A DNA stretch of 64,000 nt, from positions 1 through 64,000 of the forward strand of contig QHPU01000047.1 of the NCBI GenBank assembly GCA_003219175.1, in the 5' to 3' direction. The position numbers and the translations under genes are program-made. Below the pieces are notes generated by a model that saw only the letters and a list, made by a program, of their open reading frames with translations, had not been told where the DNA came from and did no database searches. Shown piece by piece: positions 1 to 64,000 of this stretch (position 1 is the stretch's first letter; the number at the start of each line of letters is the position of its first letter). Source of the stretch: Verrucomicrobiota bacterium. GTDB taxonomy: Bacteria; Verrucomicrobiota; Verrucomicrobiia; Chthoniobacterales; UBA10450.

Positions 1-339
<339 letters not shown>

Positions 340-758
340 AATCTGTTCCCAGTCCATGCTGAACTGGAAGATTCTTTGATAACTGAAACTCTCTCATCGT
401 CTTGCAACGATGCTTGATTTCAGACTCAGCTCTTAAAGTTGTACTTTCTTACTACCCTGTATGTAGATGTCAAAGAACCAGCCGTCCCGTCCATTTCGGT
501 GCAACAAAAAACTCAATCCTGTCTCCCGACATCGGTCCGCCTTCGCCACAGGGCTACGGCGTGACAGCCGGGGACAAAATTGAGTCCAATTTGCAGTCCC
601 AAATGTACGTAGAACGAACTCCTTGATTAAAGGAGTTCCCGCTTCCGCGGGATCAGCATATTAAGCCGAAAATCGTAGACGTCAATCTGCGGGGACGCAA
701 TTTTCGCCAAAAAAATTATCACGGCTGGAAGACGGGCCGAAATCGAAAGAATCTCGTC
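340..758. other. 23S leader / intergenic region with stem-loop
   Basis: No convincing protein gene lies here. On the minus strand this is the leader of the 23S gene. A TTGACA hexamer at 473-468 could be a -35 box, but the matching -10 is poor (TAAGAA at 451-446). A strong stem-loop occupies 616-638, with arms GAACTCCTT and AAGGAGTTC and a 5-base loop; no T-run follows on either strand. Another hairpin at 557-570 resembles a tRNA-Asp anticodon arm, but no cloverleaf surrounds it. Confidence 0.5.
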
Positions 759-1619
759 ATGCCGAAGGAGAAAAAACGTCAGCCTCCTCAGCATCAAAGA
801 CAACGTCCTGGGCGCGAGCACAAAATGAAGCCGCGCCCCAAGACAGAGGACAAAGGCCAACGCGGAAGCGGCAAATTGCAGGACAAAGTCGCAATCATCA
901 CTGGTGGCGACAGTGGGATCGGCCGCGCTGTCGCTGTTGCCTTCGCCAAAGAGGGCGCGGACGTCAGCGTCGTCTATCTCGAAGAGCATAGAGACGCGAA
1001 AGAAACCGAGCAACTTGTCGAACAGCACGGTCGGAAATGTTTGCTCATCGACGGAGACGTCGGCGACGAGAAATTCTGCGCCCAGGTTGTCGATCAAACA
1101 CTAAGCGAGTTCGGTAGGCTCGACATCGTGGTCAACAACGCGGCCGAGCAGCATCCACAGGATTCGATCGAAAAGATCAGTGCCAAGCAGCTGGAGCGGA
1201 CATTTCGCACCAACGTATTCGCCTATTTCTTTCTGACCAAAGCCGCGATGAAGCATCTGAAGAAAGGTGCGGCGATCATAAACACAACCTCGGTAACGGC
1301 GTACAAGGGAAGTCCCAAACTACTTGATTATTCTTCGAGCAAAGGCGCCGAAATAGCTTTTACCCGTTCGTTATCGCAGGCGCTGGCGGAAAAAGGAATT
1401 CGCGTGAACGGAGTCGCACCCGGCCCGATCTGGACACCCCTTATTCCATCGACCTTCCCGGAAGAAGATGTCGAGACTTTCGGGTCCGATGTTCCGTTAG
1501 GTCGGGCGGGTCAACCGGAAGAGGTCGCACCAAGCTATGTATTTCTCGCTTCCGACGATTCATCCTATATGACCGGTCAGATTTTGCATCCAAACGGCGG
1601 AACGGTCGTGAACGGATGA
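759..1619 (+). CDS. SDR family NAD(P)-dependent oxidoreductase (YghA/YhdF-type)
   Basis: A 286-residue classical short-chain dehydrogenase of the general-stress subgroup that has a hydrophilic N-terminal extension of about 40 residues before the Rossmann fold. Visible motifs are TGGDSGIG (48-55) for cofactor binding, NNAAE (126-130), and the catalytic set Ser178, Tyr191 and Lys195 (YSSSK). PGPIWTPL follows the active site, and the C-terminal GQILHPNGG is typical. Members of this subgroup reduce aldehydes or ketones with NADPH; the substrate here cannot be read from sequence. It stands alone, divergent from the 23S gene. The ATG at 759 is favoured because the PRPKTEDKG..GSGKL extension is typical of the subgroup. 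Confidence 0.9.
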   Translation: MPKEKKRQPPQHQRQRPGREHKMKPRPKTEDKGQRGSGKLQDKVAIITGGDSGIGRAVAVAFAKEGADVSVVYLEEHRDAKETEQLVEQHGRKCLLIDGDVGDEKFCAQVVDQTLSEFGRLDIVVNNAAEQHPQDSIEKISAKQLERTFRTNVFAYFFLTKAAMKHLKKGAAIINTTSVTAYKGSPKLLDYSSSKGAEIAFTRSLSQALAEKGIRVNGVAPGPIWTPLIPSTFPEEDVETFGSDVPLGRAGQPEEVAPSYVFLASDDSSYMTGQILHPNGGTVVNG

Positions 1620-2330
1620 AATCGGATCTGCAAACCAGGAATCACGTAACTGGAATCGCTCCGCTTTCTTACACACTCGCCGTTCCGCGATATGCAATTG
1701 CAGCTTTGCCTATTTGCTGGCATCGGTCGGGCTTACCTGTCTGGGTCGTTTCGCGAGATTCATTGTCCTTATCCTCATAATTTTCGCGTGGAGCCCGACG
1801 ACCCTGGGATTTATGAAGCGGTTGGCGTGGTTGGTCACCGCTCCGCGAAATTGCAGACATCGCATGCGCGCACGTCGGTCTTTCGGACTTAGTACTTGTC
1901 CGCTCCATACCATCGACGGTCCTTGGCATCGCTGCTACGCACGCCCCCTGCCGCACCGGCCTCATGGATCGCACCGCTTGGGATGCGCCAAGTGCCCGAA
2001 TCGTTACGCGAACTGGCCAGGGACCGGAGCCAGATCATTCTTATACAAATGCGCGAAGTTCGCGAGCCGGTACCCGAAGAAAACTGGTTGCGAGGGCATG
2101 CCTTAGTCACAGACCAGAGAAACCTTGGCTCGGCCGAAATCATGAAGTTCCGCCCGCTCAAAGGCGACACATCCTAAGAGGATCGAACCAGGAATCCAGA
2201 AGTCGCTCTGCTTTCTTTCCTGGATTCCTGGATTCCCGGTTTCCAGATTTGTCTTGATCGCTTGCTTCCTGAGCTCCCCTCTTCCCGATTCGTTTTTAAT
2301 CTGCGGTAATCTGCGTAATCTGCAGATCGC
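1620..2330. other. 711-bp stretch without an assignable gene
   Basis: Several overlapping frames are open on both strands (for example 1896-2177 plus, 1889-2170 minus, 1714-2106 plus), but none resembles a known family. The stretch from about 1635 to 2217 is bounded by two similar copies of a segment starting CCAGGAATC and ending TCGCTCNGCTTTCTT (1635-1670 and 2188-2217). Just before rph lie short tandem copies of TAATCTGCG (about 2298-2325). It may be a decayed gene or mobile remnant; I cannot say which. Confidence 0.4.
2188..2231. repeat. inverted repeat (12-bp perfect arms)
   Basis: CCAGGAATCCAG at 2188-2199 is repeated as CTGGATTCCTGG at 2220-2231 with a 20-base loop. No T-run follows, so it is not a clear terminator for either neighbour. 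Part of the left arm is shared with the related segment at 1635-1670. Confidence 0.6.
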
Positions 2331-3089
2331 TTGAACCAATCTTATCAACGCAACGACGGGCGAGCACCGGATCAGATTCGGCCGCTCAAGTTCGAGTTGA
2401 ACATTGCGCCGCATGCCACTGGGTCAGTGCTCGTCGCAATGGCAAATACTCGCGTCATCTGCGGAGTAACGGTCGAAGACGTCGTTCCGCGCTGGATGAA
2501 GGATCAGGGTGTCAGCGGGGGCTGGCTGACGGCCGAATATTCAATGCTCCCCTATTCAACGACCGCGCGAAAGCAACGCGACATCGTCAAGGGACGATTG
2601 GATGGGCGAAGCACGGAAATTCAGCGATTGATCGGACGATCTTTGCGCAGCGTTCTTGATCTGGAAAAACTTGGACCCCGCACGATGTGGATCGATTGCG
2701 ACGTCTTGCAAGCCGATGGCGGTACACGCACCGCCGCGATCACAGGCGCGAGTTTGGCTGTTACGATTGCCTGCCAAAAACTGCTGGAGGAAAAAAAGAT
2801 TACGTCTTCGCCGATGCTGAAGCTGATTGCGGCGGTGAGCGCGGGCATCGTCGGAGGCAACCCGCTGATCGACCTGAATTACGAAGAGGACAAAGCGGCC
2901 TCGGTCGATTTCAATCTCGTCGCCACTCAAGATGGCGAGTTTGTCGAAATCCAGGGATCGGGCGAAGGAGCGACATTTACGCAGGCGCAGCTCGGTGAAA
3001 TGTTGGCGCTTGGACGTAGCGCGATTGCGCAGTTAATCGTGGCGCAGCGGGCTGTGTTGGCGCGAATGGCAGCCGTCCAACCAAGCTGA
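2331..3089 (+). CDS. rph: ribonuclease PH
   Basis: Phosphorolytic 3'-5' exoribonuclease that trims tRNA 3' ends; family members are about 240-255 residues and this one is 252. The N-terminal RNDGRAPDQIRPL, the ARKQRDIVKGRLDGRSTEIQ-type RNA/phosphate-binding stretch, the DCDVLQADGGTRTA core and the C-terminal VEIQGSGEGATF motif are all present. The start is a TTG at 2331, chosen because the characteristic RxDGR motif follows within ten residues and no ATG or GTG lies between. It precedes gmd by about 110 bp with a hairpin between them, so the two need not be co-transcribed. Confidence 0.95.
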   Translation: MNQSYQRNDGRAPDQIRPLKFELNIAPHATGSVLVAMANTRVICGVTVEDVVPRWMKDQGVSGGWLTAEYSMLPYSTTARKQRDIVKGRLDGRSTEIQRLIGRSLRSVLDLEKLGPRTMWIDCDVLQADGGTRTAAITGASLAVTIACQKLLEEKKITSSPMLKLIAAVSAGIVGGNPLIDLNYEEDKAASVDFNLVATQDGEFVEIQGSGEGATFTQAQLGEMLALGRSAIAQLIVAQRAVLARMAAVQPS

Positions 3090-3122
3090 TGCAGGGACGA
3101 CCGCCGTGTCGCCCCAAATTTA

Positions 3123-3144
3123 GGGACGGGACAGTGCCCGTCCC
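3123..3144. repeat. hairpin GGGACGGG/CCCGTCCC between rph and gmd
   Basis: A perfect 8-bp GC-rich stem with a 6-base loop downstream of rph. It lacks a following T-run, so it looks more like one of the GC-rich palindromes scattered in this genome than a canonical intrinsic terminator. A role in ending or stabilising the rph message remains possible. Confidence 0.5.
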
Positions 3145-3202
3145 TCCAGATCTAGAAATGCTTGCTCACCCGCATCGCTTGCTTTAAAGCGAGACGCCGC
3201 CA

Positions 3203-4216
3203 ATGAAACGCGCCCTCATCACCGGTATTACCGGCCAGGACGGAAGTTATCTGGCCGATTTGTTGTTGGAAAAAGGCTATGAGGTACACGGAATTATTCG
3301 CCGCGCTAGCACGTTCAATACCTCCCGTATCGATCATCTATACGTTGATCCACACATCAATGGCGTTCGCCTGTTTCTGCACTACGGCGATTTGGCCGAT
3401 TCGGTTAATTTGGTGAAACTGCTCTACGATTTAAAGCCGGATGAAATTTATCATCTCGGCGCGCAGAGCCACGTCCGTGTCAGCTTCGATATTCCGGAAT
3501 ACACCGCCGACGTTACGGGGGTCGGAACAATCCGTATTCTGGAAGCCATTCGCGAAACCGGAATTCGCTCTCGTTTTTACCAGGCCTCCAGCAGCGAGAT
3601 GTATGGCAAGGCGCAGGAAGTGCCGCAAACGGAACGGACACCATTCTGGCCGCGCAGCCCTTATGGCGTCTCGAAAGTTTTCTCCTACTGGGCAACGGTA
3701 AATTACCGCGAAAGCTATGGCCTCCACGCCAGCAACGGCATTCTGTTCAATCACGAAAGTCCCCGGCGTGGTGAGACGTTCGTGACGCGCAAGATTTCCC
3801 GCGCGGTGGCGGCGATCAAGCATGGTCTGCAAAAGGAATTGTTTCTCGGCAACCTGGAAGCAAAACGCGACTGGGGTTATGCGCCAGAGTATGTCGAAGG
3901 GATGTGGCGGATATTACAACAAGACAATGGCGATGATTTTATCCTCGCGACTAACGAGACGCATACAGTGCGCGAATTTTGCGAGGCCGCATTCGGCCAC
4001 GTCGATCTCGATTGGAAGGAATTCGTCAAACATGATCCGCGCTACGAGCGCCCGGCCGAAGTCGATCTCCTCATTGGAAACGCCGCAAAAGCGAAAAAAA
4101 TTCTCGGCTGGGAACCGAAGATGCGTTTCGATGAACTCGTCCGATTAATGGTAGATGCCGACATGGCGCTGCTCGAGCGCAAAACGGCGCGGGAACATCT
4201 CGGCGATCAGCCATAA
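3203..4216 (+). CDS. gmd: GDP-mannose 4,6-dehydratase
   Basis: Extended SDR enzyme converting GDP-D-mannose to GDP-4-keto-6-deoxymannose, the entry to GDP-fucose, GDP-rhamnose and related sugars for LPS O-antigen or exopolysaccharide. The N-terminus has the Rossmann motif [20 protein letters not shown], followed by [14 protein letters not shown] and the active-site YGVSK. The family-specific [18 protein letters not shown] and [16 protein letters not shown] stretches are intact. Length (337 aa) is normal. No GDP-fucose synthase or other partner is adjacent, so the end product is not evident from this locus. Confidence 0.95.
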
Positions 4217-4322
4217 ATGGGGATGAGAATGGTTAATGAGGGCGGTTCAGCAAACCGCCCGTGAGGCCAATTCGCTCGGATCAATTGAGTTCAATCGCCC
4301 CCCAGAAGGCGCCGCGGCTACA

Positions 4323-5048
4323 TCAATGTATGGTCATTCCGCTGCGAATGGTCAGTGCCGTTTGCATCGCATTGGACACTCCGGATACGACAGCCCCCAG
4401 CGGCGCGTCAACAATCGACACGCGCGCGCCCCTTCCCAGCACGTCGTAAAGTTTGATCACATCTTCGGACCTCATCCGCACGCAACCGTAACTAACCGGC
4501 AAACCGATATTCCGTTCCTCCGGCGTGCCGTGAATGTAGATGTCGCGACGAAATGCGTTCGCATTTTGCCATTCGAGCCCGCGCAGCCAGATGATTCGCG
4601 TTACGATGGGATCGCGTCCGGGCGCGTTGACGCCAACGATCTCACCGGTCCGTCGACGATCTTTAAGAACAGTCCCGGGCGGCAAGCCGTCACCGATTTT
4701 TTGCGCGACCTCGAGTTCACCTAGTGGGGTGCGATAACTTCGCGGCCAGTCACCAACTCCGTATTTGGAAGTCGAAACCGGATAAATCGCGACCAACGTT
4801 TCGCGATCAAGAAGCGCCAGTCTTTGATCCTTCACGCTGACGACGACACGATGTTGCACGTCCTTATGCGTGGCGCAGGAAGTAAGGCAAAACATGAAAA
4901 GCAGACTCGCGAGGTGGATCTTCCGCTCCGCAAACGCCAGTGCGGCTCGCGCCGATGTTAATTTTGACGCCGAAGGCGCATTAATTTCGGCATCGAGGTC
5001 CGAGCCGGACTGGCATTCCGGATTGCCCGATCCACCTCGCTTTCTCAT
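4323..5048 (-). CDS. L,D-transpeptidase (YkuD) lipoprotein
   Basis: The C-terminal half is a YkuD catalytic domain with the conserved HGTPEE and SYGCVRM (His and Cys nucleophile), so it likely makes 3-3 peptidoglycan crosslinks or attaches proteins to peptidoglycan in the periplasm. A lipoprotein signal is visible as KIHLASLLFMFCLTSC, with the lipidated Cys at residue 59 of the open frame. The start is odd. The in-frame ATG at 5048 lies beyond the palindromic element at 4909-5040, so about 46 residues before the signal peptide are repeat-encoded. No ATG, GTG or TTG sits just before KIHLAS. The native start seems to have been displaced, or a non-standard start is used. Confidence 0.85.
   Translation of the reverse strand: MRKRGGSGNPECQSGSDLDAEINAPSASKLTSARAALAFAERKIHLASLLFMFCLTSCATHKDVQHRVVVSVKDQRLALLDRETLVAIYPVSTSKYGVGDWPRSYRTPLGELEVAQKIGDGLPPGTVLKDRRRTGEIVGVNAPGRDPIVTRIIWLRGLEWQNANAFRRDIYIHGTPEERNIGLPVSYGCVRMRSEDVIKLYDVLGRGARVSIVDAPLGAVVSGVSNAMQTALTIRSGMTIH
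4909..5040. repeat. 132-bp palindromic element at the 5' end of the L,D-transpeptidase gene
   Basis: The ends are a perfect 12-bp inverted repeat (GCGAGGTGGATC at 4909-4920 and its complement at 5029-5040). Similarity continues inward for roughly 40 bp with mismatches, including GAGCCGNACTGGC in both arms. A related copy is at about 61956-62070, and the core GGTCCGAGCCGGAC recurs near 12376-12390. It looks like a non-coding MITE/REP-type element; no transposase is encoded in it. Confidence 0.75.
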
Positions 5049-5911
5049 CCTCGATTAAACCTAAAAAACCTCTCTGCAGTTTCTGTCGTGGCTTCCGCAA
5101 CTTCCTGCAGCGGAATTCCGCGCGCAGTAGCAATCGATTCTGCCACCAAGCGCGCGTAGGCCGGTTCACAACGTTTCCCCCGAAACGGCACCGGCGCCAG
5201 ATATGGACAATCCGTTTCCACCATGAATTTCCAAAGCGGAATCTGTGCCGCCACTTCCCGCACTGTGGCTCCATTCTTAAAGGTCACGATCCCGGTGAAA
5301 GAAACCAGATGATTAAGCGCGATCACCTCCTCAGCCTGTTCCCGGGTCCCGCCGAAACAATGAAAAACGCCGCGCAGTTTATCCGCGTACGGCTCCATGA
5401 TTCCGAGCGTGTCATCCCAGGCATCGCGTTGATGGATCACCACGTTGAACCCCAACTCGACCGCCAGATCCAACTGCTGCTCAAATAACATCGCTTGTTT
5501 GGACTTGTATGCGCCATCCGCGATGCTGGCATCGATTTGCTCTTCCGTCTCGCCTTGCAATGCATTGGCGAACACTTGCACTTTCTTGTCTTTCGCCGCC
5601 TCCTTGCTCGGCAAGGAATGGTAATCCAGACCACTTTCGCCAAGTGCGACTACGCGCGGACTCTTCGCCAGCTCGTGTAACGGTGTCATCACATCATCCG
5701 GCGCTTCTTCCGCGTACGTTGGATGAACCCCGATCACGGCAAAAATGTTCGGATATTTTTCCGCCAACTCGATCGCGCGGCGGCTACTTTCAATCGATGT
5801 GCCAATCGTAAGGATCCGGGTCACGCCGGCCTCATTCGCGCGACGGAGAACATCTTCGAAGTCATTCGCGAAGTCGGGATAATCGAGATGGGCGTGGGTT
5901 TCAATCAGCAT
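5045..5911 (-). CDS. TatD family hydrolase (metal-dependent DNase)
   Basis: A 288-residue TIM-barrel metallohydrolase. The metal-site motifs follow in the normal order: ETHAHLD at the N-terminus, GESGLDYH, VIHQRDA, GVFHCFGG, and VETDCPYLAP near the C-terminus. Family members act as 3'-5' exonucleases or in DNA repair; some have other hydrolase roles. It ends four bases into the longest L,D-transpeptidase frame and begins 3 bp after the stop of the upstream cyclase-like gene, so the three could form one minus-strand transcript. TatD proteins are often 255-265 residues. The extra length here is a Lys/Glu-rich insertion after GLDYHSLPSKEAAKD. Confidence 0.92.
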   Translation of the reverse strand: MLIETHAHLDYPDFANDFEDVLRRANEAGVTRILTIGTSIESSRRAIELAEKYPNIFAVIGVHPTYAEEAPDDVMTPLHELAKSPRVVALGESGLDYHSLPSKEAAKDKKVQVFANALQGETEEQIDASIADGAYKSKQAMLFEQQLDLAVELGFNVVIHQRDAWDDTLGIMEPYADKLRGVFHCFGGTREQAEEVIALNHLVSFTGIVTFKNGATVREVAAQIPLWKFMVETDCPYLAPVPFRGKRCEPAYARLVAESIATARGIPLQEVAEATTETAERFFRFNRG

Positions 5912-5913
5912 CG

Positions 5914-7767
5914 CTATGTCCCAGAAACTTGTTGTTTCAGCAACGCGATAAATTGCCCATAGCGCGGATGATTTCGCAACCCATCGAGGTCGGAGTCGTT
6001 TTCGATCCAGTCTTTCCAGAACGGCCGCCCGTTAGTAATAGCTCGTTCCAGCAAATCAAAAGCCGACTCAGCTTCTCCCAAGTGGCTGTAAAAACACGCC
6101 AGATTGTAGAGGGAGATCGGGTCTTCGTTTTCGATGGCCTGAGCTCGCGCTGCCCAATCTTTCGCTCTATCCCTTTCCCCCAGCTCCAGCAACGCGGCCG
6201 CGCCAAGCACGGCCGGGCGAGAATCTTCAGGATGCAAACCAAGGTCACGTTCGGCATTCTCTACGGTTTTACGCGCGGCAGCTTTGCAATCGCCATCGCG
6301 TCCGAGGTCGCGATACACCTGAATGAGCAAAGCCGGGGGCTTGTAGTCGGCTGGATTGATCTCGGCTGCGCGCTCCAGTAGCTGAACTGCACGAGTCATC
6401 TTGCCTTGCGCGAAGGCGTGACGGGCATACCAATAGTTAGCCTCAAAGGAATTCGGGTCGAGCGTCAGCGCCCGCTCGAATTCGGTGTCGGCTTCGTCAA
6501 ATCGACGAGATGCAGATAATGCCGCCCCGCTGGCCGCATGCGCTTCGGCAAGCTGGCCGTCTAACGCCAGCGCCTTCGCCGCCATCTCGATAATTCCTTC
6601 CAGTGAAATATTTACCTGATAAAGGGTATAGAGGAATGCGTCGCAGCTGGCGATTCCGGCGTAAGCGCGCGCGAAATTTGCATCCAGCTCAATCGCCTTC
6701 GTAAACATCCGCCGCGCGAGTTCAAAATAGCGTCTGGAAGTCCGATGGAGAAAATCGCGACCCCGCAGGTAGTAGGTATAAGCCTCTACGTTGTCGGTGG
6801 GCGCTCGCTCGATGGACTCCTTCTCCTGCCAGAGCAGCTTCACCTTCAACTGCTCGACAATGGCGTGGGTAATTTCGTCCTGGATGGCAAAGATATCCGT
6901 CAGATCCCGATCGAAACGTTCAGCCCAGACATGGCCGCCGTCTTTCGCGTTGATAAGCTGGCCCGTGATGCGGACTCGGGTTCCAGCTTTTCTTACACTT
7001 CCCTCAAGAACGTAACCCACTCCCAGCTCCTGGCCGACCTGTTGCATCTTGACCGGTTTATTTTTGTAAGTGAACGAGGTGTGTCGCGCGACGACGAAGA
7101 GTCCGGAAATCTTCGAAAGATCGGTAATGATATCCTCGGTAATGCCGTCGCTGAAATATTCCTGCTCCGGGTCGCCGCTCATGTTGTTGAACGGCAAAAC
7201 GGCGATGGAAGGCCGATCATCGGTTTTAGAATTCATCCGGACAACAACTGGCTGTTCCAGCAGAATACTGTGAACGCGAATGGGTTTTTCGATGTTCTTT
7301 AACTTTTGTTCGCCGCGATCTTCAAATGCGAACTCGAGTCGATTGCCGACGTGATCGCGGACTGATTGTGACACCGCAATTCCGCCAGAGTCGGCAATGC
7401 TTTCCAACCGCGCGGCCACGTTAACACCATCGCCGTAGATATCTTGATCGTCGACGATGACATCGCCGAGGTTAATGCCCATGCGAAACTCGATACGCCA
7501 GTCCAGCGGCACATTGACATTGCGTTTCCGCATTCCGCACTGAATTTCCGCCGCGCACGCCACTGCTGCTACTACGCTTGGGAATTCGGCCAGCATTCCG
7601 TCGCCGGTCAATTTGAAGATTCGTCCCTGATGCTCAGCGATCTTGCCATCAATGAAATCAGCTCGAATGCTTTTGAGCGCGGCTAGCGTCCCGGCTTCGT
7701 CGGCACCCATGAGCCGGCTGTAGCCAACGACATCAGCAGCAAGAATGGCAGTGAGACGGCGTTCCAT
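5914..7767 (-). CDS. class III adenylate/guanylate cyclase domain-TolB-like-TPR protein
   Basis: A 617-residue predicted signalling protein. Residues 1-170 are a class III nucleotide cyclase homology domain (LTAILAADVVGYSRLM; putative metal-binding Asp12 and Asp56 in GDGML; NVAARLE near 116-122). About 187-310 is the TolB-like/FlgO-type domain (SIAVLPFNNMSGDPEQEYFSDG). From about 330 to the end are TPR-type helical repeats. This architecture is common in soil bacteria. Both metal-binding aspartates are present, so cyclase activity is possible but unproven. There is no transmembrane segment. The effector and the product (cAMP or cGMP) cannot be read from sequence. Confidence 0.9.
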   Translation of the reverse strand: MERRLTAILAADVVGYSRLMGADEAGTLAALKSIRADFIDGKIAEHQGRIFKLTGDGMLAEFPSVVAAVACAAEIQCGMRKRNVNVPLDWRIEFRMGINLGDVIVDDQDIYGDGVNVAARLESIADSGGIAVSQSVRDHVGNRLEFAFEDRGEQKLKNIEKPIRVHSILLEQPVVVRMNSKTDDRPSIAVLPFNNMSGDPEQEYFSDGITEDIITDLSKISGLFVVARHTSFTYKNKPVKMQQVGQELGVGYVLEGSVRKAGTRVRITGQLINAKDGGHVWAERFDRDLTDIFAIQDEITHAIVEQLKVKLLWQEKESIERAPTDNVEAYTYYLRGRDFLHRTSRRYFELARRMFTKAIELDANFARAYAGIASCDAFLYTLYQVNISLEGIIEMAAKALALDGQLAEAHAASGAALSASRRFDEADTEFERALTLDPNSFEANYWYARHAFAQGKMTRAVQLLERAAEINPADYKPPALLIQVYRDLGRDGDCKAAARKTVENAERDLGLHPEDSRPAVLGAAALLELGERDRAKDWAARAQAIENEDPISLYNLACFYSHLGEAESAFDLLERAITNGRPFWKDWIENDSDLDGLRNHPRYGQFIALLKQQVSGT

Positions 7768-7777
7768 TTAGTGGGAG

Positions 7778-7866
7778 GTTAAAGCATTTAAAGCGATGAA
7801 GCGTTAAAGCGTAAGAACCAAAATATTACCGTGCAAAACGAACCGCTTCAACGGTTCGCCGCTTTA
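7778..7866. repeat. GTTAAAGCG-type intergenic palindromic repeat
   Basis: A gap filled by short direct and inverted copies of (T)TTAAAGCG / GAAGCGTTAAAGCG on the left and CGCTTCAACGG / CGCTTTAA on the right. The same composition recurs at 9951-10040, 10277-10355 and 44960-45038, always between genes. Confidence 0.65.
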
Positions 7867-7880
7867 ATGTCGCCGGAGGG

Positions 7881-8903
7881 TCACCACTCCACAATCGTGC
7901 TGGCCCAGGTCAAGCCACCACCGAACACCACCATCAAGACGTAATCGCCCGGCTTGATCCGCCCGGAGCGATTCGCTTCATCGAGCGCAATCCCCACTGA
8001 GGCCGCGGAAGTGTTACCGTAGCGATCGACGTTGACGAGAACTTTTTCCCGCGGAATTCCGAGTCGTTCCCCGATTGCCTCGATGATCCGCAGGTTTGCC
8101 TGGTGCGGGATCACGCACGCGATGTCCTCCACACTCAACCCGGCGTCGTCGATTGCCTTTCGCGCGGCCGCGAGCATTGCAATGACTGCTTGTTTATAGA
8201 CCTCTTTGCCTGACATGTGGATCGTTTGCAGATTCAAATGCGCGTTCTCAGCCGTTATCGGCGTCTTCGAACCTCCGCCGGGCATGAACAAGATGTCGGT
8301 GAAGTCGCCGTCACTTCCCATGTTGGTGCTGATCACGCCATGGGCGCTACCGCGATGGCCAAGGACCGCCGCGCCCGCGCCGTCGCCGAAAAGCACGCAG
8401 GTGTTTCGATCGGTCCAGTTGGTGATCGACGTTAGCTTATCCGCTCCGATCACCAGCACCGTGTCATAGGTTCTGGAAGTAATGAATTGCTGCGCGATCT
8501 CGATTCCAAACAAAAACCCAGCGCAGGCTGCCGAAATATCAAGACAGGCGGCGTTTTTAGCGCCGATCTTTTTCTGAACGAAACACGCCGTCGCGGGAAA
8601 AACCATGTCAGGCGTGGCGGTGGCGACCAGGATAAGCTGGACGTCCTCGGGCGAGATTTTCGCCTGCTCCAAGGCCTTGAGTGCGGCTTTCGAGGCCATG
8701 TCGCTGGTGGTTTCGTCCTTGGCGGCAATGCGACGCTCCTTGATCCCGGTGCGCGTCGTTATCCAGTCGTCACTGGTATCGACCATGTGTGAGAGGTCTT
8801 CGTTGGTCAGGATCTTGTCCGGCGCGTAGCTGCCGGTCCCAATGATGGAAACCGTCCGCTGGTTCCTAGTGGATCGCGGGCTCGAGTGGTGCTGCAGTTT
8901 CAT
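7881..8903 (-). CDS. fabH: beta-ketoacyl-ACP synthase III
   Basis: Condenses acetyl-CoA (or another primer) with malonyl-ACP to start type II fatty acid synthesis. The catalytic triad is visible: Cys127 in SAACAGF, His267 in CVIPHQANLR and Asn297 in DRYGNTSA. The ATG at 8903 gives 340 residues with the IIGTGSYAPDKILTN start of the family after about 18 extra residues. The open frame continues further upstream only as a shadow of plsX. The gene overlaps the end of plsX by 38 bp, which suggests coupled translation in the rpmF-plsX-fabH order well known from other bacteria. Confidence 0.95.
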   Translation of the reverse strand: MKLQHHSSPRSTRNQRTVSIIGTGSYAPDKILTNEDLSHMVDTSDDWITTRTGIKERRIAAKDETTSDMASKAALKALEQAKISPEDVQLILVATATPDMVFPATACFVQKKIGAKNAACLDISAACAGFLFGIEIAQQFITSRTYDTVLVIGADKLTSITNWTDRNTCVLFGDGAGAAVLGHRGSAHGVISTNMGSDGDFTDILFMPGGGSKTPITAENAHLNLQTIHMSGKEVYKQAVIAMLAAARKAIDDAGLSVEDIACVIPHQANLRIIEAIGERLGIPREKVLVNVDRYGNTSAASVGIALDEANRSGRIKPGDYVLMVVFGGGLTWASTIVEW

Positions 8904-9897
8904 GATAACGTTGAACCTCCTCGATAATATGCGGGTTGACCTGGTGTTCAACGGACTCCACCGCCACCCGCAACGCGTTCTTGATGGCGAGCGGCGTGCT
9001 GGCGCCGTGAGCAATAATGCAAATCCCGTTCACGCCCAAGAGCGGACTGCCGCCGTACTCTTCGTAGTTAGTTTTATCTTTAATAGTGCGAAACGATTCC
9101 CGCGCCAAAAACGCGCCCAGCTTTCGCATCGGCGTCCGGGACAGCTCGTGCTTTAACCACTCAAAAATTGCCACCGAGATCGATTCGCAGGTCTTCAAAA
9201 TCACGTTTCCGACAAATCCGTCGCACACCACCACCTCGACCGGGTCCTCGAAGAGATGCCGCCCCTCGATGTTGCCTACAAAATTTAATGAGCTCTTTTT
9301 GAGCATTTTGAAGACTTCCTTGGTCATCTCATTGCCTTTCACATCCTCCTCCCCGAGCGAGATCAGACCCACCGTCGGATTCTTATAGCCGAGCACGTGA
9401 CTGGAATAGACCGAGCCCATGGTGGCATATTGAAACAGATGTTCGGGGCGGGCGTCGATGTTCGCTCCGGCGTCGATTAGAACGAAAACATTCGTTTCGG
9501 TCGGAAGAACGGCTGCGATTCCCGGACGATCGATCCCCGGCAGAGTGCGCAATTTGATTTTGCTGGCGGCCACCGCCGCACCGGTGTGCCCCGCGCTAAC
9601 AATGGCATCGGCCTGGCCATGCTTGACCAAATCGACCGCGCGACTCACGGATGAATCTTTCTTACGCCGAACCGCTTCTACGGCGCGGTCGCTCATATCA
9701 ACTACTTGCGAGGCGTGGACAATCTCGACCCGCGAATCGTTGCAGCGTTGCTTCTTCAGCTCGGCTTCGATCTGCTTCGAATCGCCAACCAAAAAGAGTT
9801 TTCCAATGCGGCGATATTTACGCAGGGCGAGAACCGCTCCGCCGACCAGATTACGTGGACCAAAGTCGCCCCCCATCGCATCGAGCGCGATTTTCAT
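8866..9897 (-). CDS. plsX: phosphate acyltransferase PlsX
   Basis: Makes acyl-phosphate from acyl-ACP for phosphatidic acid synthesis (with PlsY). The N-terminal KIALDAMGGDFGPRNLV, the SAGHTGAAVAASK motif, GIDRPGIAAVLPT, DAGANIDARPEHLFQYATMG and YGGSPLLGVNGICIIAHG are diagnostic. Length (343 aa) is normal. It sits between rpmF upstream and fabH downstream on the same strand, and a GTTAAAGCG-type repeat fills the 143-bp gap to rpmF. Confidence 0.96.
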   Translation of the reverse strand: MKIALDAMGGDFGPRNLVGGAVLALRKYRRIGKLFLVGDSKQIEAELKKQRCNDSRVEIVHASQVVDMSDRAVEAVRRKKDSSVSRAVDLVKHGQADAIVSAGHTGAAVAASKIKLRTLPGIDRPGIAAVLPTETNVFVLIDAGANIDARPEHLFQYATMGSVYSSHVLGYKNPTVGLISLGEEDVKGNEMTKEVFKMLKKSSLNFVGNIEGRHLFEDPVEVVVCDGFVGNVILKTCESISVAIFEWLKHELSRTPMRKLGAFLARESFRTIKDKTNYEEYGGSPLLGVNGICIIAHGASTPLAIKNALRVAVESVEHQVNPHIIEEVQRYHETAAPLEPAIH

Positions 9898-9950
9898 GCG
9901 AGCTAGCAGTTTGCGTTTAACGCGCGGCTAATGCAAAACCAAAATCAGAT

Positions 9951-10040
9951 CGTTAAAGCGTTGAAAGGTCAACGCGTTACAGCGGAAGAAAAGGAAAGCA
10001 GCAGCCGCTCTTCAACGCTTCGATTCTTTCAACGCGCGGC
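9951..10040. repeat. GTTAAAGCG-type intergenic repeat (rpmF-plsX gap)
   Basis: Contains CGTTAAAGCGTTGAAAGG at the left and CTTCAACGCTTCGATTC plus TTCAACGCGCGG at the right, an imperfect inverted arrangement. It ends exactly at the rpmF stop codon, so any rpmF-plsX transcript would carry this structure between the two coding regions. Confidence 0.6.
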
Positions 10041-10220
10041 TCAGGCCCCTACACTCAACACCTGTCGTCCCTTATAATAACCACATGACGGACAAACGGT
10101 GTGCGACGGCACGGTACTGCCACACTGCGCACATTTATTCAGCTGCGGCGCATGCCAGCGATTGGCTGCCTTTCGGGTGCGCAACCGCATCTTCGAGGTT
10201 TTACGTTTGGGAACGCCCAT
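10041..10220 (-). CDS. rpmF: 50S ribosomal protein L32
   Basis: A 59-residue protein starting MGVPKRKTSKMRLRTRKAAN, the standard L32 N-terminus. Two CxxC pairs follow (CAQC and CPSC) with the SHTVCPSCGYYKGRQV ending, so this is the zinc-binding form. It is encoded between the DUF177/YceD gene and plsX, the usual position for this gene. Confidence 0.97.
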   Translation of the reverse strand: MGVPKRKTSKMRLRTRKAANRWHAPQLNKCAQCGSTVPSHTVCPSCGYYKGRQVLSVGA

Positions 10221-10276
10221 GGGTCGGCTATCAAAGCACGTTTTGACGGAAAAACAAACGGGGGGGCGCGCCGACC

Positions 10277-10355
10277 GTTGAAGCGTTAAAGGGTTGAAAC
10301 GTTCAAGCGGAAGAATTGCTTACGCTGCAACGTTTAAACGCTTCAACGTTTTAAC
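10277..10355. repeat. GTTAAAGCG-type intergenic repeat (yceD-rpmF gap)
   Basis: Inverted copies of TTGAAGCGTTAAAGGG and CGTTTAAACGCTTCAACG surround a short spacer. It occupies the gap between the YceD gene and rpmF and runs 13 bases into the 3' end of the YceD frame, so the last lysine-rich codons (KLKLKR) are contributed by the repeat. Confidence 0.6.
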
Positions 10356-10789
10356 TTTAGTTTATCCAGCGCGCTCCAATCCGCTTTCGCCTTCTTGTCG
10401 CCCCCAGTGCTCCCCACTTTCGCCGCTTTACAGATGTGTCCGCCGTCGCGATCGCAACGTGGATAGGGCGGCAGATTCAGTAAAATATCCTCCCGCATAA
10501 ACGGCGTGATATCGACCGTCTCCGGCCCGTGCAGTTCGGTGTGGAGCGCGAACGCTGGGACTTTGATTTCGTGCTCGAACTTCTCGAGACAAGCCACGCA
10601 TGCCAGCACGACGGTTTGCGCGATCGTTCCATTCGCCCAAAGCGAGCCGTCAGAAATTCCGAGATCAAGGCTGTAACGCATCGGCCCGACACACCGAATT
10701 TCCTGCAATCCCAGGTCGCCCAAGACGCCATCCTCCTCACCGGTGAGATGCAAACCTTCCGGCGGAATCTGGTTCAGATGGATTTTCAT
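10343..10789 (-). CDS. yceD: YceD/DUF177 family protein
   Basis: A 148-residue member of the family that commonly lies just upstream of rpmF and is linked to 23S rRNA accumulation. The N-terminal half starts MKIHLNQIPPEGLHL. The central ACVACLEKF and the later PRCDRDGGHIC give four cysteines in the usual spacing, probably a zinc site. The C-terminal tail is lysine-rich and partly encoded by a repeat. It is 13 bp downstream of coaD. Confidence 0.88.
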   Translation of the reverse strand: MKIHLNQIPPEGLHLTGEEDGVLGDLGLQEIRCVGPMRYSLDLGISDGSLWANGTIAQTVVLACVACLEKFEHEIKVPAFALHTELHGPETVDITPFMREDILLNLPPYPRCDRDGGHICKAAKVGSTGGDKKAKADWSALDKLKLKR

Positions 10790-10802
10790 ACTCCCACGAA
10801 CT

Positions 10803-11306
10803 TCATGTTATCGGCGCGACCTCTCCCAATTTTATCCTGAATTTTCTCGCCAGAGCTTTGGCCACCTGTGGCGGGACAAAGGCGGAGACATCGCCTCCGA
10901 GCTTCGCGATCTCTTTCACAATCCGCGAGCTGAGATAGGTGTATTCCTCCTTCGGCATGAGAAAGATTGTCTCGATGTCCGGATCAAGTTTTCGGTTCAT
11001 CAGCGCCATTTGAAACTCGAACTCGAAATCGGAAATGGCGCGTAACCCGCGCACTACCGCATGCGCATTTTCCGAGGCGGCGAATTCCACCAGCAACCCT
11101 TCCATCGGCGCGACGCGGACGTTATCGTTCGTGATCGCGTTGCGCAGCATGGCCAGCCGCTCATCCGGCGCAAAGAGTGGCTGTTTTTGGTCATTAATCG
11201 CGACCGCGACAATGACTTCGTCAAACAGCGTACAGGCTCGTTCGATGACGTCGAGATGGCCATTCGTCACCGGATCAAAGCTGCCGGGATAAATCGCGCG
11301 CCGCAT
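10803..11306 (-). CDS. coaD: pantetheine-phosphate adenylyltransferase
   Basis: Penultimate step of CoA biosynthesis: 4'-phosphopantetheine plus ATP to dephospho-CoA. The ATG at 11306 gives 167 residues beginning RRAIYPGSFDPVTNGHLDVI, where SFDPxTxGH is the nucleotidyltransferase signature. AVVRGLRAISDFEFEFQMA and the C-terminal YTYLSSRIVKEIAKLGGDV are also typical. Codons upstream of 11306 have no family similarity. It heads the minus-strand group coaD-yceD-rpmF-plsX-fabH. Confidence 0.96.
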   Translation of the reverse strand: MRRAIYPGSFDPVTNGHLDVIERACTLFDEVIVAVAINDQKQPLFAPDERLAMLRNAITNDNVRVAPMEGLLVEFAASENAHAVVRGLRAISDFEFEFQMALMNRKLDPDIETIFLMPKEEYTYLSSRIVKEIAKLGGDVSAFVPPQVAKALARKFRIKLGEVAPIT

Positions 11307-11507
11307 GACCAGGAAGCCTCGTACAAGAATCCCAAAATGTAAAAGACGGGAATCCTTCGTCATCCATCATTCGTCATCCGCTCAGGCCTCGTCCTCCGCC
11401 TGCTACGGCGTAGTCCAGCGACTACCGGACGTGGGCGAGCATTCTTATTCATTTTATGGCATCCAAGTTGCCGAGGGCGCCCGATAGCCGGAGAATATTT
11501 CCTCTTA

Positions 11508-12314
11508 ATGTTTGATCCCGAGTCTTATCGCAGCGTCGCCGTTGCCAGCACTTTTTCGCCTCGATTCGAGCAGGTCTTGGCCGAGGCAAAACGCGTTCGC
11601 GATCGTTTCGATGCTGAGCTTTGCCTGATCTACGTGGGCGAAAAAAGCAACGAGACGAGCGCGAAATTTGCCGATGCCCTCGAGCGGCTTTCCTTGCCGA
11701 AAGATTCCCCCATTCATTATGAGCAGGGTGATCCTGCCACGGCAATTCTCCGATCGATCAGGGAAAACGCTATCGACGTGATCGTGGCTGGCGCGCTGGA
11801 GAAAGAAGTGGTGCTGCACCCTTTCCTCGGCAACGTCGCCCGCCGACTCCTCCGCGAGAGCCGCAGCTCGGTCATTCTTTTCACTCACCCGGCACGCGAA
11901 CCGGAGCCAATGCGTAAGATCGTCTTCCTCGCCGAATATTCCGAGCATGGCTCCAAAAATTTGCGGCGCGCTTTGCACTTGGCGGCGCGGGAAAAGTCCG
12001 AATGCGTTTACGTGGTGCGACTTATTACCACCTTCGACGAAGCACGCGCGAAAAAGGGCGGCGGCACTCCCACTGAAAGCAACGAGGACGCAAAACTGGA
12101 ACATTTCGTCCTCGCGCTTGGTCACACCGATGTGCCGATCGAAGTGCGTTGCATTCGTGGTAACACCGGGTTCGCCGCGGCGGATTTCGTGAAATCGGTG
12201 GAGGCAGACTTGCTCGTTGTTCCGCTCGATCCGGCGAAAAAAGGCGGCCAGTTACCGCCGAATCTGGACTGGCTCACCGACGTCATTCCTTGCAATCTCT
12301 GGCTGGCGCGCTGA
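11508..12314 (+). CDS. tandem universal stress protein (two Usp domains)
   Basis: A 268-residue soluble protein with two Usp-like alpha/beta domains: the first at about 8-125 (VAVASTFSPRFEQVLAEAKR, then DVIVAGALEKEVVLHPFLGN and SSVILFTHP) and the second at about 135-268 (KIVFLAEYSEHGSKNLRRAL, ending DLLVVPLDPAKKG). The first domain keeps only a partial nucleotide-binding glycine pattern, so ATP binding is uncertain. The function of such tandem proteins is generally stress-related. It is divergent from coaD and stands alone. Confidence 0.78.
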   Translation: MFDPESYRSVAVASTFSPRFEQVLAEAKRVRDRFDAELCLIYVGEKSNETSAKFADALERLSLPKDSPIHYEQGDPATAILRSIRENAIDVIVAGALEKEVVLHPFLGNVARRLLRESRSSVILFTHPAREPEPMRKIVFLAEYSEHGSKNLRRALHLAAREKSECVYVVRLITTFDEARAKKGGGTPTESNEDAKLEHFVLALGHTDVPIEVRCIRGNTGFAAADFVKSVEADLLVVPLDPAKKGGQLPPNLDWLTDVIPCNLWLAR

Positions 12315-12412
12315 AAAAGGATGGACGACTTCCAAGTCGCCCGCGTAAACAATTCACAAACTTTGGCGACTTGGCAGGTCCGAGCCGGACGGGCATTGCC
12401 GGTTCTAATCAA

Positions 12413-12485
12413 TCAATTGTAGGGGGGCCATTTTGGCGGCTGGTCCAAGAATAGATGGCGGCAAAGATCGCCGTCCTACAATTGA
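12413..12485. repeat. inverted-repeat element between the Usp and YwaF-like genes
   Basis: Perfect 11-bp ends (TCAATTGTAGG at 12413-12423 and its complement at 12475-12485) enclose further hairpin sequence (GGCGGCAAAGATCGCCG). The wider 12315-12574 gap also holds a GACTTCCAAGTC hairpin near 12329-12340 and the GGTCCGAGCCGGAC core of the 4909-5040 element. No gene is visible in this gap. Confidence 0.65.
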
Positions 12486-12574
12486 TCGTCTGGAACGAAT
12501 TAGCAGATAAACCCGCTCGCCGCGACTTGCCGCGTCTGTTATCTGATCTGCAACCGCCAGTCCGGCTCGGCCCA

Positions 12575-13285
12575 ATGAATCCCGCTCATCCCTTTCACCC
12601 ATACGGCCCCGCGCATCTCACCGTCATCTTTCTCACCATCGCGTTGCCATTCTTCTTCGCTGCCCTCGTCCGCTGGACGAAATCAGCGATCACCGAACGC
12701 ATCATCGTCGGCGCGCTCTCTCTCATTTTGGTTTTGAATTATTTCGTCTATCTATCGTTAGTCGGGCAATTCGGCGCCGTCAGCTGGGAACAAACCTTGC
12801 CGATGCAACTCTGCGATTGGGCGATGGTCGTAATCATCATCGCGATGTGGACTCGCCGGCCACGCTGGTTTGAGGTCGCCTACTTCTGGGGAATCGGCGG
12901 CACCGTGCAAGCCGTGCTAACTCCGAATCTGCTCTACGGTTTTCCCGACTTCCGATACTTCAGTTTCTTCATTTCCCACTGCGGCATCATCATTGGAATC
13001 GTTTTCCTGATGTTGACCCATCATCTTCGACCGCACGCCTTCTCTATCGTCCGTGTTTTTCTTTGGACCGAACTTTACTTCGTCATCACACTAGCGACCG
13101 ACCATTTCACCGGGTTCAATTACGGTTTTCTTCTGCACAAACCGGAAGCGAAGACTCTGCTTAACATTCTTTCGGATTATCGCCCGCTTTACCTCTTCGA
13201 AATGCACCTGCTGGCGCTCGTATTTTTCCTTGTGCTCTATGGGCCATTTGCGATTTACGATCTTACGCGCCGAAGATTTCTGTAG
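12575..13285 (+). CDS. YwaF-type (TIGR02206) integral membrane protein
   Basis: A 236-residue polytopic protein with about seven hydrophobic helices; the N-terminal NPAHPFHPYGPAHLTVIF and central TLPMQLCDWAM resemble the YwaF/TIGR02206 family of unknown function. The ATG at 12575 was chosen because it starts the family-like sequence. The open frame upstream to 12455 is encoded by repeat sequence. The gene's last bases run into the TGTAGCGG-type element that separates it from kdsA. Confidence 0.75.
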   Translation: MNPAHPFHPYGPAHLTVIFLTIALPFFFAALVRWTKSAITERIIVGALSLILVLNYFVYLSLVGQFGAVSWEQTLPMQLCDWAMVVIIIAMWTRRPRWFEVAYFWGIGGTVQAVLTPNLLYGFPDFRYFSFFISHCGIIIGIVFLMLTHHLRPHAFSIVRVFLWTELYFVITLATDHFTGFNYGFLLHKPEAKTLLNILSDYRPLYLFEMHLLALVFFLVLYGPFAIYDLTRRRFL

Positions 13286-13341
13286 CGGCGCCCTATGAGC
13301 GCCGATGTTAGTAGTTTCGGCGGTCACAGACAGCCGCTACA
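13281..13341. repeat. TGTAGCGG-type hairpin element upstream of kdsA
   Basis: Inverted ends TGTAGCGG and CCGCTACA flank a GGCGCCCTATGAGCGCC hairpin and an imperfect GGCGGTCACAGAC arm. It is closely related to elements at 30238-30300 and 52233-52293. It lies between the YwaF-like gene and kdsA and supplies false start codons upstream of kdsA. Confidence 0.75.
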
Positions 13342-13354
13342 ATCACAATTCAAA

Positions 13355-14167
13355 ATGGAACTGCTTCGCATCAGAAACGTCACCATCGGCGGCGGAAGGC
13401 CGGCTTTCATTCTCGGACCGTGTGTCATCGAATCGGAAGAATTCGTCCGGCGAATGGCGAAAAAAATTGCGCAGATTTGTGCGGCGGAAAAGACGCCCTT
13501 CATTTTCAAGGCTTCCTACGACAAAGCAAACCGCACTTCGGCGAGATCATTTCGCGGAATTGGCCCACGCGAAGGCTGCGAAATTCTCGCGTCCATCGGT
13601 CGCGAACTAAAAATCCCGGTCACGACGGATGTGCATTCCCCGACCGAAGCGGAGATGGCAGGCGAATTCATCGATTTACTGCAAATCCCTGCCTTTCTTT
13701 GCCGCCAAACTGATCTGTTGCGCGCCGCCGCAGAAACGGATCGGGCAGTGAACGTCAAGAAAGGGCAATTCCTTGCCCCATGGGATGTGAAAAACATCGC
13801 CGAAAAATTGGAAAAGTTTGGCGCGAAACAATTTCTCTTCACCGAACGCGGCACCACCTTTGGTTACAATAATCTTGTCGCTGATTTTCGGTCGCTGGCC
13901 TGGATTCGCGAAGCCGGCTACCGCGTGATTTTCGACGCCACCCATTCGGTGCAACGCCCGGGCGGCGCGGGCGATTCCACCTCGGGTGACGGAGACCTCG
14001 CGCCGGTCCTGGCACGCGCGGCCGTGGCCGCGGGATGCGACGGCGTCTTTATGGAAGTCCACGAAAATCCGGAGCGCGCTCTGTCCGACGGTCCAAATCA
14101 GCTGCCATTGAAAAATTTGCCGAAGGTTCTTCGCGTGTTAAAAGCTGTTCATGCTGCCGTTTCTTAA
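13355..14167 (+). CDS. kdsA: 3-deoxy-8-phosphooctulonate synthase
   Basis: Condenses arabinose-5-phosphate with PEP to give KDO-8-phosphate for the LPS inner core. The ATG at 13355 gives 270 residues. FILGPCVIESEE, FKASYDKANRTS, RGIGPREGCEIL, QIPAFLCRQTDLL, KKGQFLAPWDVKN and FDATHSVQRPGG are family signatures. The N-terminal extension to 13295 is encoded by the palindromic element and is not used. It overlaps the next gene (LptC-like) by 17 bp and heads an apparent kdsA-lptC-lptA-lptB operon. Confidence 0.96.
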   Translation: MELLRIRNVTIGGGRPAFILGPCVIESEEFVRRMAKKIAQICAAEKTPFIFKASYDKANRTSARSFRGIGPREGCEILASIGRELKIPVTTDVHSPTEAEMAGEFIDLLQIPAFLCRQTDLLRAAAETDRAVNVKKGQFLAPWDVKNIAEKLEKFGAKQFLFTERGTTFGYNNLVADFRSLAWIREAGYRVIFDATHSVQRPGGAGDSTSGDGDLAPVLARAAVAAGCDGVFMEVHENPERALSDGPNQLPLKNLPKVLRVLKAVHAAVS

Positions 14168-14708
14168 CGGTCGCGCTGGACGCGTGATTTTTTTGGGATT
14201 GCTGACGTTTTTGATCGCACCGGCTGATTTCGCCCAGCAAGCGAAAAAACATAAGAAGGCCAAAGGCACGGTGTTGCCGTCTGAGTCTGCCACTGCAAGT
14301 CCAGGATCAGGCGGCCAGGTCCCCCTGCCCATCGGTCATGAAGCCAAGGGTCTGACGCTGCCCGATATTGACGAGAACGGGCATTTGCGAGGTCGTTTCG
14401 TTGCCGGGACGGCGACGCGAATCGATCAGGACCACATGCAATTTCGCGATCTCAATATCACGACCTACACCGAAGACAATAAGATCGATCTTCAAATAGC
14501 AATGGCAGATTCCGTGCTGGACTTGAATACCCGTGTCCTCACATCACCACAACGAACCACGATCAAGCGCGCTGATTTCGAGATCGTGGGTGATGCTGTC
14601 CGCTTTGACACAGCCCAGCGGCACGGAACCATGACCGGCAATGTCAAAATGGTGATTACCGACCAATCGAAGCTGAGGCCGCAACAATCGCCGCAAAAGC
14701 AGCCATGA
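14151..14708 (+). CDS. lptC: LptC-like LPS export periplasmic protein
   Basis: A 185-residue protein with an N-terminal hydrophobic segment (about 10-26), a low-complexity Lys/Pro/Ser linker, and a C-terminal beta-rich domain (GRFVAGTATRIDQDHMQFRD, then MADSVLDLNTRVLTS and GDAVRFDTAQRHGTMTGNVKM) like the beta-jellyroll of LptC/LptA. Assignment rests on this pattern and on position between kdsA and lptA/lptB rather than on strong motifs. In the Lpt machine it would link LptBFG in the inner membrane to the periplasmic bridge. Its stop overlaps the next start (ATGA). Confidence 0.75.
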   Translation: MLPFLNGRAGRVIFLGLLTFLIAPADFAQQAKKHKKAKGTVLPSESATASPGSGGQVPLPIGHEAKGLTLPDIDENGHLRGRFVAGTATRIDQDHMQFRDLNITTYTEDNKIDLQIAMADSVLDLNTRVLTSPQRTTIKRADFEIVGDAVRFDTAQRHGTMTGNVKMVITDQSKLRPQQSPQKQP

Positions 14709-15349
14709 AGTTGTTGAGACTCGCAATCTTTAGCCTGGCAATAACTGCCCTTGCGCAGAATGAGGTCGCTACCAACGCAGCGAAAACCTCCAAGCCGGCG
14801 AACTCGCCGAAACCGAAGGCGAAAGCGAAGGCGAGTGCCGCCCCCGCCAAAAATCCTCTCGAGAACGAATCGAAAGGCCCGATCATCACCGAAATTTACG
14901 CCGATGAGGCCTCCTTCGATTCGGGAAAGAACACGGGTATTTTCACCGGAAACGTGAGAGTGTTCGATCCCCGATTCAACCTCCAGTCAGATAAGTTAAC
15001 GGTGTATTTGCATAAGGGCGAAGAACAGGGATTGGAGAAAGCGATTGCCGAGGGAAACGTTGGCGTGGTCCGCGACAGACCCGACCCGAACGGCGGGCCA
15101 CCGACCCACGCCGTTGGTCGCGCCGAGCACGGGGTTTACACGGCGTCGGATGGTAGTGTCGAGTTGAGGGGAATGCCCAAAGTTCAGCAAGGACCAAACA
15201 TGCACATTGCCACCAGCGCCGAGACCGTGATGATTATTGATCAAGACGGACACCTCAACACTCATGGCCCGAGCCGCACAGAGATTCGCCAGGAACCCAA
15301 TCAAGAAAAGTCTCCCTCGGCCACGGCATCCCCATCGGCCAAGCCATGA
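14705..15349 (+). CDS. lptA: LptA-like (OstA-type) LPS transport protein
   Basis: A 214-residue secreted protein with an N-terminal signal (KLLRLAIFSLAITALAQ), a Lys/Pro/Ala-rich linker (about 25-55) and an OstA/LptA-type beta domain from about 60 (ITEIYADEASFDSGKNTGIF, TGNVRVFDPRFNLQSDKLTV, GNVGVVRDRPD). LptA forms the periplasmic filament that carries LPS to the outer membrane. The C-terminal 20 residues are Ser/Pro-rich. It overlaps lptC and lptB by 4 bp each (ATGA), implying tight translational coupling. Confidence 0.85.
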   Translation: MKLLRLAIFSLAITALAQNEVATNAAKTSKPANSPKPKAKAKASAAPAKNPLENESKGPIITEIYADEASFDSGKNTGIFTGNVRVFDPRFNLQSDKLTVYLHKGEEQGLEKAIAEGNVGVVRDRPDPNGGPPTHAVGRAEHGVYTASDGSVELRGMPKVQQGPNMHIATSAETVMIIDQDGHLNTHGPSRTEIRQEPNQEKSPSATASPSAKP

Positions 15350-16122
15350 TTAGCGCGACCGCAGCTCGTTCACCGGCTGGGGCGAAAGCGACCCGCCCCC
15401 CGGATGTGTTGTCTACGCATGAACTGGTGAAAATTTACGGTGGCCGCGCCGTGGTCAACGGCATCAATGTTAACGTCAAAGCCGGGGAGATCGTTGGGTT
15501 ACTCGGACCCAATGGTGCCGGCAAGACCACGACATTTTACATGATCGTTGGCCTGGTTCGGCCCAATAGCGGGAGCGTCATTTTTCGCGACCAAGACGTG
15601 ACCACCTTCCCGATGTACAAACGGGCGCGGCTCGGGATGGGATATCTGCCGCAAGAAGAATCGATTTTCCGCAAGATGACGGTGGAACAAAACATCCTGG
15701 CGATTCTCGAGACTTTGGCCTTGAGCAAACACGAGCGGCGACAGCGTTGTGATCATTTGCTCCATCAATTCGGGATCGAGAAGATTGCAAAGAACACGGC
15801 GTTGACGTTGAGCGGCGGGGAAAAACGCCGGCTCACCATCGCGCGCTCGCTCGTCACCAGTCCGAGCCTGCTCATGCTCGACGAACCGTTCAGCGGGGTC
15901 GATCCGATTGCTGTTTATGATGTGCAGCAAATTGTAGTTAACCTGCGCAAGTCCGGCCTCGCTATTCTTATTACCGACCACAACGTGCGCGAAACGTTAT
16001 CGATCGTCGATCGCGCCTACCTGATCTACGAAGGCCGGGTCGAAAGCGAAGGTTCCAAAGATTTCCTAATCAATGATCCCATCAGCCGCCAGCTCTATTT
16101 AGGTGAACGCTTCCGCATGTAG
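15346..16122 (+). CDS. lptB: LPS export ABC transporter ATP-binding protein LptB
   Basis: ATPase of the LptB2FG complex that extracts LPS from the inner membrane. Walker A is GPNGAGKT (54-61), the signature is LSGGEKRR, Walker B is LLMLDEPFSGVDP, and the switch is TDHNVRETL. PQEESIFRKMTVEQN and the C-terminal GERFRM resemble LptB rather than generic ABC proteins. The N-terminal 22 residues are an extension compared with usual LptB (about 240 aa). lptF and lptG are not in the window. Confidence 0.93.
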   Translation: MISATAARSPAGAKATRPPDVLSTHELVKIYGGRAVVNGINVNVKAGEIVGLLGPNGAGKTTTFYMIVGLVRPNSGSVIFRDQDVTTFPMYKRARLGMGYLPQEESIFRKMTVEQNILAILETLALSKHERRQRCDHLLHQFGIEKIAKNTALTLSGGEKRRLTIARSLVTSPSLLMLDEPFSGVDPIAVYDVQQIVVNLRKSGLAILITDHNVRETLSIVDRAYLIYEGRVESEGSKDFLINDPISRQLYLGERFRM

Positions 16123-16163
16123 GCGCCCGCATAGGCATCCCAACGCCGGTTTGCCCGGACCTG

Positions 16164-16754
16164 ATGGCAACCACTGATTCTCGTATAACGATTCACATGG
16201 TCGCGAGTCTCGACGGCTTCATCGCTCGCAAGGACGGGAGCGTCGACTGGCTCGAGACCTCAGACGAATTCGCAGGCGGGGATACTTTGGACCCAAAGTT
16301 CGTCGAGACCTTCCTCAAAATGATTGATTGCTACGTCATGGGCTCACGAACCTATGAGACGGCGTTAAATTTTGAAGCCAAAGGGTTCGGCTGGGCGTAC
16401 GGCGACAAACCCACCTTCGTCCTCACTAGTCGCGAGCTGCCGCGAACCCGGAATACTGTCGAGTTCTACTCAGGCGACCTTGCGCAATTCGTGAATGAGC
16501 ACCTGCGGCCCAGATTCCGTAGCATCTGGTTTGTTGGAGGCGGTGCAGTTTCCGGTGAATGCCTTCGTCTCGGGTTAGCCGACGAAGTGCGTTATTCTAT
16601 TCTGCCGATCTTGGTTGGCGATGGGATATTGTTCTTCGAGAAGCTCGACAGAGACATTCCTCTCCATTTAACGGAGGTCAAAGCCTACAAAAGCGGCATG
16701 GTGGCGCTTCGTTATGAGGTGCGAGGACATCGTGGTGAACGAGGGAACGCCTAG
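16164..16754 (+). CDS. dihydrofolate reductase-like (RibD C-terminal domain) protein
   Basis: A 196-residue stand-alone reductase of the RibD-C/DHFR-like fold. ITIHMVASLDGFIARKDGS at the N-terminus, DCYVMGSRTYE, PTFVLTSRELPR, and IWFVGGGAVSGECLRLGLAD followed by PILVGDGILFF match the family pattern. The substrate is unknown; stand-alone members often lack the riboflavin pathway role. It is about 40 bp downstream of lptB on the same strand, but nothing links it to LPS export. Confidence 0.88.
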   Translation: MATTDSRITIHMVASLDGFIARKDGSVDWLETSDEFAGGDTLDPKFVETFLKMIDCYVMGSRTYETALNFEAKGFGWAYGDKPTFVLTSRELPRTRNTVEFYSGDLAQFVNEHLRPRFRSIWFVGGGAVSGECLRLGLADEVRYSILPILVGDGILFFEKLDRDIPLHLTEVKAYKSGMVALRYEVRGHRGERGNA

Positions 16755-16863
16755 CAGGCAGACTACAGACCAAGCGCGCTAAAGTTTACCCGCCGTGGCG
16801 GCTCGGCGCGACTAAGCTTTGTCTCGTTAGGCTCGCGGGGCGAACGATGGGCTCGCTGCTAAC

Positions 16864-17790
16864 TCAGCCAAAGAGCGCGGCCATCCGTTGCCTGGTTTTC
16901 GCATCCGGCAGCTGGCCAAAACCGGCCCCCATGTTGTCCTCCAGATGCTGCGGATTGTTGGTCGCAGGAATCACGCAGGTGACAGCCGGATGGGACACGA
17001 CCCATTTCAATAAGAATTGTGCCCAGGAGTGACAATCGAACTCGGCCGCCCATGGCGGCAGCGGTCTTCCCGAAACCGCCTTAATCACGCCGCCGCTGCC
17101 GAAAGGACGATTAATGATAACTCCCATGCGTAGTTCCTGCGCCAGCGGCAAGATACGCTGAGCCGCGCCTCGATCGGCGATTGAATAATTGATCTGCACG
17201 AAATCCGGCCTCTGCGATTTCATGTTTCTCTCGATTTCAGCAAAACCTTGGGGCTCCGAATAGGTGATCCCCGTATACCGGATCCGTCCTTTGCTCTTCC
17301 ACTCGCGCAAAGTGCTCATGTGAGCGACGACATCGACCAGATTGTGCACCTGCATGAGATCGATCGTTCTGGTTTGGAAACGATCCAGCGAGCGTTCCAT
17401 CTGCGCGATGCCCGCTTCTTTACCTTTTATCCACACCTTGGTGGCGATGAAAAGCGATTTGCTCACGCCCGATTTGCCGGCGATTTGGCCAATCAAGCTT
17501 TCGGCATTCCCGTACATCGGCGACGAATCGATTACCTTTCCGCCGCGTTTAACAAAACGCGTAATGACTTCGGTGATGTCATTGGTTTTCGGCGAGTTGG
17601 AAGGAACGTCAAATGTTAGGGCGCTCCCAAGCCCAATTACCGGAAGTTTCTCGCCGGTTGATGGAATGGCGCGCATCAAGGGAGATCCTTCCGCTGCAAA
17701 GATGCGTGATGACCCGATCGGCAGGCACACGCTCGCAGTGGTGGCACCGATCAACTTCACAGCCCGTCGTCGTGTAATCATTTGCCGCAC
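16864..17790 (-). CDS. aldo/keto reductase with twin-arginine signal
   Basis: A 308-residue AKR-fold protein with an N-terminal Tat-like signal (TRRRAVKLIGATTASVCLP). Catalytic residues of the family can be placed: Asp and Tyr in VIDSSPMYGNAE, Lys in FIATKVW, and His in DLMQVHNLVD. TLREWKSKGRIRYTGIT and FVQINYS follow in the usual order. Export to the periplasm is inferred from the signal. A second Tat-signal aldo/keto reductase lies at 22882-23874. It is convergent with the RibD-C-like gene; substrate unknown. Confidence 0.88.
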   Translation of the reverse strand: MRQMITRRRAVKLIGATTASVCLPIGSSRIFAAEGSPLMRAIPSTGEKLPVIGLGSALTFDVPSNSPKTNDITEVITRFVKRGGKVIDSSPMYGNAESLIGQIAGKSGVSKSLFIATKVWIKGKEAGIAQMERSLDRFQTRTIDLMQVHNLVDVVAHMSTLREWKSKGRIRYTGITYSEPQGFAEIERNMKSQRPDFVQINYSIADRGAAQRILPLAQELRMGVIINRPFGSGGVIKAVSGRPLPPWAAEFDCHSWAQFLLKWVVSHPAVTCVIPATNNPQHLEDNMGAGFGQLPDAKTRQRMAALFG

Positions 17791-18002
17791 AAGCTAGGAC
17801 AAAATCAGCGCTGGACAATAAATTCGGCCAGTACTGCCTGTTTATGAATTCTTCGATCCGCAGGCCGACGAAATTGGCGCGCTTTCCGAAGTGCCTGATA
17901 GGGCTGGCCAGATGTTTCTCTAACAGTCAGCGGCGTTGTTTACAGGATACAGGAAGAGATCGCTAAATACTGTAAATCCTGTTAATCTTGTCTAGTAAGA
18001 GA

Positions 18003-18368
18003 ATGGAACGGGTAACTGGAATTGGCGGAGTTTTTTTTCGTGCCAAGGATCCGGAGGGATTGGCTGCGTGGTATGAAAAGATGCTGGGTGTCACTCCGGT
18101 GCCGGCTGATTACACCTCGCTACCTTGGGAGCAGGAAGAGGGGCCGACAGTTTTCGCCCCTTTTTCAATCGATACCGATTATTTCGGCGATCCACAGCAA
18201 GCCTGGATGATCAATTTTCGAGTAGTTAATCTCGATCGGATGATCGCGCAGCTACGCGCAAAAGGAGTTGAAGTAGTAGTCGATCCCGAGAGTTACCCGA
18301 ATGGTCGGTTTGCCCGGTTACATGATCCAGAAGGAAATCCGATCGAACTATGGGAACCGAAGGAATGA
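18003..18368 (+). CDS. VOC (glyoxalase/bleomycin-resistance fold) protein
   Basis: A 121-residue small VOC-fold protein: GVFFRAKDPEGLAAWYEKMLG at the start, WMINFRVVNLDRMIAQL, and the C-terminal RFARLHDPEGNPIELWEP with the usual metal-ligand glutamate. The ATG at 18003 is preferred over the TTG at 17988. The 210 bp upstream contains TACAGGATACAGG and AAATCCTGTTAATC repeats but no gene. Function cannot be specified beyond the fold. Confidence 0.88.
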   Translation: MERVTGIGGVFFRAKDPEGLAAWYEKMLGVTPVPADYTSLPWEQEEGPTVFAPFSIDTDYFGDPQQAWMINFRVVNLDRMIAQLRAKGVEVVVDPESYPNGRFARLHDPEGNPIELWEPKE

Positions 18369-18509
18369 TTTCTGACTATAGGACTATGGACTCCTGACTA
18401 CAGAGAAGCAAACACCGAACACGCCGAACCCGTCCGAGTCCGAGAGTTTTCGCAGGCAGCCGCGCAACGCCAACGCCAACCCCTCACCCTTCAACCCTCA
18501 ACTCTCAAC

Positions 18510-20255
18510 CTACCGTATTCGGTAGGCTTCTACCAACGCGACACCGGTTGTCCCATTCTTTCCGCGCACGATTGCGGTGTAGTTGCCCGCCGGTAGCGAG
18601 AGAACGACAGCCGCTTCGCGGCTATCCTGCGGCTGAAGCAACACCGCTTTCACTGCTGTCGGCGTGTTGTCCTGCCAATCGTTCTCGAACGAAATCAAAC
18701 CGCCATTAGCATCGCGTACTTCAAGTGTCGGATCTTGTAACGGTTGCGTGATTCCGAAACTGCCTAGCGTGGGTCCGATTGCACGCACCACAATCAGCGG
18801 CTGTTCGCCGTTGCCGATGATCAATCCACCGATCAGAACATTGTCACCAGTGCCAACAAATCCGCGCGTACTCAGATCTTGAAAAATCGAAGTCGTCGCG
18901 TCTAGCTCATACACCTCCACCAAGCCGATGCCGGTGCCGCCATTTTTGCCGCTCACCACCGCGCTGTAGGAACCGGGAGGGAGCGTAGCAATGATGGCCG
19001 ATTCCAAATTATTCCGCGGAGCAAAGCCGCTGGCCGCGATTTGAGCCTCTTGCGTGCTTCTCCAATCGTCGTTAGACCCAACCACGACCTTGCTGCTGTT
19101 AACAACGACAATGGTTGGATCCGCCAGAACACCGCTCACTCCTAAGGTGCCTAAGGTTGGCCCGAGTGCGCGGACAATGACCTTTTTTGGCTGGCTCCCG
19201 CTAATGATAAATCCAGCAATCAACACATCTTCGCCGGTGCCAACCAGTCCTCGCGTTGAAATGTTCGTCGCTTTGGCCAGCGGTGCGATCTGGCCACTCA
19301 GTAATCGATTCGCTTCACCGGCCAGTTGATGATGACCGCCCGTAGTCGGATGAATGTCATCCCAGAAAAGGTATGTGTCCGGATTCACCCCCGACTGATC
19401 CTGCGCCGGAACAGTGGTGTTGACGAAGCCGTAGCGCCTGGGCTGGCCCAATGCGCGAATCACGTCCAGCCAAACGTCGAGTCCATAAACGTGGATGGTA
19501 ATTCCGTTGGCGGCGTATCCACTAATTACGGAAGCCACGACAGAATTTAATTGGCTGCGATAGTTGGCGGAGGCAAGATCGAGCCCCGCTACGCGGTTAG
19601 GATCGCCGAAAGAATTCGGGACCGCGCCGAGTGGTGGAACGTTGGGGACAAGAAAATTTCGGGCGCCGGCGTTGACCAGCCGCATGATCAAGCCCCCGAC
19701 GCGATTAGCGGTATTATTCACACTCGTGGCGCTGAAATCGTCAAAAAGATCATTCCCCCCGCCCCAGATTATGTAGAGAGCATTGGGATCAGTGACGTGG
19801 CTGACGAGATAATCGTTAACCTGCTTGCCAATATTGTCGATCGCGATTGTGAAATCGCCACCGGTAAACGGAAATGGGTTGTTAATAATAGTTCGTTCCT
19901 GCGTGCCATCCTTGGTCGTGGCGCCGCCGAAGGCATAATTAGTTCCGCCATCGAGGCTGTTCGTTGCCTTTGGCAAGCTCAAAAATGTCTTGGCTAGTTG
20001 CTCGTGCCATGTGCCAGTATATAAATTTGCTGCCGGTGCGGTATTGGTATCGTCAGTGAAGCGGTAGTTGCTATAATTGAAATTACGACTCGGATAGCTA
20101 AAGCCGACGGTATCGCGCGCGCGATGGGCGATGTTTCCATCGTCGGAAAGGCTGTCGCCAAAGACTATAACCTGAGTAAAGGCAGATACTCGTGTGTTAA
20201 CTATAAATGAGGCCGTCAGGAAAACGACGACCCGAAAAAACTTTCTTATTCCCAT
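18510..20255 (-). CDS. secreted SGNH/GDSL esterase with two C-terminal beta modules
   Basis: From the ATG at 20255 this is 581 residues. There is a signal peptide (1-25), then a GDSL hydrolase domain with the nucleophile block FGDSLSDDG (Ser35), the GGGND block (165-169) and the DDIHPT block (His302). After it come two similar modules at about 332-452 and 461-581, each running from STRGxVGTGxxVLI through RALGPTLG, DDW and PGxYxAxV to GLVEVY. The same module is duplicated in the protease at 55214-56665. The enzyme should act outside the inner membrane on esters or acetylated sugars. The 26 codons upstream to 20333 do not look like a signal and are excluded. Confidence 0.9.
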   Translation of the reverse strand: MGIRKFFRVVVFLTASFIVNTRVSAFTQVIVFGDSLSDDGNIAHRARDTVGFSYPSRNFNYSNYRFTDDTNTAPAANLYTGTWHEQLAKTFLSLPKATNSLDGGTNYAFGGATTKDGTQERTIINNPFPFTGGDFTIAIDNIGKQVNDYLVSHVTDPNALYIIWGGGNDLFDDFSATSVNNTANRVGGLIMRLVNAGARNFLVPNVPPLGAVPNSFGDPNRVAGLDLASANYRSQLNSVVASVISGYAANGITIHVYGLDVWLDVIRALGQPRRYGFVNTTVPAQDQSGVNPDTYLFWDDIHPTTGGHHQLAGEANRLLSGQIAPLAKATNISTRGLVGTGEDVLIAGFIISGSQPKKVIVRALGPTLGTLGVSGVLADPTIVVVNSSKVVVGSNDDWRSTQEAQIAASGFAPRNNLESAIIATLPPGSYSAVVSGKNGGTGIGLVEVYELDATTSIFQDLSTRGFVGTGDNVLIGGLIIGNGEQPLIVVRAIGPTLGSFGITQPLQDPTLEVRDANGGLISFENDWQDNTPTAVKAVLLQPQDSREAAVVLSLPAGNYTAIVRGKNGTTGVALVEAYRIR

Positions 20256-20424
20256 AATTATCCCTTTTACTAGAAACGAAATTGCGTTGGGTTTCGGATG
20301 CAATCTTTGCATCTCGCGAAGGATCAGGAACATAGACTAACAAGTCTGTGTGCCCCAGCGGGTTGCAGCAGCTAGCTGAGGGGAGAAACAGGCTCCAAGC
20401 CTCTTTGGCGCACAGACCACAGGC

Positions 20425-21930
20425 CTATGTTCCAATCACTCGCAGAAAATCGGCGAAATCCGCACTCTTTCGAATGGCCCTGTTCAATCGCTCGAGGCTT
20501 TCATCGGCGGGTTCCGGCAAGAGAATTTTTTGGGAGCGACCATCGCCCGTCAATACAATCTCGTTCCATTGAATCGACTCGATCTGATCGGTAAAACGCG
20601 CGACCGCGCGTCCACGGAAAAACGCACGTGTCGTTTCCGGCGGAGAAAAAATTGCATGCCGAATCTCATCTTCATTGATCACGCGCCGCATTGAATCGTG
20701 ACGCAACAGTTCATAGTATAATCCGCGGTCCAAATCGATGTTGTGATACTCCAGATCAATCGATTGCAGCCAGGGATCGGTCCACGCCAGTTTTTCTTCC
20801 TCTTGCAGTTCGTTCAGGAGAAATTTCTTCGCCACCCAATCGACGCGATCCCGACAGATCATGACATCGCGCTGCAAATCGTTCAGGACGCTCTCCCACT
20901 CGCGCAAAATCCAGTCCTTCTCCTCGTTGCGATTCAGCTTCTGCGCCGCACCCAGGTAGAGTCGCTGCACTTCGATCGCAGAAATTTTCCGCCCGTCGCG
21001 CAACTCAATAATCCAATCGTAGTTCTGGTCCCGACTGATCGATTTGGCAGCGTCGATCGGTTGCGCGATCTCCAATTGCGGCGCTTTCCCGTTTTCGATC
21101 AACTCCAAGACCAAGGCCGTCGTCCCCAGTTTCATGGCCGTCGCCCATTCACTCATGTTCGAGTCGCCAATAATCACATGAAACCGGCGGTACTTGCTTG
21201 CATCGGCATGTGGTTCATCGCGCGTGTTCACGAGCGGACGGCGATTCATTGTGTCGATGCTGACCAAAACGCTGAAGAAATCCGCCCGCTGTGAAATCTG
21301 AAATGCGCCGGGCTGACCGGGCGCGCTTTCCGCTTCGATCCCCATCTTGCCGGCACCGGCGAAAATTTGCCGCGTAACCAGAAACGGCAGCGCACCAGTG
21401 ACGATACGGTCCCATGGGACATCGCGGCGCATCAGGTAATTATCGTGGCAACCATAGCTGTGACCGAGGAAATCAGTGTTGTTTTTGTAAAGGCAGACAC
21501 GCTGGCGTTCCGGTAGATGCGCATTTCGGCGTCGGGCGCACTCGGCCAAAATCCGCTCGCCCGCCTTTTCCTGGGCGACAATCTCATGCAGGGTTGTGCA
21601 TTCGGGGGTGGAATATTCCGGATGGGCGTGATCGTTGTAAAAACGGGCACCGTTCGACAGCACAAGGTCGCTTTTGATTTCTTGAAAGGTCAGCGGCCGG
21701 TTCTTATCAATCTCGTAATAGGCCGATTCGTCCACGTCCTGACGCAATTCTCGCGCGCGAAAGCCGCGTGCGTCCCGATGCGGGTCTTCATGGCCGTAAT
21801 CCCATTTCATCAACGCGCCGTGCTCGGTGTAACTACGCACCAGCGCGATCGATTCCGCGACGACATCCACGGAGTCCGCGCCTTCCACGGTGATCCCGTA
21901 TTCCGTCTCCAACCCAAAGACGCGTTCCAT
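20425..21930 (-). CDS. dop: depupylase/deamidase Dop (Pup/UBact pathway)
   Basis: A 501-residue carboxylate-amine ligase-fold enzyme of the Dop/PafA family. GLETEYGI carries metal-binding Glu residues, and NGARFYNDHAHPEYSTPEC carries Asp100, equivalent to the catalytic Asp of mycobacterial Dop. NTRDEPHADASKYRR and the nucleotide-site HVIIGDSNMSE follow. The WDYGHEDPHRDARGF segment (43-57) and the C-terminal INEDEIRHAIFSPPETTRAFFRG favour Dop over the ligase PafA. Dop trims or removes the ubiquitin-like Pup/UBact tag. The ATG at 21930 places GLETEYG at residue 6, as in the family. No Pup-like gene is adjacent; arc lies 5.7 kb away on the same strand. Confidence 0.9.
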   Translation of the reverse strand: MERVFGLETEYGITVEGADSVDVVAESIALVRSYTEHGALMKWDYGHEDPHRDARGFRARELRQDVDESAYYEIDKNRPLTFQEIKSDLVLSNGARFYNDHAHPEYSTPECTTLHEIVAQEKAGERILAECARRRNAHLPERQRVCLYKNNTDFLGHSYGCHDNYLMRRDVPWDRIVTGALPFLVTRQIFAGAGKMGIEAESAPGQPGAFQISQRADFFSVLVSIDTMNRRPLVNTRDEPHADASKYRRFHVIIGDSNMSEWATAMKLGTTALVLELIENGKAPQLEIAQPIDAAKSISRDQNYDWIIELRDGRKISAIEVQRLYLGAAQKLNRNEEKDWILREWESVLNDLQRDVMICRDRVDWVAKKFLLNELQEEEKLAWTDPWLQSIDLEYHNIDLDRGLYYELLRHDSMRRVINEDEIRHAIFSPPETTRAFFRGRAVARFTDQIESIQWNEIVLTGDGRSQKILLPEPADESLERLNRAIRKSADFADFLRVIGT

Positions 21931-22040
21931 CCGCTTGAAACATAGCGCGGGAGTAAGCGACACGACAAATTTCGAAAACGCGCTTCGCTTACTTTCTCCT
22001 CTCCTTTTTATTTGACGCCGACCGGGTTGCGGGAAAAATC

Positions 22041-22727
22041 ATGGCCATGAATACCCGCATTTTTTTATCATTAATCGCTTTTGTGGCGATAACTTCCGTT
22101 ATTTCAATCGCCTTTGCACAATCTCCGCAGCCGAGCGTTCCGTCCACCACGACCACGACGCCGGCCGTCTCGGCACCCGCGACAACCGCGGCCTCGCCGG
22201 ACCCGGCGGAGATGATGAAGCAAATGATGGAGCTCTCCAAGCTCAACGAAAATCACAAGCTCCTCGCCGATCTGGCCGGAACATGGAGCTATACCGTCAA
22301 AATGATGGCTCCGGGCGAGGCTCCGTCTACGTCAACCGGCAGCTGTACGCGCAAGCCAATCATGAACGGCCGCTTTTACGTCGCCGATTTTAGCGGCTCA
22401 ATGAAAATGCCCGGCGGCGATGGCAAGATGAAAGACTTTGCCTTCAAGGGCACGTCCATTGAAGGATACGACAACGTGAAACAAAAGTTCGTCTCCTCCT
22501 GGGCCGATAACATGGGCACCGGCATCATGATGTCTGAGGGCACCTATGATCCGGCCACGAAAACATTCACCTATAATGGCGAAGTGGAACCAGTTCCGGG
22601 AATGAAGACACCAGTTCGCGAAGTGATCAAAGTCACGGACAAGAACCATCATACCTTTGAATGGTACGAAAATCGTGGTGGCCAGGACGTGAAAACGCTG
22701 GAAATCAACTACACGCGCAAGAAGTAG
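22041..22727 (+). CDS. DUF1579-type secreted protein
   Basis: A 228-residue protein with a signal peptide (NTRIFLSLIAFVAITSVISI, cleavage probably after AFA) and a Pro/Thr/Ala-rich linker (30-60). The DUF1579-like domain starts at about 75 (HKLLADLAGTWSYTVKMM, then FKGTSIEGYDNVKQKFVSSW and KTFTYNGE). The domain is found in many soil bacteria without known function. It is divergent from dop with only 110 bp between starts, so the two share an upstream region. ATG at 22041 or 22047 would both work. Confidence 0.85.
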   Translation: MAMNTRIFLSLIAFVAITSVISIAFAQSPQPSVPSTTTTTPAVSAPATTAASPDPAEMMKQMMELSKLNENHKLLADLAGTWSYTVKMMAPGEAPSTSTGSCTRKPIMNGRFYVADFSGSMKMPGGDGKMKDFAFKGTSIEGYDNVKQKFVSSWADNMGTGIMMSEGTYDPATKTFTYNGEVEPVPGMKTPVREVIKVTDKNHHTFEWYENRGGQDVKTLEINYTRKK

Positions 22728-22881
22728 CGTTGTAGTTACCGCCAAGTTTTCAGTGACGCGGCGTTCAATCAGCCTGCGCCGAACTGTCGCTGTACGGGCA
22801 AGGAAGCTCCAACGCTAAACGTCGAAATCAGTCGGCTGGCGCGTGCGTTGACACTGATTGGCGCGAACGTACGCTGCGTTC

Positions 22882-23874
22882 ATGGATGAGGAATTTGCGA
22901 GCGAGCGGTCCGAGCAGGCACGCGGCGGTGTTACCCGCCGAAAATTTCTAGGCACGACTCTGATTGGCGGAGCTACGCTATTCGCCGGCGGGTCAAAAAT
23001 GATCTTTGCGGGGGATCCGCCGGCCGCGGCGGAAAACGACACGGTTTTCCGGGTGGGCGGCGATCTGCCGGTCAATCGGCTGGGCTTTGGCGCGATGCGT
23101 CTTACCGGAGCAGGCATCTGGGGTTGGCCGCCTGATCGCGATAATGCCCTCAAGGTTCTGAAACGTGCCGTGGAGCTCGGCGCCAATCTCATCGATACCG
23201 CCGACGCTTACGGGCCCGAGACAAGCGAGCTGCTGATTGCCGAAGCGCTCTATCCCTACCCGAAGGATCTGGTAATTGCCACCAAAGGAGGAAACACGAG
23301 ACCTGGACCAGGACAATGGGTTCCAAACGGCCGCCCGGAGTATCTGTCTCAATGCATCGATAAAAGTTTAAAGCGACTTCGGCTGGAACGAATCGATTTG
23401 TATCAACTGCACCGAATCGATTCGAAAGTGCCGGTGGAAGATTCGCTCGGAGCGCTTAAAAAAGCTCAGGACGCCGGTAAGATCCGGCACGTTGGGTTAT
23501 CAGAGGTTTCTCCGGAAGAAATTGAGCGGGCAGGGAAGGTTTTGCCAATTGTGACGGTGCAAAACCAGTACAACATTGACAATCGAAAGTGGGAGAACGT
23601 TCTGACCTATTGTGAGAAGGAAGGAATTGGGTTTATGCCATGGTCGCCCATCGGCGGGAACAGGGGCTTGCACGACAATGCTTTGGAAGCGGCGGCAAAG
23701 GATTATCATGCCAGCCTGGTGCAATTAGCACTGGCCTGGCTCCTGCATCGCTCGCGCGTGATGTTACCAATTCCCGGCACCTCTTCCATTGCCCACCTTG
23801 AGGAAAACATGGCGGCGGCGAAACTGAAGTTAAGCGCTGACGATTGGAAGCGGATCGATGCGCTAGCAACCTAG
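22882..23874 (+). CDS. Tat-exported aldo/keto reductase
   Basis: A 330-residue AKR with an N-terminal Tat signal (TRRKFLGTTLIGGATLF). Catalytic positions are visible in LIDTADAYGPETSE (Asp, Tyr), VIATKGG (Lys) and LYQLHRID (His). VPVEDSLGALKKAQDAGKIRH and IPGTSSIAHLEENMAAAKL are typical of AKR4/AKR11-like oxidoreductases. The ATG at 22882 gives the better N-terminus than the TTG at 22858. It probably reduces or oxidises a small carbonyl compound in the periplasm; substrate unknown. Confidence 0.9.
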   Translation: MDEEFASERSEQARGGVTRRKFLGTTLIGGATLFAGGSKMIFAGDPPAAAENDTVFRVGGDLPVNRLGFGAMRLTGAGIWGWPPDRDNALKVLKRAVELGANLIDTADAYGPETSELLIAEALYPYPKDLVIATKGGNTRPGPGQWVPNGRPEYLSQCIDKSLKRLRLERIDLYQLHRIDSKVPVEDSLGALKKAQDAGKIRHVGLSEVSPEEIERAGKVLPIVTVQNQYNIDNRKWENVLTYCEKEGIGFMPWSPIGGNRGLHDNALEAAAKDYHASLVQLALAWLLHRSRVMLPIPGTSSIAHLEENMAAAKLKLSADDWKRIDALAT

Positions 23875-24132
23875 TGAAGAGAAGGAGCGGGAAATCCGGA
23901 GGTAGGGGCGGAGCGAGAAACACATCTTTTTTCAAAACGCCGACGAGCGGATCGTTCACTGAACCGCCCGCCAATTCAATCGCTTTGTATTCCATCGCTT
24001 CGCACGAGGCGCCGGCGGTTGCGGTCAATCGCCCCTACCTGAAATGGATTCGCTTAGCTCACAACCGGAATTGCTATACGGATTGCGTCGCAAGAAAATT
24101 GATATCTGTTGTAAAACTAAACCGAACCAACT

Positions 24133-24628
24133 ATGAAAAAATTTGCACTATTACTTGTTTTGCCGCTGGTCCTTTCTCTCGTCACAGTTGCGGCGCAGAA
24201 AAAAGAGGACTCGGCGGCAACGAGCGAGCAACACGTTGCCCTTAATCCAGATGATCTAAAATGGGGGGACGTGCCTCCCGGATTACCGCCCGGAGCGAAG
24301 ATGGCGGTGTTGTCCGGCGATCCAACCAAAAAGGGCCTATTCACGGTGCGGATGCAGGCGCCGGCTGGTTATAAGGTACCGCCACACACTCATCAGACAG
24401 CTGAGAATATCACGGTAATTTCCGGCACATTTAACATCGGAATGGGCGATAAATTCGACGAAGCAGCCGGAAAGTCGTTGGAGGTGGGTGGCTTTGTTGT
24501 CCTGCCTGCAGGGATGAAACATTACGCCTGGAGCACGGGAGATTGCGATCATCCAGATTCACGGCAAGGGACCATTTGAGATCAAATACGTGAACCCGGC
24601 GGACGATCCGCGTAACGCGAAGAAATAA
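24133..24628 (+). pseudogene. secreted cupin-domain protein with a single-base frameshift
   Basis: The first frame (24133-about 24538) encodes a signal peptide (KKFALLLVLPLVLSLVTVAA) and a cupin core with PPHTHQTAENITVISGT and LPAGMKHYAWSTG. At about 24539 the cupin sequence continues in another frame as EIAIIQIHGKGPFEIKYV, ending at a TAA at 24626-24628, which restores the normal cupin C-terminus. Reading the uninterrupted frame instead gives an unrelated ten-residue tail stopping at 24579. One base appears to be missing in GGGAGATT. This is either a real inactivating mutation or a sequencing/assembly error. A complete protein would be about 164 residues. Confidence 0.8.
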
Positions 24629-24817
24629 TTCAAATTGAGCATTACGGCGCTTGGAATTTCGAGCCAGATATACGGCCCTGCTCCCAGTCAAAGGCATCGA
24701 CTTCGTGCAGGTTGTTCTGCAAGAGCAATCCTGACTGGGAGCGGCGACTTCCAAGTCGCCCGGTTGTGAGATTAAATATTGTGGTCAGCATTTTCCCCTG
24801 ATTAGAATCCGATCTTA

Positions 24818-25510
24818 GTGAGAACGCGACAGCTCTTTGTTTATAGCGCGCTGCTGGTGTTATTATTTACCGGCGCAACTCGCGCTGGTCAGTACCAACG
24901 TGCTAAAGACGGCAGAACTCTCGTTTGGAATGAGGATCATAAACCCGGTGAGCTGGTGAGCTGGTCCGGTAAACGCGACGCCGACGGCTACGCTGCCGGT
25001 TACGGTACGCTTACGTGGTACACGCCTGAGGACATGCTCGAGACCGGGTCGAATGTTCCTCGTACGCACTACAGGGTTTCGAGCCGTGTTTCCGGAATGA
25101 TGGTGCAGGGCAAGTTGGAAGAAAAACCTTCCCGCGCGACCGCGCAGGCGGCTATTGAGCCCGAGAAACCGAAGAAGAAGGGATTGTTCAGCTTTCTTAG
25201 ACCGCGACGGAAACCGTCACCGTCCCCCCCTCCTATCGAAGCAACGCCAAGGCCGCGACTGAAATCGCCTTCCACTCGCATCGAAGCGACGCCGGAGGAA
25301 CCAAGTCCTGCGAATGCTGAAGCTAGTCGGACGCGTACACCAACACCAACGCCAAGCGCAGCCGGCAATTCCCTGGATTCATTGATGCATGCGCCTTCCT
25401 CACTGAAGCTGAATTCTCCCACAGCGTCGCCATCGCCGGCTATAGCTTCGCCGAGCGCCACCCCGGATGTTTCACTTCAGCAGCATCCTTCGCCGTCTCC
25501 GACTCCGTAG
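24818..25510 (+). CDS. secreted protein with short MORN-like N-terminal region and Pro/Ser/Thr-rich tail
   Basis: A 230-residue protein from a GTG start with a signal peptide (RTRQLFVYSALLVLLFTGAT). Residues about 27-70 (GRTLVWNEDHKPGELVSWSG, then DADGYAAGYGTLTWY) look like one or two MORN-type beta strands. From about 100 on the sequence is basic, then dominated by Pro, Ser and Thr (PSPSPPP, TPTPTP, SPTASPSP), likely an extended, disordered segment outside the membrane. I do not recognise the family. Its codon pattern and GC resemble the neighbours. It precedes a DUF885 gene on the opposite strand. Confidence 0.65.
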   Translation: MRTRQLFVYSALLVLLFTGATRAGQYQRAKDGRTLVWNEDHKPGELVSWSGKRDADGYAAGYGTLTWYTPEDMLETGSNVPRTHYRVSSRVSGMMVQGKLEEKPSRATAQAAIEPEKPKKKGLFSFLRPRRKPSPSPPPIEATPRPRLKSPSTRIEATPEEPSPANAEASRTRTPTPTPSAAGNSLDSLMHAPSSLKLNSPTASPSPAIASPSATPDVSLQQHPSPSPTP

Positions 25511-25570
25511 TCAGCCGTGATTGGCCGAACGAAAGGCCGCGCCTCGCGCGCCTGGAGGCGTCCTCTTGCT

Positions 25571-25612
25571 TGTCATCCTGAGCGGAGCGAAGCGAAGTCG
25601 AAGTATCTCTAA
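25571..25612. repeat. TGTCATCCTGAGCGGAGCGAAG-type short repeat
   Basis: A purine-rich sequence starting TGTCATCCTGAGCGGAGCG and ending GTCGAAGTATCTCTA, in the gap between two convergent genes. Sequences of this form are found between genes in many unrelated environmental bacteria; only one copy is in this window. Confidence 0.55.
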
Positions 25613-25676
25613 CTTTTTCCGCAGTCGGCAGTAGCAAAGCCGCGGCCAGTGCCCGCGGCTCTGGCGCGATCATTCG

Positions 25677-27464
25677 TTACTCCTTCAGGACTTGATCGAG
25701 TGTTGTGGAGTCATCCAGCAAGATCCACTCGATAATCGAAATCGGGAGGCTCCCGTTCTTAATCAAATCATCGTGGAATTGGCCAAGGCGAAAGTTCGCG
25801 CCCATTTTGTCGTGATACTTCCCGAGCAGATTCATGATCTGCCATTTGCCGGTGATGTACCAGATCTTCTGCGTCGGTGAAGTAGCCGCGCCGGCAGCTT
25901 CCCCTTCCGCTGACTCCCGATCGAGTCCGCCCCCGTCCATAAAATACTTCACCGCTTGCTCGAAGGTCCATTTACCAGTGTGCAAATTCACGTCCACGCC
26001 GATGCGGGCGGCCCGATATCGCGACAAACGCAAGATTTGCCCCTGAGCCGCCGACCCTTCCGGATAAAATCCCGTCCGCATCAACATTTCTTCGCCATAG
26101 AGCGCCCAGCCTTCAACAAAAACACCGTTCTGATGCTGCCGTCGAATCTCGTCAGTCAAATGATTCGCGATCGATAGCTGCATAAAGTGGCCGGGAATGC
26201 CCTCATGCCCCAGTATTGGGCGTGGGTCCTCGATTGCCGCGCGCAGATAAAAGTTTTTCGACTCCGGGTTGTAGGTCGGAATGAAAAAGAAACCGGTCGG
26301 GTCTTTATCGTAAACACCGGGCGGATTCATAAAACCGCCGGGACTGGTCGGCTTGAATGCCTCCGGCAGTTGTCGAATCTCAAACTTGCCAAGATAATCC
26401 GGGATGGTGACGATCTGATGCGACTTCAAAAAATCGATCATCTCCTGCTCGCGGCTCTCATACGTTTTCAAGAACGATTCCTGATCAGGTGGAATATTCT
26501 TGGCACGGGCAGGGTTCGGGTCGGCCATGGATGGATCGGGCAACAATGCTTCGAGCGCGCGGTAACGCGCTAATTCTGTCCGGCCGAGCATCTCCACCTG
26601 TGCGGCATTCAGCGGCAATAACAGAACATGTTTCAGGTAGTAGTTGTAGTTAGCTTCTCCCATCGGCGCAAAGTCCACCATCTGGGGCAGCTTTTTCTCC
26701 AGCCGATCGGCGAAGGCGTGAATAGCATTAAGCGCCGCGTCCCTCGCCTTCTCGAAATCCGCGCCCTCGGTTTCGGACAAATCCTTCGCCAACGGTGCCG
26801 CGCTCTCCTTAAAAAGCGGATCGATGTTGCGCGCTGATTGAATCCCCAGTTGCGCATAAAGTTTTACCGGCCTTTGCAAATTTTTCTCCGCTTCTGCGAA
26901 CAAAGCCGGCATGGCTTTGAATCGGGCCGTCGCCGACATCGCCCGATTTCGCGGCGTGTCGTACTCCTTCTTTAGCAACGAAAAGATCGCGTTACTGCAT
27001 TCGCTAATGTATGTGTCCGGGTTCGTCTGCTCGAACTTCAAGACGCGTCCGGCGAAGTCCGCATCTTCGAGCTCAGATCGGAAGAGTATCCAATCAATCC
27101 GATCATCTTTGGCCCACTTCTCCGTTTTCATGGCGCGGACTTGATCGAGCAGCTTGCGCACATGTTGCGCACGCTCCGTGATCCTTGCCGCTGTGTAATC
27201 TGTCAGCCGATTGTCCCAGGTATGCAGACCAAACCCACTACTGGCGACAGGATAATTTTCATTGCGCCAGTTGTAATAGTCGGCGGCAAGTCTGTGTAGG
27301 GCGGCCGAATCCATGGCTGATGCTTTGCTGTCAGTGCTAATTGGTGGCGCGGTTTTTGTAATTAAAGCTTTGTTTGAGACATCAGGCCGTCGCTCTGGCG
27401 TAGGAGCGGCGAGGACAATTGCGGCGGGAAGAAAGAAAGCGGCAACGATCGATATTGTCTTCAC
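25677..27464 (-). CDS. secreted DUF885 metallopeptidase-like protein
   Basis: A 595-residue DUF885 protein starting at a GTG (27464) with a signal peptide (KTISIVAAFFLPAAIVLAAP). The putative zinc site is GHEGIPGHF (His-Glu-x-x-Pro-Gly-His), followed downstream by VEGWALYGEEML, in which the Glu residues are likely ligand or catalytic. YRAARIGVDVNLHTGKWTFE is also characteristic. DUF885 proteins are predicted peptidases, probably acting on peptides in the periplasm. It lies 142 bp downstream of arc on the same strand, though a link between the two is speculative. Confidence 0.88.
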   Translation of the reverse strand: MKTISIVAAFFLPAAIVLAAPTPERRPDVSNKALITKTAPPISTDSKASAMDSAALHRLAADYYNWRNENYPVASSGFGLHTWDNRLTDYTAARITERAQHVRKLLDQVRAMKTEKWAKDDRIDWILFRSELEDADFAGRVLKFEQTNPDTYISECSNAIFSLLKKEYDTPRNRAMSATARFKAMPALFAEAEKNLQRPVKLYAQLGIQSARNIDPLFKESAAPLAKDLSETEGADFEKARDAALNAIHAFADRLEKKLPQMVDFAPMGEANYNYYLKHVLLLPLNAAQVEMLGRTELARYRALEALLPDPSMADPNPARAKNIPPDQESFLKTYESREQEMIDFLKSHQIVTIPDYLGKFEIRQLPEAFKPTSPGGFMNPPGVYDKDPTGFFFIPTYNPESKNFYLRAAIEDPRPILGHEGIPGHFMQLSIANHLTDEIRRQHQNGVFVEGWALYGEEMLMRTGFYPEGSAAQGQILRLSRYRAARIGVDVNLHTGKWTFEQAVKYFMDGGGLDRESAEGEAAGAATSPTQKIWYITGKWQIMNLLGKYHDKMGANFRLGQFHDDLIKNGSLPISIIEWILLDDSTTLDQVLKE

Positions 27465-27606
27465 GAGGGAATGCTGAACCGTGGCTCGGCATCGCGAAAG
27501 CGAAAATATCTTGCAATTGCTGTCATCCTCATCGCAAAGACAACGCTAGTCCGGCTGGGACTGAAGGATCGCTCCTAAGCTCGAATATTCACGACTATTG
27601 GAGAGA

Positions 27607-29307
27607 TCAGATCACGCCGCCCAAATTCGAAAGTCGCGGCGAATTCGCGTGAAACGGCGCGATTTTCACGACGTACTCCGGGTCGTAATCGATCAGCTTC
27701 AGCCAGTCTTCCGTAATGTCAGTCGGCGGGAAAATATCGTTCTCCGCGTACTCAGCGTGAAATGACATCTGCAGGTCTTGTTCCGTGATGCCCTCATCCG
27801 GGATCGTTTCCGGCGATTCCGCCAGTCCAGCCCGGACAGCGATCGCACGCTTGATTGCCATTCCCTTGGCCCGCTCCACCACCGATGCGATGATAGCGCC
27901 GCTGATCAGGTCACTTCGATACAATATTTCCTTGCGTCCGCTTCGCAGTGTGACCTCCAAAAACTTGTTTTCGTCGCGTTTGGCAAATTGCCAATCAACA
28001 AAACGCTCAATCAGCTTCTCGATCGCATCTCCAATATGGTCGGCTTCCTTGGCCAGCGCGCCGTCGTACGGTAACTCGTTAGTTAAATAGATGCGGTAAA
28101 TCTCCCGAGCTCCTTCTTTGTTCGGGCGATCAATCTTAATTTTCCGATCGATGCGTCCTGGCCTCAAAATAGCGGGATCGATCAGATCGGCGCGATTCGA
28201 GGCCAGTATGATGACCACATCATTGAGCGAATCGATCCCGTCCATCTCCGCGCAGAACATCGGCACCAGGGTCGAGAGAATGTTGGAGTAACGCGAAGCG
28301 CGACGCGTCCCTAGGATGCTCTCCGCCTCGTCGATAAACAGAAATGGCATGAACCTTTCCCGGCGTTTTTCGCGCGCAGTCGCGAAAATTTCGCGCACCA
28401 TCCGTTCCGATTCTCCCACCCACATGTTCAGAATCTCCGGGCCTTTCACGTGCATGAAATATTCTCGCACGTCTTTGTCAGCGTCGTTTGCTTTAGCGCG
28501 CAACTGCCGCGTCAGATTGTAGGCTGTCGCTTTGCCGATCAGCGTCTTGCCGCAGCCCGGTGGTCCATAAAGCAGAAACCCTTTCGGAGTCGCGTGTTGA
28601 AATTTCGCGAACAAATGCGGATGCAACAGCGGGAGCTCGATCGCATCCTTAATCGCTTCGATGGCAGATTCCTGCCCCCCGACTTTCGACCACGGCAATT
28701 CTGGCACGCTATCGAGATAATGTTCGTGCGAACCTGGCGCCGACATCATCTCCAAGGCCATGCGATAGTTGGAATCGACCCGGACTTCGTCGCCTTGCTT
28801 CACCGCTGTTTTCGTGAGCTGTGCGGACCGCTGCAAGACCACCGATTGCGTCCCGTGTTCGTTGCCGACGCGCAGGCGATCGGTCCCGATCACCTCGGCG
28901 ACCTTTGTGACCGGGCCGGCGGGCTCAAAGCCAAGGTCACCGACAATGACGAAAGCCTCGTTCACCAAGACCCGGGTTCCCTTCTTTAACGTCGCGATCG
29001 GAATTCGTGGATCGACGTTGCAATAATAATCCGCGCCGCCGACGACAATGTGTGCCGTGTCTTTGCCGACGCTGCCGAGAAATGTGCCGATACGATTGGC
29101 CGGCGACGTCACTTTTTTGATGACTTCCTCGAGTTTCTCGATCGTCTGCCGGGCTTCCACGAAGATCTCTTCGCGCTGTGAAATTTCCACGCGCAGACCG
29201 AGCAGCTCGCGCCTCATGGCATCGCCGGGCGGCAGTGTAGCGATCAAAAGATCAATGCGATCAAGCAAATCGAATGCCCTTTCACCCTCGTGTCGCTCAT
29301 CGCTCAT
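27607..29307 (-). CDS. arc: proteasome-associated AAA ATPase ARC/Mpa
   Basis: A 566-residue ring ATPase that in characterised systems unfolds Pup-tagged proteins and feeds them to the 20S proteasome. It has an N-terminal coiled coil (about 40-70), a tandem OB region (about 75-190), and an AAA domain with Walker A GPPGCGKT (248-255), Walker B LFIDEAE (Asp326, Glu327), pore segment KGPEILNMWVGE and the SRH NRADLIDPAILRPGRIDRK. The notable point is the C-terminus, SNLGGVI. Actinobacterial Mpa ends SNLGQYL, where the penultimate Tyr docks on the 20S ring; that Tyr is absent here. No prcA/prcB genes are in the window. The ATG at 29307 gives a normal N-terminus. Confidence 0.93.
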   Translation of the reverse strand: MSDERHEGERAFDLLDRIDLLIATLPPGDAMRRELLGLRVEISQREEIFVEARQTIEKLEEVIKKVTSPANRIGTFLGSVGKDTAHIVVGGADYYCNVDPRIPIATLKKGTRVLVNEAFVIVGDLGFEPAGPVTKVAEVIGTDRLRVGNEHGTQSVVLQRSAQLTKTAVKQGDEVRVDSNYRMALEMMSAPGSHEHYLDSVPELPWSKVGGQESAIEAIKDAIELPLLHPHLFAKFQHATPKGFLLYGPPGCGKTLIGKATAYNLTRQLRAKANDADKDVREYFMHVKGPEILNMWVGESERMVREIFATAREKRRERFMPFLFIDEAESILGTRRASRYSNILSTLVPMFCAEMDGIDSLNDVVIILASNRADLIDPAILRPGRIDRKIKIDRPNKEGAREIYRIYLTNELPYDGALAKEADHIGDAIEKLIERFVDWQFAKRDENKFLEVTLRSGRKEILYRSDLISGAIIASVVERAKGMAIKRAIAVRAGLAESPETIPDEGITEQDLQMSFHAEYAENDIFPPTDITEDWLKLIDYDPEYVVKIAPFHANSPRLSNLGGVI

Positions 29308-29556
29308 CTTTTTTCACCCGATTAGACTATACGATGCGCGGAATTGTTCGACAAACTCTGCGCCTCTTCTTTTAGAGCATTAAACGGCCCACGAACGCAC
29401 AATGTTTCTGTAAATTTGTTGAACAAAAAAGCCCGATCCCTGGATCGACCGGGGCGATGGGCGCTACTTAACGCGGCGGCTAACACATTTCGACTGAGAC
29501 CCGCCACATGCCCTGCCCGCGTTGACAAAATGCGAGCTGAATGTTATCGGTCGCGC

Positions 29557-29602
29557 AACTTTACCCTAGTCCCTTGACGGTAAAATTAGGGTAAAGTTTA
29601 AT
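29557..29602 (+). promoter_or_regulatory. promoter with palindromic operator upstream of the HNH gene
   Basis: A near-consensus promoter is visible: -35 TTGACG (29574-29579), a 17-bp spacer, and -10 TTTAAT (29597-29602). A perfect 11-bp inverted repeat, AACTTTACCCT (29557-29567) and AGGGTAAAGTT (29588-29598), brackets the -35 box and overlaps the -10. The half-site centres are 31 bp apart, about three helical turns, as for a repressor bound on one face. Transcription from this -10 would start only a few bases before the ATG at 29614, so the mRNA may be leaderless. The rest of 29308-29613, upstream of arc, holds no recognisable gene. Confidence 0.6.
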
Positions 29603-29613
29603 AGTCAGTATCT

Positions 29614-30219
29614 ATGTTACTGAATAGTCAGGTCCTGGTGTTAAACCGTCTCTGGCAGGCGGTTAACATCTGTTCGGCGCGGCGCGCGTTTGCGCTGGTT
29701 TACGCCGGGCACGCCCAAGTCGTGGCCACGGATGGGCAAGACAATTTCCTGACCCACGATTTCAATAGTTGGTGCGATTTCTCCGCGCAAGCGCCGGAGC
29801 CGGAAATGGTGACAACCATTTCTTTTAAGATCCGCGTCCCGCGCGTAATCGTACTGTTATTGTTCGACCGATTGCCGAAAAAAGAAGTGAAGTTTACCCG
29901 ACACAACGTTTTCGAGCGCGACAAGAATACCTGCCAGTATTGCGGCAATGTTTTCGAACGCAGCGACCTGAATCTCGATCACGTCCTGCCACGCGATCGC
30001 GGCGGGCTAACGACATGGGAGAATGTTGTCTGTTCCTGCATCGGCTGTAACACACGCAAAGGCAACCGCCTTCCGTATGAAGCCCACATGACGCTTATTC
30101 GAAAACCGAAGCGGCCAAAATGGCGACCATTCGTGCAGGTAACGTTCACGACACAACAGCACGAAAGCTGGCGGCATTTCGTCGACCTGGCGTATTGGAA
30201 CGTTGAGCTGAGCGATTGA
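29614..30219 (+). CDS. HNH endonuclease family protein
   Basis: A 201-residue protein whose C-terminal half is an HNH nuclease domain: NVFERDKNTCQYCGNVFERS (CxxC), DLNLDHVLPRDRGG (the His of the HNH core), and WENVVCSCIGCNTRKGNRLP (second CxxC and Asn). The N-terminal half (MLLNSQVLVLNRLWQAVNIC) is shared with a widespread group of stand-alone bacterial HNH proteins of unknown role. It may cut DNA in repair, phage defence or mobile-element biology. It is divergent from arc and follows a strong palindrome-overlapped promoter, so it is probably repressed under most conditions. Confidence 0.88.
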   Translation: MLLNSQVLVLNRLWQAVNICSARRAFALVYAGHAQVVATDGQDNFLTHDFNSWCDFSAQAPEPEMVTTISFKIRVPRVIVLLLFDRLPKKEVKFTRHNVFERDKNTCQYCGNVFERSDLNLDHVLPRDRGGLTTWENVVCSCIGCNTRKGNRLPYEAHMTLIRKPKRPKWRPFVQVTFTTQQHESWRHFVDLAYWNVELSD

Positions 30220-30237
30220 TCGTCGGTTAGCATTTGC

Positions 30238-30300
30238 TGAAGCGGCGCTCTATGAGCGCCGACCCTTCGCTCGATCGGCGGTCATAGACCGCCTCTGCAG
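30238..30300. repeat. TGTAGCGG-type hairpin element between the HNH gene and nuoN
   Basis: Two perfect hairpins, GGCGCTCTATGAGCGCC (30244-30260) and GGCGGTCATAGACCGCC (30277-30293), sit in a 63-bp unit. The same hairpins occur in the elements at 13281-13341 and 52233-52293. Because it lies between two convergent genes it might act as a bidirectional transcription barrier, though it lacks a T-run. Confidence 0.75.
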
Positions 30301-30308
30301 ACCGTCGC

Positions 30309-31733
30309 TTAACGAGCCAACGCGTCGAAGATTGGCTGGGGATAGACGCCTAAGACGAATGTGCCGGCAATGAGGGCGATCAGGGCGACGCGAGTCAACG
30401 GGCTAACGATAATTTTGTCCGTGGACGCCGGAGGTGCGTCCCAATAAATGGCACGCACTACCTTAAAGTAATAGTAAAAGCCGGCGCCGACCGTGACAAT
30501 GGCAACAACGACCAGACCGAAATGGTGCGTGGCGATGGCGGCATCGAAGACCAGAAACTTGCCGAGAAACCCGGCAGTGAAAGGAACGCCGGCCAGCGAC
30601 GCCATCGCGACCAGCATGGCGAAGGCCAGGAAAGGCGAACGCTGAGACAGGCCGGCGAAACTTTCCAGCTGATCTCCAGCGGGCTGACTAACGAGAATCA
30701 GGACAGCAAAGCTCAACAGAGTCATCAACAGGTAAGCGACGAGATAGAAAGCAACAGCGCGTCCGGAAAATGAGACTACCGCCACCAGTAGATAACCGGC
30801 GTGAGCAATACTGGAATAGGCAAGCAGCCGTTTAACGTTCGTCTGCGGGAGCGCCGCCAGGTTACCATAGATCAGAGTAAGGACAGCGATGGCCACCAGC
30901 AAGGTCTGCATTTGCGGCAGGATCAGAAATGGGTCGAGCACCCGCAGGAGAACAATGAATCCGGCCGCCTTCGAACCGACTGAAAGGTAGGCCGTGACCG
31001 GCGTCGGCGCGCCCTGGTAAACATCGGCCACCCAAATATGAAATGGGACAGCGGCGATTTTGAACCCGAGAGCAATGATGACCAGCACCCCGCCGAACAA
31101 CGCGGCATTTTGCTCAAGACCAGTCCCTGACAATACCGTGGCGATCTTTTGCAGATTCGTTTCGCCCGTAGCCCCAAAAATCCACGTAATTCCATAGACG
31201 AGGAATCCGGTCGCAACCGCGCTGAGGACCAGATACTTGACTGCCGCCTCCAGTGAGGCCGGATTTCGTCGGGTAAACCCGACCAGCACATAGAAAGAGA
31301 TCGTCACCAGCTCGAGCGAAACAAAAATCAAGACGAAATCGATCGCAGAAGCCATCCACATCAGTCCCGCGCAGGTGAAAAGTGGAAGCGCAAAAAATTC
31401 GCCGAGTCCTGATTGCGGCGTGGCACCTTGAACCCCGCTCGACACGAGCGCAGCGAAATCGAACATCATTACGATCACGCCTGCGGTGGTGGCGAGGGCG
31501 ATTCGCTTGAAAAAGAGAGAGGTCGCGTCTGCAGAGTAAAAATTCCAGAACGGCGCGGACGACATCGTGGATTGAGGCGCGATAAAGAACGTGGCCAGGA
31601 AAATCAACGCCAGCCCAACCAAAGCGGCGTAACCGAGGTAACGACGATCAAATTTTGAAAAGAACGATTCAATCAGCAGGATGACGGTGCCGAGGACCAA
31701 GACAGCAACTTCGAGATAAGGCGCTGAGATCAT
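30309..31733 (-). CDS. nuoN: NADH-quinone oxidoreductase subunit N
   Basis: A 474-residue antiporter-like membrane subunit of complex I with about 13-14 hydrophobic helices. The discontinuous-helix region KLAAVPFHIWVADVYQGAPT and KRLLAYSSIAHAGYLL are diagnostic (written here KIAAVPFHIW in this protein). Last gene of the operon; its start overlaps the nuoM stop by 4 bp (ATGA-type). It pumps protons as part of the membrane arm. Nothing unusual in length or motifs. Confidence 0.95.
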   Translation of the reverse strand: MISAPYLEVAVLVLGTVILLIESFFSKFDRRYLGYAALVGLALIFLATFFIAPQSTMSSAPFWNFYSADATSLFFKRIALATTAGVIVMMFDFAALVSSGVQGATPQSGLGEFFALPLFTCAGLMWMASAIDFVLIFVSLELVTISFYVLVGFTRRNPASLEAAVKYLVLSAVATGFLVYGITWIFGATGETNLQKIATVLSGTGLEQNAALFGGVLVIIALGFKIAAVPFHIWVADVYQGAPTPVTAYLSVGSKAAGFIVLLRVLDPFLILPQMQTLLVAIAVLTLIYGNLAALPQTNVKRLLAYSSIAHAGYLLVAVVSFSGRAVAFYLVAYLLMTLLSFAVLILVSQPAGDQLESFAGLSQRSPFLAFAMLVAMASLAGVPFTAGFLGKFLVFDAAIATHHFGLVVVAIVTVGAGFYYYFKVVRAIYWDAPPASTDKIIVSPLTRVALIALIAGTFVLGVYPQPIFDALAR

Positions 31734-33196
31734 TGGGTCGCGCTAAAGTAATTACGAAACGTGGGCATCAGTCGGTTGACGGCAATTTGCGGGAAAAATC
31801 CCAGGAGAAGCGAGACCGAGACCAGTAGTGCGATCGGAACGCGAAAGCCGGAGCGGATATCGGTTATGACAAGCTCAGACTTCGCTGAGCTCCCAAAAAA
31901 CGTGCGGCGATAAGCGCGCAGCATATAAACTGCCGAGATCACGACACCCCAAAGCGCAAGAAGCGTGGCCCATTGGAAAACATGAAAATGTTGATAGTCG
32001 AATCCGTTTTGAAACGCACCGAACACAACCATGATTTCGGCGGCAAAATTGGCGAAACCGGGGAGCCCGATGGCCGCGAATGCTCCGAGCCCGAAGGCAA
32101 ACGCCGCCAACGGCATCGCTTTGGCCAGTCCGCCCATCGCGTCGAAGTCGAGCGAGGGGACGCGTTTGCGGATTTCGCCGGTGATGCCGAAAAGAAGAGC
32201 GATAGAAAGCCCGTGAGCAAACATCAAAATGGCGGCGCCGGTGGTGCCAAGGATGTTGGCGCTGGCGATGCCGAGGAAAATATAGCCCATGTGCATGACG
32301 CTGGAATAACCGAGCATCCAATCGAGGCGTCGTTGCGCGATCGTGACCAGGCCGATGTAGATGATGTTGGCCAGGAGAAGGACCAGCAATATGCCGGACC
32401 ATTGTCGCGCGCCATCCGGGAGCAACGGCAGGGCCAGGCGAAGCAAGCCGTAAAGTCCAAATTTTTTCAAAACTCCAGCGTGCAACATCGCGGCCGGCGC
32501 GGGAGCCGAGGCATACGCTTCGGGCGCCCAAGTGTGGAACGGCACTAACGAGATTAATATTCCAAAGCCAATGAGTAAGACGAGATAGATATTGGATTGC
32601 AGGGAAGCTGGAATCTGTCCGGCGTGCAGCATTCGCAGATCCAGACTGCGCGCGCTTACCGGCACGGCGCGATACAACATGATCAGGCCGACCAGCAGAA
32701 TGATACTGCCGAGCGCGAGATAGATTGTCACTTTCCAGGCGGCAGCGCGGCGATTCCCGGTTCCCCAGATTCCAATGAGGAGGAAGGTCGGGATCAACGC
32801 GAGCTCGTGAAAAGCGTAGAAGAAAAATAAATTAAGCGAAGCGAATGCGCCGATGGCACCCCCGGCAATCAGCAGAAGGCAGGCGTAAAACGCGTTCTCG
32901 TGATGCTCGATTTCGCCGGTAACGCAGACCGCGGCGACCAGGACAATCGCGCCGAGCAAGATCATGAGAAGACTGAGCCCATCGACGCCAAGCGCAAAAT
33001 TCAACCCCAGTTCGGGAGAAATTGGAAATGTGACGACGAATTGAAACCCGCTGGTGGCATTGAACCGTAGAAAGATGATCGCGCTGATCAGTAAGGTCAG
33101 GACGGACGCCGCCATTGCGGTTAGGCGTGCCGGGAGCCCGATCATAATTAAGATGGCGGCAACGATCGGCGTGAATGTGACGAGAAGAAGAAGCAT
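31730..33196 (-). CDS. nuoM: NADH-quinone oxidoreductase subunit M
   Basis: A 488-residue proton-pumping membrane subunit. The ATG at 33196 shares one base with the nuoL stop (TAATG), showing translational coupling and supporting this start over the longer frame to 33307. Motifs: FFYAFHELALIPTFLLIGIW, LVPFHTWAPEAYASAPAP with the conserved Lys-helix region after it, and YSSVMHMGYIFLG. It lies in the normal L-M-N order. Confidence 0.96.
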   Translation of the reverse strand: MLLLLVTFTPIVAAILIMIGLPARLTAMAASVLTLLISAIIFLRFNATSGFQFVVTFPISPELGLNFALGVDGLSLLMILLGAIVLVAAVCVTGEIEHHENAFYACLLLIAGGAIGAFASLNLFFFYAFHELALIPTFLLIGIWGTGNRRAAAWKVTIYLALGSIILLVGLIMLYRAVPVSARSLDLRMLHAGQIPASLQSNIYLVLLIGFGILISLVPFHTWAPEAYASAPAPAAMLHAGVLKKFGLYGLLRLALPLLPDGARQWSGILLVLLLANIIYIGLVTIAQRRLDWMLGYSSVMHMGYIFLGIASANILGTTGAAILMFAHGLSIALLFGITGEIRKRVPSLDFDAMGGLAKAMPLAAFAFGLGAFAAIGLPGFANFAAEIMVVFGAFQNGFDYQHFHVFQWATLLALWGVVISAVYMLRAYRRTFFGSSAKSELVITDIRSGFRVPIALLVSVSLLLGFFPQIAVNRLMPTFRNYFSATQ

Positions 33197-34983
33197 TAGC
33201 GGAAAAGTACGAAATAGATGATCCAGATAATTCCGAGACCGAAGATGAATGCGTACGCCTGCAGGTTCCCGACCTGCATGAGACGAAGCAAGGCACCGAA
33301 ACTCCAAGTCGCCCCACTGCTTCCGCGGACGATAGTGGCATCAATAATCCAGCGATCGATGAATCCGGAGACTCGGGCGAGAAATCCCTGGGTGGCGTTA
33401 ATCAGAACACGATAGAGTTCATCGAAATAGAATTTGTGGCGAAGTAGATTGATGGAGAGTGGGTCTTCGATGCGACGGCGATAGAGAATGATCGCGCCGG
33501 CCGCTCCAAGCAGCATGGCGACGAGGGCGATCCCGGGAATGAACGCAGCGGCCTCGCGTTCATGAGGCAGAGTAAGGAAATGGCTGGCAAAAAAGTGGAA
33601 TCCGCCAAAGAGAGAGAGCAATGCCAAAACCGCGAGTGGCACAAGCATGCTGGTTGGCGATTCCCGGCTGGTTTTCGCGGCGGGTGAACGCGGCTTACCA
33701 AAGAAGACAACTACGAATAACCGCATCATGTAAAAGGCGGTAAGGAACGCGGTAAACAGCGCGACACCAAAAATTGCGGGGTTTCGGTTGTAGGCGAGCG
33801 AAAGAATAGCGTCCTTGCTAAAAAATCCGGCGAATGGAGGACAGCCAATCAGGGCGAGCATCCCGATGCCGAAAGTAACAAAAGTGAGGAAGAGGTTGCG
33901 ACCTTGCCCACCCATTTTCCAAATATTTTGTTCATGATGAAGCGCAACCAGAACCGAACCGGCACCAAGGAAGAGCAAGGCTTTGAAGAAGGCATGGGTA
34001 AACAAATGGAACATGGCCGCTTCGTCGGAAGCGAGCCCCACCGCCATAATCATGTAGCCCAGCTGAGAAAGAGTGGAATAGGCCAGAATGCGTTTGATGT
34101 CGTCTTGTTGGGTCGCGATCAACGCGGCCATCACGGCGGTGACGGTGCCGATCCAGGCAATGACACCGAGGGCAACGGGCGAGGCTTGCACGAGAAAACC
34201 GACTCGCACCAGCATGTAAACGCCGGCCGCGACCATGGTGGCGGCGTGGATGAGGGCGGAGATTGGGGTCGGACCTTCCATCGCGTCGGGTAGCCAAACA
34301 TGAAGCGGGAACTGAGCAGACTTGCCAACGGCTCCGCAAAAAATCAACAGCACACAAATCGTTAGGAAAGTGGGGTTACTGGTGATGCGCCAGGTCTGCG
34401 GAATGATGTCGTCGAAGATGACAGACCCGGTCGCGGCCCAGACCATTAAGATTCCGAGCATGAATCCGAAGTCGCCGATTCTATTGGTAATGAATGCTTT
34501 ATTCGCGGCATCGGCTGCGCTATCGCGTTCGAACCAATGACCGATGAGCAAGTAGGAACAAAGGCCGACCAGTTCCCAAAAGATGAACATCATCACGAAA
34601 TTATTGGCCAGCACGATGCCGAGCATGGAAAACATGAAGAGCGAGAGGGCGGCGAAGTAGCGAGATTTGCCGGGGTCATCGCGCATGTAACCGGGCGAGT
34701 AGATGTGGATGAGCGCACCTACCCCGCTAACGAGAACCAGCATGGTCCTGCTCAAGGAATCCAGGACAAAACCGATCGGCACCCGCAAAATTCCTTGAAA
34801 TTCAATCCAGGGAATTTCCGTTCCGGCTATTTCCGATTTGGCAAAGACGATACAGCTACAAATGAAACTGACCAGAACTGCAACCACTGAGATACTTGCG
34901 CTGAGGCGACGGGCGCGGCCGGTGATGAGCGCGATGAGCGCAGCGCTAACCAGGGGCGCAAGTAAGATCAGCCAGGGGAGCAT
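33196..34983 (-). CDS. nuoL: NADH-quinone oxidoreductase subunit L
   Basis: A 595-residue membrane subunit whose long C-terminal amphipathic helix lies along the membrane arm. The ATG at 34983 begins LPWLILLAPLVSAALIAL, the usual N-terminus. VGLCSYLLIGHWFERDSAA, KSAQFPLHVWLPDAMEGPTP and YSTLSQLGYMIMAVG are characteristic. It is separated from nuoK by a 107-bp gap in which I see no gene or strong structure. Confidence 0.96.
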   Translation of the reverse strand: MLPWLILLAPLVSAALIALITGRARRLSASISVVAVLVSFICSCIVFAKSEIAGTEIPWIEFQGILRVPIGFVLDSLSRTMLVLVSGVGALIHIYSPGYMRDDPGKSRYFAALSLFMFSMLGIVLANNFVMMFIFWELVGLCSYLLIGHWFERDSAADAANKAFITNRIGDFGFMLGILMVWAATGSVIFDDIIPQTWRITSNPTFLTICVLLIFCGAVGKSAQFPLHVWLPDAMEGPTPISALIHAATMVAAGVYMLVRVGFLVQASPVALGVIAWIGTVTAVMAALIATQQDDIKRILAYSTLSQLGYMIMAVGLASDEAAMFHLFTHAFFKALLFLGAGSVLVALHHEQNIWKMGGQGRNLFLTFVTFGIGMLALIGCPPFAGFFSKDAILSLAYNRNPAIFGVALFTAFLTAFYMMRLFVVVFFGKPRSPAAKTSRESPTSMLVPLAVLALLSLFGGFHFFASHFLTLPHEREAAAFIPGIALVAMLLGAAGAIILYRRRIEDPLSINLLRHKFYFDELYRVLINATQGFLARVSGFIDRWIIDATIVRGSSGATWSFGALLRLMQVGNLQAYAFIFGLGIIWIIYFVLFR

Positions 34984-35090
34984 AAGATTATGGCCCACGA
35001 AGCAGGCGGATAGAAACTGAATTGTCAGAGATACTTTCACCCTTCGAAATGAGCGGAGTCTTCTCTGTTATCATTCGTGTATTTTGTGGG

Positions 35091-35411
35091 CTAAAATTTT
35101 AAGGAATTGATGTCTTCCACGTGGGTGGTGCGGCGGGCGCGATAGAGGGCAACGATGATGGCGAGCCCGACTGCGACCTCGGCGGCGGCCACGGTAATGA
35201 TGAAGAAGACCAGCACCTGCGCGTTGTAACTGGGGAGACCGTCCTCGCCGAGGCGAAAACGGGAGAAGGCTACGAGCGAAAGATTGGCCGCATTGAGCAT
35301 CAGCTCGAGGGCCATGAAAATGATGATGACATTGCGCCGGAGCAACACACCGCTAAAACCGACGGCAAACAAAATTCCGCTAACGGTGAGATAGTCGCCG
35401 AGAGTAGTCAT
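35091..35411 (-). CDS. nuoK: NADH-quinone oxidoreductase subunit K
   Basis: A 106-residue subunit with three transmembrane helices. The conserved membrane glutamates needed for proton transfer are in [14 protein letters not shown] and [18 protein letters not shown]. Its start overlaps the end of nuoJ by 4 bp. Size and order are normal. Confidence 0.96.
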
Positions 35412-35911
35412 CGGAGTTGGCGTTTGCTCAAGACGATAACGCCGACTGTTGCGACGAGAATCAGGACGCCGATTACCTGAAAAGGCAAATTGTAGTGGCC
35501 GAACAAGAGCAATCCAACGTTGCGAACGTCATCGGTTTGTGGAGAAGCAAGCGGCGGAAAAGTTTGTTTCGCCATCTGAGTCCTGCTGATGACAGCAAGA
35601 ATCTGTACGAGAAGCGACACAGCGACGACAAAACCACCGGTGAAAGCAACCCAATTCATTGTCCGCCGTTCTTCGGCGCGCAAATCGAGCAGCATGATTA
35701 TAAAGAGAAACAAAACCATCACCGCACCGGCATAGACCAGGACCTGAATGATCCCGATAAAAAATGCGTCCAGCGACATAAACAAAGCGGCCAGGCCAAG
35801 GAAGCAAACGACAAGACTTAGCGCACTCGCAATGGGGTTGCGGTTGATGATGACGAGGGCGCCGAAGATGAGCATTACGCCGGCGAACAACCAGAAAAGA
35901 AAAGAAGGCAT
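35408..35911 (-). CDS. nuoJ: NADH-quinone oxidoreductase subunit J
   Basis: A 167-residue subunit with five hydrophobic helices. The ATG at 35911 gives [20 protein letters not shown], the expected first helix. [20 protein letters not shown] and [20 protein letters not shown] (the region of the conformational pi-bulge helix) are typical. Codons further upstream lie in the octamer repeat and are not used. Confidence 0.95.
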
Positions 35912-35916
35912 CTTTA

Positions 35917-36023
35917 AATGGAGTAATGGAGCGATGGAGTAATGGCGTGATGGAGGCAACGGAGCGCGCCTGCTACTGTCCCGTTATTCCAATACTCCTC
36001 CACCACTCCAACCCTCCAGTATC
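35917..36023. repeat. degenerate 8-bp tandem repeats between nuoI and nuoJ
   Basis: Five consecutive octamers related to AATGGAGT run from 35917 to 35956. Five octamers of the complementary type (ATACTCCT, CCACCACT and similar) run from 35984 to 36023, with a 27-bp non-repeat centre. On the operon's message the two arms could pair imperfectly to a large stem between the nuoI stop and the nuoJ start. Confidence 0.7.
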
Positions 36024-36026
36024 TCG

Positions 36027-36455
36027 TCATTTCTTCTCATTCCACTTTAGGACGACGCCGTGCATGACGCCGCCGATCTCAAGCAGCTTTTCTTTGTTGT
36101 GCACCATCTCGGCGCGCGTCAGCCCGGTAATCGCGTAATCTTTGCGCAGGAAAATGGCTTGTTCCGGGCAAACCTCCTCGCACATGCCGCAAAAAATGCA
36201 GCGAATCATGTCGATATCGAACTCGCGTGGATACTTTTCCACCTTGCTGAAACGATCTTTGGCCGAGATTTCGCCCGGTTCGATCTTGATTGCGCGCGGC
36301 GGACAAATGAATTCGCATAGTTGACAGGCCACGCAGCGAACACGACCCGACTCATCCTTCACTAGTGCAGGCGCACCGCGATAATGTTCAGGCAACTGCG
36401 GGTCCCATTTTTCCTCCGGGTATTCCATGGTCACTTTCGTCCGCCTGAAGACCAT
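36027..36455 (-). CDS. nuoI: NADH-quinone oxidoreductase subunit I
   Basis: A 142-residue two [4Fe-4S] ferredoxin subunit carrying clusters N6a and N6b. The cysteine motifs are CVACQLCEFICP and CIFCGMCEEVCP. The first ATG (36455) gives FRRTKVTMEYPEEKW. NuoI is usually somewhat longer at the N-terminus, and the frame stays open upstream, reading TLRHFQNMVFRR, which resembles family sequence. That region overlaps the end of nuoH, so the true start may be a non-ATG codon slightly upstream. The overlap with nuoH is at least 68 bp. Confidence 0.93.
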   Translation of the reverse strand: MVFRRTKVTMEYPEEKWDPQLPEHYRGAPALVKDESGRVRCVACQLCEFICPPRAIKIEPGEISAKDRFSKVEKYPREFDIDMIRCIFCGMCEEVCPEQAIFLRKDYAITGLTRAEMVHNKEKLLEIGGVMHGVVLKWNEKK

Positions 36456-37536
36456 GTTTTGGAAATGGCGGAGCGTGAAATGCCAGGATGGCGGCGACGC
36501 AAAAGATATTCACGAGGGCGATTTCAAAGAAGAAGACCCAGCCCAATCGCATCAACTGATCGTAGCGGAAGCGCGGGAGAGTAAAGCGGACCCAGATGAA
36601 AATGAAAAGCAGGACCACAATCTTGGCGAAGAAAACAAAGATGTTAATGAGACCAAAAATCCAGCCGTGAGAACCGTCGGGAATTCCTGGAAAATGCCAG
36701 CCACCGAGGAAAAGGGTGACGATAATGGCGGACCCGGTAATCATGGCGGCGTATTCGCCCAGGAAAAAGAGAGCGAACTTCATCGAGCTGTATTCGGTAT
36801 GGTAACCGCCAACTAATTCCGTTTCCGCTTCCGGTAGATCGAAGGGCAGGCGGTTTGTTTCGGCAAAGACCGCGATGGCAAAGACGGCAAACGAAATCCA
36901 CATCGGGATCGCCAGTAGCCAGGCAAGGGGATTTCGCCAGTCACCGGCAAACGGAACAATCATCCATCCATGATCGATCTGGTATTGTACAACTTCCGTT
37001 AGCCGCAGGTTGCCGATAAGGAGAAAGATCGGGATAACGGCCAAGCCTAACGACAGTTCGTACGAGATCATCTGCGAAGTTGAACGCACGCCGCCGAGAA
37101 AAGGATATTTCGAGTTCGAAGCCCAGCCACCAATGACGATTCCGTAAACGCCGAGCGACGCGATCGCAAAAACGAAGAGCACGCCAACATTGATATCGGC
37201 TATCACCATCGGCACGCCGAACAAAGTGCTGCCAAAAGGCACCACCGCGATGGTAGTGATGGCCGGCACCATCGCCAAACAGGGCGCCAGCCAGTAGTAG
37301 AATTTGTTTACGTGCGCCGGGGTGAAATCTTCCTTAAGGAGGAATTTCATGGCGTCGGCAATCGGTTGGAATAAGCCAGCCGGGCCGACCCGATTCGGTC
37401 CCAAGCGGTCCTGAATCAGAGCGCTGACCTTTCGCTCGGCATAAACGGCGTAGGAAACCATTGGTAGAATCACGACAAAAACGATGCCGACGATTTTCAG
37501 CAGGGTAGTGAAGATGAAGAAAGTTGTCGGATTCAT
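36388..37536 (-). CDS. nuoH: NADH-quinone oxidoreductase subunit H
   Basis: A 382-residue membrane subunit that forms the quinone chamber. The ATG at 37536 starts NPTTFFIFTTLLKIVGIVF. YAERKVSALIQDRLGPNRVG, NSKYPFLGGVRSTSQMISYE, FAIAVFAETNRLPFDLPEAE and ELVGGYHTEYSSMKFALFF are the family's quinone-site loops. The last roughly 24 residues (HGLQADESDHGIPGG) overlap nuoI in another frame and are not typical of NuoH, which suggests that the natural stop was lost and the gene extended into nuoI. Confidence 0.95.
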   Translation of the reverse strand: MNPTTFFIFTTLLKIVGIVFVVILPMVSYAVYAERKVSALIQDRLGPNRVGPAGLFQPIADAMKFLLKEDFTPAHVNKFYYWLAPCLAMVPAITTIAVVPFGSTLFGVPMVIADINVGVLFVFAIASLGVYGIVIGGWASNSKYPFLGGVRSTSQMISYELSLGLAVIPIFLLIGNLRLTEVVQYQIDHGWMIVPFAGDWRNPLAWLLAIPMWISFAVFAIAVFAETNRLPFDLPEAETELVGGYHTEYSSMKFALFFLGEYAAMITGSAIIVTLFLGGWHFPGIPDGSHGWIFGLINIFVFFAKIVVLLFIFIWVRFTLPRFRYDQLMRLGWVFFFEIALVNIFCVAAILAFHAPPFPKHGLQADESDHGIPGGKMGPAVA

Positions 37537-37543
37537 GCACTTT

Positions 37544-39268
37544 TCATTTGCGCGCGTGCAGCGGCGGCAGCTCAATAATTTCTTCGTCGACCGGTTCACC
37601 GGGAGGGACTGGAGTTGTTGAATCTTCAGGCATTACCATCACTTTCACCCCCAGATCGCCAATTCTACTCAAGCTCAAGCCGGCGAATTGCGGAATGGAC
37701 TCCGCCATTTGCCGAAAGACGTCTTCGACGGAACCAAGACCGTTATGGCCGGTCAATTCCTGGAGAAGGTCACGCAAGATTTCCCAATCCTGTCGGGCCT
37801 GACCCGGCGGTCGGACGGCGCAATTCAATCGCTGCAAGCGGCCCCGCCCATTGATCATGGAGCCGCGTTTTTCTGCATATGTGGCTGCCGGTAAGACGGC
37901 GGTAGCATAGGCCGTGCACGAACTGCGCAAGATGTTGATGACAACAAAAGAAGGCAATCTCTTGAGTTGCTCGATCGGTATTCCAAATTTGGTTGGGTCT
38001 TCGCCGAGCACGACGAGCGATTTAATGCGGCCTTCCGCGACACCGGAAGCGATGGTCTCGAGGTTCGCTCCGGGTTTACTCTGCAAGCCCAAAATCAGTT
38101 TTGCGCCATTGGTGTTAGGATTTCGATCCTGGCTCAGCAAAATATCATCCCCCTCGCCTTTCCTCGGAACGATATCGATGAGCGAAACGTTTAAATATTG
38201 CGCCAAACGCGTGGTCAACCAAAGTTCCTCGTTCGTCATCCGGCCCGAGGCAACGATGGCGATGTCCCAGCCGCTAAAATGCTGGAGCTGCAGAGCGGTA
38301 TGGGAAATAACCGTCTTCCAATCGGCGGGTTGCAATTTCTCGACGCTGAAGACCTCAGGCTCAAGCAATCGTTCGGGACTCGTTAGGTATTCGAAGTTGA
38401 GCCGACCGTAATCGCACATCCACGCCGAATTAACAGCGACGTTTTCGCGCGGGGTTTGTCGATAAACCACATCTTCGCGGGACCCGATGATGGTGTTGCA
38501 GCCGGTCGCGCAACTGGTGCAGATGCTTTTGGTTTCTTTCAGAAACCAGACTCGCATCTCGAATCGAAAATCCGAGGAAGTGAGCGCGCCCACCGGACAG
38601 ATATCGACGGTATTGAGCGAATAATTATTTTCGAGCGGCTTATCGGGGTGTGCCGTCAGGGTGGTATGCCCGCCCCGTTCGGTAAAACCAAGGACGTCGT
38701 CTTTCGCGATTTCCTGACAAAATCGAATGCAACGCGAGCACAAGATGCAGCGCTCGTCGTCGAGCGTAACGCGCGACCCAAGCCGCACCCGTTTTGGTTT
38801 TTTGACCTTGTTCTCGAGAAAACGCGAATCGGCACGCCCATATTCGACACTGAATTCCTGCAGGCGACATTCGCCGGCCTGATCGCAGATCGGGCAATCG
38901 AGCGGATGATTGATTAGGAGGAATTCCATGACACCGCGCCGGCATTCCTCGACTAGCGGCGAACTAGTGCGGACTCCCATTCCTTCGGCAACATCCTGCG
39001 CACAACAAATCTGGGGCCGCGGCATCCAATTGACTACCGGTTTGCCATCTGCACCCAACTCGAACTTCCGGTCCGGCCCCATGCGCGGCAGGCCCATTTC
39101 GATCAGACACATCCGGCAATTCCCAGGTGAGCTGAGTTTAGGGTGATAACAGTAGCGCGGAACGTAGGCTCCGACCTTTGCGCACGCCTCAATCACCCGA
39201 GTACCCCTGGGAAATTGATGCCAGACGCCGTCGATCTGGACGTTGATAAGCTGCGGCTTCTCAGCCAT
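37544..39268 (-). CDS. nuoG: NADH-quinone oxidoreductase subunit G
   Basis: A 574-residue peripheral-arm Fe-S subunit. It has the N-terminal [2Fe-2S] motif YCYHPKLSSPGNCRMC, the His/Cys cluster region HPLDCPICDQAGEC, the [4Fe-4S] CILCSRCIRFC plus CPVGALTS, and the molybdopterin-family CTSCATGCN (cluster N7 type). The C-terminal molybdopterin-like domain is short compared with NuoG proteins of 680-900 residues. The ATG at 39268 starts AEKPQLINVQIDGVWHQFP. It lies 7 bp upstream of nuoH. Confidence 0.94.
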   Translation of the reverse strand: MAEKPQLINVQIDGVWHQFPRGTRVIEACAKVGAYVPRYCYHPKLSSPGNCRMCLIEMGLPRMGPDRKFELGADGKPVVNWMPRPQICCAQDVAEGMGVRTSSPLVEECRRGVMEFLLINHPLDCPICDQAGECRLQEFSVEYGRADSRFLENKVKKPKRVRLGSRVTLDDERCILCSRCIRFCQEIAKDDVLGFTERGGHTTLTAHPDKPLENNYSLNTVDICPVGALTSSDFRFEMRVWFLKETKSICTSCATGCNTIIGSREDVVYRQTPRENVAVNSAWMCDYGRLNFEYLTSPERLLEPEVFSVEKLQPADWKTVISHTALQLQHFSGWDIAIVASGRMTNEELWLTTRLAQYLNVSLIDIVPRKGEGDDILLSQDRNPNTNGAKLILGLQSKPGANLETIASGVAEGRIKSLVVLGEDPTKFGIPIEQLKRLPSFVVINILRSSCTAYATAVLPAATYAEKRGSMINGRGRLQRLNCAVRPPGQARQDWEILRDLLQELTGHNGLGSVEDVFRQMAESIPQFAGLSLSRIGDLGVKVMVMPEDSTTPVPPGEPVDEEIIELPPLHARK

Positions 39269-39362
39269 TACACCTACTCCCATTCCTACTCCTGCTTATG
39301 ATCGAAGCAGGACGAGCATGATTATGAGCGGGAGCATAAGCATGAAAGAGAAGATTCATAAT

Positions 39363-41339
39363 TCAGACCACCCCCGAGGCGCCGGCTTTTTCCCAGCCCG
39401 GGTTATGCGCCAGCGGGACTATCGGAATTTTTTCCTCGGTGATCAGTTCCTCAGGCGTGTATTCCGGCGGCAATGGCGGTGGCGCGGATTTCGTTGCGCG
39501 GGCGGCAAAATCTTCCGGAAACTTCTCGACGAAGCTTTGAGTCGGCCAGGCACAGGCTTCTCCGAATGCGCAGATGGTGCGGCCGGCAATGTTATCTGCG
39601 ACCGTTTTTAACGTCGCCGGGTCCTGCATGACCCCGCCGCCGAGTAACATTCGATCGGTGATTTTTTTCATCCACAGCGCGCCTTCACGACAAGGGGTGC
39701 ATTGTCCACACGATTCGTGGGCATAAAACTCGTTAATGTTATTGAGTGCCCAGACCATATCGCGCGAATCGTCCAAAACGATGACACCGCCGGAGCCGGC
39801 CATTGATCCACAGGCGGCGAGGGAATCGAAATCCATCGGAATTTCATCGATGGAAATTTCGCGCTCAATTGTCGAGCCAGCCGGTTGCTTTTCCTTTATT
39901 TTGAAACGCTCGTCTACGCGCAGGACCCTGGCCGAGCTTCCGCCGGGAATAACGGCCCGAAGTTGTCGGCCAAACTTCATTCCACCAGCCATTTCGTAGA
40001 TTAGTTGGCCCATGGTTACTTTGCCCACCTCGATCTCGAAATAACCAGGCCGCACCACGTCGCCGCTGACACAAACAATTCGGGTCCCGGTATTGCCGGG
40101 ACGACCGAGCTTGGAATATTCCGCGCCCCCCATGGCGATGATATGCTTCACATGGCAGAGCGTCTCGACGTTGTTGACGATGGTCGGACACATGTACAGG
40201 CCCAGCACCGCTGGGAAATACGGCGGTTTTATCCTGGGATAGGCGCGTTTGCCTTCGAGCGATTCAATGAGCCCGGTTTCCTCGCCACAAATATAGGCCC
40301 CGGCGCCGCGATGAATGTACACTTCGACGTCAAACTTTGACCCGAGGATGTTCTCGCCGAGAAAGTTGTTCTCCCGCGCTTCTTCAATGGCGCGCTCGAG
40401 GATTTTCGCCCCCTCCGGGAACTCGCCCCGTATATATATATAGGCAGTATGGGCGCTGAGGGCATAACAGGAGATCAGGATACCTTCGAGTAACTGGTGT
40501 GGGTCCTGATGAATAATGTAGCGGTCCTTAAAGGTCCCCGGCTCTGATTCGTCGGCATTACAAATTAGGTACACCGGCTTCTTTTCGTCCGTTTTGATAA
40601 AGCTCCATTTCACCCCGGTGGGAAACCCGGCGCCCCCTCGCCCGCGTAAAGCCGAAGCCTTAACCTCGTTAAGAATATCGACGCGCGACATTGTCACGGC
40701 TTTTTTCAACTGCTTGTAGCCGCCGTCGCGGAGGTAACAATCGATGTCGATAGTCCAATCTTTGCGGCCAATGTTTTTGAAGACGAGCCTGCGCTCGAGA
40801 GGATGGGGAGAAGGTGGTTGAAAGGTGAGGGTTGAGGGTTGAGGGCGAAGAAGATCGGCGGTGAAATTCGGGTCGACATTTTCGTGCAAATCATCGTTGA
40901 CCATACAGACGGGAGCCGTGCCGCAGCTGGCCAGGCATTCCACAAATTCGATGCTGATGTTCCCATCCGGACTAACGAGAACTGGATTGTGAATTCCGTC
41001 ATGTTCCCGGACAATGCCCGCAATCTCGCAAAGGTTTTCCATCAGGCGGTAACCGCCCGCCATGGCGCAGCTCAGTGTCCGACAGACGCGAATATGTGTT
41101 TTGCCCGCGCCCTTTTGGCGCAACATCGGATAAAACGTCACCAGCTCGAGAATATTGATCGGTTGCAGCTCCAGCTTTTCCGCAATCCATTTCATGCCCT
41201 CATCAGTAATGAAGCCAAAGTGTTCCTGCCAGAGATGCAGCAGGGGCAAGGCAGCGCTGCGTTTATGCTCCGCCGGATATTGTGCAACAGCGGCGTTTAC
41301 CTGGCGCTTTAATTCAGCCGGAATTTTCGCCGCCGTCAT
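39363..41339 (-). CDS. nuoEF: NuoE-NuoF fusion (NADH dehydrogenase subunits E and F)
   Basis: A 658-residue fusion. Residues 1-164 are NuoE with the [2Fe-2S] cysteines C86, C91, C135 and C139. Residues 183-658 are NuoF with the NADH/FMN glycine loop GRGGAGFPTG (232-241), ICNADESEPGTFKDR and the N3 [4Fe-4S] ligands C544, C547, C550 (SCGQCTPCREG) and C590. The linker at 165-182 (QPSTLTFQPPSPHP) is encoded by a run of CAACCCTC-type repeats at about 40794-40847. The same sort of sequence occurs between genes at 18478-18515. E and F are adjacent on the peripheral arm, so a fusion is structurally plausible. It starts 10 bp after the second lipoprotein gene. Confidence 0.93.
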   Translation of the reverse strand: MTAAKIPAELKRQVNAAVAQYPAEHKRSAALPLLHLWQEHFGFITDEGMKWIAEKLELQPINILELVTFYPMLRQKGAGKTHIRVCRTLSCAMAGGYRLMENLCEIAGIVREHDGIHNPVLVSPDGNISIEFVECLASCGTAPVCMVNDDLHENVDPNFTADLLRPQPSTLTFQPPSPHPLERRLVFKNIGRKDWTIDIDCYLRDGGYKQLKKAVTMSRVDILNEVKASALRGRGGAGFPTGVKWSFIKTDEKKPVYLICNADESEPGTFKDRYIIHQDPHQLLEGILISCYALSAHTAYIYIRGEFPEGAKILERAIEEARENNFLGENILGSKFDVEVYIHRGAGAYICGEETGLIESLEGKRAYPRIKPPYFPAVLGLYMCPTIVNNVETLCHVKHIIAMGGAEYSKLGRPGNTGTRIVCVSGDVVRPGYFEIEVGKVTMGQLIYEMAGGMKFGRQLRAVIPGGSSARVLRVDERFKIKEKQPAGSTIEREISIDEIPMDFDSLAACGSMAGSGGVIVLDDSRDMVWALNNINEFYAHESCGQCTPCREGALWMKKITDRMLLGGGVMQDPATLKTVADNIAGRTICAFGEACAWPTQSFVEKFPEDFAARATKSAPPPLPPEYTPEELITEEKIPIVPLAHNPGWEKAGASGVV

Positions 41340-41349
41340 TTTCGGTCGC

Positions 41350-41634
41350 TTATTTGGGAGGCAGGGTGCTTGATTTTGCCGCCACCTTGTCGTCCTTAAA
41401 CAACACCGTCACTGTGCCGTTGGATTGGCGATAGACATAAGTGGTGCGCTTGAGCAGCATAAACTCCTTGGTTTCGACGCTCGTCGGCGGTCCAAGGATC
41501 GATTCCACCTGTTTTTTGCTCATACCTTCGGTAACCTGATCGACATTGGCCGGGGTAAGACGCTCGCCCGTGCAAGAGAGAAACAGTGTGCCAAGAGCAA
41601 GCCAGATGCATTGGAGACGACCAGCCTTCATCAT
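41350..41634 (-). CDS. small BamE/SmpA-like lipoprotein, second of a tandem pair
   Basis: A 94-residue predicted lipoprotein. The signal ends in the lipobox LFLSC. The mature part has LTPANVDQVTEGMSKKQVES followed by ILGPPTS, the SmpA/OmlA (BamE-type) or DUF3862-like helix-helix-sheet pattern, then RTTYVYRQSNGTVTVLFKDD. Clearly paralogous to the gene just upstream (41631-41915). Its start overlaps that gene's stop by 4 bp. Embedded between nuoD and nuoEF; a role with complex I is only suggested by position. Confidence 0.85.
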   Translation of the reverse strand: MMKAGRLQCIWLALGTLFLSCTGERLTPANVDQVTEGMSKKQVESILGPPTSVETKEFMLLKRTTYVYRQSNGTVTVLFKDDKVAAKSSTLPPK

Positions 41635-41915
41635 CTGCCAAGATTGGTATCCTTGCTGTCGACTTCGTCGTTCTTGAACGTAACTGCGGCAAACTTGTTC
41701 CCGTCCTCATAACGCCAGGTCGTCTTCTTAAAAATGATCATATCCTTGGTTTCCATCGATGTTGCAGGGCCCAGGATTTTTTCCACCTGCGCTTTGCTCA
41801 TGCCAGTCGTGATCTGGTTGTAATTATCGAACGTCAGTTTCGATCCGGTCAAAATATTCCGATTGCACGCTGCTAAAACCAGGATCGCGGCGAAAGCTAC
41901 TGAGATTATTTTCAT
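41631..41915 (-). CDS. small BamE/SmpA-like lipoprotein, first of a tandem pair
   Basis: A 94-residue predicted lipoprotein starting KIISVAFAAILVLAAC (lipobox LAAC). The mature domain has FDNYNQITTGMSKAQVEKIL followed by GPATSMETKDMIIFKKTTWRYEDG, matching its downstream paralogue position by position. The ATG overlaps the nuoD stop (ATGA at 41915-41912), so it is translationally coupled to nuoD and belongs to the operon. The function is unknown. BamE-like folds normally act in the outer membrane or periplasm, which is unexpected for a gene inside a complex I operon. Confidence 0.85.
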   Translation of the reverse strand: MKIISVAFAAILVLAACNRNILTGSKLTFDNYNQITTGMSKAQVEKILGPATSMETKDMIIFKKTTWRYEDGNKFAAVTFKNDEVDSKDTNLGR

Positions 41916-43180
41916 CGATCGCATTCTCCCATAACAAAATCCAAACTGCCTAAAATCGCCACCACATCGCTCATCATACAACCGGGCAGCAATTCCGGTA
42001 GAATGCTGAGATTAACGAACGAAGGCGCGCGAATTTTCAGCCGATGCGGAACGCCGCCGCCGCGGCTGTTGATATAAAAACCGAGTTCACCCTTCGGATT
42101 CTCCGCTGCAAAATAAATTTCGCCAGGTGGTGCCTTCAGGCCTTCGGTCACCACCATGAAGTGATGGATCAATTCTTCCATCTTTGTCATTACGCGCGCT
42201 TTCGGCGGCAGCATATTCTTCCAATCGGCGACATTGATCGGGCCGCTCGGCAGCTTGTCGATCACCTGCGACAAGATTTTTGCGCTTTGCCGCATTTCTT
42301 CAATCCGGACAAGATAGCGGTCGTAACAATCGCCTGTCGTTCCCGTGACTACTTCGAAGTCGTACTGGTCGTAATCGAGATAAGGATGTTTCCGTCGTAG
42401 ATCGTGTTCGATTCCGCTGCCGCGGAGGTTGGGCCCGGAAACAGCGTAGGCAAGGGCGCGATCGAGCGGAATCACACCGATATCGCGGGTACGATCGACA
42501 AAGATGCGATTGCGAGTAAGGAGGTTGTCGCATTCATCGAGCTTGGGGCCGAAGGTCTCGAGAAACTCTTTCAATTGCGGAATAAAATTCGTGGGCAAAT
42601 CGCGGATTTGTCCGCCCACGCGCGTATAACTGGTGGTGAAGCGTGCGCCGGTAAGCAGCTCACATAAGTCGTAAATTTTTTCGCGCTCTTGAAAGGTGTA
42701 AAGAAACACGGTCATGGCGCCGAGATCGAGCGCCATCGCGCCCAGGCCCATGAGGTGCGCGGAAATGCGGGCGAGCTCGCAGCAAATGACCCGAATCGCT
42801 TTCCCGCGCGGTGGAATTTCCCAGCCCATCAATTTTTCCACCGCCAGGGCGTAGGCGACGTTGTTCGCCAGTGGCGCAAGATAATCGAGACGGTCGGTGT
42901 AGGGGACAAACTGGTTGTATTGCATGTTCTCGGCGATTTTTTCGTCGCCGCGATGGAGGAAACCGACGTCGGGGGTGGCTTTGGTGATGATCTCGCCGTC
43001 GAGTTCGAGGACCAGTCGCAAGACTCCGTGGGTGGCGGGATGCGACGGCCCCATGTTGATTACCATCTTTTCGCCGATGTCGCCTGATTGTTCCACTTGC
43101 TGATTGCGAATCGCCGCATCCGCTGCGACCACGCGAGTCACCGGATCAGGATTTTCAATTTCGCGCGTGGTAAAAGCCAT
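41912..43180 (-). CDS. nuoD: NADH-quinone oxidoreductase subunit D
   Basis: A 422-residue quinone-site subunit of the peripheral arm. MGPSHPATHGVLRLVLELDG, TPDVGFLHRGDEKIAE, RLDYLAPLANNVAYALAVE, VRIEEMRQS and the C-terminal VAILGSLDFVMGECDR are diagnostic. It is a stand-alone NuoD: no NuoC domain is fused at its N-terminus. It is the first complex I gene in the minus-strand operon; nuoA, nuoB and nuoC, which usually precede it, are not present. A perfect inverted-repeat element begins about 90 bp upstream of its start. Confidence 0.96.
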   Translation of the reverse strand: MAFTTREIENPDPVTRVVAADAAIRNQQVEQSGDIGEKMVINMGPSHPATHGVLRLVLELDGEIITKATPDVGFLHRGDEKIAENMQYNQFVPYTDRLDYLAPLANNVAYALAVEKLMGWEIPPRGKAIRVICCELARISAHLMGLGAMALDLGAMTVFLYTFQEREKIYDLCELLTGARFTTSYTRVGGQIRDLPTNFIPQLKEFLETFGPKLDECDNLLTRNRIFVDRTRDIGVIPLDRALAYAVSGPNLRGSGIEHDLRRKHPYLDYDQYDFEVVTGTTGDCYDRYLVRIEEMRQSAKILSQVIDKLPSGPINVADWKNMLPPKARVMTKMEELIHHFMVVTEGLKAPPGEIYFAAENPKGELGFYINSRGGGVPHRLKIRAPSFVNLSILPELLPGCMMSDVVAILGSLDFVMGECDR

Positions 43181-43268
43181 GGCGTGGGTGTGCGGTTATG
43201 CTCGCGACTGAAATGGCCGGTGCAAGCCAAAAGGGGAGGAATTGTCCCTGCATGCGGCCGCATCGGAT

Positions 43269-43405
43269 GGGTAGCGCACGCGTCTCGCGTGTTGGCGATC
43301 GCGGACTTCTCCTTTGCGGCCATATGACTCGAAGGAAATGAAGCTCAAGGAAAGTGAGTTTCGGCGAGACGCCGAAACCAGACACGCGAGACGCGTGCGC
43401 TACCC
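43269..43405. repeat. 137-bp palindromic element with perfect 24-bp ends (family A)
   Basis: A perfect 24-bp inverted repeat (43269-43292 and 43382-43405, beginning GGGTAGCGCACGCGTCTCGC) encloses a spacer and a perfect internal palindrome at 43358-43378 (TTTCGGCGAGACGCCGAAA core). It is very close to the element at 62961-63113 and related to 46700-46823. It lies between the divergent nuoD and fabD and has no coding capacity, so it looks like a MITE- or REP-type mobile palindrome. Confidence 0.85.
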
Positions 43406-43459
43406 GCAGAAAATGAAATCTGCTCGCAAACCGGTAGCGAGCGCTTTAACTGGACGCAA

Positions 43460-44395
43460 ATGGCTCAAAAGACTGGACTTCTTTTTGCCGGACAAGGCGC
43501 GCAGGTGGTCGGGATGGGAAAAGATCTCGCCGACGCCTTTCCGGGAGCGGCTGAACTGTTTAACTCGGCCAATTCGATTCTTGGTCGTAACCTGACGGAC
43601 GTCACCTGGAACGGACCTCTTGAGGAACTGACGAAGACATCGAATTGTCAGCCGGCGCTGTTTGTTCACGGGCTCGCCTGCCTCGTAGTTGTGCGCGAAT
43701 TAGCCGGGGATTTTCCTATCGACGCGGCGGCGGGGTTATCACTAGGAGAACTGACTGCGCACGCCGCCGCTGGAACATTTGACTTCGAGAACGGGTTGAA
43801 ACTGGTGCAGCGGCGCGGCCAATTAATGGACGAAGCCTGCGCCGCAACCGATGGCGCGATGGCCGCGATGATCGGCGCCGACGAAACTTCCGCCCGGGCC
43901 CTGGCCGCAGACGCTGATGTCGACGTCGCGAATATCAATTCGCCGGGGCAAATCGTGCTCTCGGGCGAACGCGCGAAGGTTGAAATCGCCGTGGCGTTGG
44001 CAAAGGAGCACGGCATCCGGCGCGCAACGATGTTAAACGTCGCCGGGGCATATCATTCGCGTTTGATGGAGAGCGCTTATCAAAAGTTGAGCGAAGCCCT
44101 GCTCGAAGTTCCGATGCAAGCGCCGTCATTTGCGGTCTTCAGTAACGTGACGGGTGAAGCGGTCTGCACTTTGCCGGATATCCGGCGAACGTTGCAGGAT
44201 CAAGTCACGGGGACGGTGCGCTGGGTTGATTGCATGGAAGGCATGCTCAAACGCGGTTGCGACTTCTTCATCGAACTGGGACCGGGAGGCGTGTTGGCCG
44301 GATTATTGAAGCGCACGAACAAAGATGCTGAAGCTGTGGCGGTGAACGATGTTGGGTCGGCACAAAGGTGCGCCGAACGCTTGCGCGCGCATTGA
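43460..44395 (+). CDS. fabD: malonyl-CoA:ACP acyltransferase
   Basis: Loads malonate onto ACP for fatty acid elongation. A 311-residue protein with LLFAGQGAQVVGMGKDL at the start, the nucleophile motif GLSLGELTAHAAAG (GLSLGE in place of the commoner GHSLGE), the catalytic His in VAGAYHSRLM, and NVTGEAV plus ELGPGGVLAGL near the end. The ATG at 43460 begins the family sequence. It is not next to other fab genes, which lie at 7881-9897. Confidence 0.95.
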   Translation: MAQKTGLLFAGQGAQVVGMGKDLADAFPGAAELFNSANSILGRNLTDVTWNGPLEELTKTSNCQPALFVHGLACLVVVRELAGDFPIDAAAGLSLGELTAHAAAGTFDFENGLKLVQRRGQLMDEACAATDGAMAAMIGADETSARALAADADVDVANINSPGQIVLSGERAKVEIAVALAKEHGIRRATMLNVAGAYHSRLMESAYQKLSEALLEVPMQAPSFAVFSNVTGEAVCTLPDIRRTLQDQVTGTVRWVDCMEGMLKRGCDFFIELGPGGVLAGLLKRTNKDAEAVAVNDVGSAQRCAERLRAH

Positions 44396-44403
44396 TCTTG
44401 ATT

Positions 44404-44503
44404 GGGGAGCGCAGGCTGCTAGCCTGCATTCGTCGGCAGCTTGCCGACGAAAATTAGTTCCGGCAAGCTGCCGGAACTCACAGGCAAGCTGCCTGCGCTA
44501 CCC
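44404..44503. repeat. 100-bp palindromic element flush with the yqeY start (family B)
   Basis: Inverted ends (GGGGAGCGCAGGCTGC at the left, GCAAGCTGCCTGCGCTACCC at the right) enclose two hairpins, GTCGGCAGCTTGCCGAC (44432-44448) and TTCCGGCAAGCTGCCGGAA (44458-44476). The right end is immediately followed by the ATG at 44504, so the ribosome-binding region of the next gene is repeat sequence with no purine-rich SD. Confidence 0.8.
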
Positions 44504-44956
44504 ATGTCGTTGCAGAAACGAATCGACGAGGATTTGAAAGATGCCATGCGGGCCAAGGACGCCGCCCGGTTGAGCGTTTTGCGGTTGCTCAAAGCCGCGC
44601 TTAAGAATGCCGCCATCGAGAAAGTTGGCGCTGAGGGTGAACTCAACGATGCCGATGCGGTTGTAGTGATTCGCAAGCAGGTCAAACAGCGACAGGATTC
44701 GATCGAAAGTTTTGAGAAAGGCGGCCGCGCTGACTTGGCGGAGAAGGAAAAAGCCGAGATCGAAGTGCTGAGCAACTATCTTCCACAAGCGATAAGCGCT
44801 AAGGAATTACAAAGGATCGTCGGTGAGACTATCGCTGAAGTCGGTGCGACATCGCGCGCGCAAATGGGAGCGGTGATGAAAGCGTTACAGCCGAGGATCG
44901 CTGGGCGGGCAGACGGAAAAACTCTGAGCGCGGAGGTGACACGACAGCTATCGTGA
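44504..44956 (+). CDS. yqeY: GatB/YqeY domain-containing protein
   Basis: A 150-residue stand-alone YqeY protein, related to the tail domain of the amidotransferase GatB. SLQKRIDEDLKDAMRAKDAA, LRLLKAALKNAAIEK, RKQVKQRQDSIESFEKGGR and EIEVLSNYLPQ are typical. Its role is unknown; it may bind tRNA. The ATG at 44504 is the natural start. The frame upstream (to 44441) is only the palindromic element. The lack of a visible SD is noteworthy. Confidence 0.93.
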   Translation: MSLQKRIDEDLKDAMRAKDAARLSVLRLLKAALKNAAIEKVGAEGELNDADAVVVIRKQVKQRQDSIESFEKGGRADLAEKEKAEIEVLSNYLPQAISAKELQRIVGETIAEVGATSRAQMGAVMKALQPRIAGRADGKTLSAEVTRQLS

Positions 44957-44959
44957 CTC

Positions 44960-45038
44960 GTTAAAGCGATGAAGCGTTTAAGCGGTCGAATCCTCACGCC
45001 CTCCCCGCTTCAACCCTTCAACGGTTTAACGCTTCAAC
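44960..45038. repeat. GTTAAAGCG-type repeat upstream of ispD
   Basis: Left: CGTTAAAGCGATGAAGCG then TTTAAGCGG. Right: CCGCTTCAACCCTTCAACGG then TTTAACGCTTCAACC, ending one base before the ispD ATG. It replaces any recognisable Shine-Dalgarno sequence. Closely related to 7778-7866, 9951-10040 and 10277-10355. Confidence 0.65.
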
Positions 45039-45039
45039 C

Positions 45040-45723
45040 ATGTTAACCGCCATCATCGTCGCCGCCGGCAGGAGCAGGCGGGCCGGTTTTGACAAGTTGC
45101 TGGCGAAAATCGCTGGCCGTTCGGTGATTCAACATACCCTGGCCGCATTCGAAAAGGCGACCTGTGTAAACGATGTTCTTGTTGTATCCCGTGAAACCGT
45201 AGCGATGCGGCATTTCATTGCTAAAACGAACTTGCGAAAAGTCCGCAGAGTAGTAGGCGGCGGTGTCCGAAGACAGGATTCGGTCCAGGCCGGACTGAAT
45301 GTACTGGACAATGAGGTCGAGTTTGTCGCGGTGCACGATGCGGCGCGGCCGTTGATCACGGCTCGCGAGATCGAGCGCGTTTTTGCGGCGGCCCGGAAGC
45401 ACGGCGCGGCGGCATTGGCCACACCCATCACGGACACCCTAAAGCTTGCCGACGCCAATCACGTGGTGAGCGGTTCGATCGATCGGCAAAATGTTTTTGC
45501 GATGCAAACGCCGCAAATTTTTCGGCGCGAGTTGCTGAGCCAAGCTTACGAGCAGGTGAAGAGGGATTCCTTAACCGTCACCGATGAAGTCTCCGCGATT
45601 GAGCATGCCGGCGGAAGGATCGTGATAGTGCCAGCGGAGGATCATAACTTCAAAATCACATACGCGAGCGATTTGCTGCTAGCGGAAGCGATTCTGAAAC
45701 AACGCGCCTCATCCCGAACATAG
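45040..45723 (+). CDS. ispD: 2-C-methyl-D-erythritol 4-phosphate cytidylyltransferase
   Basis: Third step of the MEP isoprenoid pathway: makes CDP-ME from MEP and CTP. A 227-residue protein with the nucleotidyltransferase loop AIIVAAGRSRRAGFDK, GGGVRRQDSVQAGLNVL, EFVAVHDAARPLIT, and ATPITDTLK followed by FAMQTPQIFRRELL and LTVTDEVSAIEHAGGR. ispF is not fused or adjacent. It follows yqeY on the same strand, with a palindromic repeat filling the gap. Confidence 0.95.
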   Translation: MLTAIIVAAGRSRRAGFDKLLAKIAGRSVIQHTLAAFEKATCVNDVLVVSRETVAMRHFIAKTNLRKVRRVVGGGVRRQDSVQAGLNVLDNEVEFVAVHDAARPLITAREIERVFAAARKHGAAALATPITDTLKLADANHVVSGSIDRQNVFAMQTPQIFRRELLSQAYEQVKRDSLTVTDEVSAIEHAGGRIVIVPAEDHNFKITYASDLLLAEAILKQRASSRT

Positions 45724-45747
45724 TCGCGACGCTGCGAAAAAAGGGCC

Positions 45748-46641
45748 TCAAATCAGCGGCTGTTTGGCCAGCGCGCGCAGCGCCAGCTGGGCGACCGGTC
45801 CGACGTCGTCAGGCAGGAATTTACGGCCTTTTTTGCGCAAGTCAGCGACGGATGCAAGGTCGGCGACACGAATGAGCTTCCCGTTTTTCCAAATGGTCGC
45901 GGCCTCGTTGTATGGACCGACGCGGCGTGGATCGGTCCGGGTATGAATTGAGACCAGATTCGTGGTTACCGCAGCGGCTACATGCATCGGGCCGCTGTCG
46001 ACGCTGATGACAAAGGCAGCCGCGCGCAAGAGCCAGATCAATTGCAGAAGCGAAGTTTGATTGCTCAAATCCACGCAATTCTCCGACGTGGGAAATCGGC
46101 GCTTGGATTTACCCACCACCACCACGACGAATCCGGGAAAGGCGTCGAATCGCGGCAATTGATCGCCGGTGGGAATGGGAAAACGCAAATCTGAAGACGC
46201 GCCAAATGCCTCCGCTAATTTGAGGTAACGATCTACGGCGTGTTCATGCCGATTCACTCGCGCAATTTCGGTATAAAATAAGCGCGAACCCTCACGCGCG
46301 TCGCTCATCCCAAGAATTCTTTTCGCACCGCTAATTTTGGCAATGAGTGCGCTGCGGAAAAGGCCCTGAAAGTCCAGCGCGACGTCCGGTTGCAACCGGC
46401 GTGTCTCCCGCATCCAGGGAAGCAAACGGCCGGGCGCGCCGAATCCGCTGAATTCGCCGCGCGGGAAAATGTGGACATGATCGATATCGCGATTTCCGCG
46501 CAAGAGCGGCGCCCATTCCGGATTGATGACCCACGTAATTTCCGAATCGGCATGCGCATCGCGAATCGCCGCAACCGCTGGCAGAGTGTGAACGACATCG
46601 CCAAGCGAACTCGGTTTGATGATCAAAATCTTCAAGGGCAC
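45748..46641 (-). CDS. glycosyltransferase family 9 (heptosyltransferase-like), short
   Basis: A GT9/WaaC-like protein: N-terminal PLKILIIKPSSLGDVVHTLP, then VDVALDFQGLFRSAL-type (here PDVALDFQGLFRSALIAK), and the C-terminal VISVDSGPMHVAAAVTTNLV with the conserved donor-site Asp-Ser-Gly-Pro-His and a DPRRVGPY stretch. It probably adds heptose or another sugar to the LPS core. The GTG at 46641 gives 297 residues. GT9 proteins are usually 320-350, and the segment between FVVVVVGKSKRRFPTSEN and CVDLSNQTSLLQL seems to lack about 40-60 residues that normally hold the second Rossmann start. It may be inactive. Confidence 0.82.
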   Translation of the reverse strand: MPLKILIIKPSSLGDVVHTLPAVAAIRDAHADSEITWVINPEWAPLLRGNRDIDHVHIFPRGEFSGFGAPGRLLPWMRETRRLQPDVALDFQGLFRSALIAKISGAKRILGMSDAREGSRLFYTEIARVNRHEHAVDRYLKLAEAFGASSDLRFPIPTGDQLPRFDAFPGFVVVVVGKSKRRFPTSENCVDLSNQTSLLQLIWLLRAAAFVISVDSGPMHVAAAVTTNLVSIHTRTDPRRVGPYNEAATIWKNGKLIRVADLASVADLRKKGRKFLPDDVGPVAQLALRALAKQPLI

Positions 46642-46699
46642 AAGTTTAAAGGTTTTGCCCCCAGATGAATGAGTGTTCGAGCTCGTTGCGATTCGGAAT

Positions 46700-46823
46700 C
46701 TGGGGAGGGAGCGCGCCCTGGCGTGCCCATTTCGGCGCCTCGCCGAAATGTTCTCTTGTGCAACCAAAAGGAAGGCGTCGACGAGGCGTCGACGACAGCA
46801 CGCGAGGACGCGTGCGCTCCCCA
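46700..46823. repeat. 124-bp palindromic element (family A-like)
   Basis: Imperfect inverted ends (CTGGGGAGGGAGCGCGCCCT and, at the right, GGACGCGTGCGCTCCCCAG) enclose ATTTCGGCGCCTCGCCGAAAT-type hairpin sequence at 46729-46749 and GTCGACGAGGCGTCGAC at 46777-46793. It shares the TTTCGGCG...CGCCGAAA core and ACGCGTGCGCT end with the elements at 43269 and 62961. It sits between the GT9 and metallophosphoesterase genes. Confidence 0.75.
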
Positions 46824-46903
46824 GAAAAGAAGAGCCGCGGGGTCGTATCAGTACAAGGGCCCGAAAATCTCAGCATAGTTTTCGATTTTTCACCTTTAGA
46901 AGG

Positions 46904-47626
46904 CTAACGACCGAGCGCGAGACGATCAGCCAGCAAGCGCGGGAGACCGGCGGCAATGATCTTTTTGCGGGCGCGTTCAACGTCGTAACGGACCCGGCGC
47001 TGTTCGATCAAATTTTCGTCGGCGTGGTAAATGCAATAGGCAGCGCGCCAATCACCGTCACGTGGCTGTCCGACGCTACCGGCATTAACGAAATACTTTT
47101 TCCCAAACTCGACGTGAATTTGTTCCTGCTGGGTGCGATGAGCGCGTTCGTCGCGAATGAAAGCACACTGGATGTGAGTATGGCCGAAGAAACAGACGGT
47201 GGTGTGTTGGTAAGTGAAACTGGCGGCCGCATCGAGGTCGCGAAAGACGTAGCCCCATTGCGAGGGAGTATCTAGGGTAGCGTGCACAATAGTGAAATCA
47301 CGCACCTGACGCACGAGACGTAAGTTGCGGAGCCATTCACGGTCCTCATCACTCAATTGTGCGCGTGTCCAGGTCATGGCCCGTTCTGCCATTTCGTTGA
47401 AATCGCCGGAGGCCGCCGGCTGAGAGGCCTGCTCGTCGTGATTTCCTTTCACAGTTGGGCAATCTATATCGTGCACAATCTCGAGGCACTCGCGCGGATT
47501 GGCGTTGTAGCCGACGATGTCGCCGAGGCAGATGAAATGGGTGCAGTGGTGTTCGCGGGCGTTCGCGATCACTGCCTCGAGCGCCTCCAGGTTAGCGTGC
47601 ACATCGCTGAAAATGGCAAACCGCAT
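46904..47626 (-). CDS. metallophosphoesterase (calcineurin-like, YfcE/ApaH-type fold)
   Basis: A 240-residue soluble phosphoesterase with the standard dimetal motifs: FSDVHANLEAL (Asp8, His10), CLGDIVGYNANP, VKGNHDEQA, IVHATLD and FFGHTHIQCAF. It could be a protein phosphatase or a nucleotidase; sequence alone does not decide. It is the last gene of the minus-strand envelope cluster, with its ATG directly after the stop of the upstream helical-repeat gene. Confidence 0.92.
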   Translation of the reverse strand: MRFAIFSDVHANLEALEAVIANAREHHCTHFICLGDIVGYNANPRECLEIVHDIDCPTVKGNHDEQASQPAASGDFNEMAERAMTWTRAQLSDEDREWLRNLRLVRQVRDFTIVHATLDTPSQWGYVFRDLDAAASFTYQHTTVCFFGHTHIQCAFIRDERAHRTQQEQIHVEFGKKYFVNAGSVGQPRDGDWRAAYCIYHADENLIEQRRVRYDVERARKKIIAAGLPRLLADRLALGR

Positions 47627-48352
47627 TTACGGAATTCTTTTGTTGGCGGGAAGGTTGAGACGTTCTTCCATGGCCCGGAGTTGGTTGATCAGACGCGGGA
47701 GGCGTTCCTTCTGGCCCCGTTGATAAAGAGCGCGTAATCGATCGTACGCCTCGCGCTCGCGGCCTTCGCAATAGGAAAGCTCGTACGCAGAAAAGCGTTC
47801 GTCGTAGGAGGCATGTCCGGGAAGATGCGAAGCTTTCTCGAAGTTTTCGGCGGCGCGCGCATGATCGTGAAACTTGTCGCGATACAAGCGTGCCAGCGCT
47901 TCGTAAAGTTGGGGCTTCTCCGGATTGTGGGCGACGCCGCGAACCAGGAAATCCTCGCCCAGCTTAAGATACTCGGACTGCAACCGCCGACGCGTAGCCG
48001 GCGATTTGGATTCGTCTTCCAGCGCCGCCGTTCCGGCGTTCCAAGCCATGTGCCAACCCGCCATTTCCCAAAAAAGAATGGAGCGCGGCTGCAGTTCGGT
48101 TGCCTGCCGCAGGCGCAAGAGAAGCTGTGTCCAATCGGTGCGCTCCCAGGCTGAATAGGCATCGATGAAGAGCAGATCGGCAATGACGGAACCAAACCCG
48201 CCGAGGACGGCAACGAACGCGGATTGACCGATTTTTTCGCGCAAATCGAGAGAGAGAGCAGCGGGCTGGCTTTGCTGGCAGGCCGATTCCATTTTCAACT
48301 TTGCCGGCACAAACCCGGCTAGAATGACAATGAGCGCGAGCAGGAGTTTCAT
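47627..48352 (-). CDS. membrane-anchored helical (TPR-like) protein linked to an ABC transporter
   Basis: A 241-residue protein with an N-terminal membrane anchor (KLLLALIVILAGFVPAKL) and a mostly helical body with TPR-like periodicity (LLLRLRQATELQPRSILFWE, then FLVRGVAHNPEKPQLYEALA and AAENFEKASHLPGHASYDER). I do not recognise a named family. Its ATG overlaps the stop of the ABC permease gene (ATGA), so it is probably a partner protein of that transporter, perhaps on its periplasmic side. Confidence 0.75.
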   Translation of the reverse strand: MKLLLALIVILAGFVPAKLKMESACQQSQPAALSLDLREKIGQSAFVAVLGGFGSVIADLLFIDAYSAWERTDWTQLLLRLRQATELQPRSILFWEMAGWHMAWNAGTAALEDESKSPATRRRLQSEYLKLGEDFLVRGVAHNPEKPQLYEALARLYRDKFHDHARAAENFEKASHLPGHASYDERFSAYELSYCEGREREAYDRLRALYQRGQKERLPRLINQLRAMEERLNLPANKRIP

Positions 48353-49218
48353 AGTTCGCGTTGCCCAAAGATCGCAATTCCGATCACCAGATATCCGACA
48401 ATGTAAACGGCGCCGAGTCCAAGCAGTTTTGTCAACGCCAAAGCGGAAAGCGAACCTCCAGCGATAATCTGATCGCTCAGGTTGAAGGCTTGCAGGTCCG
48501 GAAAAAAGAGGACGACGATTGCGAGAAAAGCGCGGATCCCCCAGCCCGCCGCGTGTTGATGCAGCCAGTAATCACGCGCGACGGCTTCGAGATGACCGAC
48601 CAGATAAACCATGGCCATCGCACTGATGGTAAAGATGTTTGAAGTTGCAAAACTGGAAATACAGAGGGTCGCCGAAGCCAGGATGGCGGCTTTGGTCAGG
48701 GTGAGCGCCAGCGCAAAAACCAGGTCCTGATTGACTCCGGCCTGGTGCAGCGCGGTCAGAGCGCGCTCCTGTTCTTCCGGAGGCGATTGCGTCATCTGCT
48801 GCATTGTTTCCCGAACCGCCGATCCTTCCCGCAGATGAATTACGGCCAGGCAAAGAATACTCATGGCGACGAGGGAGATTATTAGTAATCCGAGCACGCC
48901 AAAAAATTTCCCCATCATGTATTCGAACCGTCGAACCGGTTTCGCCAGCACGCTATAAACGACCCGGTCTTCGAGATCGCGCGGCAACAACTGCGCGGTA
49001 GCGACAATCGCCAGCATGCTGAGAAAGAAATTGATCGCTCCAAGGGCGATGTCTCGTGTCACCTGCAACTCCTGTTGGAAAGAAATGCGCGCGATGAAGG
49101 AAGAGCTAATGATGAGGACGAGAGCGAAAAGAACCAGGACATAAAAAACGCGCAGCCGCGCCAGTTCAATGAAAGTGGTGCGGGCGATCGCGCCAATGCG
49201 GCTCAAAGAGGAGCTCAT
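48349..49218 (-). CDS. ABC-2 type transporter permease
   Basis: A 289-residue integral membrane protein with six predicted helices, beginning IGAIARTTFIELARLRVFYV, like the NosY/YhaP-type ABC-2 permeases. LPRDLEDRVVYSVLAKPVRR followed by FEYMMGKFFGVLGLL is the characteristic first cytoplasmic segment. It overlaps the ATPase gene upstream and the helical-repeat gene downstream by 4 bp each. Exported substrate unknown. Confidence 0.88.
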   Translation of the reverse strand: MSSSLSRIGAIARTTFIELARLRVFYVLVLFALVLIISSSFIARISFQQELQVTRDIALGAINFFLSMLAIVATAQLLPRDLEDRVVYSVLAKPVRRFEYMMGKFFGVLGLLIISLVAMSILCLAVIHLREGSAVRETMQQMTQSPPEEQERALTALHQAGVNQDLVFALALTLTKAAILASATLCISSFATSNIFTISAMAMVYLVGHLEAVARDYWLHQHAAGWGIRAFLAIVVLFFPDLQAFNLSDQIIAGGSLSALALTKLLGLGAVYIVGYLVIGIAIFGQREL

Positions 49219-50066
49219 TCGTCAGGGGTCTCGGTCACCTTGAGAAATAATTGCTCGAGGGAAGTCTGCGGTTTCCGGCGCAGCACCATGCGCCCATTGA
49301 CCGAGGCAATCTGCCGTTCGAGTTGATCGAGAAATTCAGGCGTTGCGTTTTCGACGATGAACTCGGTTTGATTTTCAATCGCGAGCAAATCTTCCAACCG
49401 GCCTTCGCGGATCAATTTGCCTCGATGCAAAATTCCAACGCGATCGCAAACTTCCTGGACTTGGGTGAGCAGATGTGAGGAAAGGAGAATGGTGGTGCCG
49501 GTCTTTTTTAAGGAAGCAATCAGATTTTGAATGTCGCGCGACCCGGCCGGATCGACCGCCGCGGTTGGTTCGTCCAGCACGAGAATTTTCGGTCGATGAA
49601 TCAGCGCCTGGGCCAATCCGATTCGCTGCAACATTCCCTTTGAATAGGTGCCGAGACGCGCGTCAGCCGCCCGCGTCAGTCCCACCGTTTCCAACAACTC
49701 AGCAATGCGCGATTTGCTTTCACGCGATTCCAATCCGCTTAGCCGGGCGTGAAATCGCAGAGTCTCTGTGCCGGTCAGGAATTTGTGGAAATAAGCGTTC
49801 TCCGGCAGGAACCCAATATCGCGACGCACTGCTACAGTTGAATTATCGCGACCAAAAACGTGCACATTGCCACGCGTCGGCTGAATTAGCCCGAGAATAA
49901 TTTTTAAAGTCGTGCTCTTGCCAGAACCGTTTGGACCGAGCAAGCCGTAGATTTCGCCGGGAGCAATTTCGAGATCCAGATGCTGCAAGGCGACAATCCG
50001 TCGCCGACGAAACGGCGTGGGAAATACCTTGCTTATCTCGCTAATGCGAATTGCCGGCTCGGTCAT
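49215..50066 (-). CDS. ABC transporter ATP-binding protein
   Basis: A 283-residue ATPase with Walker A GPNGSGKS, the signature YSKGMLQRIGLAQAL (YSKGM rather than LSGGQ, as in NosF/CcmA-like exporters), Walker B ILVLDEPTAAVDP and the switch LLSSHLL. The C-terminal extension (about 215-283) is typical for ATPases paired with ABC-2 permeases. Start overlaps the acylphosphatase stop by 4 bp. It should pair with the permease encoded next. Confidence 0.93.
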   Translation of the reverse strand: MTEPAIRISEISKVFPTPFRRRRIVALQHLDLEIAPGEIYGLLGPNGSGKSTTLKIILGLIQPTRGNVHVFGRDNSTVAVRRDIGFLPENAYFHKFLTGTETLRFHARLSGLESRESKSRIAELLETVGLTRAADARLGTYSKGMLQRIGLAQALIHRPKILVLDEPTAAVDPAGSRDIQNLIASLKKTGTTILLSSHLLTQVQEVCDRVGILHRGKLIREGRLEDLLAIENQTEFIVENATPEFLDQLERQIASVNGRMVLRRKPQTSLEQLFLKVTETPDE

Positions 50067-50335
50067 ATCCGAATTTCGAAGCCGCGAGTAACAGGTGGCG
50101 TTGTCAATGCATTCGCCGATTCCTTTCGAATCAAAGAGCCGAGATCGCTCTGCCGAATGCCTTCCAAAAACGCATCTACCTCTTCCGATTCCCCGCTCGC
50201 CTGCAATTCGACCCGGCCATCAGCCAGATTGCGCACCCATCCCGTGACACTGAATCCCTTCGCGACTTGTCTCACAGAGTAACGAAACCCGACTCCCTGA
50301 ACCCTACCCTCGTAAAAAACCTGGATGGCTTTCAT
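50063..50335 (-). CDS. acyP: acylphosphatase
   Basis: A 90-residue enzyme that hydrolyses acyl phosphates. The active-site loop GRVQGVGFRYSVRQVA (catalytic Arg) and GWVRNLADGRVELQASGES (catalytic Asn in VRNL) are both intact. The ATG at 50335 is preceded by a good AGGAGG ribosome-binding site, which fixes the start against the longer frame to 50371. First of five tightly overlapping genes ending with the metallophosphoesterase. Confidence 0.95.
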   Translation of the reverse strand: MKAIQVFYEGRVQGVGFRYSVRQVAKGFSVTGWVRNLADGRVELQASGESEEVDAFLEGIRQSDLGSLIRKESANALTTPPVTRGFEIRI

Positions 50336-50344
50336 ATCAATTTG

Positions 50345-50350
50345 CCTCCT
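50345..50350 (-). promoter_or_regulatory. Shine-Dalgarno AGGAGG of the acylphosphatase operon
   Basis: AGGAGG on the minus strand, 9 bp before the ATG at 50335. It is one of the few strong SD sequences in the window; many other genes here have none, often because palindromic repeats occupy that position. Confidence 0.7.
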
Positions 50351-50381
50351 ACTTAATCCGTAGTAGGCCATTCTTGTCCAA

Positions 50382-50867
50382 TTATGGCGTCGGGGACTCT
50401 TCCGATCCGGGAATCGGTGTGGGCTCGGGCTGATCTTCGGGTAACGGCGGCGGCGGCGGCAGGAAACGCGGGTCCACTATGTTGTCGTGAAATCTCGGAT
50501 GCCGATTCGATTCGCTCGTGCCAGTCAGGGGCCGATTCGGATTGATCGTCGCCTGAATTACCTCCGGCGGCGCAGCCTGAATGTCCTGGGTGGCCACGTA
50601 GCCCTGCAATCCGTTCGAGAGCTGAACCTTACTATATCCAAACGCCGGGCGGATGAGCGTCATCAATGTGCCCTGCGGCAGTTTCCCGTCAGGACCATTA
50701 GCTTGTTGAGGCCCGTAACGATAAAACGGCGCCCTCCTGGCGCCAACGATAAAGTATTGCCCGCTATTGGACGCAGCTGGGGCTGCTGAGTCAGGAGTCG
50801 AACAGCTCGTCCCGCACAACGCGAGCAGGACACCTAGACTAGCCGAAAGACGACTCGATAGCTTCAT
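50382..50867 (-). CDS. lipoprotein with SH3-like domain and proline-rich tail
   Basis: A 161-residue predicted lipoprotein: signal with lipobox GTSC (residues 19-22), then an SH3b-like segment (about 37-95: FIVGARRAPFYRYGP, GTLMTLIRPAFGYSKVQLSN, GLQGYVATQDI), and a Pro-rich tail (FLPPPPPLPEDQPEPTPIP). SH3b-like domains often bind cell-wall peptides. It is 46 bp upstream of acylphosphatase on the same strand. The specific function is unknown. Confidence 0.8.
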   Translation of the reverse strand: MKLSSRLSASLGVLLALCGTSCSTPDSAAPAASNSGQYFIVGARRAPFYRYGPQQANGPDGKLPQGTLMTLIRPAFGYSKVQLSNGLQGYVATQDIQAAPPEVIQATINPNRPLTGTSESNRHPRFHDNIVDPRFLPPPPPLPEDQPEPTPIPGSEESPTP

Positions 50868-50907
50868 GGAGAGGGACTTCCAAAGCTAATCCTATTCCTC
50901 CCCCAGC

Positions 50908-51339
50908 CTACTTATAAGAATAGATAAGGCAAAAGCTGCTCGACCCGCCCTCCACCAGATCGACCGAAACGAAATATTGACCGCTGTCGGTCGGCGAAAA
51001 CCCTGCCGCGGCCCGATCCCCGCCGTCGTAATGGTCTGCCGTTAGCAGTTTACCGGTCTCATCATAAACGTTGACCGCGATTTTTTTTGCCGGATCGGTG
51101 GCGCCGACAGCAAACCAATACTGATTCCCGGCGTAAAGATTGACCGCGATCAAAGCGTGATCCTGCGGCTTTAACATGCCGCACCAGTGCCCATCGCGAA
51201 GTTTGAAGCCGTCGTTAGTAAATGCGCCTGCCACGTCCAGCGCATTCTTTCGAGCATTCACTTCGGCATCCGTATCGGCCAGAGAAACCCATGCGCTGGC
51301 AATGACCAACAACATAATGAAAAAGAGGCCGCGTCTCAT
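50908..51339 (-). CDS. small secreted protein of unknown function
   Basis: A 143-residue protein with a signal peptide (RRGLFFIMLLVIASAWVSLA). The mature part (ALDVAGAFTNDGFKLRDGHW, then VNLYAGNQYWFAVGATDPAK and VNVYDETGKLLTADHYD) looks like a beta-sandwich similar to pre-peptidase or emp24-type ligand domains, with FSPTDSGQYFVSVDL near the end. I do not recognise a specific family. Its ATG overlaps the stop of the upstream gene (51336-52160), so they are co-translated. Confidence 0.75.
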   Translation of the reverse strand: MRRGLFFIMLLVIASAWVSLADTDAEVNARKNALDVAGAFTNDGFKLRDGHWCGMLKPQDHALIAVNLYAGNQYWFAVGATDPAKKIAVNVYDETGKLLTADHYDGGDRAAAGFSPTDSGQYFVSVDLVEGGSSSFCLIYSYK

Positions 51340-52160
51340 TTTGTGTCGGTCTTGTGTTGAATTTGCTGAATTAAATCGGTGACCACGCTGTTAACCTTGC
51401 GGACGTCATCCGGGCTGGGAGATCTGCCGGCTGGAAACGTCACCAGTTTTTCGAGATTCGTCAGCTGTTCGTTCACATTTTTGACCAAAGGATCAGTGCG
51501 CAACTCTGGCGAAATATCATTCAACTTCGACTGGATAAAGCTTACCAATGCGGGTTGCCGCAGTAGTTTCGCGCTGCGTTCATCATAATTAGTCGCAACC
51601 GAACCACTCACGACTTGGGTCCCGCGAATCCAGCCGCCAATACTGACTAAAATCACCAAATCCTGGTCGCTATGCGATTGCATCGAGTTCTTCACTTCGT
51701 TTTGCGTCGCCTCGAGTTCTTCCTGAAGCGAATCCCACTGGTTCGTTTCCGCAAAATCATTGATGCTGTTGCTTCGAACGAGAATGTTCTGGCTAACGCC
51801 GAGTGCTTTGGCCAGTTTGATCACATCCGAGCCAATGTTTTTTACCTGCTGGCTATCTTGCGCTTCGATGGCGATAAAACCATCCGCAATTAATCCCCCA
51901 AGGTTGAGCGCAAGCTGCGCGCGATTTTTATAGGTGGTGGGGATCGGAGCGCGATAGGCGCCGGTCCAATTCGGCTTCCCTGGTTTTTGCAGAGCAGCAA
52001 AAAGTTCGCCGGGCGTCGGAATGGTGATGGCGTCGGTGCGTGCCGCTTTTGCCATCTGATCGGGCGCGAGCTTGGCGGGCTGGGGCGCACCAATCAATGC
52101 GCCAACCGCAATCGGCAACAATAAAAGGGCGGTTCGTCCGCGGACCAACATGAGGCTCAT
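51336..52160 (-). CDS. secreted helical protein of unknown function
   Basis: A 274-residue protein with an N-terminal signal (LLLLPIAVGALIGAP). The rest is largely helical and soluble: LALNLGGLIADGFIAIEAQD, VIKLAKALGVSQNILVRSNS, and a repeat-free C-terminus rich in Asn, Leu and Lys. No catalytic motif is seen. It is the first gene of the eight-gene minus-strand envelope cluster and overlaps the next gene by 4 bp, which hints at a shared function with the small beta-rich protein. Confidence 0.75.
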   Translation of the reverse strand: MSLMLVRGRTALLLLPIAVGALIGAPQPAKLAPDQMAKAARTDAITIPTPGELFAALQKPGKPNWTGAYRAPIPTTYKNRAQLALNLGGLIADGFIAIEAQDSQQVKNIGSDVIKLAKALGVSQNILVRSNSINDFAETNQWDSLQEELEATQNEVKNSMQSHSDQDLVILVSIGGWIRGTQVVSGSVATNYDERSAKLLRQPALVSFIQSKLNDISPELRTDPLVKNVNEQLTNLEKLVTFPAGRSPSPDDVRKVNSVVTDLIQQIQHKTDTK

Positions 52161-52232
52161 ACCGTACTAATCTGGATCGAGATTACCAGCGCGAATGTTC
52201 TTGCGGGGAGGGCAGGTTACTAGCCGAAACGC

Positions 52233-53644
<1,412 letters not shown>

Positions 53645-53645
<1 letters not shown>

Positions 53646-53995
53646 TGGATCAGCCCGGCTATGCTGATTTCCGTGCGCGTCGCGAGGCCACGATCTGGCA
53701 GCGATTAAACCGGGTACTTTTCGTCCTGTTATTTCTCGCGCTCTGGTTGGTGATAATTAGTTTGTTCGTTCCCCTTTACAAACAGAAGCAGGCAGCATTG
53801 GCCGAGCTCGATGGCCTCCAGGCGCAGACGGATGAACAAAAGGTTCTGCTGGCGCGAGCGACGCGAGAGATCAACTGGCTCAAAACCGATCCAACTTATC
53901 TCGAAACCATCGCGCGCGATCGACTTGATCTGATGAAGGAAGGAGAAACCATCTTCAGGCTGGAGCCGGCGAAGAGTTCGAAGCCGCAGCGATAG
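53645..53995 (+). CDS. FtsB/DivIC-family septum formation protein
   Basis: A 116-residue protein with one transmembrane helix (about 22-43) followed by a coiled coil (KQKQAALAELDGLQAQTDEQ) and the C-terminal DPTYLETIARDRLDLMKEGE motif of FtsB/DivIC proteins. Such proteins link FtsQ and FtsL in the divisome. It starts at a GTG that shares its first base with the eno stop, and eno-ftsB is a common gene pair in Gram-negative bacteria. Confidence 0.9.
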
Positions 53996-54069
53996 CATTG
54001 TGTAGGCGCTCGCCGCGGCGAGCGCGGCAACGCTTTGCGTCGAGTCGAACCTTCGAGTATCTTTCCGCC

Positions 54070-55207
54070 ATGGCTAACGAGATTGCGATTGTTGATGGAA
54101 AAGACTTAAGGAAACGCGCGGGCGCACTGCGGAGGTTTCTTTGAGGTCGACAAGCTGCAGCAACAATTAAGCGCTCTGGAAGGGCGAATGGCCGCGCCCG
54201 ATTTCTGGAGCAACCGCGAACGCGCCCAGGACGACGTCGAGGAAGTGTCGCGCTTGAAGTCGCTCATTAACCCGGTTCGCGAACTGGAACGCGAGATTGC
54301 AGACTTCGATGCTCTGCGGCAACTGGCCGAGGAGGAGAGCGATACTCACGCTCGCGCCGAAGCGGAATGCGAGGTAGTGCAGGAACATGAACGACTCGCT
54401 CAGAAATTAGCGGACTTCGAGTTGCGCCAATTTCTTGCCGGCGAAAACGATCGCGCCAACGCCTTTCTCACCATTCACTCTGGCGCCGGTGGTACCGAGT
54501 CGTGTGATTGGGCCGATATGTTATTGCGAATGTACCAGCGCTGGATCGAGCGTCACGGTTTCAAATCGCAAATGGTCGATATTCAAACAGGCGAAGAAGT
54601 GGGGATTAAATCGGCGACCTTGCTGGTCACGGGCGAATACGTCTTTGGCTACTTGAATACCGAGCGAGGGGTCCATCGCCTCGTTCGAATCTCGCCCTTC
54701 GATGCCAACAAACGGCGACACACCTCGTTTGCCAGTGTCGATGTCGTTCCCGAAATCGCCGAGAGCGCACCGATTGAAATCAATCCGGCAGATCTCGAGA
54801 TCGGCACTTATCGCAGCGGCGGAAAAGGCGGCCAGAATGTGAACAAAGTGGAAACGGCCGTTCGAATTATGCACAAACCAACAGGTATCGTGGTGGCGTG
54901 CCAGGCGGAGCGAAGCCAGCTGCGCAATCGGGAACTTGCAATCAAAATGCTGAAAGCGAAACTTTACGAACTGGAGCAGGATAAGAAGAGGGCCGAGATG
55001 GACCGCCGCTATGGAGAAAAGGGGGACGTGGCCTGGGGAAACCAGATTCGCTCGTACGTCTTTCAACCCTACCAGATGGTGAAAGATCATCGGACCGGCG
55101 CAGAAACGAGCAATGTGCAAGCGGTGATGGACGGCGACTTGGACATTTTTATCCAGGCGAAATTGCGCGGACAAAGGGCCGATGGCGAGAATCAATCTGA
55201 GGACTAA
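54070..55207 (+). CDS. prfB: peptide chain release factor 2 (programmed +1 frameshift)
   Basis: RF2, recognising UGA and UAA stops. The coding sequence starts at ATG 54070, reads 24 codons to CTT followed by an in-frame TGA (54142-54144), then shifts +1 to continue as [20 protein letters not shown] to the stop ending at 55207, giving about 378 residues. RF2 hallmarks are the SPF tripeptide in [13 protein letters not shown] and the GGQ loop in [18 protein letters not shown]. The arrangement is the known autoregulatory frameshift of RF2 genes: low RF2 favours the shift. Confidence 0.95.
54131..54144 (+). promoter_or_regulatory. RF2 programmed frameshift signal
   Basis: GGAGG (54131-54135), three bases, then CTT TGA: an internal Shine-Dalgarno sequence placed exactly three bases before the shift codon, the same spacing as in the classic E. 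coli prfB site. Base 54142 is skipped and reading resumes at GAG (54143). Confidence 0.93.
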
Positions 55208-55213
55208 CGAGAA

Positions 55214-56665
55214 CTAGGGCGATGGGCTTTCGTCGTAAACTTCAACCAGTGCCGTCCCGCTCGTCCCCCCTACGCCGCTAACCAGCGCGGTATAATTGCC
55301 GGGATTAAGAGTTCGAGCCATGGCTGATTCCTTCGGGTTCGATGGCGCTTTGCCATCAGCGATGATGGTAGCGGCTTCCGGGCTTTGCTGCCAATCGTTG
55401 TTCGCTTCGACCAAATTGCCGTTGCCGTCGCGCAATTGCAGAAACGGGTCTGCCAGCACGCCAGTGACCCCCCGTTGGGTGAGGCTTGGCCCGAGAGCGC
55501 GAATCACCACCGGCTTTGCTACGCTTCCCCCAACAATAACGCCCCCGATAAGAATGGAAGCGCCGGTGCCAACCTGAGCACGCGTGGACACATTGCCGAG
55601 GCGACTGCTCGACTTGCGCAAATCGTAAACTTCGAAGAGTGCGACTCCGCTTTGCGCGGGTTGCTGCGCGTCAGAATATGATCTGACAATGGCGGTATAA
55701 TTTCCGGGATTTAGAGTAACCAGGAGCGCTGACTCGATACTATTAGGTGGGTCGCGATGGTAACTGCAGATGGTTTCGGCGTCACTGCTGATAAACCAGT
55801 CATCGTTGGAAGCGATGAGATTGTTGTTAGCATCGTAGAGTTCGATGACCGAATCACCCAGGGCGCCGGGAATACCATAGCTAGCGAGCGAGTAGGCCAG
55901 ACATCGAACAATTAGTTGCACAGGTTGTGATCCCTGGACAATGAAGCCGCCGATGAGCACGTTGTTGCCTGTAAAAGTCGTGCCCCGTGCGGAAAGATCC
56001 ATCAACACCGGCGCGTTCGGAATTGAGTTGTAAGCCGGGCCAGTCCCGTAAATCGCAATCGCGCCGTTGATGTCATCCTGGGCGAGCGTGTCGAGGTCGC
56101 TCACACGGGAGTTCATGATCGCAATTACCGTCTGCTTGGGCTGGGCCTGGTCCGGATGATCAAGTCCAACGGTATGGCCAAACTCATGAATGGCGACGCG
56201 ATGAAAATCATAAACTGGAGGTGTCAGCGGTCCACGATACGAATCCCATGCAATCGCATTATTGAAGACGGTATCGGTCTCTTCGAAATTGCCATTCCGG
56301 TAGGCCAGCAAGGTCACGGCGAGCACACCGCTGCCGAAGTTGTCGCCGAAGATCTTGTTATCAAACATGACCGACATCTCATCGTCGCCTTCTGCCGGTA
56401 CGACCGGGGAGTTTTTGACCCAGGAAAATTGGAGGTGAGCGAGGTGCGGGTTCCACGTCTGGAGAGCGTCAATGGCCGAATCATTAAACGAAGTGAACCC
56501 GTCTCGCAGAGTACGGGTTCCGCTGCCGAGGGAAAGCTGCATGACGACGGTGCGGTCTTTGACCCATGCGATTGGGGTACCGTTATCAAATTCTCGGACG
56601 TAACCGAAGGCCGGCGAGACGATGGCAACAAAAACAGCTGCTATGAAAAAACGCTTAATTTTCAC
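55214..56665 (-). CDS. secreted matrixin-type zinc protease with two C-terminal beta modules
   Basis: A 483-residue protein with a signal peptide (KIKRFFIAAVFVAIVSPAFG), a metzincin catalytic domain with HEFGHTVGLDH (His160, Glu161, His164, His170) and a following IMNS Met-turn. Two C-terminal modules at about 224-352 and 359-479 run STRAQVGTGASILIGG...RALGPSL...NNDWQQ...PGNYTALVSG...ALVEVYD. The same module type is duplicated in the esterase at 18510-20255. It probably digests proteins outside the cell. It overlaps the end of the SprT-like gene by 11 bp. Confidence 0.9.
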   Translation of the reverse strand: MKIKRFFIAAVFVAIVSPAFGYVREFDNGTPIAWVKDRTVVMQLSLGSGTRTLRDGFTSFNDSAIDALQTWNPHLAHLQFSWVKNSPVVPAEGDDEMSVMFDNKIFGDNFGSGVLAVTLLAYRNGNFEETDTVFNNAIAWDSYRGPLTPPVYDFHRVAIHEFGHTVGLDHPDQAQPKQTVIAIMNSRVSDLDTLAQDDINGAIAIYGTGPAYNSIPNAPVLMDLSARGTTFTGNNVLIGGFIVQGSQPVQLIVRCLAYSLASYGIPGALGDSVIELYDANNNLIASNDDWFISSDAETICSYHRDPPNSIESALLVTLNPGNYTAIVRSYSDAQQPAQSGVALFEVYDLRKSSSRLGNVSTRAQVGTGASILIGGVIVGGSVAKPVVIRALGPSLTQRGVTGVLADPFLQLRDGNGNLVEANNDWQQSPEAATIIADGKAPSNPKESAMARTLNPGNYTALVSGVGGTSGTALVEVYDESPSP

Positions 56666-57281
56666 GTGGGGGATTTACTGAAAGAGCAGGAAATCTACTA
56701 GGAGAGCAGTTTTTGACAAGGTGAAGCCGGAAACGTTCATCGTAATTTCCCCGCGAAAACCTTCGGCAGCAAGCGAGGCAGGCGGTGGCCCGGCCAATCC
56801 GGCGCACTCGGGGAAAATGACGCCGACAGTTCTTGCAACGGTACACAAATCGACGACGCAGAGCACGGCCGACCAATGGCAAAGTATGACCGGCGCGCTC
56901 GGCTGGGATTCCAAGATCACAACACGCTTTCCGCCATTGGGGTCCGTGCGGCAGAATCCGTCTGCGCGAGCGGAAATGTGCCAACAGATGGGCCAACTCA
57001 TGGCGCAGCGTTCGATCGATTTCAGCAGGCCCGAATTTTTGCAAAGCTGGATTAAGCAAAATGAGGCAGCGCTGGAAATCAGCACGACCGACGGTGGTAC
57101 GCATCCGATCGTTCCATCCCACTCGTAAACGTGCCGCCAGATTTTCGGCCCGGAGGCCGAGCAAAAGCGACACCGCGTGTTCTTGTAGGGCGACCGCCGA
57201 CGGCAGACGGAAAACAACGGGCGTCTCGAAACAGAACTCGAGCTGTTTAAACGGCGACTTTTCTCTTGCGGCGTCTCGCAT
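56655..57281 (-). CDS. SprT-like metalloprotease-domain protein
   Basis: A 208-residue protein with the zinc motif HELAHLLAH and a C-terminal zinc ribbon (YRCKNCRRHFPRVRR then CLACC), the SprT/Spartan-like layout. RVGWNDRMRTTVGRADF and LILLNPALQKFG precede the motif as in SprT proteins. Bacterial members are poorly characterised; eukaryotic relatives repair DNA-protein crosslinks. The ATG at 57281 lies inside the end of the cysteine desulfurase gene (35-bp overlap). Very Arg-rich. Confidence 0.85.
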   Translation of the reverse strand: MRDAAREKSPFKQLEFCFETPVVFRLPSAVALQEHAVSLLLGLRAENLAARLRVGWNDRMRTTVGRADFQRCLILLNPALQKFGPAEIDRTLRHELAHLLAHFRSRRRILPHGPQWRKACCDLGIPAERAGHTLPLVGRALRRRFVYRCKNCRRHFPRVRRIGRATACLACCRRFSRGNYDERFRLHLVKNCSPSRFPALSVNPPREN

Positions 57282-58407
57282 TCGTTCGCTGCACAATCTC
57301 GGAAACGATCCCGGCGGTTGTGGAAATTTCCCTCGCAGTCGTGTGTTTGCCGAGCGAAAACCGGATCGCCGATTTGGCGAGCGCCAGCGGCAGACCCATG
57401 GCCAGCAAAACGTGCGATGCCATTACGCTCCCAACCATGCAGGCGGATCCACTCGATGCGCATATGCCTTCGAGGTCGAGTGCCATCAGCATGGTTTCTG
57501 AATCGAGCTCCGGAAGACTGACATTCAAGGTGTTTGCCAATCGGCAGTTGGCGTCACCATTTAACACCACTGACTCAATCTGCCCGGAAATTTCCTGCCA
57601 AAGTTGATCGCGCAATTTCTTTTGGCGCGCCTGTTCGAACTCGCGATCGCGTTGCACAAACTCCGCCGCCGCAGCCATGCCGGCAATCATCGCGACATTT
57701 TCTGTCCCAGGTCGCCGCTGATTTTCATGAGCGCCGCCGAACTGAATTGGTTCAATCGGAATTCCGCTCCGCAAAAACAAAAGCCCGGCACCCTTGGGTC
57801 CGTAAAATTTGTGAGCCGCAAAACTGGCGGCGTCAACGAGGCAAACCGTTTCGCCAGAAATCTTTCCGAACGATTGCACCATGTCAGTGTGCAAGAGAAC
57901 GCCACGTTCCCGACAGATTTCCGAGATCTCGCGCAGCGGCTGAATTACGCCGGTTTCATTGTTCGCGTGCATAACAGAGACGAGCACGGTCTCGTCTCGA
58001 ATCGAATCGGCCAATTGATTCAGATCGATGAGGCCGTTTTCTGAGATGCTGAGCCATGTGACCTCGAAACCTTCACACTCCTCCAGATGCTCAACCGTAT
58101 TTAGAACTGCGTGATGTTCGGTTTTCGCGCTGATTACATGTTTGCCCGGTGCCGCGCGACTGCGGGCGAGGCCCAAAATAGCAAGATTGTTCGCTTCCGT
58201 TCCGCCGCTCGTAAAAATCAACTCGTGCGGTTTCGTGCCGAGCAAACTTGCCAGCTGGTCGCGCGCGTCGTCGACCGCAGCGCGTGCCTCGCGTCCGGCG
58301 CCGTGAACGCTCGAAGGATTACCGAACTTTTCCTCAAGAAATGGCAGCATCGCCGCTCGCGCCGGCTCACATAAAGGCGTCGTCGCGTTGTAATCGAGAT
58401 AAATCAT
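57247..58407 (-). CDS. cysteine desulfurase (NifS/IscS family)
   Basis: PLP enzyme that removes sulfur from cysteine for Fe-S clusters and tRNA thiolation. A 386-residue protein with MIYLDYNATTPL, TSGGTEANNLAILGLARS, KTEHHAVLNT, SVMHANNETGVIQP, the PLP Lys in FAAHKFYGPKGAG, RPGTENVAM, and the sulfur-accepting Cys in ASSGSACMVGS. The RFSLGKHTTAREI end is typical. It follows the serine acetyltransferase gene with a 4-bp overlap, so cysteine formation and use are coupled here. Confidence 0.94.
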   Translation of the reverse strand: MIYLDYNATTPLCEPARAAMLPFLEEKFGNPSSVHGAGREARAAVDDARDQLASLLGTKPHELIFTSGGTEANNLAILGLARSRAAPGKHVISAKTEHHAVLNTVEHLEECEGFEVTWLSISENGLIDLNQLADSIRDETVLVSVMHANNETGVIQPLREISEICRERGVLLHTDMVQSFGKISGETVCLVDAASFAAHKFYGPKGAGLLFLRSGIPIEPIQFGGAHENQRRPGTENVAMIAGMAAAAEFVQRDREFEQARQKKLRDQLWQEISGQIESVVLNGDANCRLANTLNVSLPELDSETMLMALDLEGICASSGSACMVGSVMASHVLLAMGLPLALAKSAIRFSLGKHTTAREISTTAGIVSEIVQRTNARRRKRKVAV

Positions 58408-59330
58408 CCGCCGAAACTACCGTTTCTCCGGCCGCGCAGGCGTGGACGCTTTTGTACAATGTGCAATTGTGTCTCCTCGTAGGACACAAGCGAATCCGCC
58501 GGCACGCTTTGCACCAGAAAAACGTTGCCGCCGATGGTAGTGCGTGCCCCGATCACCGTTTCGCCGCCCAGCACGGTCGAGTTCGGATAAATCGTGACAT
58601 CGTCTTCCACCGTCGGGTGCCGCTTCCCGCCCTTTTTAATTCTGCCCTCTTCGTCCTTCTGAAAGCTTCGCGCGCCAAGGGTGACGCCATGATACAACTT
58701 CACCCGCGTTCCGATTTCACAGGTCTCGCCAATGACGACGCCGGTGCCGTGATCGATAAAAAAGTGTGAACCGATTTTCGCTCCGGGATGAATATCGATA
58801 CCGGTGCGGCTGTGGGCCCACTCTGTCATGATTCGCGGGATGAGCGGCAGATTGCGCAAATAAAGTTCGTGCGCCATGCGTTGAATGGCGATCGCCTCCA
58901 GCGCGGGATACGCGAGGATGATTTCCTCGTAGCTGGTGGCGGCCGGGTCACCCTCGTAAGCCGCATCAATATCCGTCCACAGCATTTTGCGCACGGCCGG
59001 CAATTGCGAAAAGAATTCCGCCAGCAATTCCTCAGCCCGCTTTTCCACGGCCGTGTCCGGCGGATATTTGCCAAGGCTTTTGCAAAACTCCGGTTTCAAT
59101 CGCGAGTGCAAGTTGCGCAGCCGACTTCGCGTTACCTCCGGCAAATCGCTAGAGTCGAACAACGGTTCCCCGCGAAAACCGGGGAACATCAAACTCATCA
59201 ATTCGGCGCAGGCCGCGTCGACGGCCGAACGGGATGGGAGCAGGGCGGCGGCGGCCAGATAATTAATCCCGCCGTCTTCCGTATAGGTTTGAAGCAACTC
59301 CTCGGCCCCGTCGCGCACGGTTGGTTCCAT
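58404..59330 (-). CDS. cysE: serine O-acetyltransferase (EpsC-type CysE)
   Basis: Makes O-acetylserine for cysteine synthesis. A 308-residue protein with a helical N-terminal domain and a left-handed beta-helix C-terminus with hexapeptide repeats: GIDIHPGAKIGSHFFIDHGT, GVVIGETCEIGTRVKLYHGV, TLGARSFQKDEEG, RHPTVEDDVTIYPNSTVLGG. The His in DHGTGVVIGET is catalytic. The C-terminal 25 residues are Arg/Gly-rich. The 214 bp upstream to 59544 contains a hairpin (CGTGCC...GGCACG near 59491-59514) and no gene. Confidence 0.94.
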   Translation of the reverse strand: MEPTVRDGAEELLQTYTEDGGINYLAAAALLPSRSAVDAACAELMSLMFPGFRGEPLFDSSDLPEVTRSRLRNLHSRLKPEFCKSLGKYPPDTAVEKRAEELLAEFFSQLPAVRKMLWTDIDAAYEGDPAATSYEEIILAYPALEAIAIQRMAHELYLRNLPLIPRIMTEWAHSRTGIDIHPGAKIGSHFFIDHGTGVVIGETCEIGTRVKLYHGVTLGARSFQKDEEGRIKKGGKRHPTVEDDVTIYPNSTVLGGETVIGARTTIGGNVFLVQSVPADSLVSYEETQLHIVQKRPRLRGRRNGSFGG

Positions 59331-59544
59331 CTCCAGGAATATGCCGCGGGCATGGCACGATGGAAAATGGAAAGTCGAGCTTGACGAAGGAGACCGGATT
59401 TTATTCAGCCGAATAAAATGTTTCGCTTGCGGTCAAACACAGCCGTCGATTTGGAGCGTCACGATATCTCTATGACGGCAGAGCGGCGACCCGTGCCCTT
59501 GTGGACACGGCACGTCTGCTCAGAAACTAAATAGAAAACCAAAA

Positions 59545-59877
59545 ATGAAGAAACTACTACTCAGCATTGCGGTGGCCGCGGCTGCTCCGTTTGCGTGGGC
59601 GCAGGTCTCGGAGACGACAACCTCGACGACTACGACGACGGAAGGCGGCGGAACTATCACCGAGTTTACACCTGGCAGCGCCATTGTGTTGAAAGAAACC
59701 AGTGGCCCGCGGCGTTATCGCTTCGGCAAGACTGTCACCTATGTGACCAAGAGCGGTAAAACGCTCGACGAAGACACGGTCAGGACCCGGGTCAGGGTCG
59801 GCGTCCCGGTTCACGTCCACTATGTGGGCACCGGCGACGACATGATGGTGGACCGCGTCATCCTCGACGAAGACTAA
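59545..59877 (+). CDS. small secreted Thr-rich protein
   Basis: A 110-residue protein with a signal peptide (KKLLLSIAVAAAAPFAWAQ), then a stretch of Thr/Ser (ETTTSTTTTTEGGGTITEF). The rest is beta-rich with SGPRRYRFGKTVTYVTKSGK then VRVGVPVHVHYVGTGDDMMV. Similar small exported proteins occur repeatedly in Verrucomicrobia genomes, without known function, in my recollection. It stands alone. Confidence 0.7.
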   Translation: MKKLLLSIAVAAAAPFAWAQVSETTTSTTTTTEGGGTITEFTPGSAIVLKETSGPRRYRFGKTVTYVTKSGKTLDEDTVRTRVRVGVPVHVHYVGTGDDMMVDRVILDED

Positions 59878-59898
59878 GATTGGCTAATGTAGGGAGGT

Positions 59899-60048
59899 TC
59901 CGCCTTTCGCGAAGCGTGTGTAAAACGCAACGCGAAGGCGGATTCTCTTTGTCCACGGAGCGGCTGTTTCTGGCCTCATACGACAATCGTAGGGAGACGT
60001 CCCGCGGAGCCAACGAATTCTCTTTGGCTCGACAGTGTCTCGCCCTAC
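59899..60048. repeat. two-part hairpin element downstream of nadA
   Basis: First part: TCCGCCTTTCGCG (59899-59911) and CGCGAAGGCGGA (59931-59942) form one hairpin. Second part: CGTAGGGAGAC (59989-59999) and GTCTCGCCCTAC (60037-60048) are the ends of another palindrome with inner GCGGAGCC/GGCTCG similarity. It fills the gap between two convergent genes. Confidence 0.65.
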
Positions 60049-60055
60049 CAGGCCG

Positions 60056-61006
60056 CTATCGGCTCAGCTCGAGCATTCGCCGGATGGGCAATTCAGCCTG
60101 CGCGCGCAAGGGTTCGGGCAAAGTGATTTCCGGCGTCAAATCGCGCAGGGCGTTGAATGCTTTTTCCAACGTATTCATTTTCATGAACCGGCATTCGGCG
60201 CAGGCGCAATGTTCCGTCGGTCCGGGAATAAAATTCTTGCCCGGGATTTCGCGGCGGAGGCGGTGGAGCATACCGGCTTCGGTAACAATGATAATGTCTT
60301 TTGCCGGCGATTCCTTGCAATACGTCACCATCTTCTCGGTCGAGCAAACTTCGTCCGCTAACATTCGCACTGCTGCCATGCATTCCGGATGCACGACCAC
60401 GGGCGCGCCCGGATGTTCTTCACGAATCCTACGGATGCTGCGCGCGGTAAACTCGACGTGGACATAACAAGTGCCCCGCCATAAGTCCATTTTGCGCCCA
60501 GTCCTTTCCATTACCCACGCGCCCAGATTTTGGTCGGGAACAAAAAGAATATTGCGATCGGCCGGGGCAGCCTTGACGATTTTCTCCGCGTTGCCGCTGG
60601 TGCATATGACATCGCTGAGCGCTTTCACCCCTGCGCTGCAATTGATGTAAGCAATCACATAATAATTTTTGTCGGCATTCTTTTTCAAAAATGCGGCGAG
60701 GGCCGGTGGCGGACAGGATTCCGAAAGCGAACAACCCGCGTCGAGATCGGGCAGAACGACGCGCTTGGTCGGATTGATGATTTTTGCGGTCTCGGCCATG
60801 AAATGCACGCCACAGAAAAGAATGACTTCGGCATCAGTTTTCGCCGCCTGAAAACTCAGCCCGAGAGAATCGCCGACGAAGTCGGCTACCTCCTGAATTT
60901 CCCGCACCTGATAATTGTGCGCGAGAATGACAGCGTTGCGTTCACGTTTCAGTTCCGCGATGTCCGCCGCTAAATCAATGCCGTAATTAATACCCGCGGT
61001 TACCAC
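60056..61006 (-). CDS. nadA: quinolinate synthase
   Basis: Condenses iminoaspartate with dihydroxyacetone phosphate to quinolinate in NAD synthesis. A 316-residue protein with AVILAHNYQVREIQEVADFV, GDSLGLSFQAA, VLFCGVHFMAET-type (ILFCGVHFMAETAKI), a Cys-containing DAGCSLSESCPP loop, YINCSAGVKA and the C-terminal EHCACAECRFMKMN, whose Cys completes the [4Fe-4S] site. nadB and nadC are not adjacent. Confidence 0.95.
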   Translation of the reverse strand: MVTAGINYGIDLAADIAELKRERNAVILAHNYQVREIQEVADFVGDSLGLSFQAAKTDAEVILFCGVHFMAETAKIINPTKRVVLPDLDAGCSLSESCPPPALAAFLKKNADKNYYVIAYINCSAGVKALSDVICTSGNAEKIVKAAPADRNILFVPDQNLGAWVMERTGRKMDLWRGTCYVHVEFTARSIRRIREEHPGAPVVVHPECMAAVRMLADEVCSTEKMVTYCKESPAKDIIIVTEAGMLHRLRREIPGKNFIPGPTEHCACAECRFMKMNTLEKAFNALRDLTPEITLPEPLRAQAELPIRRMLELSR

Positions 61007-61111
61007 TGATTAATATCGGGCAAATTCCCGCGCACTCAACCGGCTGCTTGGAGGCCGGAGCTCTGCGACGCTTCCGAAAAGGCGCCGAACTTTTGCGGGA
61101 TCAATGAGCTT

Positions 61112-61957
61112 GTGAGAGATTCGGCGTCCTTTCAGAATAGCACGCAGGTGAAAAAACATTCCCTTGGTTTCATTGGTGCGGGCAAACTCGCTGGATCGGT
61201 TATTCGGGGATTGCTTCTTAAGAATTTTTGCGAGCCGGGTGCGATCGTTGCGAGCGAGCCGAATACCGAAACGCGCACGCGATTACAGAACGAGCTCGGC
61301 ATATCATTCGCCACCGCAAACACAGAGGTCGTGGAGAAAGCGGAAATTGTTTTCCTGGGCGTGAAACCACAAATGGTCTTGCCGGTTTTGCGCGAGCTCG
61401 GTGGCACGTTTGCTGACAAACTGGCGGTTTCATTCGCGGCCGGGATTCGCATCGCCCAAATGGAAGCAGTAACACCGGCGCGAATTATGCGTGTCCTCAC
61501 GAACACGCCGAGTGCAATCGGACACGCCGCGAGTGCGTTCGCCGGCGGATCACGCACGACGGATCAGGACCGGGAAAAAATACGGGCGATGTTCAGCGCA
61601 ATCGGCCTGGCGGTGCAAGTCGATGATGAACAAATGGACGCAGTAACCGCGCTTGCAGGCAGCGGTCCAGCATTTGTTTATGCCATGATCGAAGCCCTCG
61701 CACGCGGGGGCGTGAAGATGGGATTGACTAAACAGTCGGCACTGCGACTCGCCGCTCAAACTGCGCTGGGTGCCTCCGACCTGATGATTACGAGCGAAAA
61801 ATCCCCGGACGATCTCATTAAGATGGTGGTAACGCCCGGCGGAACAACCGCCGCCGGTTTGCGCGTACTGGACGAACGCGGCATCGCCGACGCGATTGCC
61901 GATGCGGTCAAAGCGGCAACTGAACGCGGCCAGGAAATGGCGCGAGAGAATAAGTAG
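61112..61957 (+). CDS. proC: pyrroline-5-carboxylate reductase
   Basis: Last step of proline synthesis. A 281-residue protein, GTG start at 61112, with the NAD(P)-binding LGFIGAGKLAGSVIRGLL, VFLGVKPQMVLPVLREL, RVLTNTPSAIGHAASAF, ALAGSGPAFVYAMIEALARG and the C-terminal KMVVTPGGTTAAGLRVLDER. The start is about 14 residues upstream of the Rossmann motif, which is longer than usual; a later non-ATG start is possible. Confidence 0.93.
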   Translation: MRDSASFQNSTQVKKHSLGFIGAGKLAGSVIRGLLLKNFCEPGAIVASEPNTETRTRLQNELGISFATANTEVVEKAEIVFLGVKPQMVLPVLRELGGTFADKLAVSFAAGIRIAQMEAVTPARIMRVLTNTPSAIGHAASAFAGGSRTTDQDREKIRAMFSAIGLAVQVDDEQMDAVTALAGSGPAFVYAMIEALARGGVKMGLTKQSALRLAAQTALGASDLMITSEKSPDDLIKMVVTPGGTTAAGLRVLDERGIADAIADAVKAATERGQEMARENK

Positions 61958-62070
61958 GGTGGATCGGCCGCTCCGCGGACAATGGTGAAAAGATGCTGCT
62001 ACGCCGCCTAACTTTAACATCGAAGTCCGAGCTGGACTGGCGCTAGGGACTGCTCGATTCACCTCGGCTG
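61956..62070. repeat. palindromic element related to 4909-5040
   Basis: Left end GGGTGGATCGGCCGCTCCGC and right end with AAGTCCGAGCTGGACTGGCG and TCGATTCACCTCGG form an imperfect inverted pair. The internal TTAACATCGAAGTCCGAGC matches the corresponding part of the 4909-5040 element. It lies between the convergent proC and aroE and overlaps the proC stop. Confidence 0.6.
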
Positions 62071-62083
62071 CTAGCTTCCTAAT

Positions 62084-63043
62084 CTACAGCGCCTGCCGCA
62101 TCACTTCGATCGGGGCTTCGCGTTCAAACCAAATCTCAAACGCAAGCGCGCCCTGATGCACCAACATCGCCAATCCATTGGCAGCGCGCGCCCCCGCTTC
62201 GACAGCGGCCGAGACAAATGCCGTGCGGCTATCGCCGTAAACTGTGTCGTAGATCATCAAATGGGGCGCCAGCAATCGCGCCGAAATCGGCGACGGATCG
62301 CTGCGATTGAGGCCAAGCGGCGTGGCATTCACGATGAGATCCAGCTGAGCAATCTGGAACCGTATGGACGACTCTTCCCACGGGATCGCCTGCAGGCGCG
62401 CCACCGGTCCCAAAACCCTCGGACCCGCGAAATAATCGCGTAATTCTTCCGCCAATTGCTGCCCCTTCTCGAAGGTGCGATTCGCGATTACAAGCCTCTC
62501 GCAATTTTCCTTCGCACATTGCATCGCGATGCCGCGCGCCGCGCCACCGCTTCCCAGGATCATGACCCGCAAATCGCGAAGATCGACCGCGAACTCTTGG
62601 CGAATCGCGCGCGCGAATCCTTTTCCGTCGGTGTTGTAGCCACGCAGTTTTGCATTCTCGAGTTTGATGGTATTGACCGCGCCAACGCGCCTCGCGTTGT
62701 CATCGAGCTCGTGCATGAATGCACACGCCGCGATTTTGTGCGGCATGGTGAGATTCCCGCCAACGAAATCAAGCGCACGAATTACTTTTAGCGCTTCGCC
62801 CAGCTCATCCGGCGAAATTTGAAAGCGCCCGTATTGCAGGTCGATCTTGCCTGCCTCCAGCGCCGCGTTTTGTATTTGCGGCGACAAAGAATGCGCCACC
62901 GGATCACCCAGCACGCCGAGGCGGATTGACGACTTCTTCTTAAAGGTAACACAACGGAGGCCGGGTAGCGCACGCGTCTCGCATGTTGGCGATCGCGTCC
63001 TCGCGATAGCGGACTTTCGGATCCGCCTCAGAAGCTCTGCCAC
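62084..63043 (-). CDS. aroE: shikimate dehydrogenase
   Basis: Reduces 3-dehydroshikimate to shikimate in aromatic amino acid synthesis. [72 protein letters not shown] and [12 protein letters not shown] are diagnostic; catalytic Lys and Asp are present. The N-terminus is unusual. Only about 10 native codons ([10 protein letters not shown]) precede RLGVLGD and none is ATG, GTG or TTG. The nearest in-frame ATG (63043) lies inside the palindromic element at 62961-63113, which adds about 30 Arg-rich residues. Confidence 0.93.
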
Positions 63044-63113
63044 TGCTATTGTTCAGGGAAGATCGTTTCGGCGAGACGCCGAAACCAGCAGGCGAGACGC
63101 GTGCACTACCCGG
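62961..63113. repeat. 153-bp palindromic element (family A) between aroE and glnS
   Basis: Inverted ends of more than 20 bp (CCGGGTAGCGCACGCGTCTC at 62961-62980 and its near-complement ending 63113, one mismatch) and an internal 21-bp palindrome (63065-63085) identical to that in 43269-43405. The inner spacer differs between the copies. It covers the 5' end of the aroE open frame and much of the region upstream of glnS. Confidence 0.85.
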
Positions 63114-63178
63114 ACCGAACCGCACACTGCACAAAGGTTGTCGACCTCTGCGTTCGTCTGTACTTTTGCGCGATTCCG

Positions 63179-64000
63179 ATGACGGTCCCAACCACCAATC
63201 AAACCCCCTCCGACTTCATCCGCGACGTTGTGGCGGATGATTTGCGGACCGGCAAGCACACCAGAATTGTCACGCGCTTTCCGCCGGAGCCGAACGGTTA
63301 TCTTCACGTCGGTCACGCCAAGTCGATCTGCCTGAATTTTGGGATCGCACACGAGTTTGACGGCGTCTGCAACATTCGGATGGACGACACTAATCCGACC
63401 AAGGAAGAAACCGAGTATGTCGATTCCATCATGGCCGATGTGCACTGGCTCATAGATGATTGGGCCGATAAAAATCTTGGCGGCGCGCCGCTTTATACCT
63501 CGGATTACTTCGATCGGCTTTATCAATTCGCGCTCCGATTGATCGACAAAGGCAAAGCTTACGTCGACGACATGACAGCGGAAGAGACCGACGAGTTTCG
63601 CCGTCTCGGAAAGGAAAGCCGATTTCGCAATCGTCCCATTGCGGAAAATCGCAACCTGTTTGAACGAATGAAAGCCGGCGAATTTCCGGACGGGACGCGG
63701 ACGTTGCGGGCAAAGATCGATATCAATGCGCCGAATGTCTGGCTGCGCGATCCCGTGCTTTATCGGATCCGGCACGCTTCCCATCACCATACCGGCGACA
63801 AATGGTGCATTTACCCGATGTACGACTGGGCTCACACCCTGAGCGATTACATCGAAGGGATTACCCATTCTGTTTGCACTCTCGAATTCGAAGTGCACCG
63901 GCCACTTTACGACTGGATTTTGCGCGCATTGGAACTATCGCCACCGGTTCCGCATCAGTACGAATTTGCCCGGTTGAATCTCACTTACACTGTGATAAGC
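63179..64000 (+). CDS. glnS: glutaminyl-tRNA synthetase (5' part, runs off the window)
   Basis: The first 274 codons of a class I tRNA synthetase. [20 protein letters not shown] carries the HIGH-type motif, followed by [60 protein letters not shown] and [20 protein letters not shown], all GlnRS-like rather than GluRS. The window ends at TYTVIS, the beginning of the KMSKS-equivalent (VISKR-type) loop. Presence of GlnRS means Gln-tRNA can be charged directly. Start chosen at the ATG 63179; the stop codon lies beyond 64000. Confidence 0.95.

Follow-up and report, generated by a model that had tools for sequence, protein, structure and literature searches.

The closest described relatives of the system analyzed here are the Mpa/ARC ATPases of Actinomycetota, which end in a GQYL tail and operate with a 20S core, a Pup-like tag, Dop and PafA, and the UBact conjugation-proteasome system of Gram-negative bacteria (Pfam PF20513, NF033388). 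More distant counterparts are the PAN and Rpt ATPases, where the C-terminal HbYX tail is thought to be anchored through its carboxylate to a pocket lysine of the alpha subunit (K66 in Thermoplasma), and PA26, which, unlike the ATPase described below, is a non-ATPase activator and opens the gate through an activation loop. HbYX-independent activators such as PA26 require the pocket lysine but show no HbYX dependence (PMC12352868). In both eukaryotes and bacteria, the docking of proteasomal ATPases is attributed mainly to the penultimate tyrosine (PMC8755798). In the Mpa-20S structure from Mycobacterium tuberculosis (Mtb), the tail tyrosine bonds R26 or E119, the tail carboxylate contacts K52 in one of two modes, and the backbone of the tail glycine bonds D144 and S146 (PMC9599533).

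The window, that is, the entire analyzed stretch of 64,000 nucleotides, belongs to a 3.2-Mb draft genome of a member of the Verrucomicrobiota (G000) and contains the following features of a UBact-type system:

27607..29307, minus strand: UBact-type ARC/Mpa proteasomal AAA ATPase, a 566-aa open reading frame with coiled coil, OB, AAA and beta-grasp-like C-terminal domains
27607..27615, minus strand: codons for the terminal V-I plus stop, the proposed tyrosine-free 20S docking tail
27616..27660, minus strand: hypervariable linker between the C-terminal domain and the tail, recognized by entropy in the tail survey and by AF2 pLDDT <50 for residues 555-566
20425..21963, minus strand: Dop-like depupylase/deamidase of the UBact system (TIGR03688, 489.5 bits, cut-off 492.3; Pfam Pup_ligase, 550.7 bits)

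In most relatives, the neighborhood of the ARC gene includes a Dop-like gene. Directly 3' of the ARC gene, on the same strand, the window encodes a DUF885 protein (25677-27464, minus strand; 255.8 bits).

The ATPase shares the domain architecture of actinobacterial Mpa/ARC at about 38% identity. A reading of this DNA from the sequence alone had described it as full-length with intact motifs and OB domains, and all of these are found in the 566-aa frame: Walker A (GPPGCGKT), Walker B (FIDE), the pore loop W-V-G (Ar-Hb-Gly) and the OB domains, with matches to Pfam AAA and Prot_ATP_ID_OB_N/C. The alignment with Mtb Mpa spans residues 41-549, and the AF2 model matches Mpa structures over approximately 480 columns at 38% identity, with low TM-scores because the arrangement of the domains is unsure. 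The score against NCBIfam TIGR03689 (442 bits) lies under the equivalog cut-off of 504.75. The protein ends ...HANSPRLSNLGGVI-stop, and the sequence-only reading was correct that its last residues are SNLGGVI where Mtb Mpa ends ...IDTESNLGQYL (PDB 7px9). The identity of SNLG is real, but the replacement of the tail in place that had been read from it does not follow: the ends of close relatives are ...GANLGGVI, ...SPIGGVI, ...HTLGGVI and ...TSGVI, and the shared SNLG is a coincidence because relatives at 77-91% identity differ there and the linker is hypervariable. An error or frameshift at the 3' end is likewise discounted as the source of the tail, given that GGVI is the ending in every same-genus genome whose 3' end is intact. 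A second ARC with a QYL tail was considered and rejected; the other two matches in the genome are weak, partial AAA matches of 38-39% identity.

The unusual tail had also raised the possibility that the host has lost its proteasome, with a search of the genome for prcA and prcB as the proposed check. Both genes were found on another contig, C151 (L001), where UBact, PrcB and PrcA follow each other in that order on one strand and form a single cluster:

C151, 2178-2360, minus strand: UBact modifier (NF033388, 84.1 bits, cut-off 35; Pfam UBact, 81.5 bits, cut-off 27.8)
C151, 1390-2178, minus strand: PrcB, the 20S beta subunit, with the T1/D17/K33 catalytic pattern
C151, 638-1393, minus strand: PrcA, the 20S alpha subunit, adjoining PrcB

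The UBact modifier consists of 60 residues and ends RTGQ. Of 52 UBact-type PrcB frames, 51 have this catalytic pattern. The score of PrcA against the actinobacterial model is low (68 bits, cut-off 139), and a Pfam search gave no match for it; its AF2 model (pLDDT 89) includes the H0 helix, and the best Foldseek match is Mtb PrcA (probability 1.00). Together with the Dop-like gene and the N-terminus of PafA, which is truncated where contig C26 ends (L214), these genes make the UBact-type proteasome system of this genome complete apart from one contig break. Unlike the usual UBact operon, which forms a single cluster in other lineages, the locus is split here, with ARC and Dop in the window, UBact-prcB-prcA on C151 and PafA on C26. 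No match to Bpa/PafE, an alternative docking factor, was found in the genome above the Pfam cut-off. A 20S-like gene on C106 (L002; 1492-2262, plus strand) was rejected as prcA or prcB; it encodes a separate, single proteasome-like peptidase of 256 aa that is probably Anbu-like.

We surveyed 107 distinct complete UBact-type ARC tails from 118 loci, many of them in draft genomes, of Verrucomicrobiota, Poribacteria, Gemmatimonadota and Nitrospirota. In all 107 tails, across the four phyla, a hypervariable linker is followed by a terminal [V/I][V/I] (VI in 76, II in 17, VV in 10 and IV in 4). The last five positions of every tail are free of aromatic residues, and so the penultimate tyrosine of GQYL/HbYX ATPases is lacking. 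The entropy of the last two positions is 0.56 and 0.71 bits, compared to 2.1-3.5 bits at positions -3 to -15. The tails use seven different last codons, six penultimate codons and all three stop codons, so the constraint acts on the protein. By contrast, all 41 Pup-type ARC tails end in G[H/Q]Y[L/F]; the actinobacterial controls comprise one genome (Nonomuraea) and two PDB species (M. tuberculosis and Rhodococcus). One surveyed record titled Betaproteobacteria (L053) contains a Methylacidiphilales-like ARC and Dop, which probably reflects wrong labelling or contamination of that genome.

A Pup-type and a UBact-type proteasome operon occur together in many genomes of Nitrospirota and in one of Poribacteria. 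Both operons were read in twelve Nitrospirota genomes and the Poribacteria genome (consecutively numbered pairs L186/L187 to L210/L211). In the Pup-type operons, ARC ends GHYL, GHYF or GQYL and Pup, where detected, ends GGE (with a single Nonomuraea query, Pup was missed in some of these operons), whereas in the UBact-type operons, ARC ends VI or II and UBact ends RTGE/Q. Thus, the tail follows the operon and not the organism: it is conserved across the UBact class and segregates with the UBact-type operon even beside a Pup-type operon whose ARC ends G[HQ]Y[LF].

The pocket in the alpha subunit differs between the two classes as well. In an alignment of 97 UBact-type and 17 Pup-type PrcA sequences, the pocket lysine K52 (Mtb numbering; K47 in PrcA of this genome) is present in 97/97 and 17/17 sequences, respectively, and D144 in 97/97 and 16/17; these two are among only ten PrcA columns that are near-invariant in both classes. 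The E119 site is occupied by I, L, M or V in all 97 UBact-type sequences and by E in all 17 Pup-type ones, and the R26 site is basic (R/K) in 4/97 compared to 16/17. A class switch in residue type occurs in 10 of 173 columns, including E119, and some of these lie outside the pocket. Judging from these residues, and with the equivalence of the UBact-type and Mtb pockets resting on about 22% identity plus a monomer model, UBact-type PrcA is predicted to keep the contacts to the carboxylate and the backbone and to have lost those to the tyrosine side chain. Within the UBact class, in a simple table that does not take the tree into account, the VI tail is always found with I at the E119 site, and the II, VV and IV tails with I, L, M or V.

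Taken together, these observations make it highly probable that the ATPase serves a complete UBact-type (Gram-negative Pup-like) proteasome as its unfoldase and docks on its own 20S core via a tyrosine-free tail. The docking motif would be [V/I]-[V/I]-COOH, carried by the flexible linker; its terminal carboxylate would pair with K47 of the alpha subunit, the aliphatic side chains would fill the remodelled alpha pocket, and occupation of the pocket by the V-I tail would open the gate without a tyrosine. Given a class-wide tail and a pocket without tyrosine-binding residues, a second kind of plug and socket seems a better description than a motor that lacks a proteasome.

Docking might instead depend mainly on the beta-grasp hairpin and the H0 helix, leaving the V-I tail for another partner, such as an assembly or adaptor protein, or for use as an intramolecular latch. 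The beta-grasp hairpin does have a part in docking in Mtb (PMC9599533), Mtb Mpa can hold its tail tucked inside the ring (PMC8142254), and the V-I dipeptide could bind something other than the alpha pocket. However, terminal conservation behind a hypervariable linker, with K52 and D144 kept and the tyrosine contacts lost, is what would be expected of a pocket ligand, and we consider this alternative improbable. A class I PDZ-type ligand, in particular, does not fit the V-I tail because position -3 varies.

Less plausible still, and very unlikely, is an ATPase that works without the 20S core, either as a stand-alone unfoldase or as a partner of another protease, as the absence of the GQYL motif and the score under the TIGR03689 equivalog cut-off might suggest. 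The intact UBact-prcB-prcA cluster in the genome argues against this, as does the near-perfect co-occurrence of ARC with prcB. Among the 39 nearest relatives, both genes are present in 28, neither in 8 and just one in 3 incomplete drafts, so that 36 of the 39 genomes are concordant. Among the Nitrospirota genomes searched, 142 of 296 encode ARC, many of them two, and ARC and prcB genes are equal in number in 133 of 143 genomes (a hand count from two tables); the four genomes whose ARC is solely UBact-type (G441, G494, G592 and G697) likewise have prcB of the UBact type only. Furthermore, ARC, Dop, UBact, PrcB, PrcA and PafA form a single cluster in Poribacteria, Nitrospirota, Gemmatimonadota and Methylacidiphilales, and, outside Chthoniobacterales, in most loci with sufficient flank. 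Of the three options offered by the sequence-only reading, "docks differently" is thus the one favored, whereas another partner and a lone unfoldase are not; many close relatives with this tail do carry prcAB, which speaks against a proteasome-independent role, and yet the tail does appear to represent a different docking type. That the tail reflects unconstrained drift or a sequencing or assembly artefact, a reading for which nothing speaks beyond data from a single genome, has a negligible chance of being correct in view of 107 conforming tails out of 107 from four phyla, with varied codons and stops.

The ARC and PrcA trees contain the same two clades, UBact-type and Pup-type, each with a support of 100; therefore, the change is old and occurred once in the sample. 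Each of the two differences, in the tail and in the pocket, falls on a single ancient branch, and because their association amounts to one event, the case is built on what kind of changes these are and on their later conservation, not on repeated covariation.

Compared to Mpa/ARC of Actinomycetota, the system described here retains the alpha pocket lysine and differs in the [VI][VI] ending in place of GQYL, in a pocket without R26/E119 and in a tag, UBact, that ends RTGQ/E. In contrast to the HbYX tails of PAN and Rpt, the tail contains no tyrosine and both of its last residues are branched aliphatic. We found no description of the [VI][VI] ARC tail in the bacterial-proteasome literature searched, which did not include the original UBact paper (BBRC 2017), and if docking occurs as proposed, the tail would be a previously unrecognized variant of the HbYX/GQYL mechanism. 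On balance, we slightly favor a further generalization, namely, that docking in bacterial proteasomes follows one of two codes that exclude each other, a G[HQ]Y[LF] tail paired with an R26/E119 pocket or a [VI][VI]-COOH tail paired with a hydrophobic pocket, that these codes keep the two proteasomes of Nitrospirota orthogonal, and that gate opening by an ATPase requires no tyrosine. A whole ATPase class that ends in two aliphatic residues and shows a matching pocket difference offers a natural means of telling the tail features that serve binding from those that serve gate opening, and the two-operon genomes contain candidate orthogonal proteasome/ATPase pairs within single cells. PrcA also shows a charge reversal at columns 21 and 121 (Mtb numbering), with R/K21 and E121 in the Pup-type and E/D21 and K/R121 in the UBact-type sequences, possibly a swapped salt bridge.
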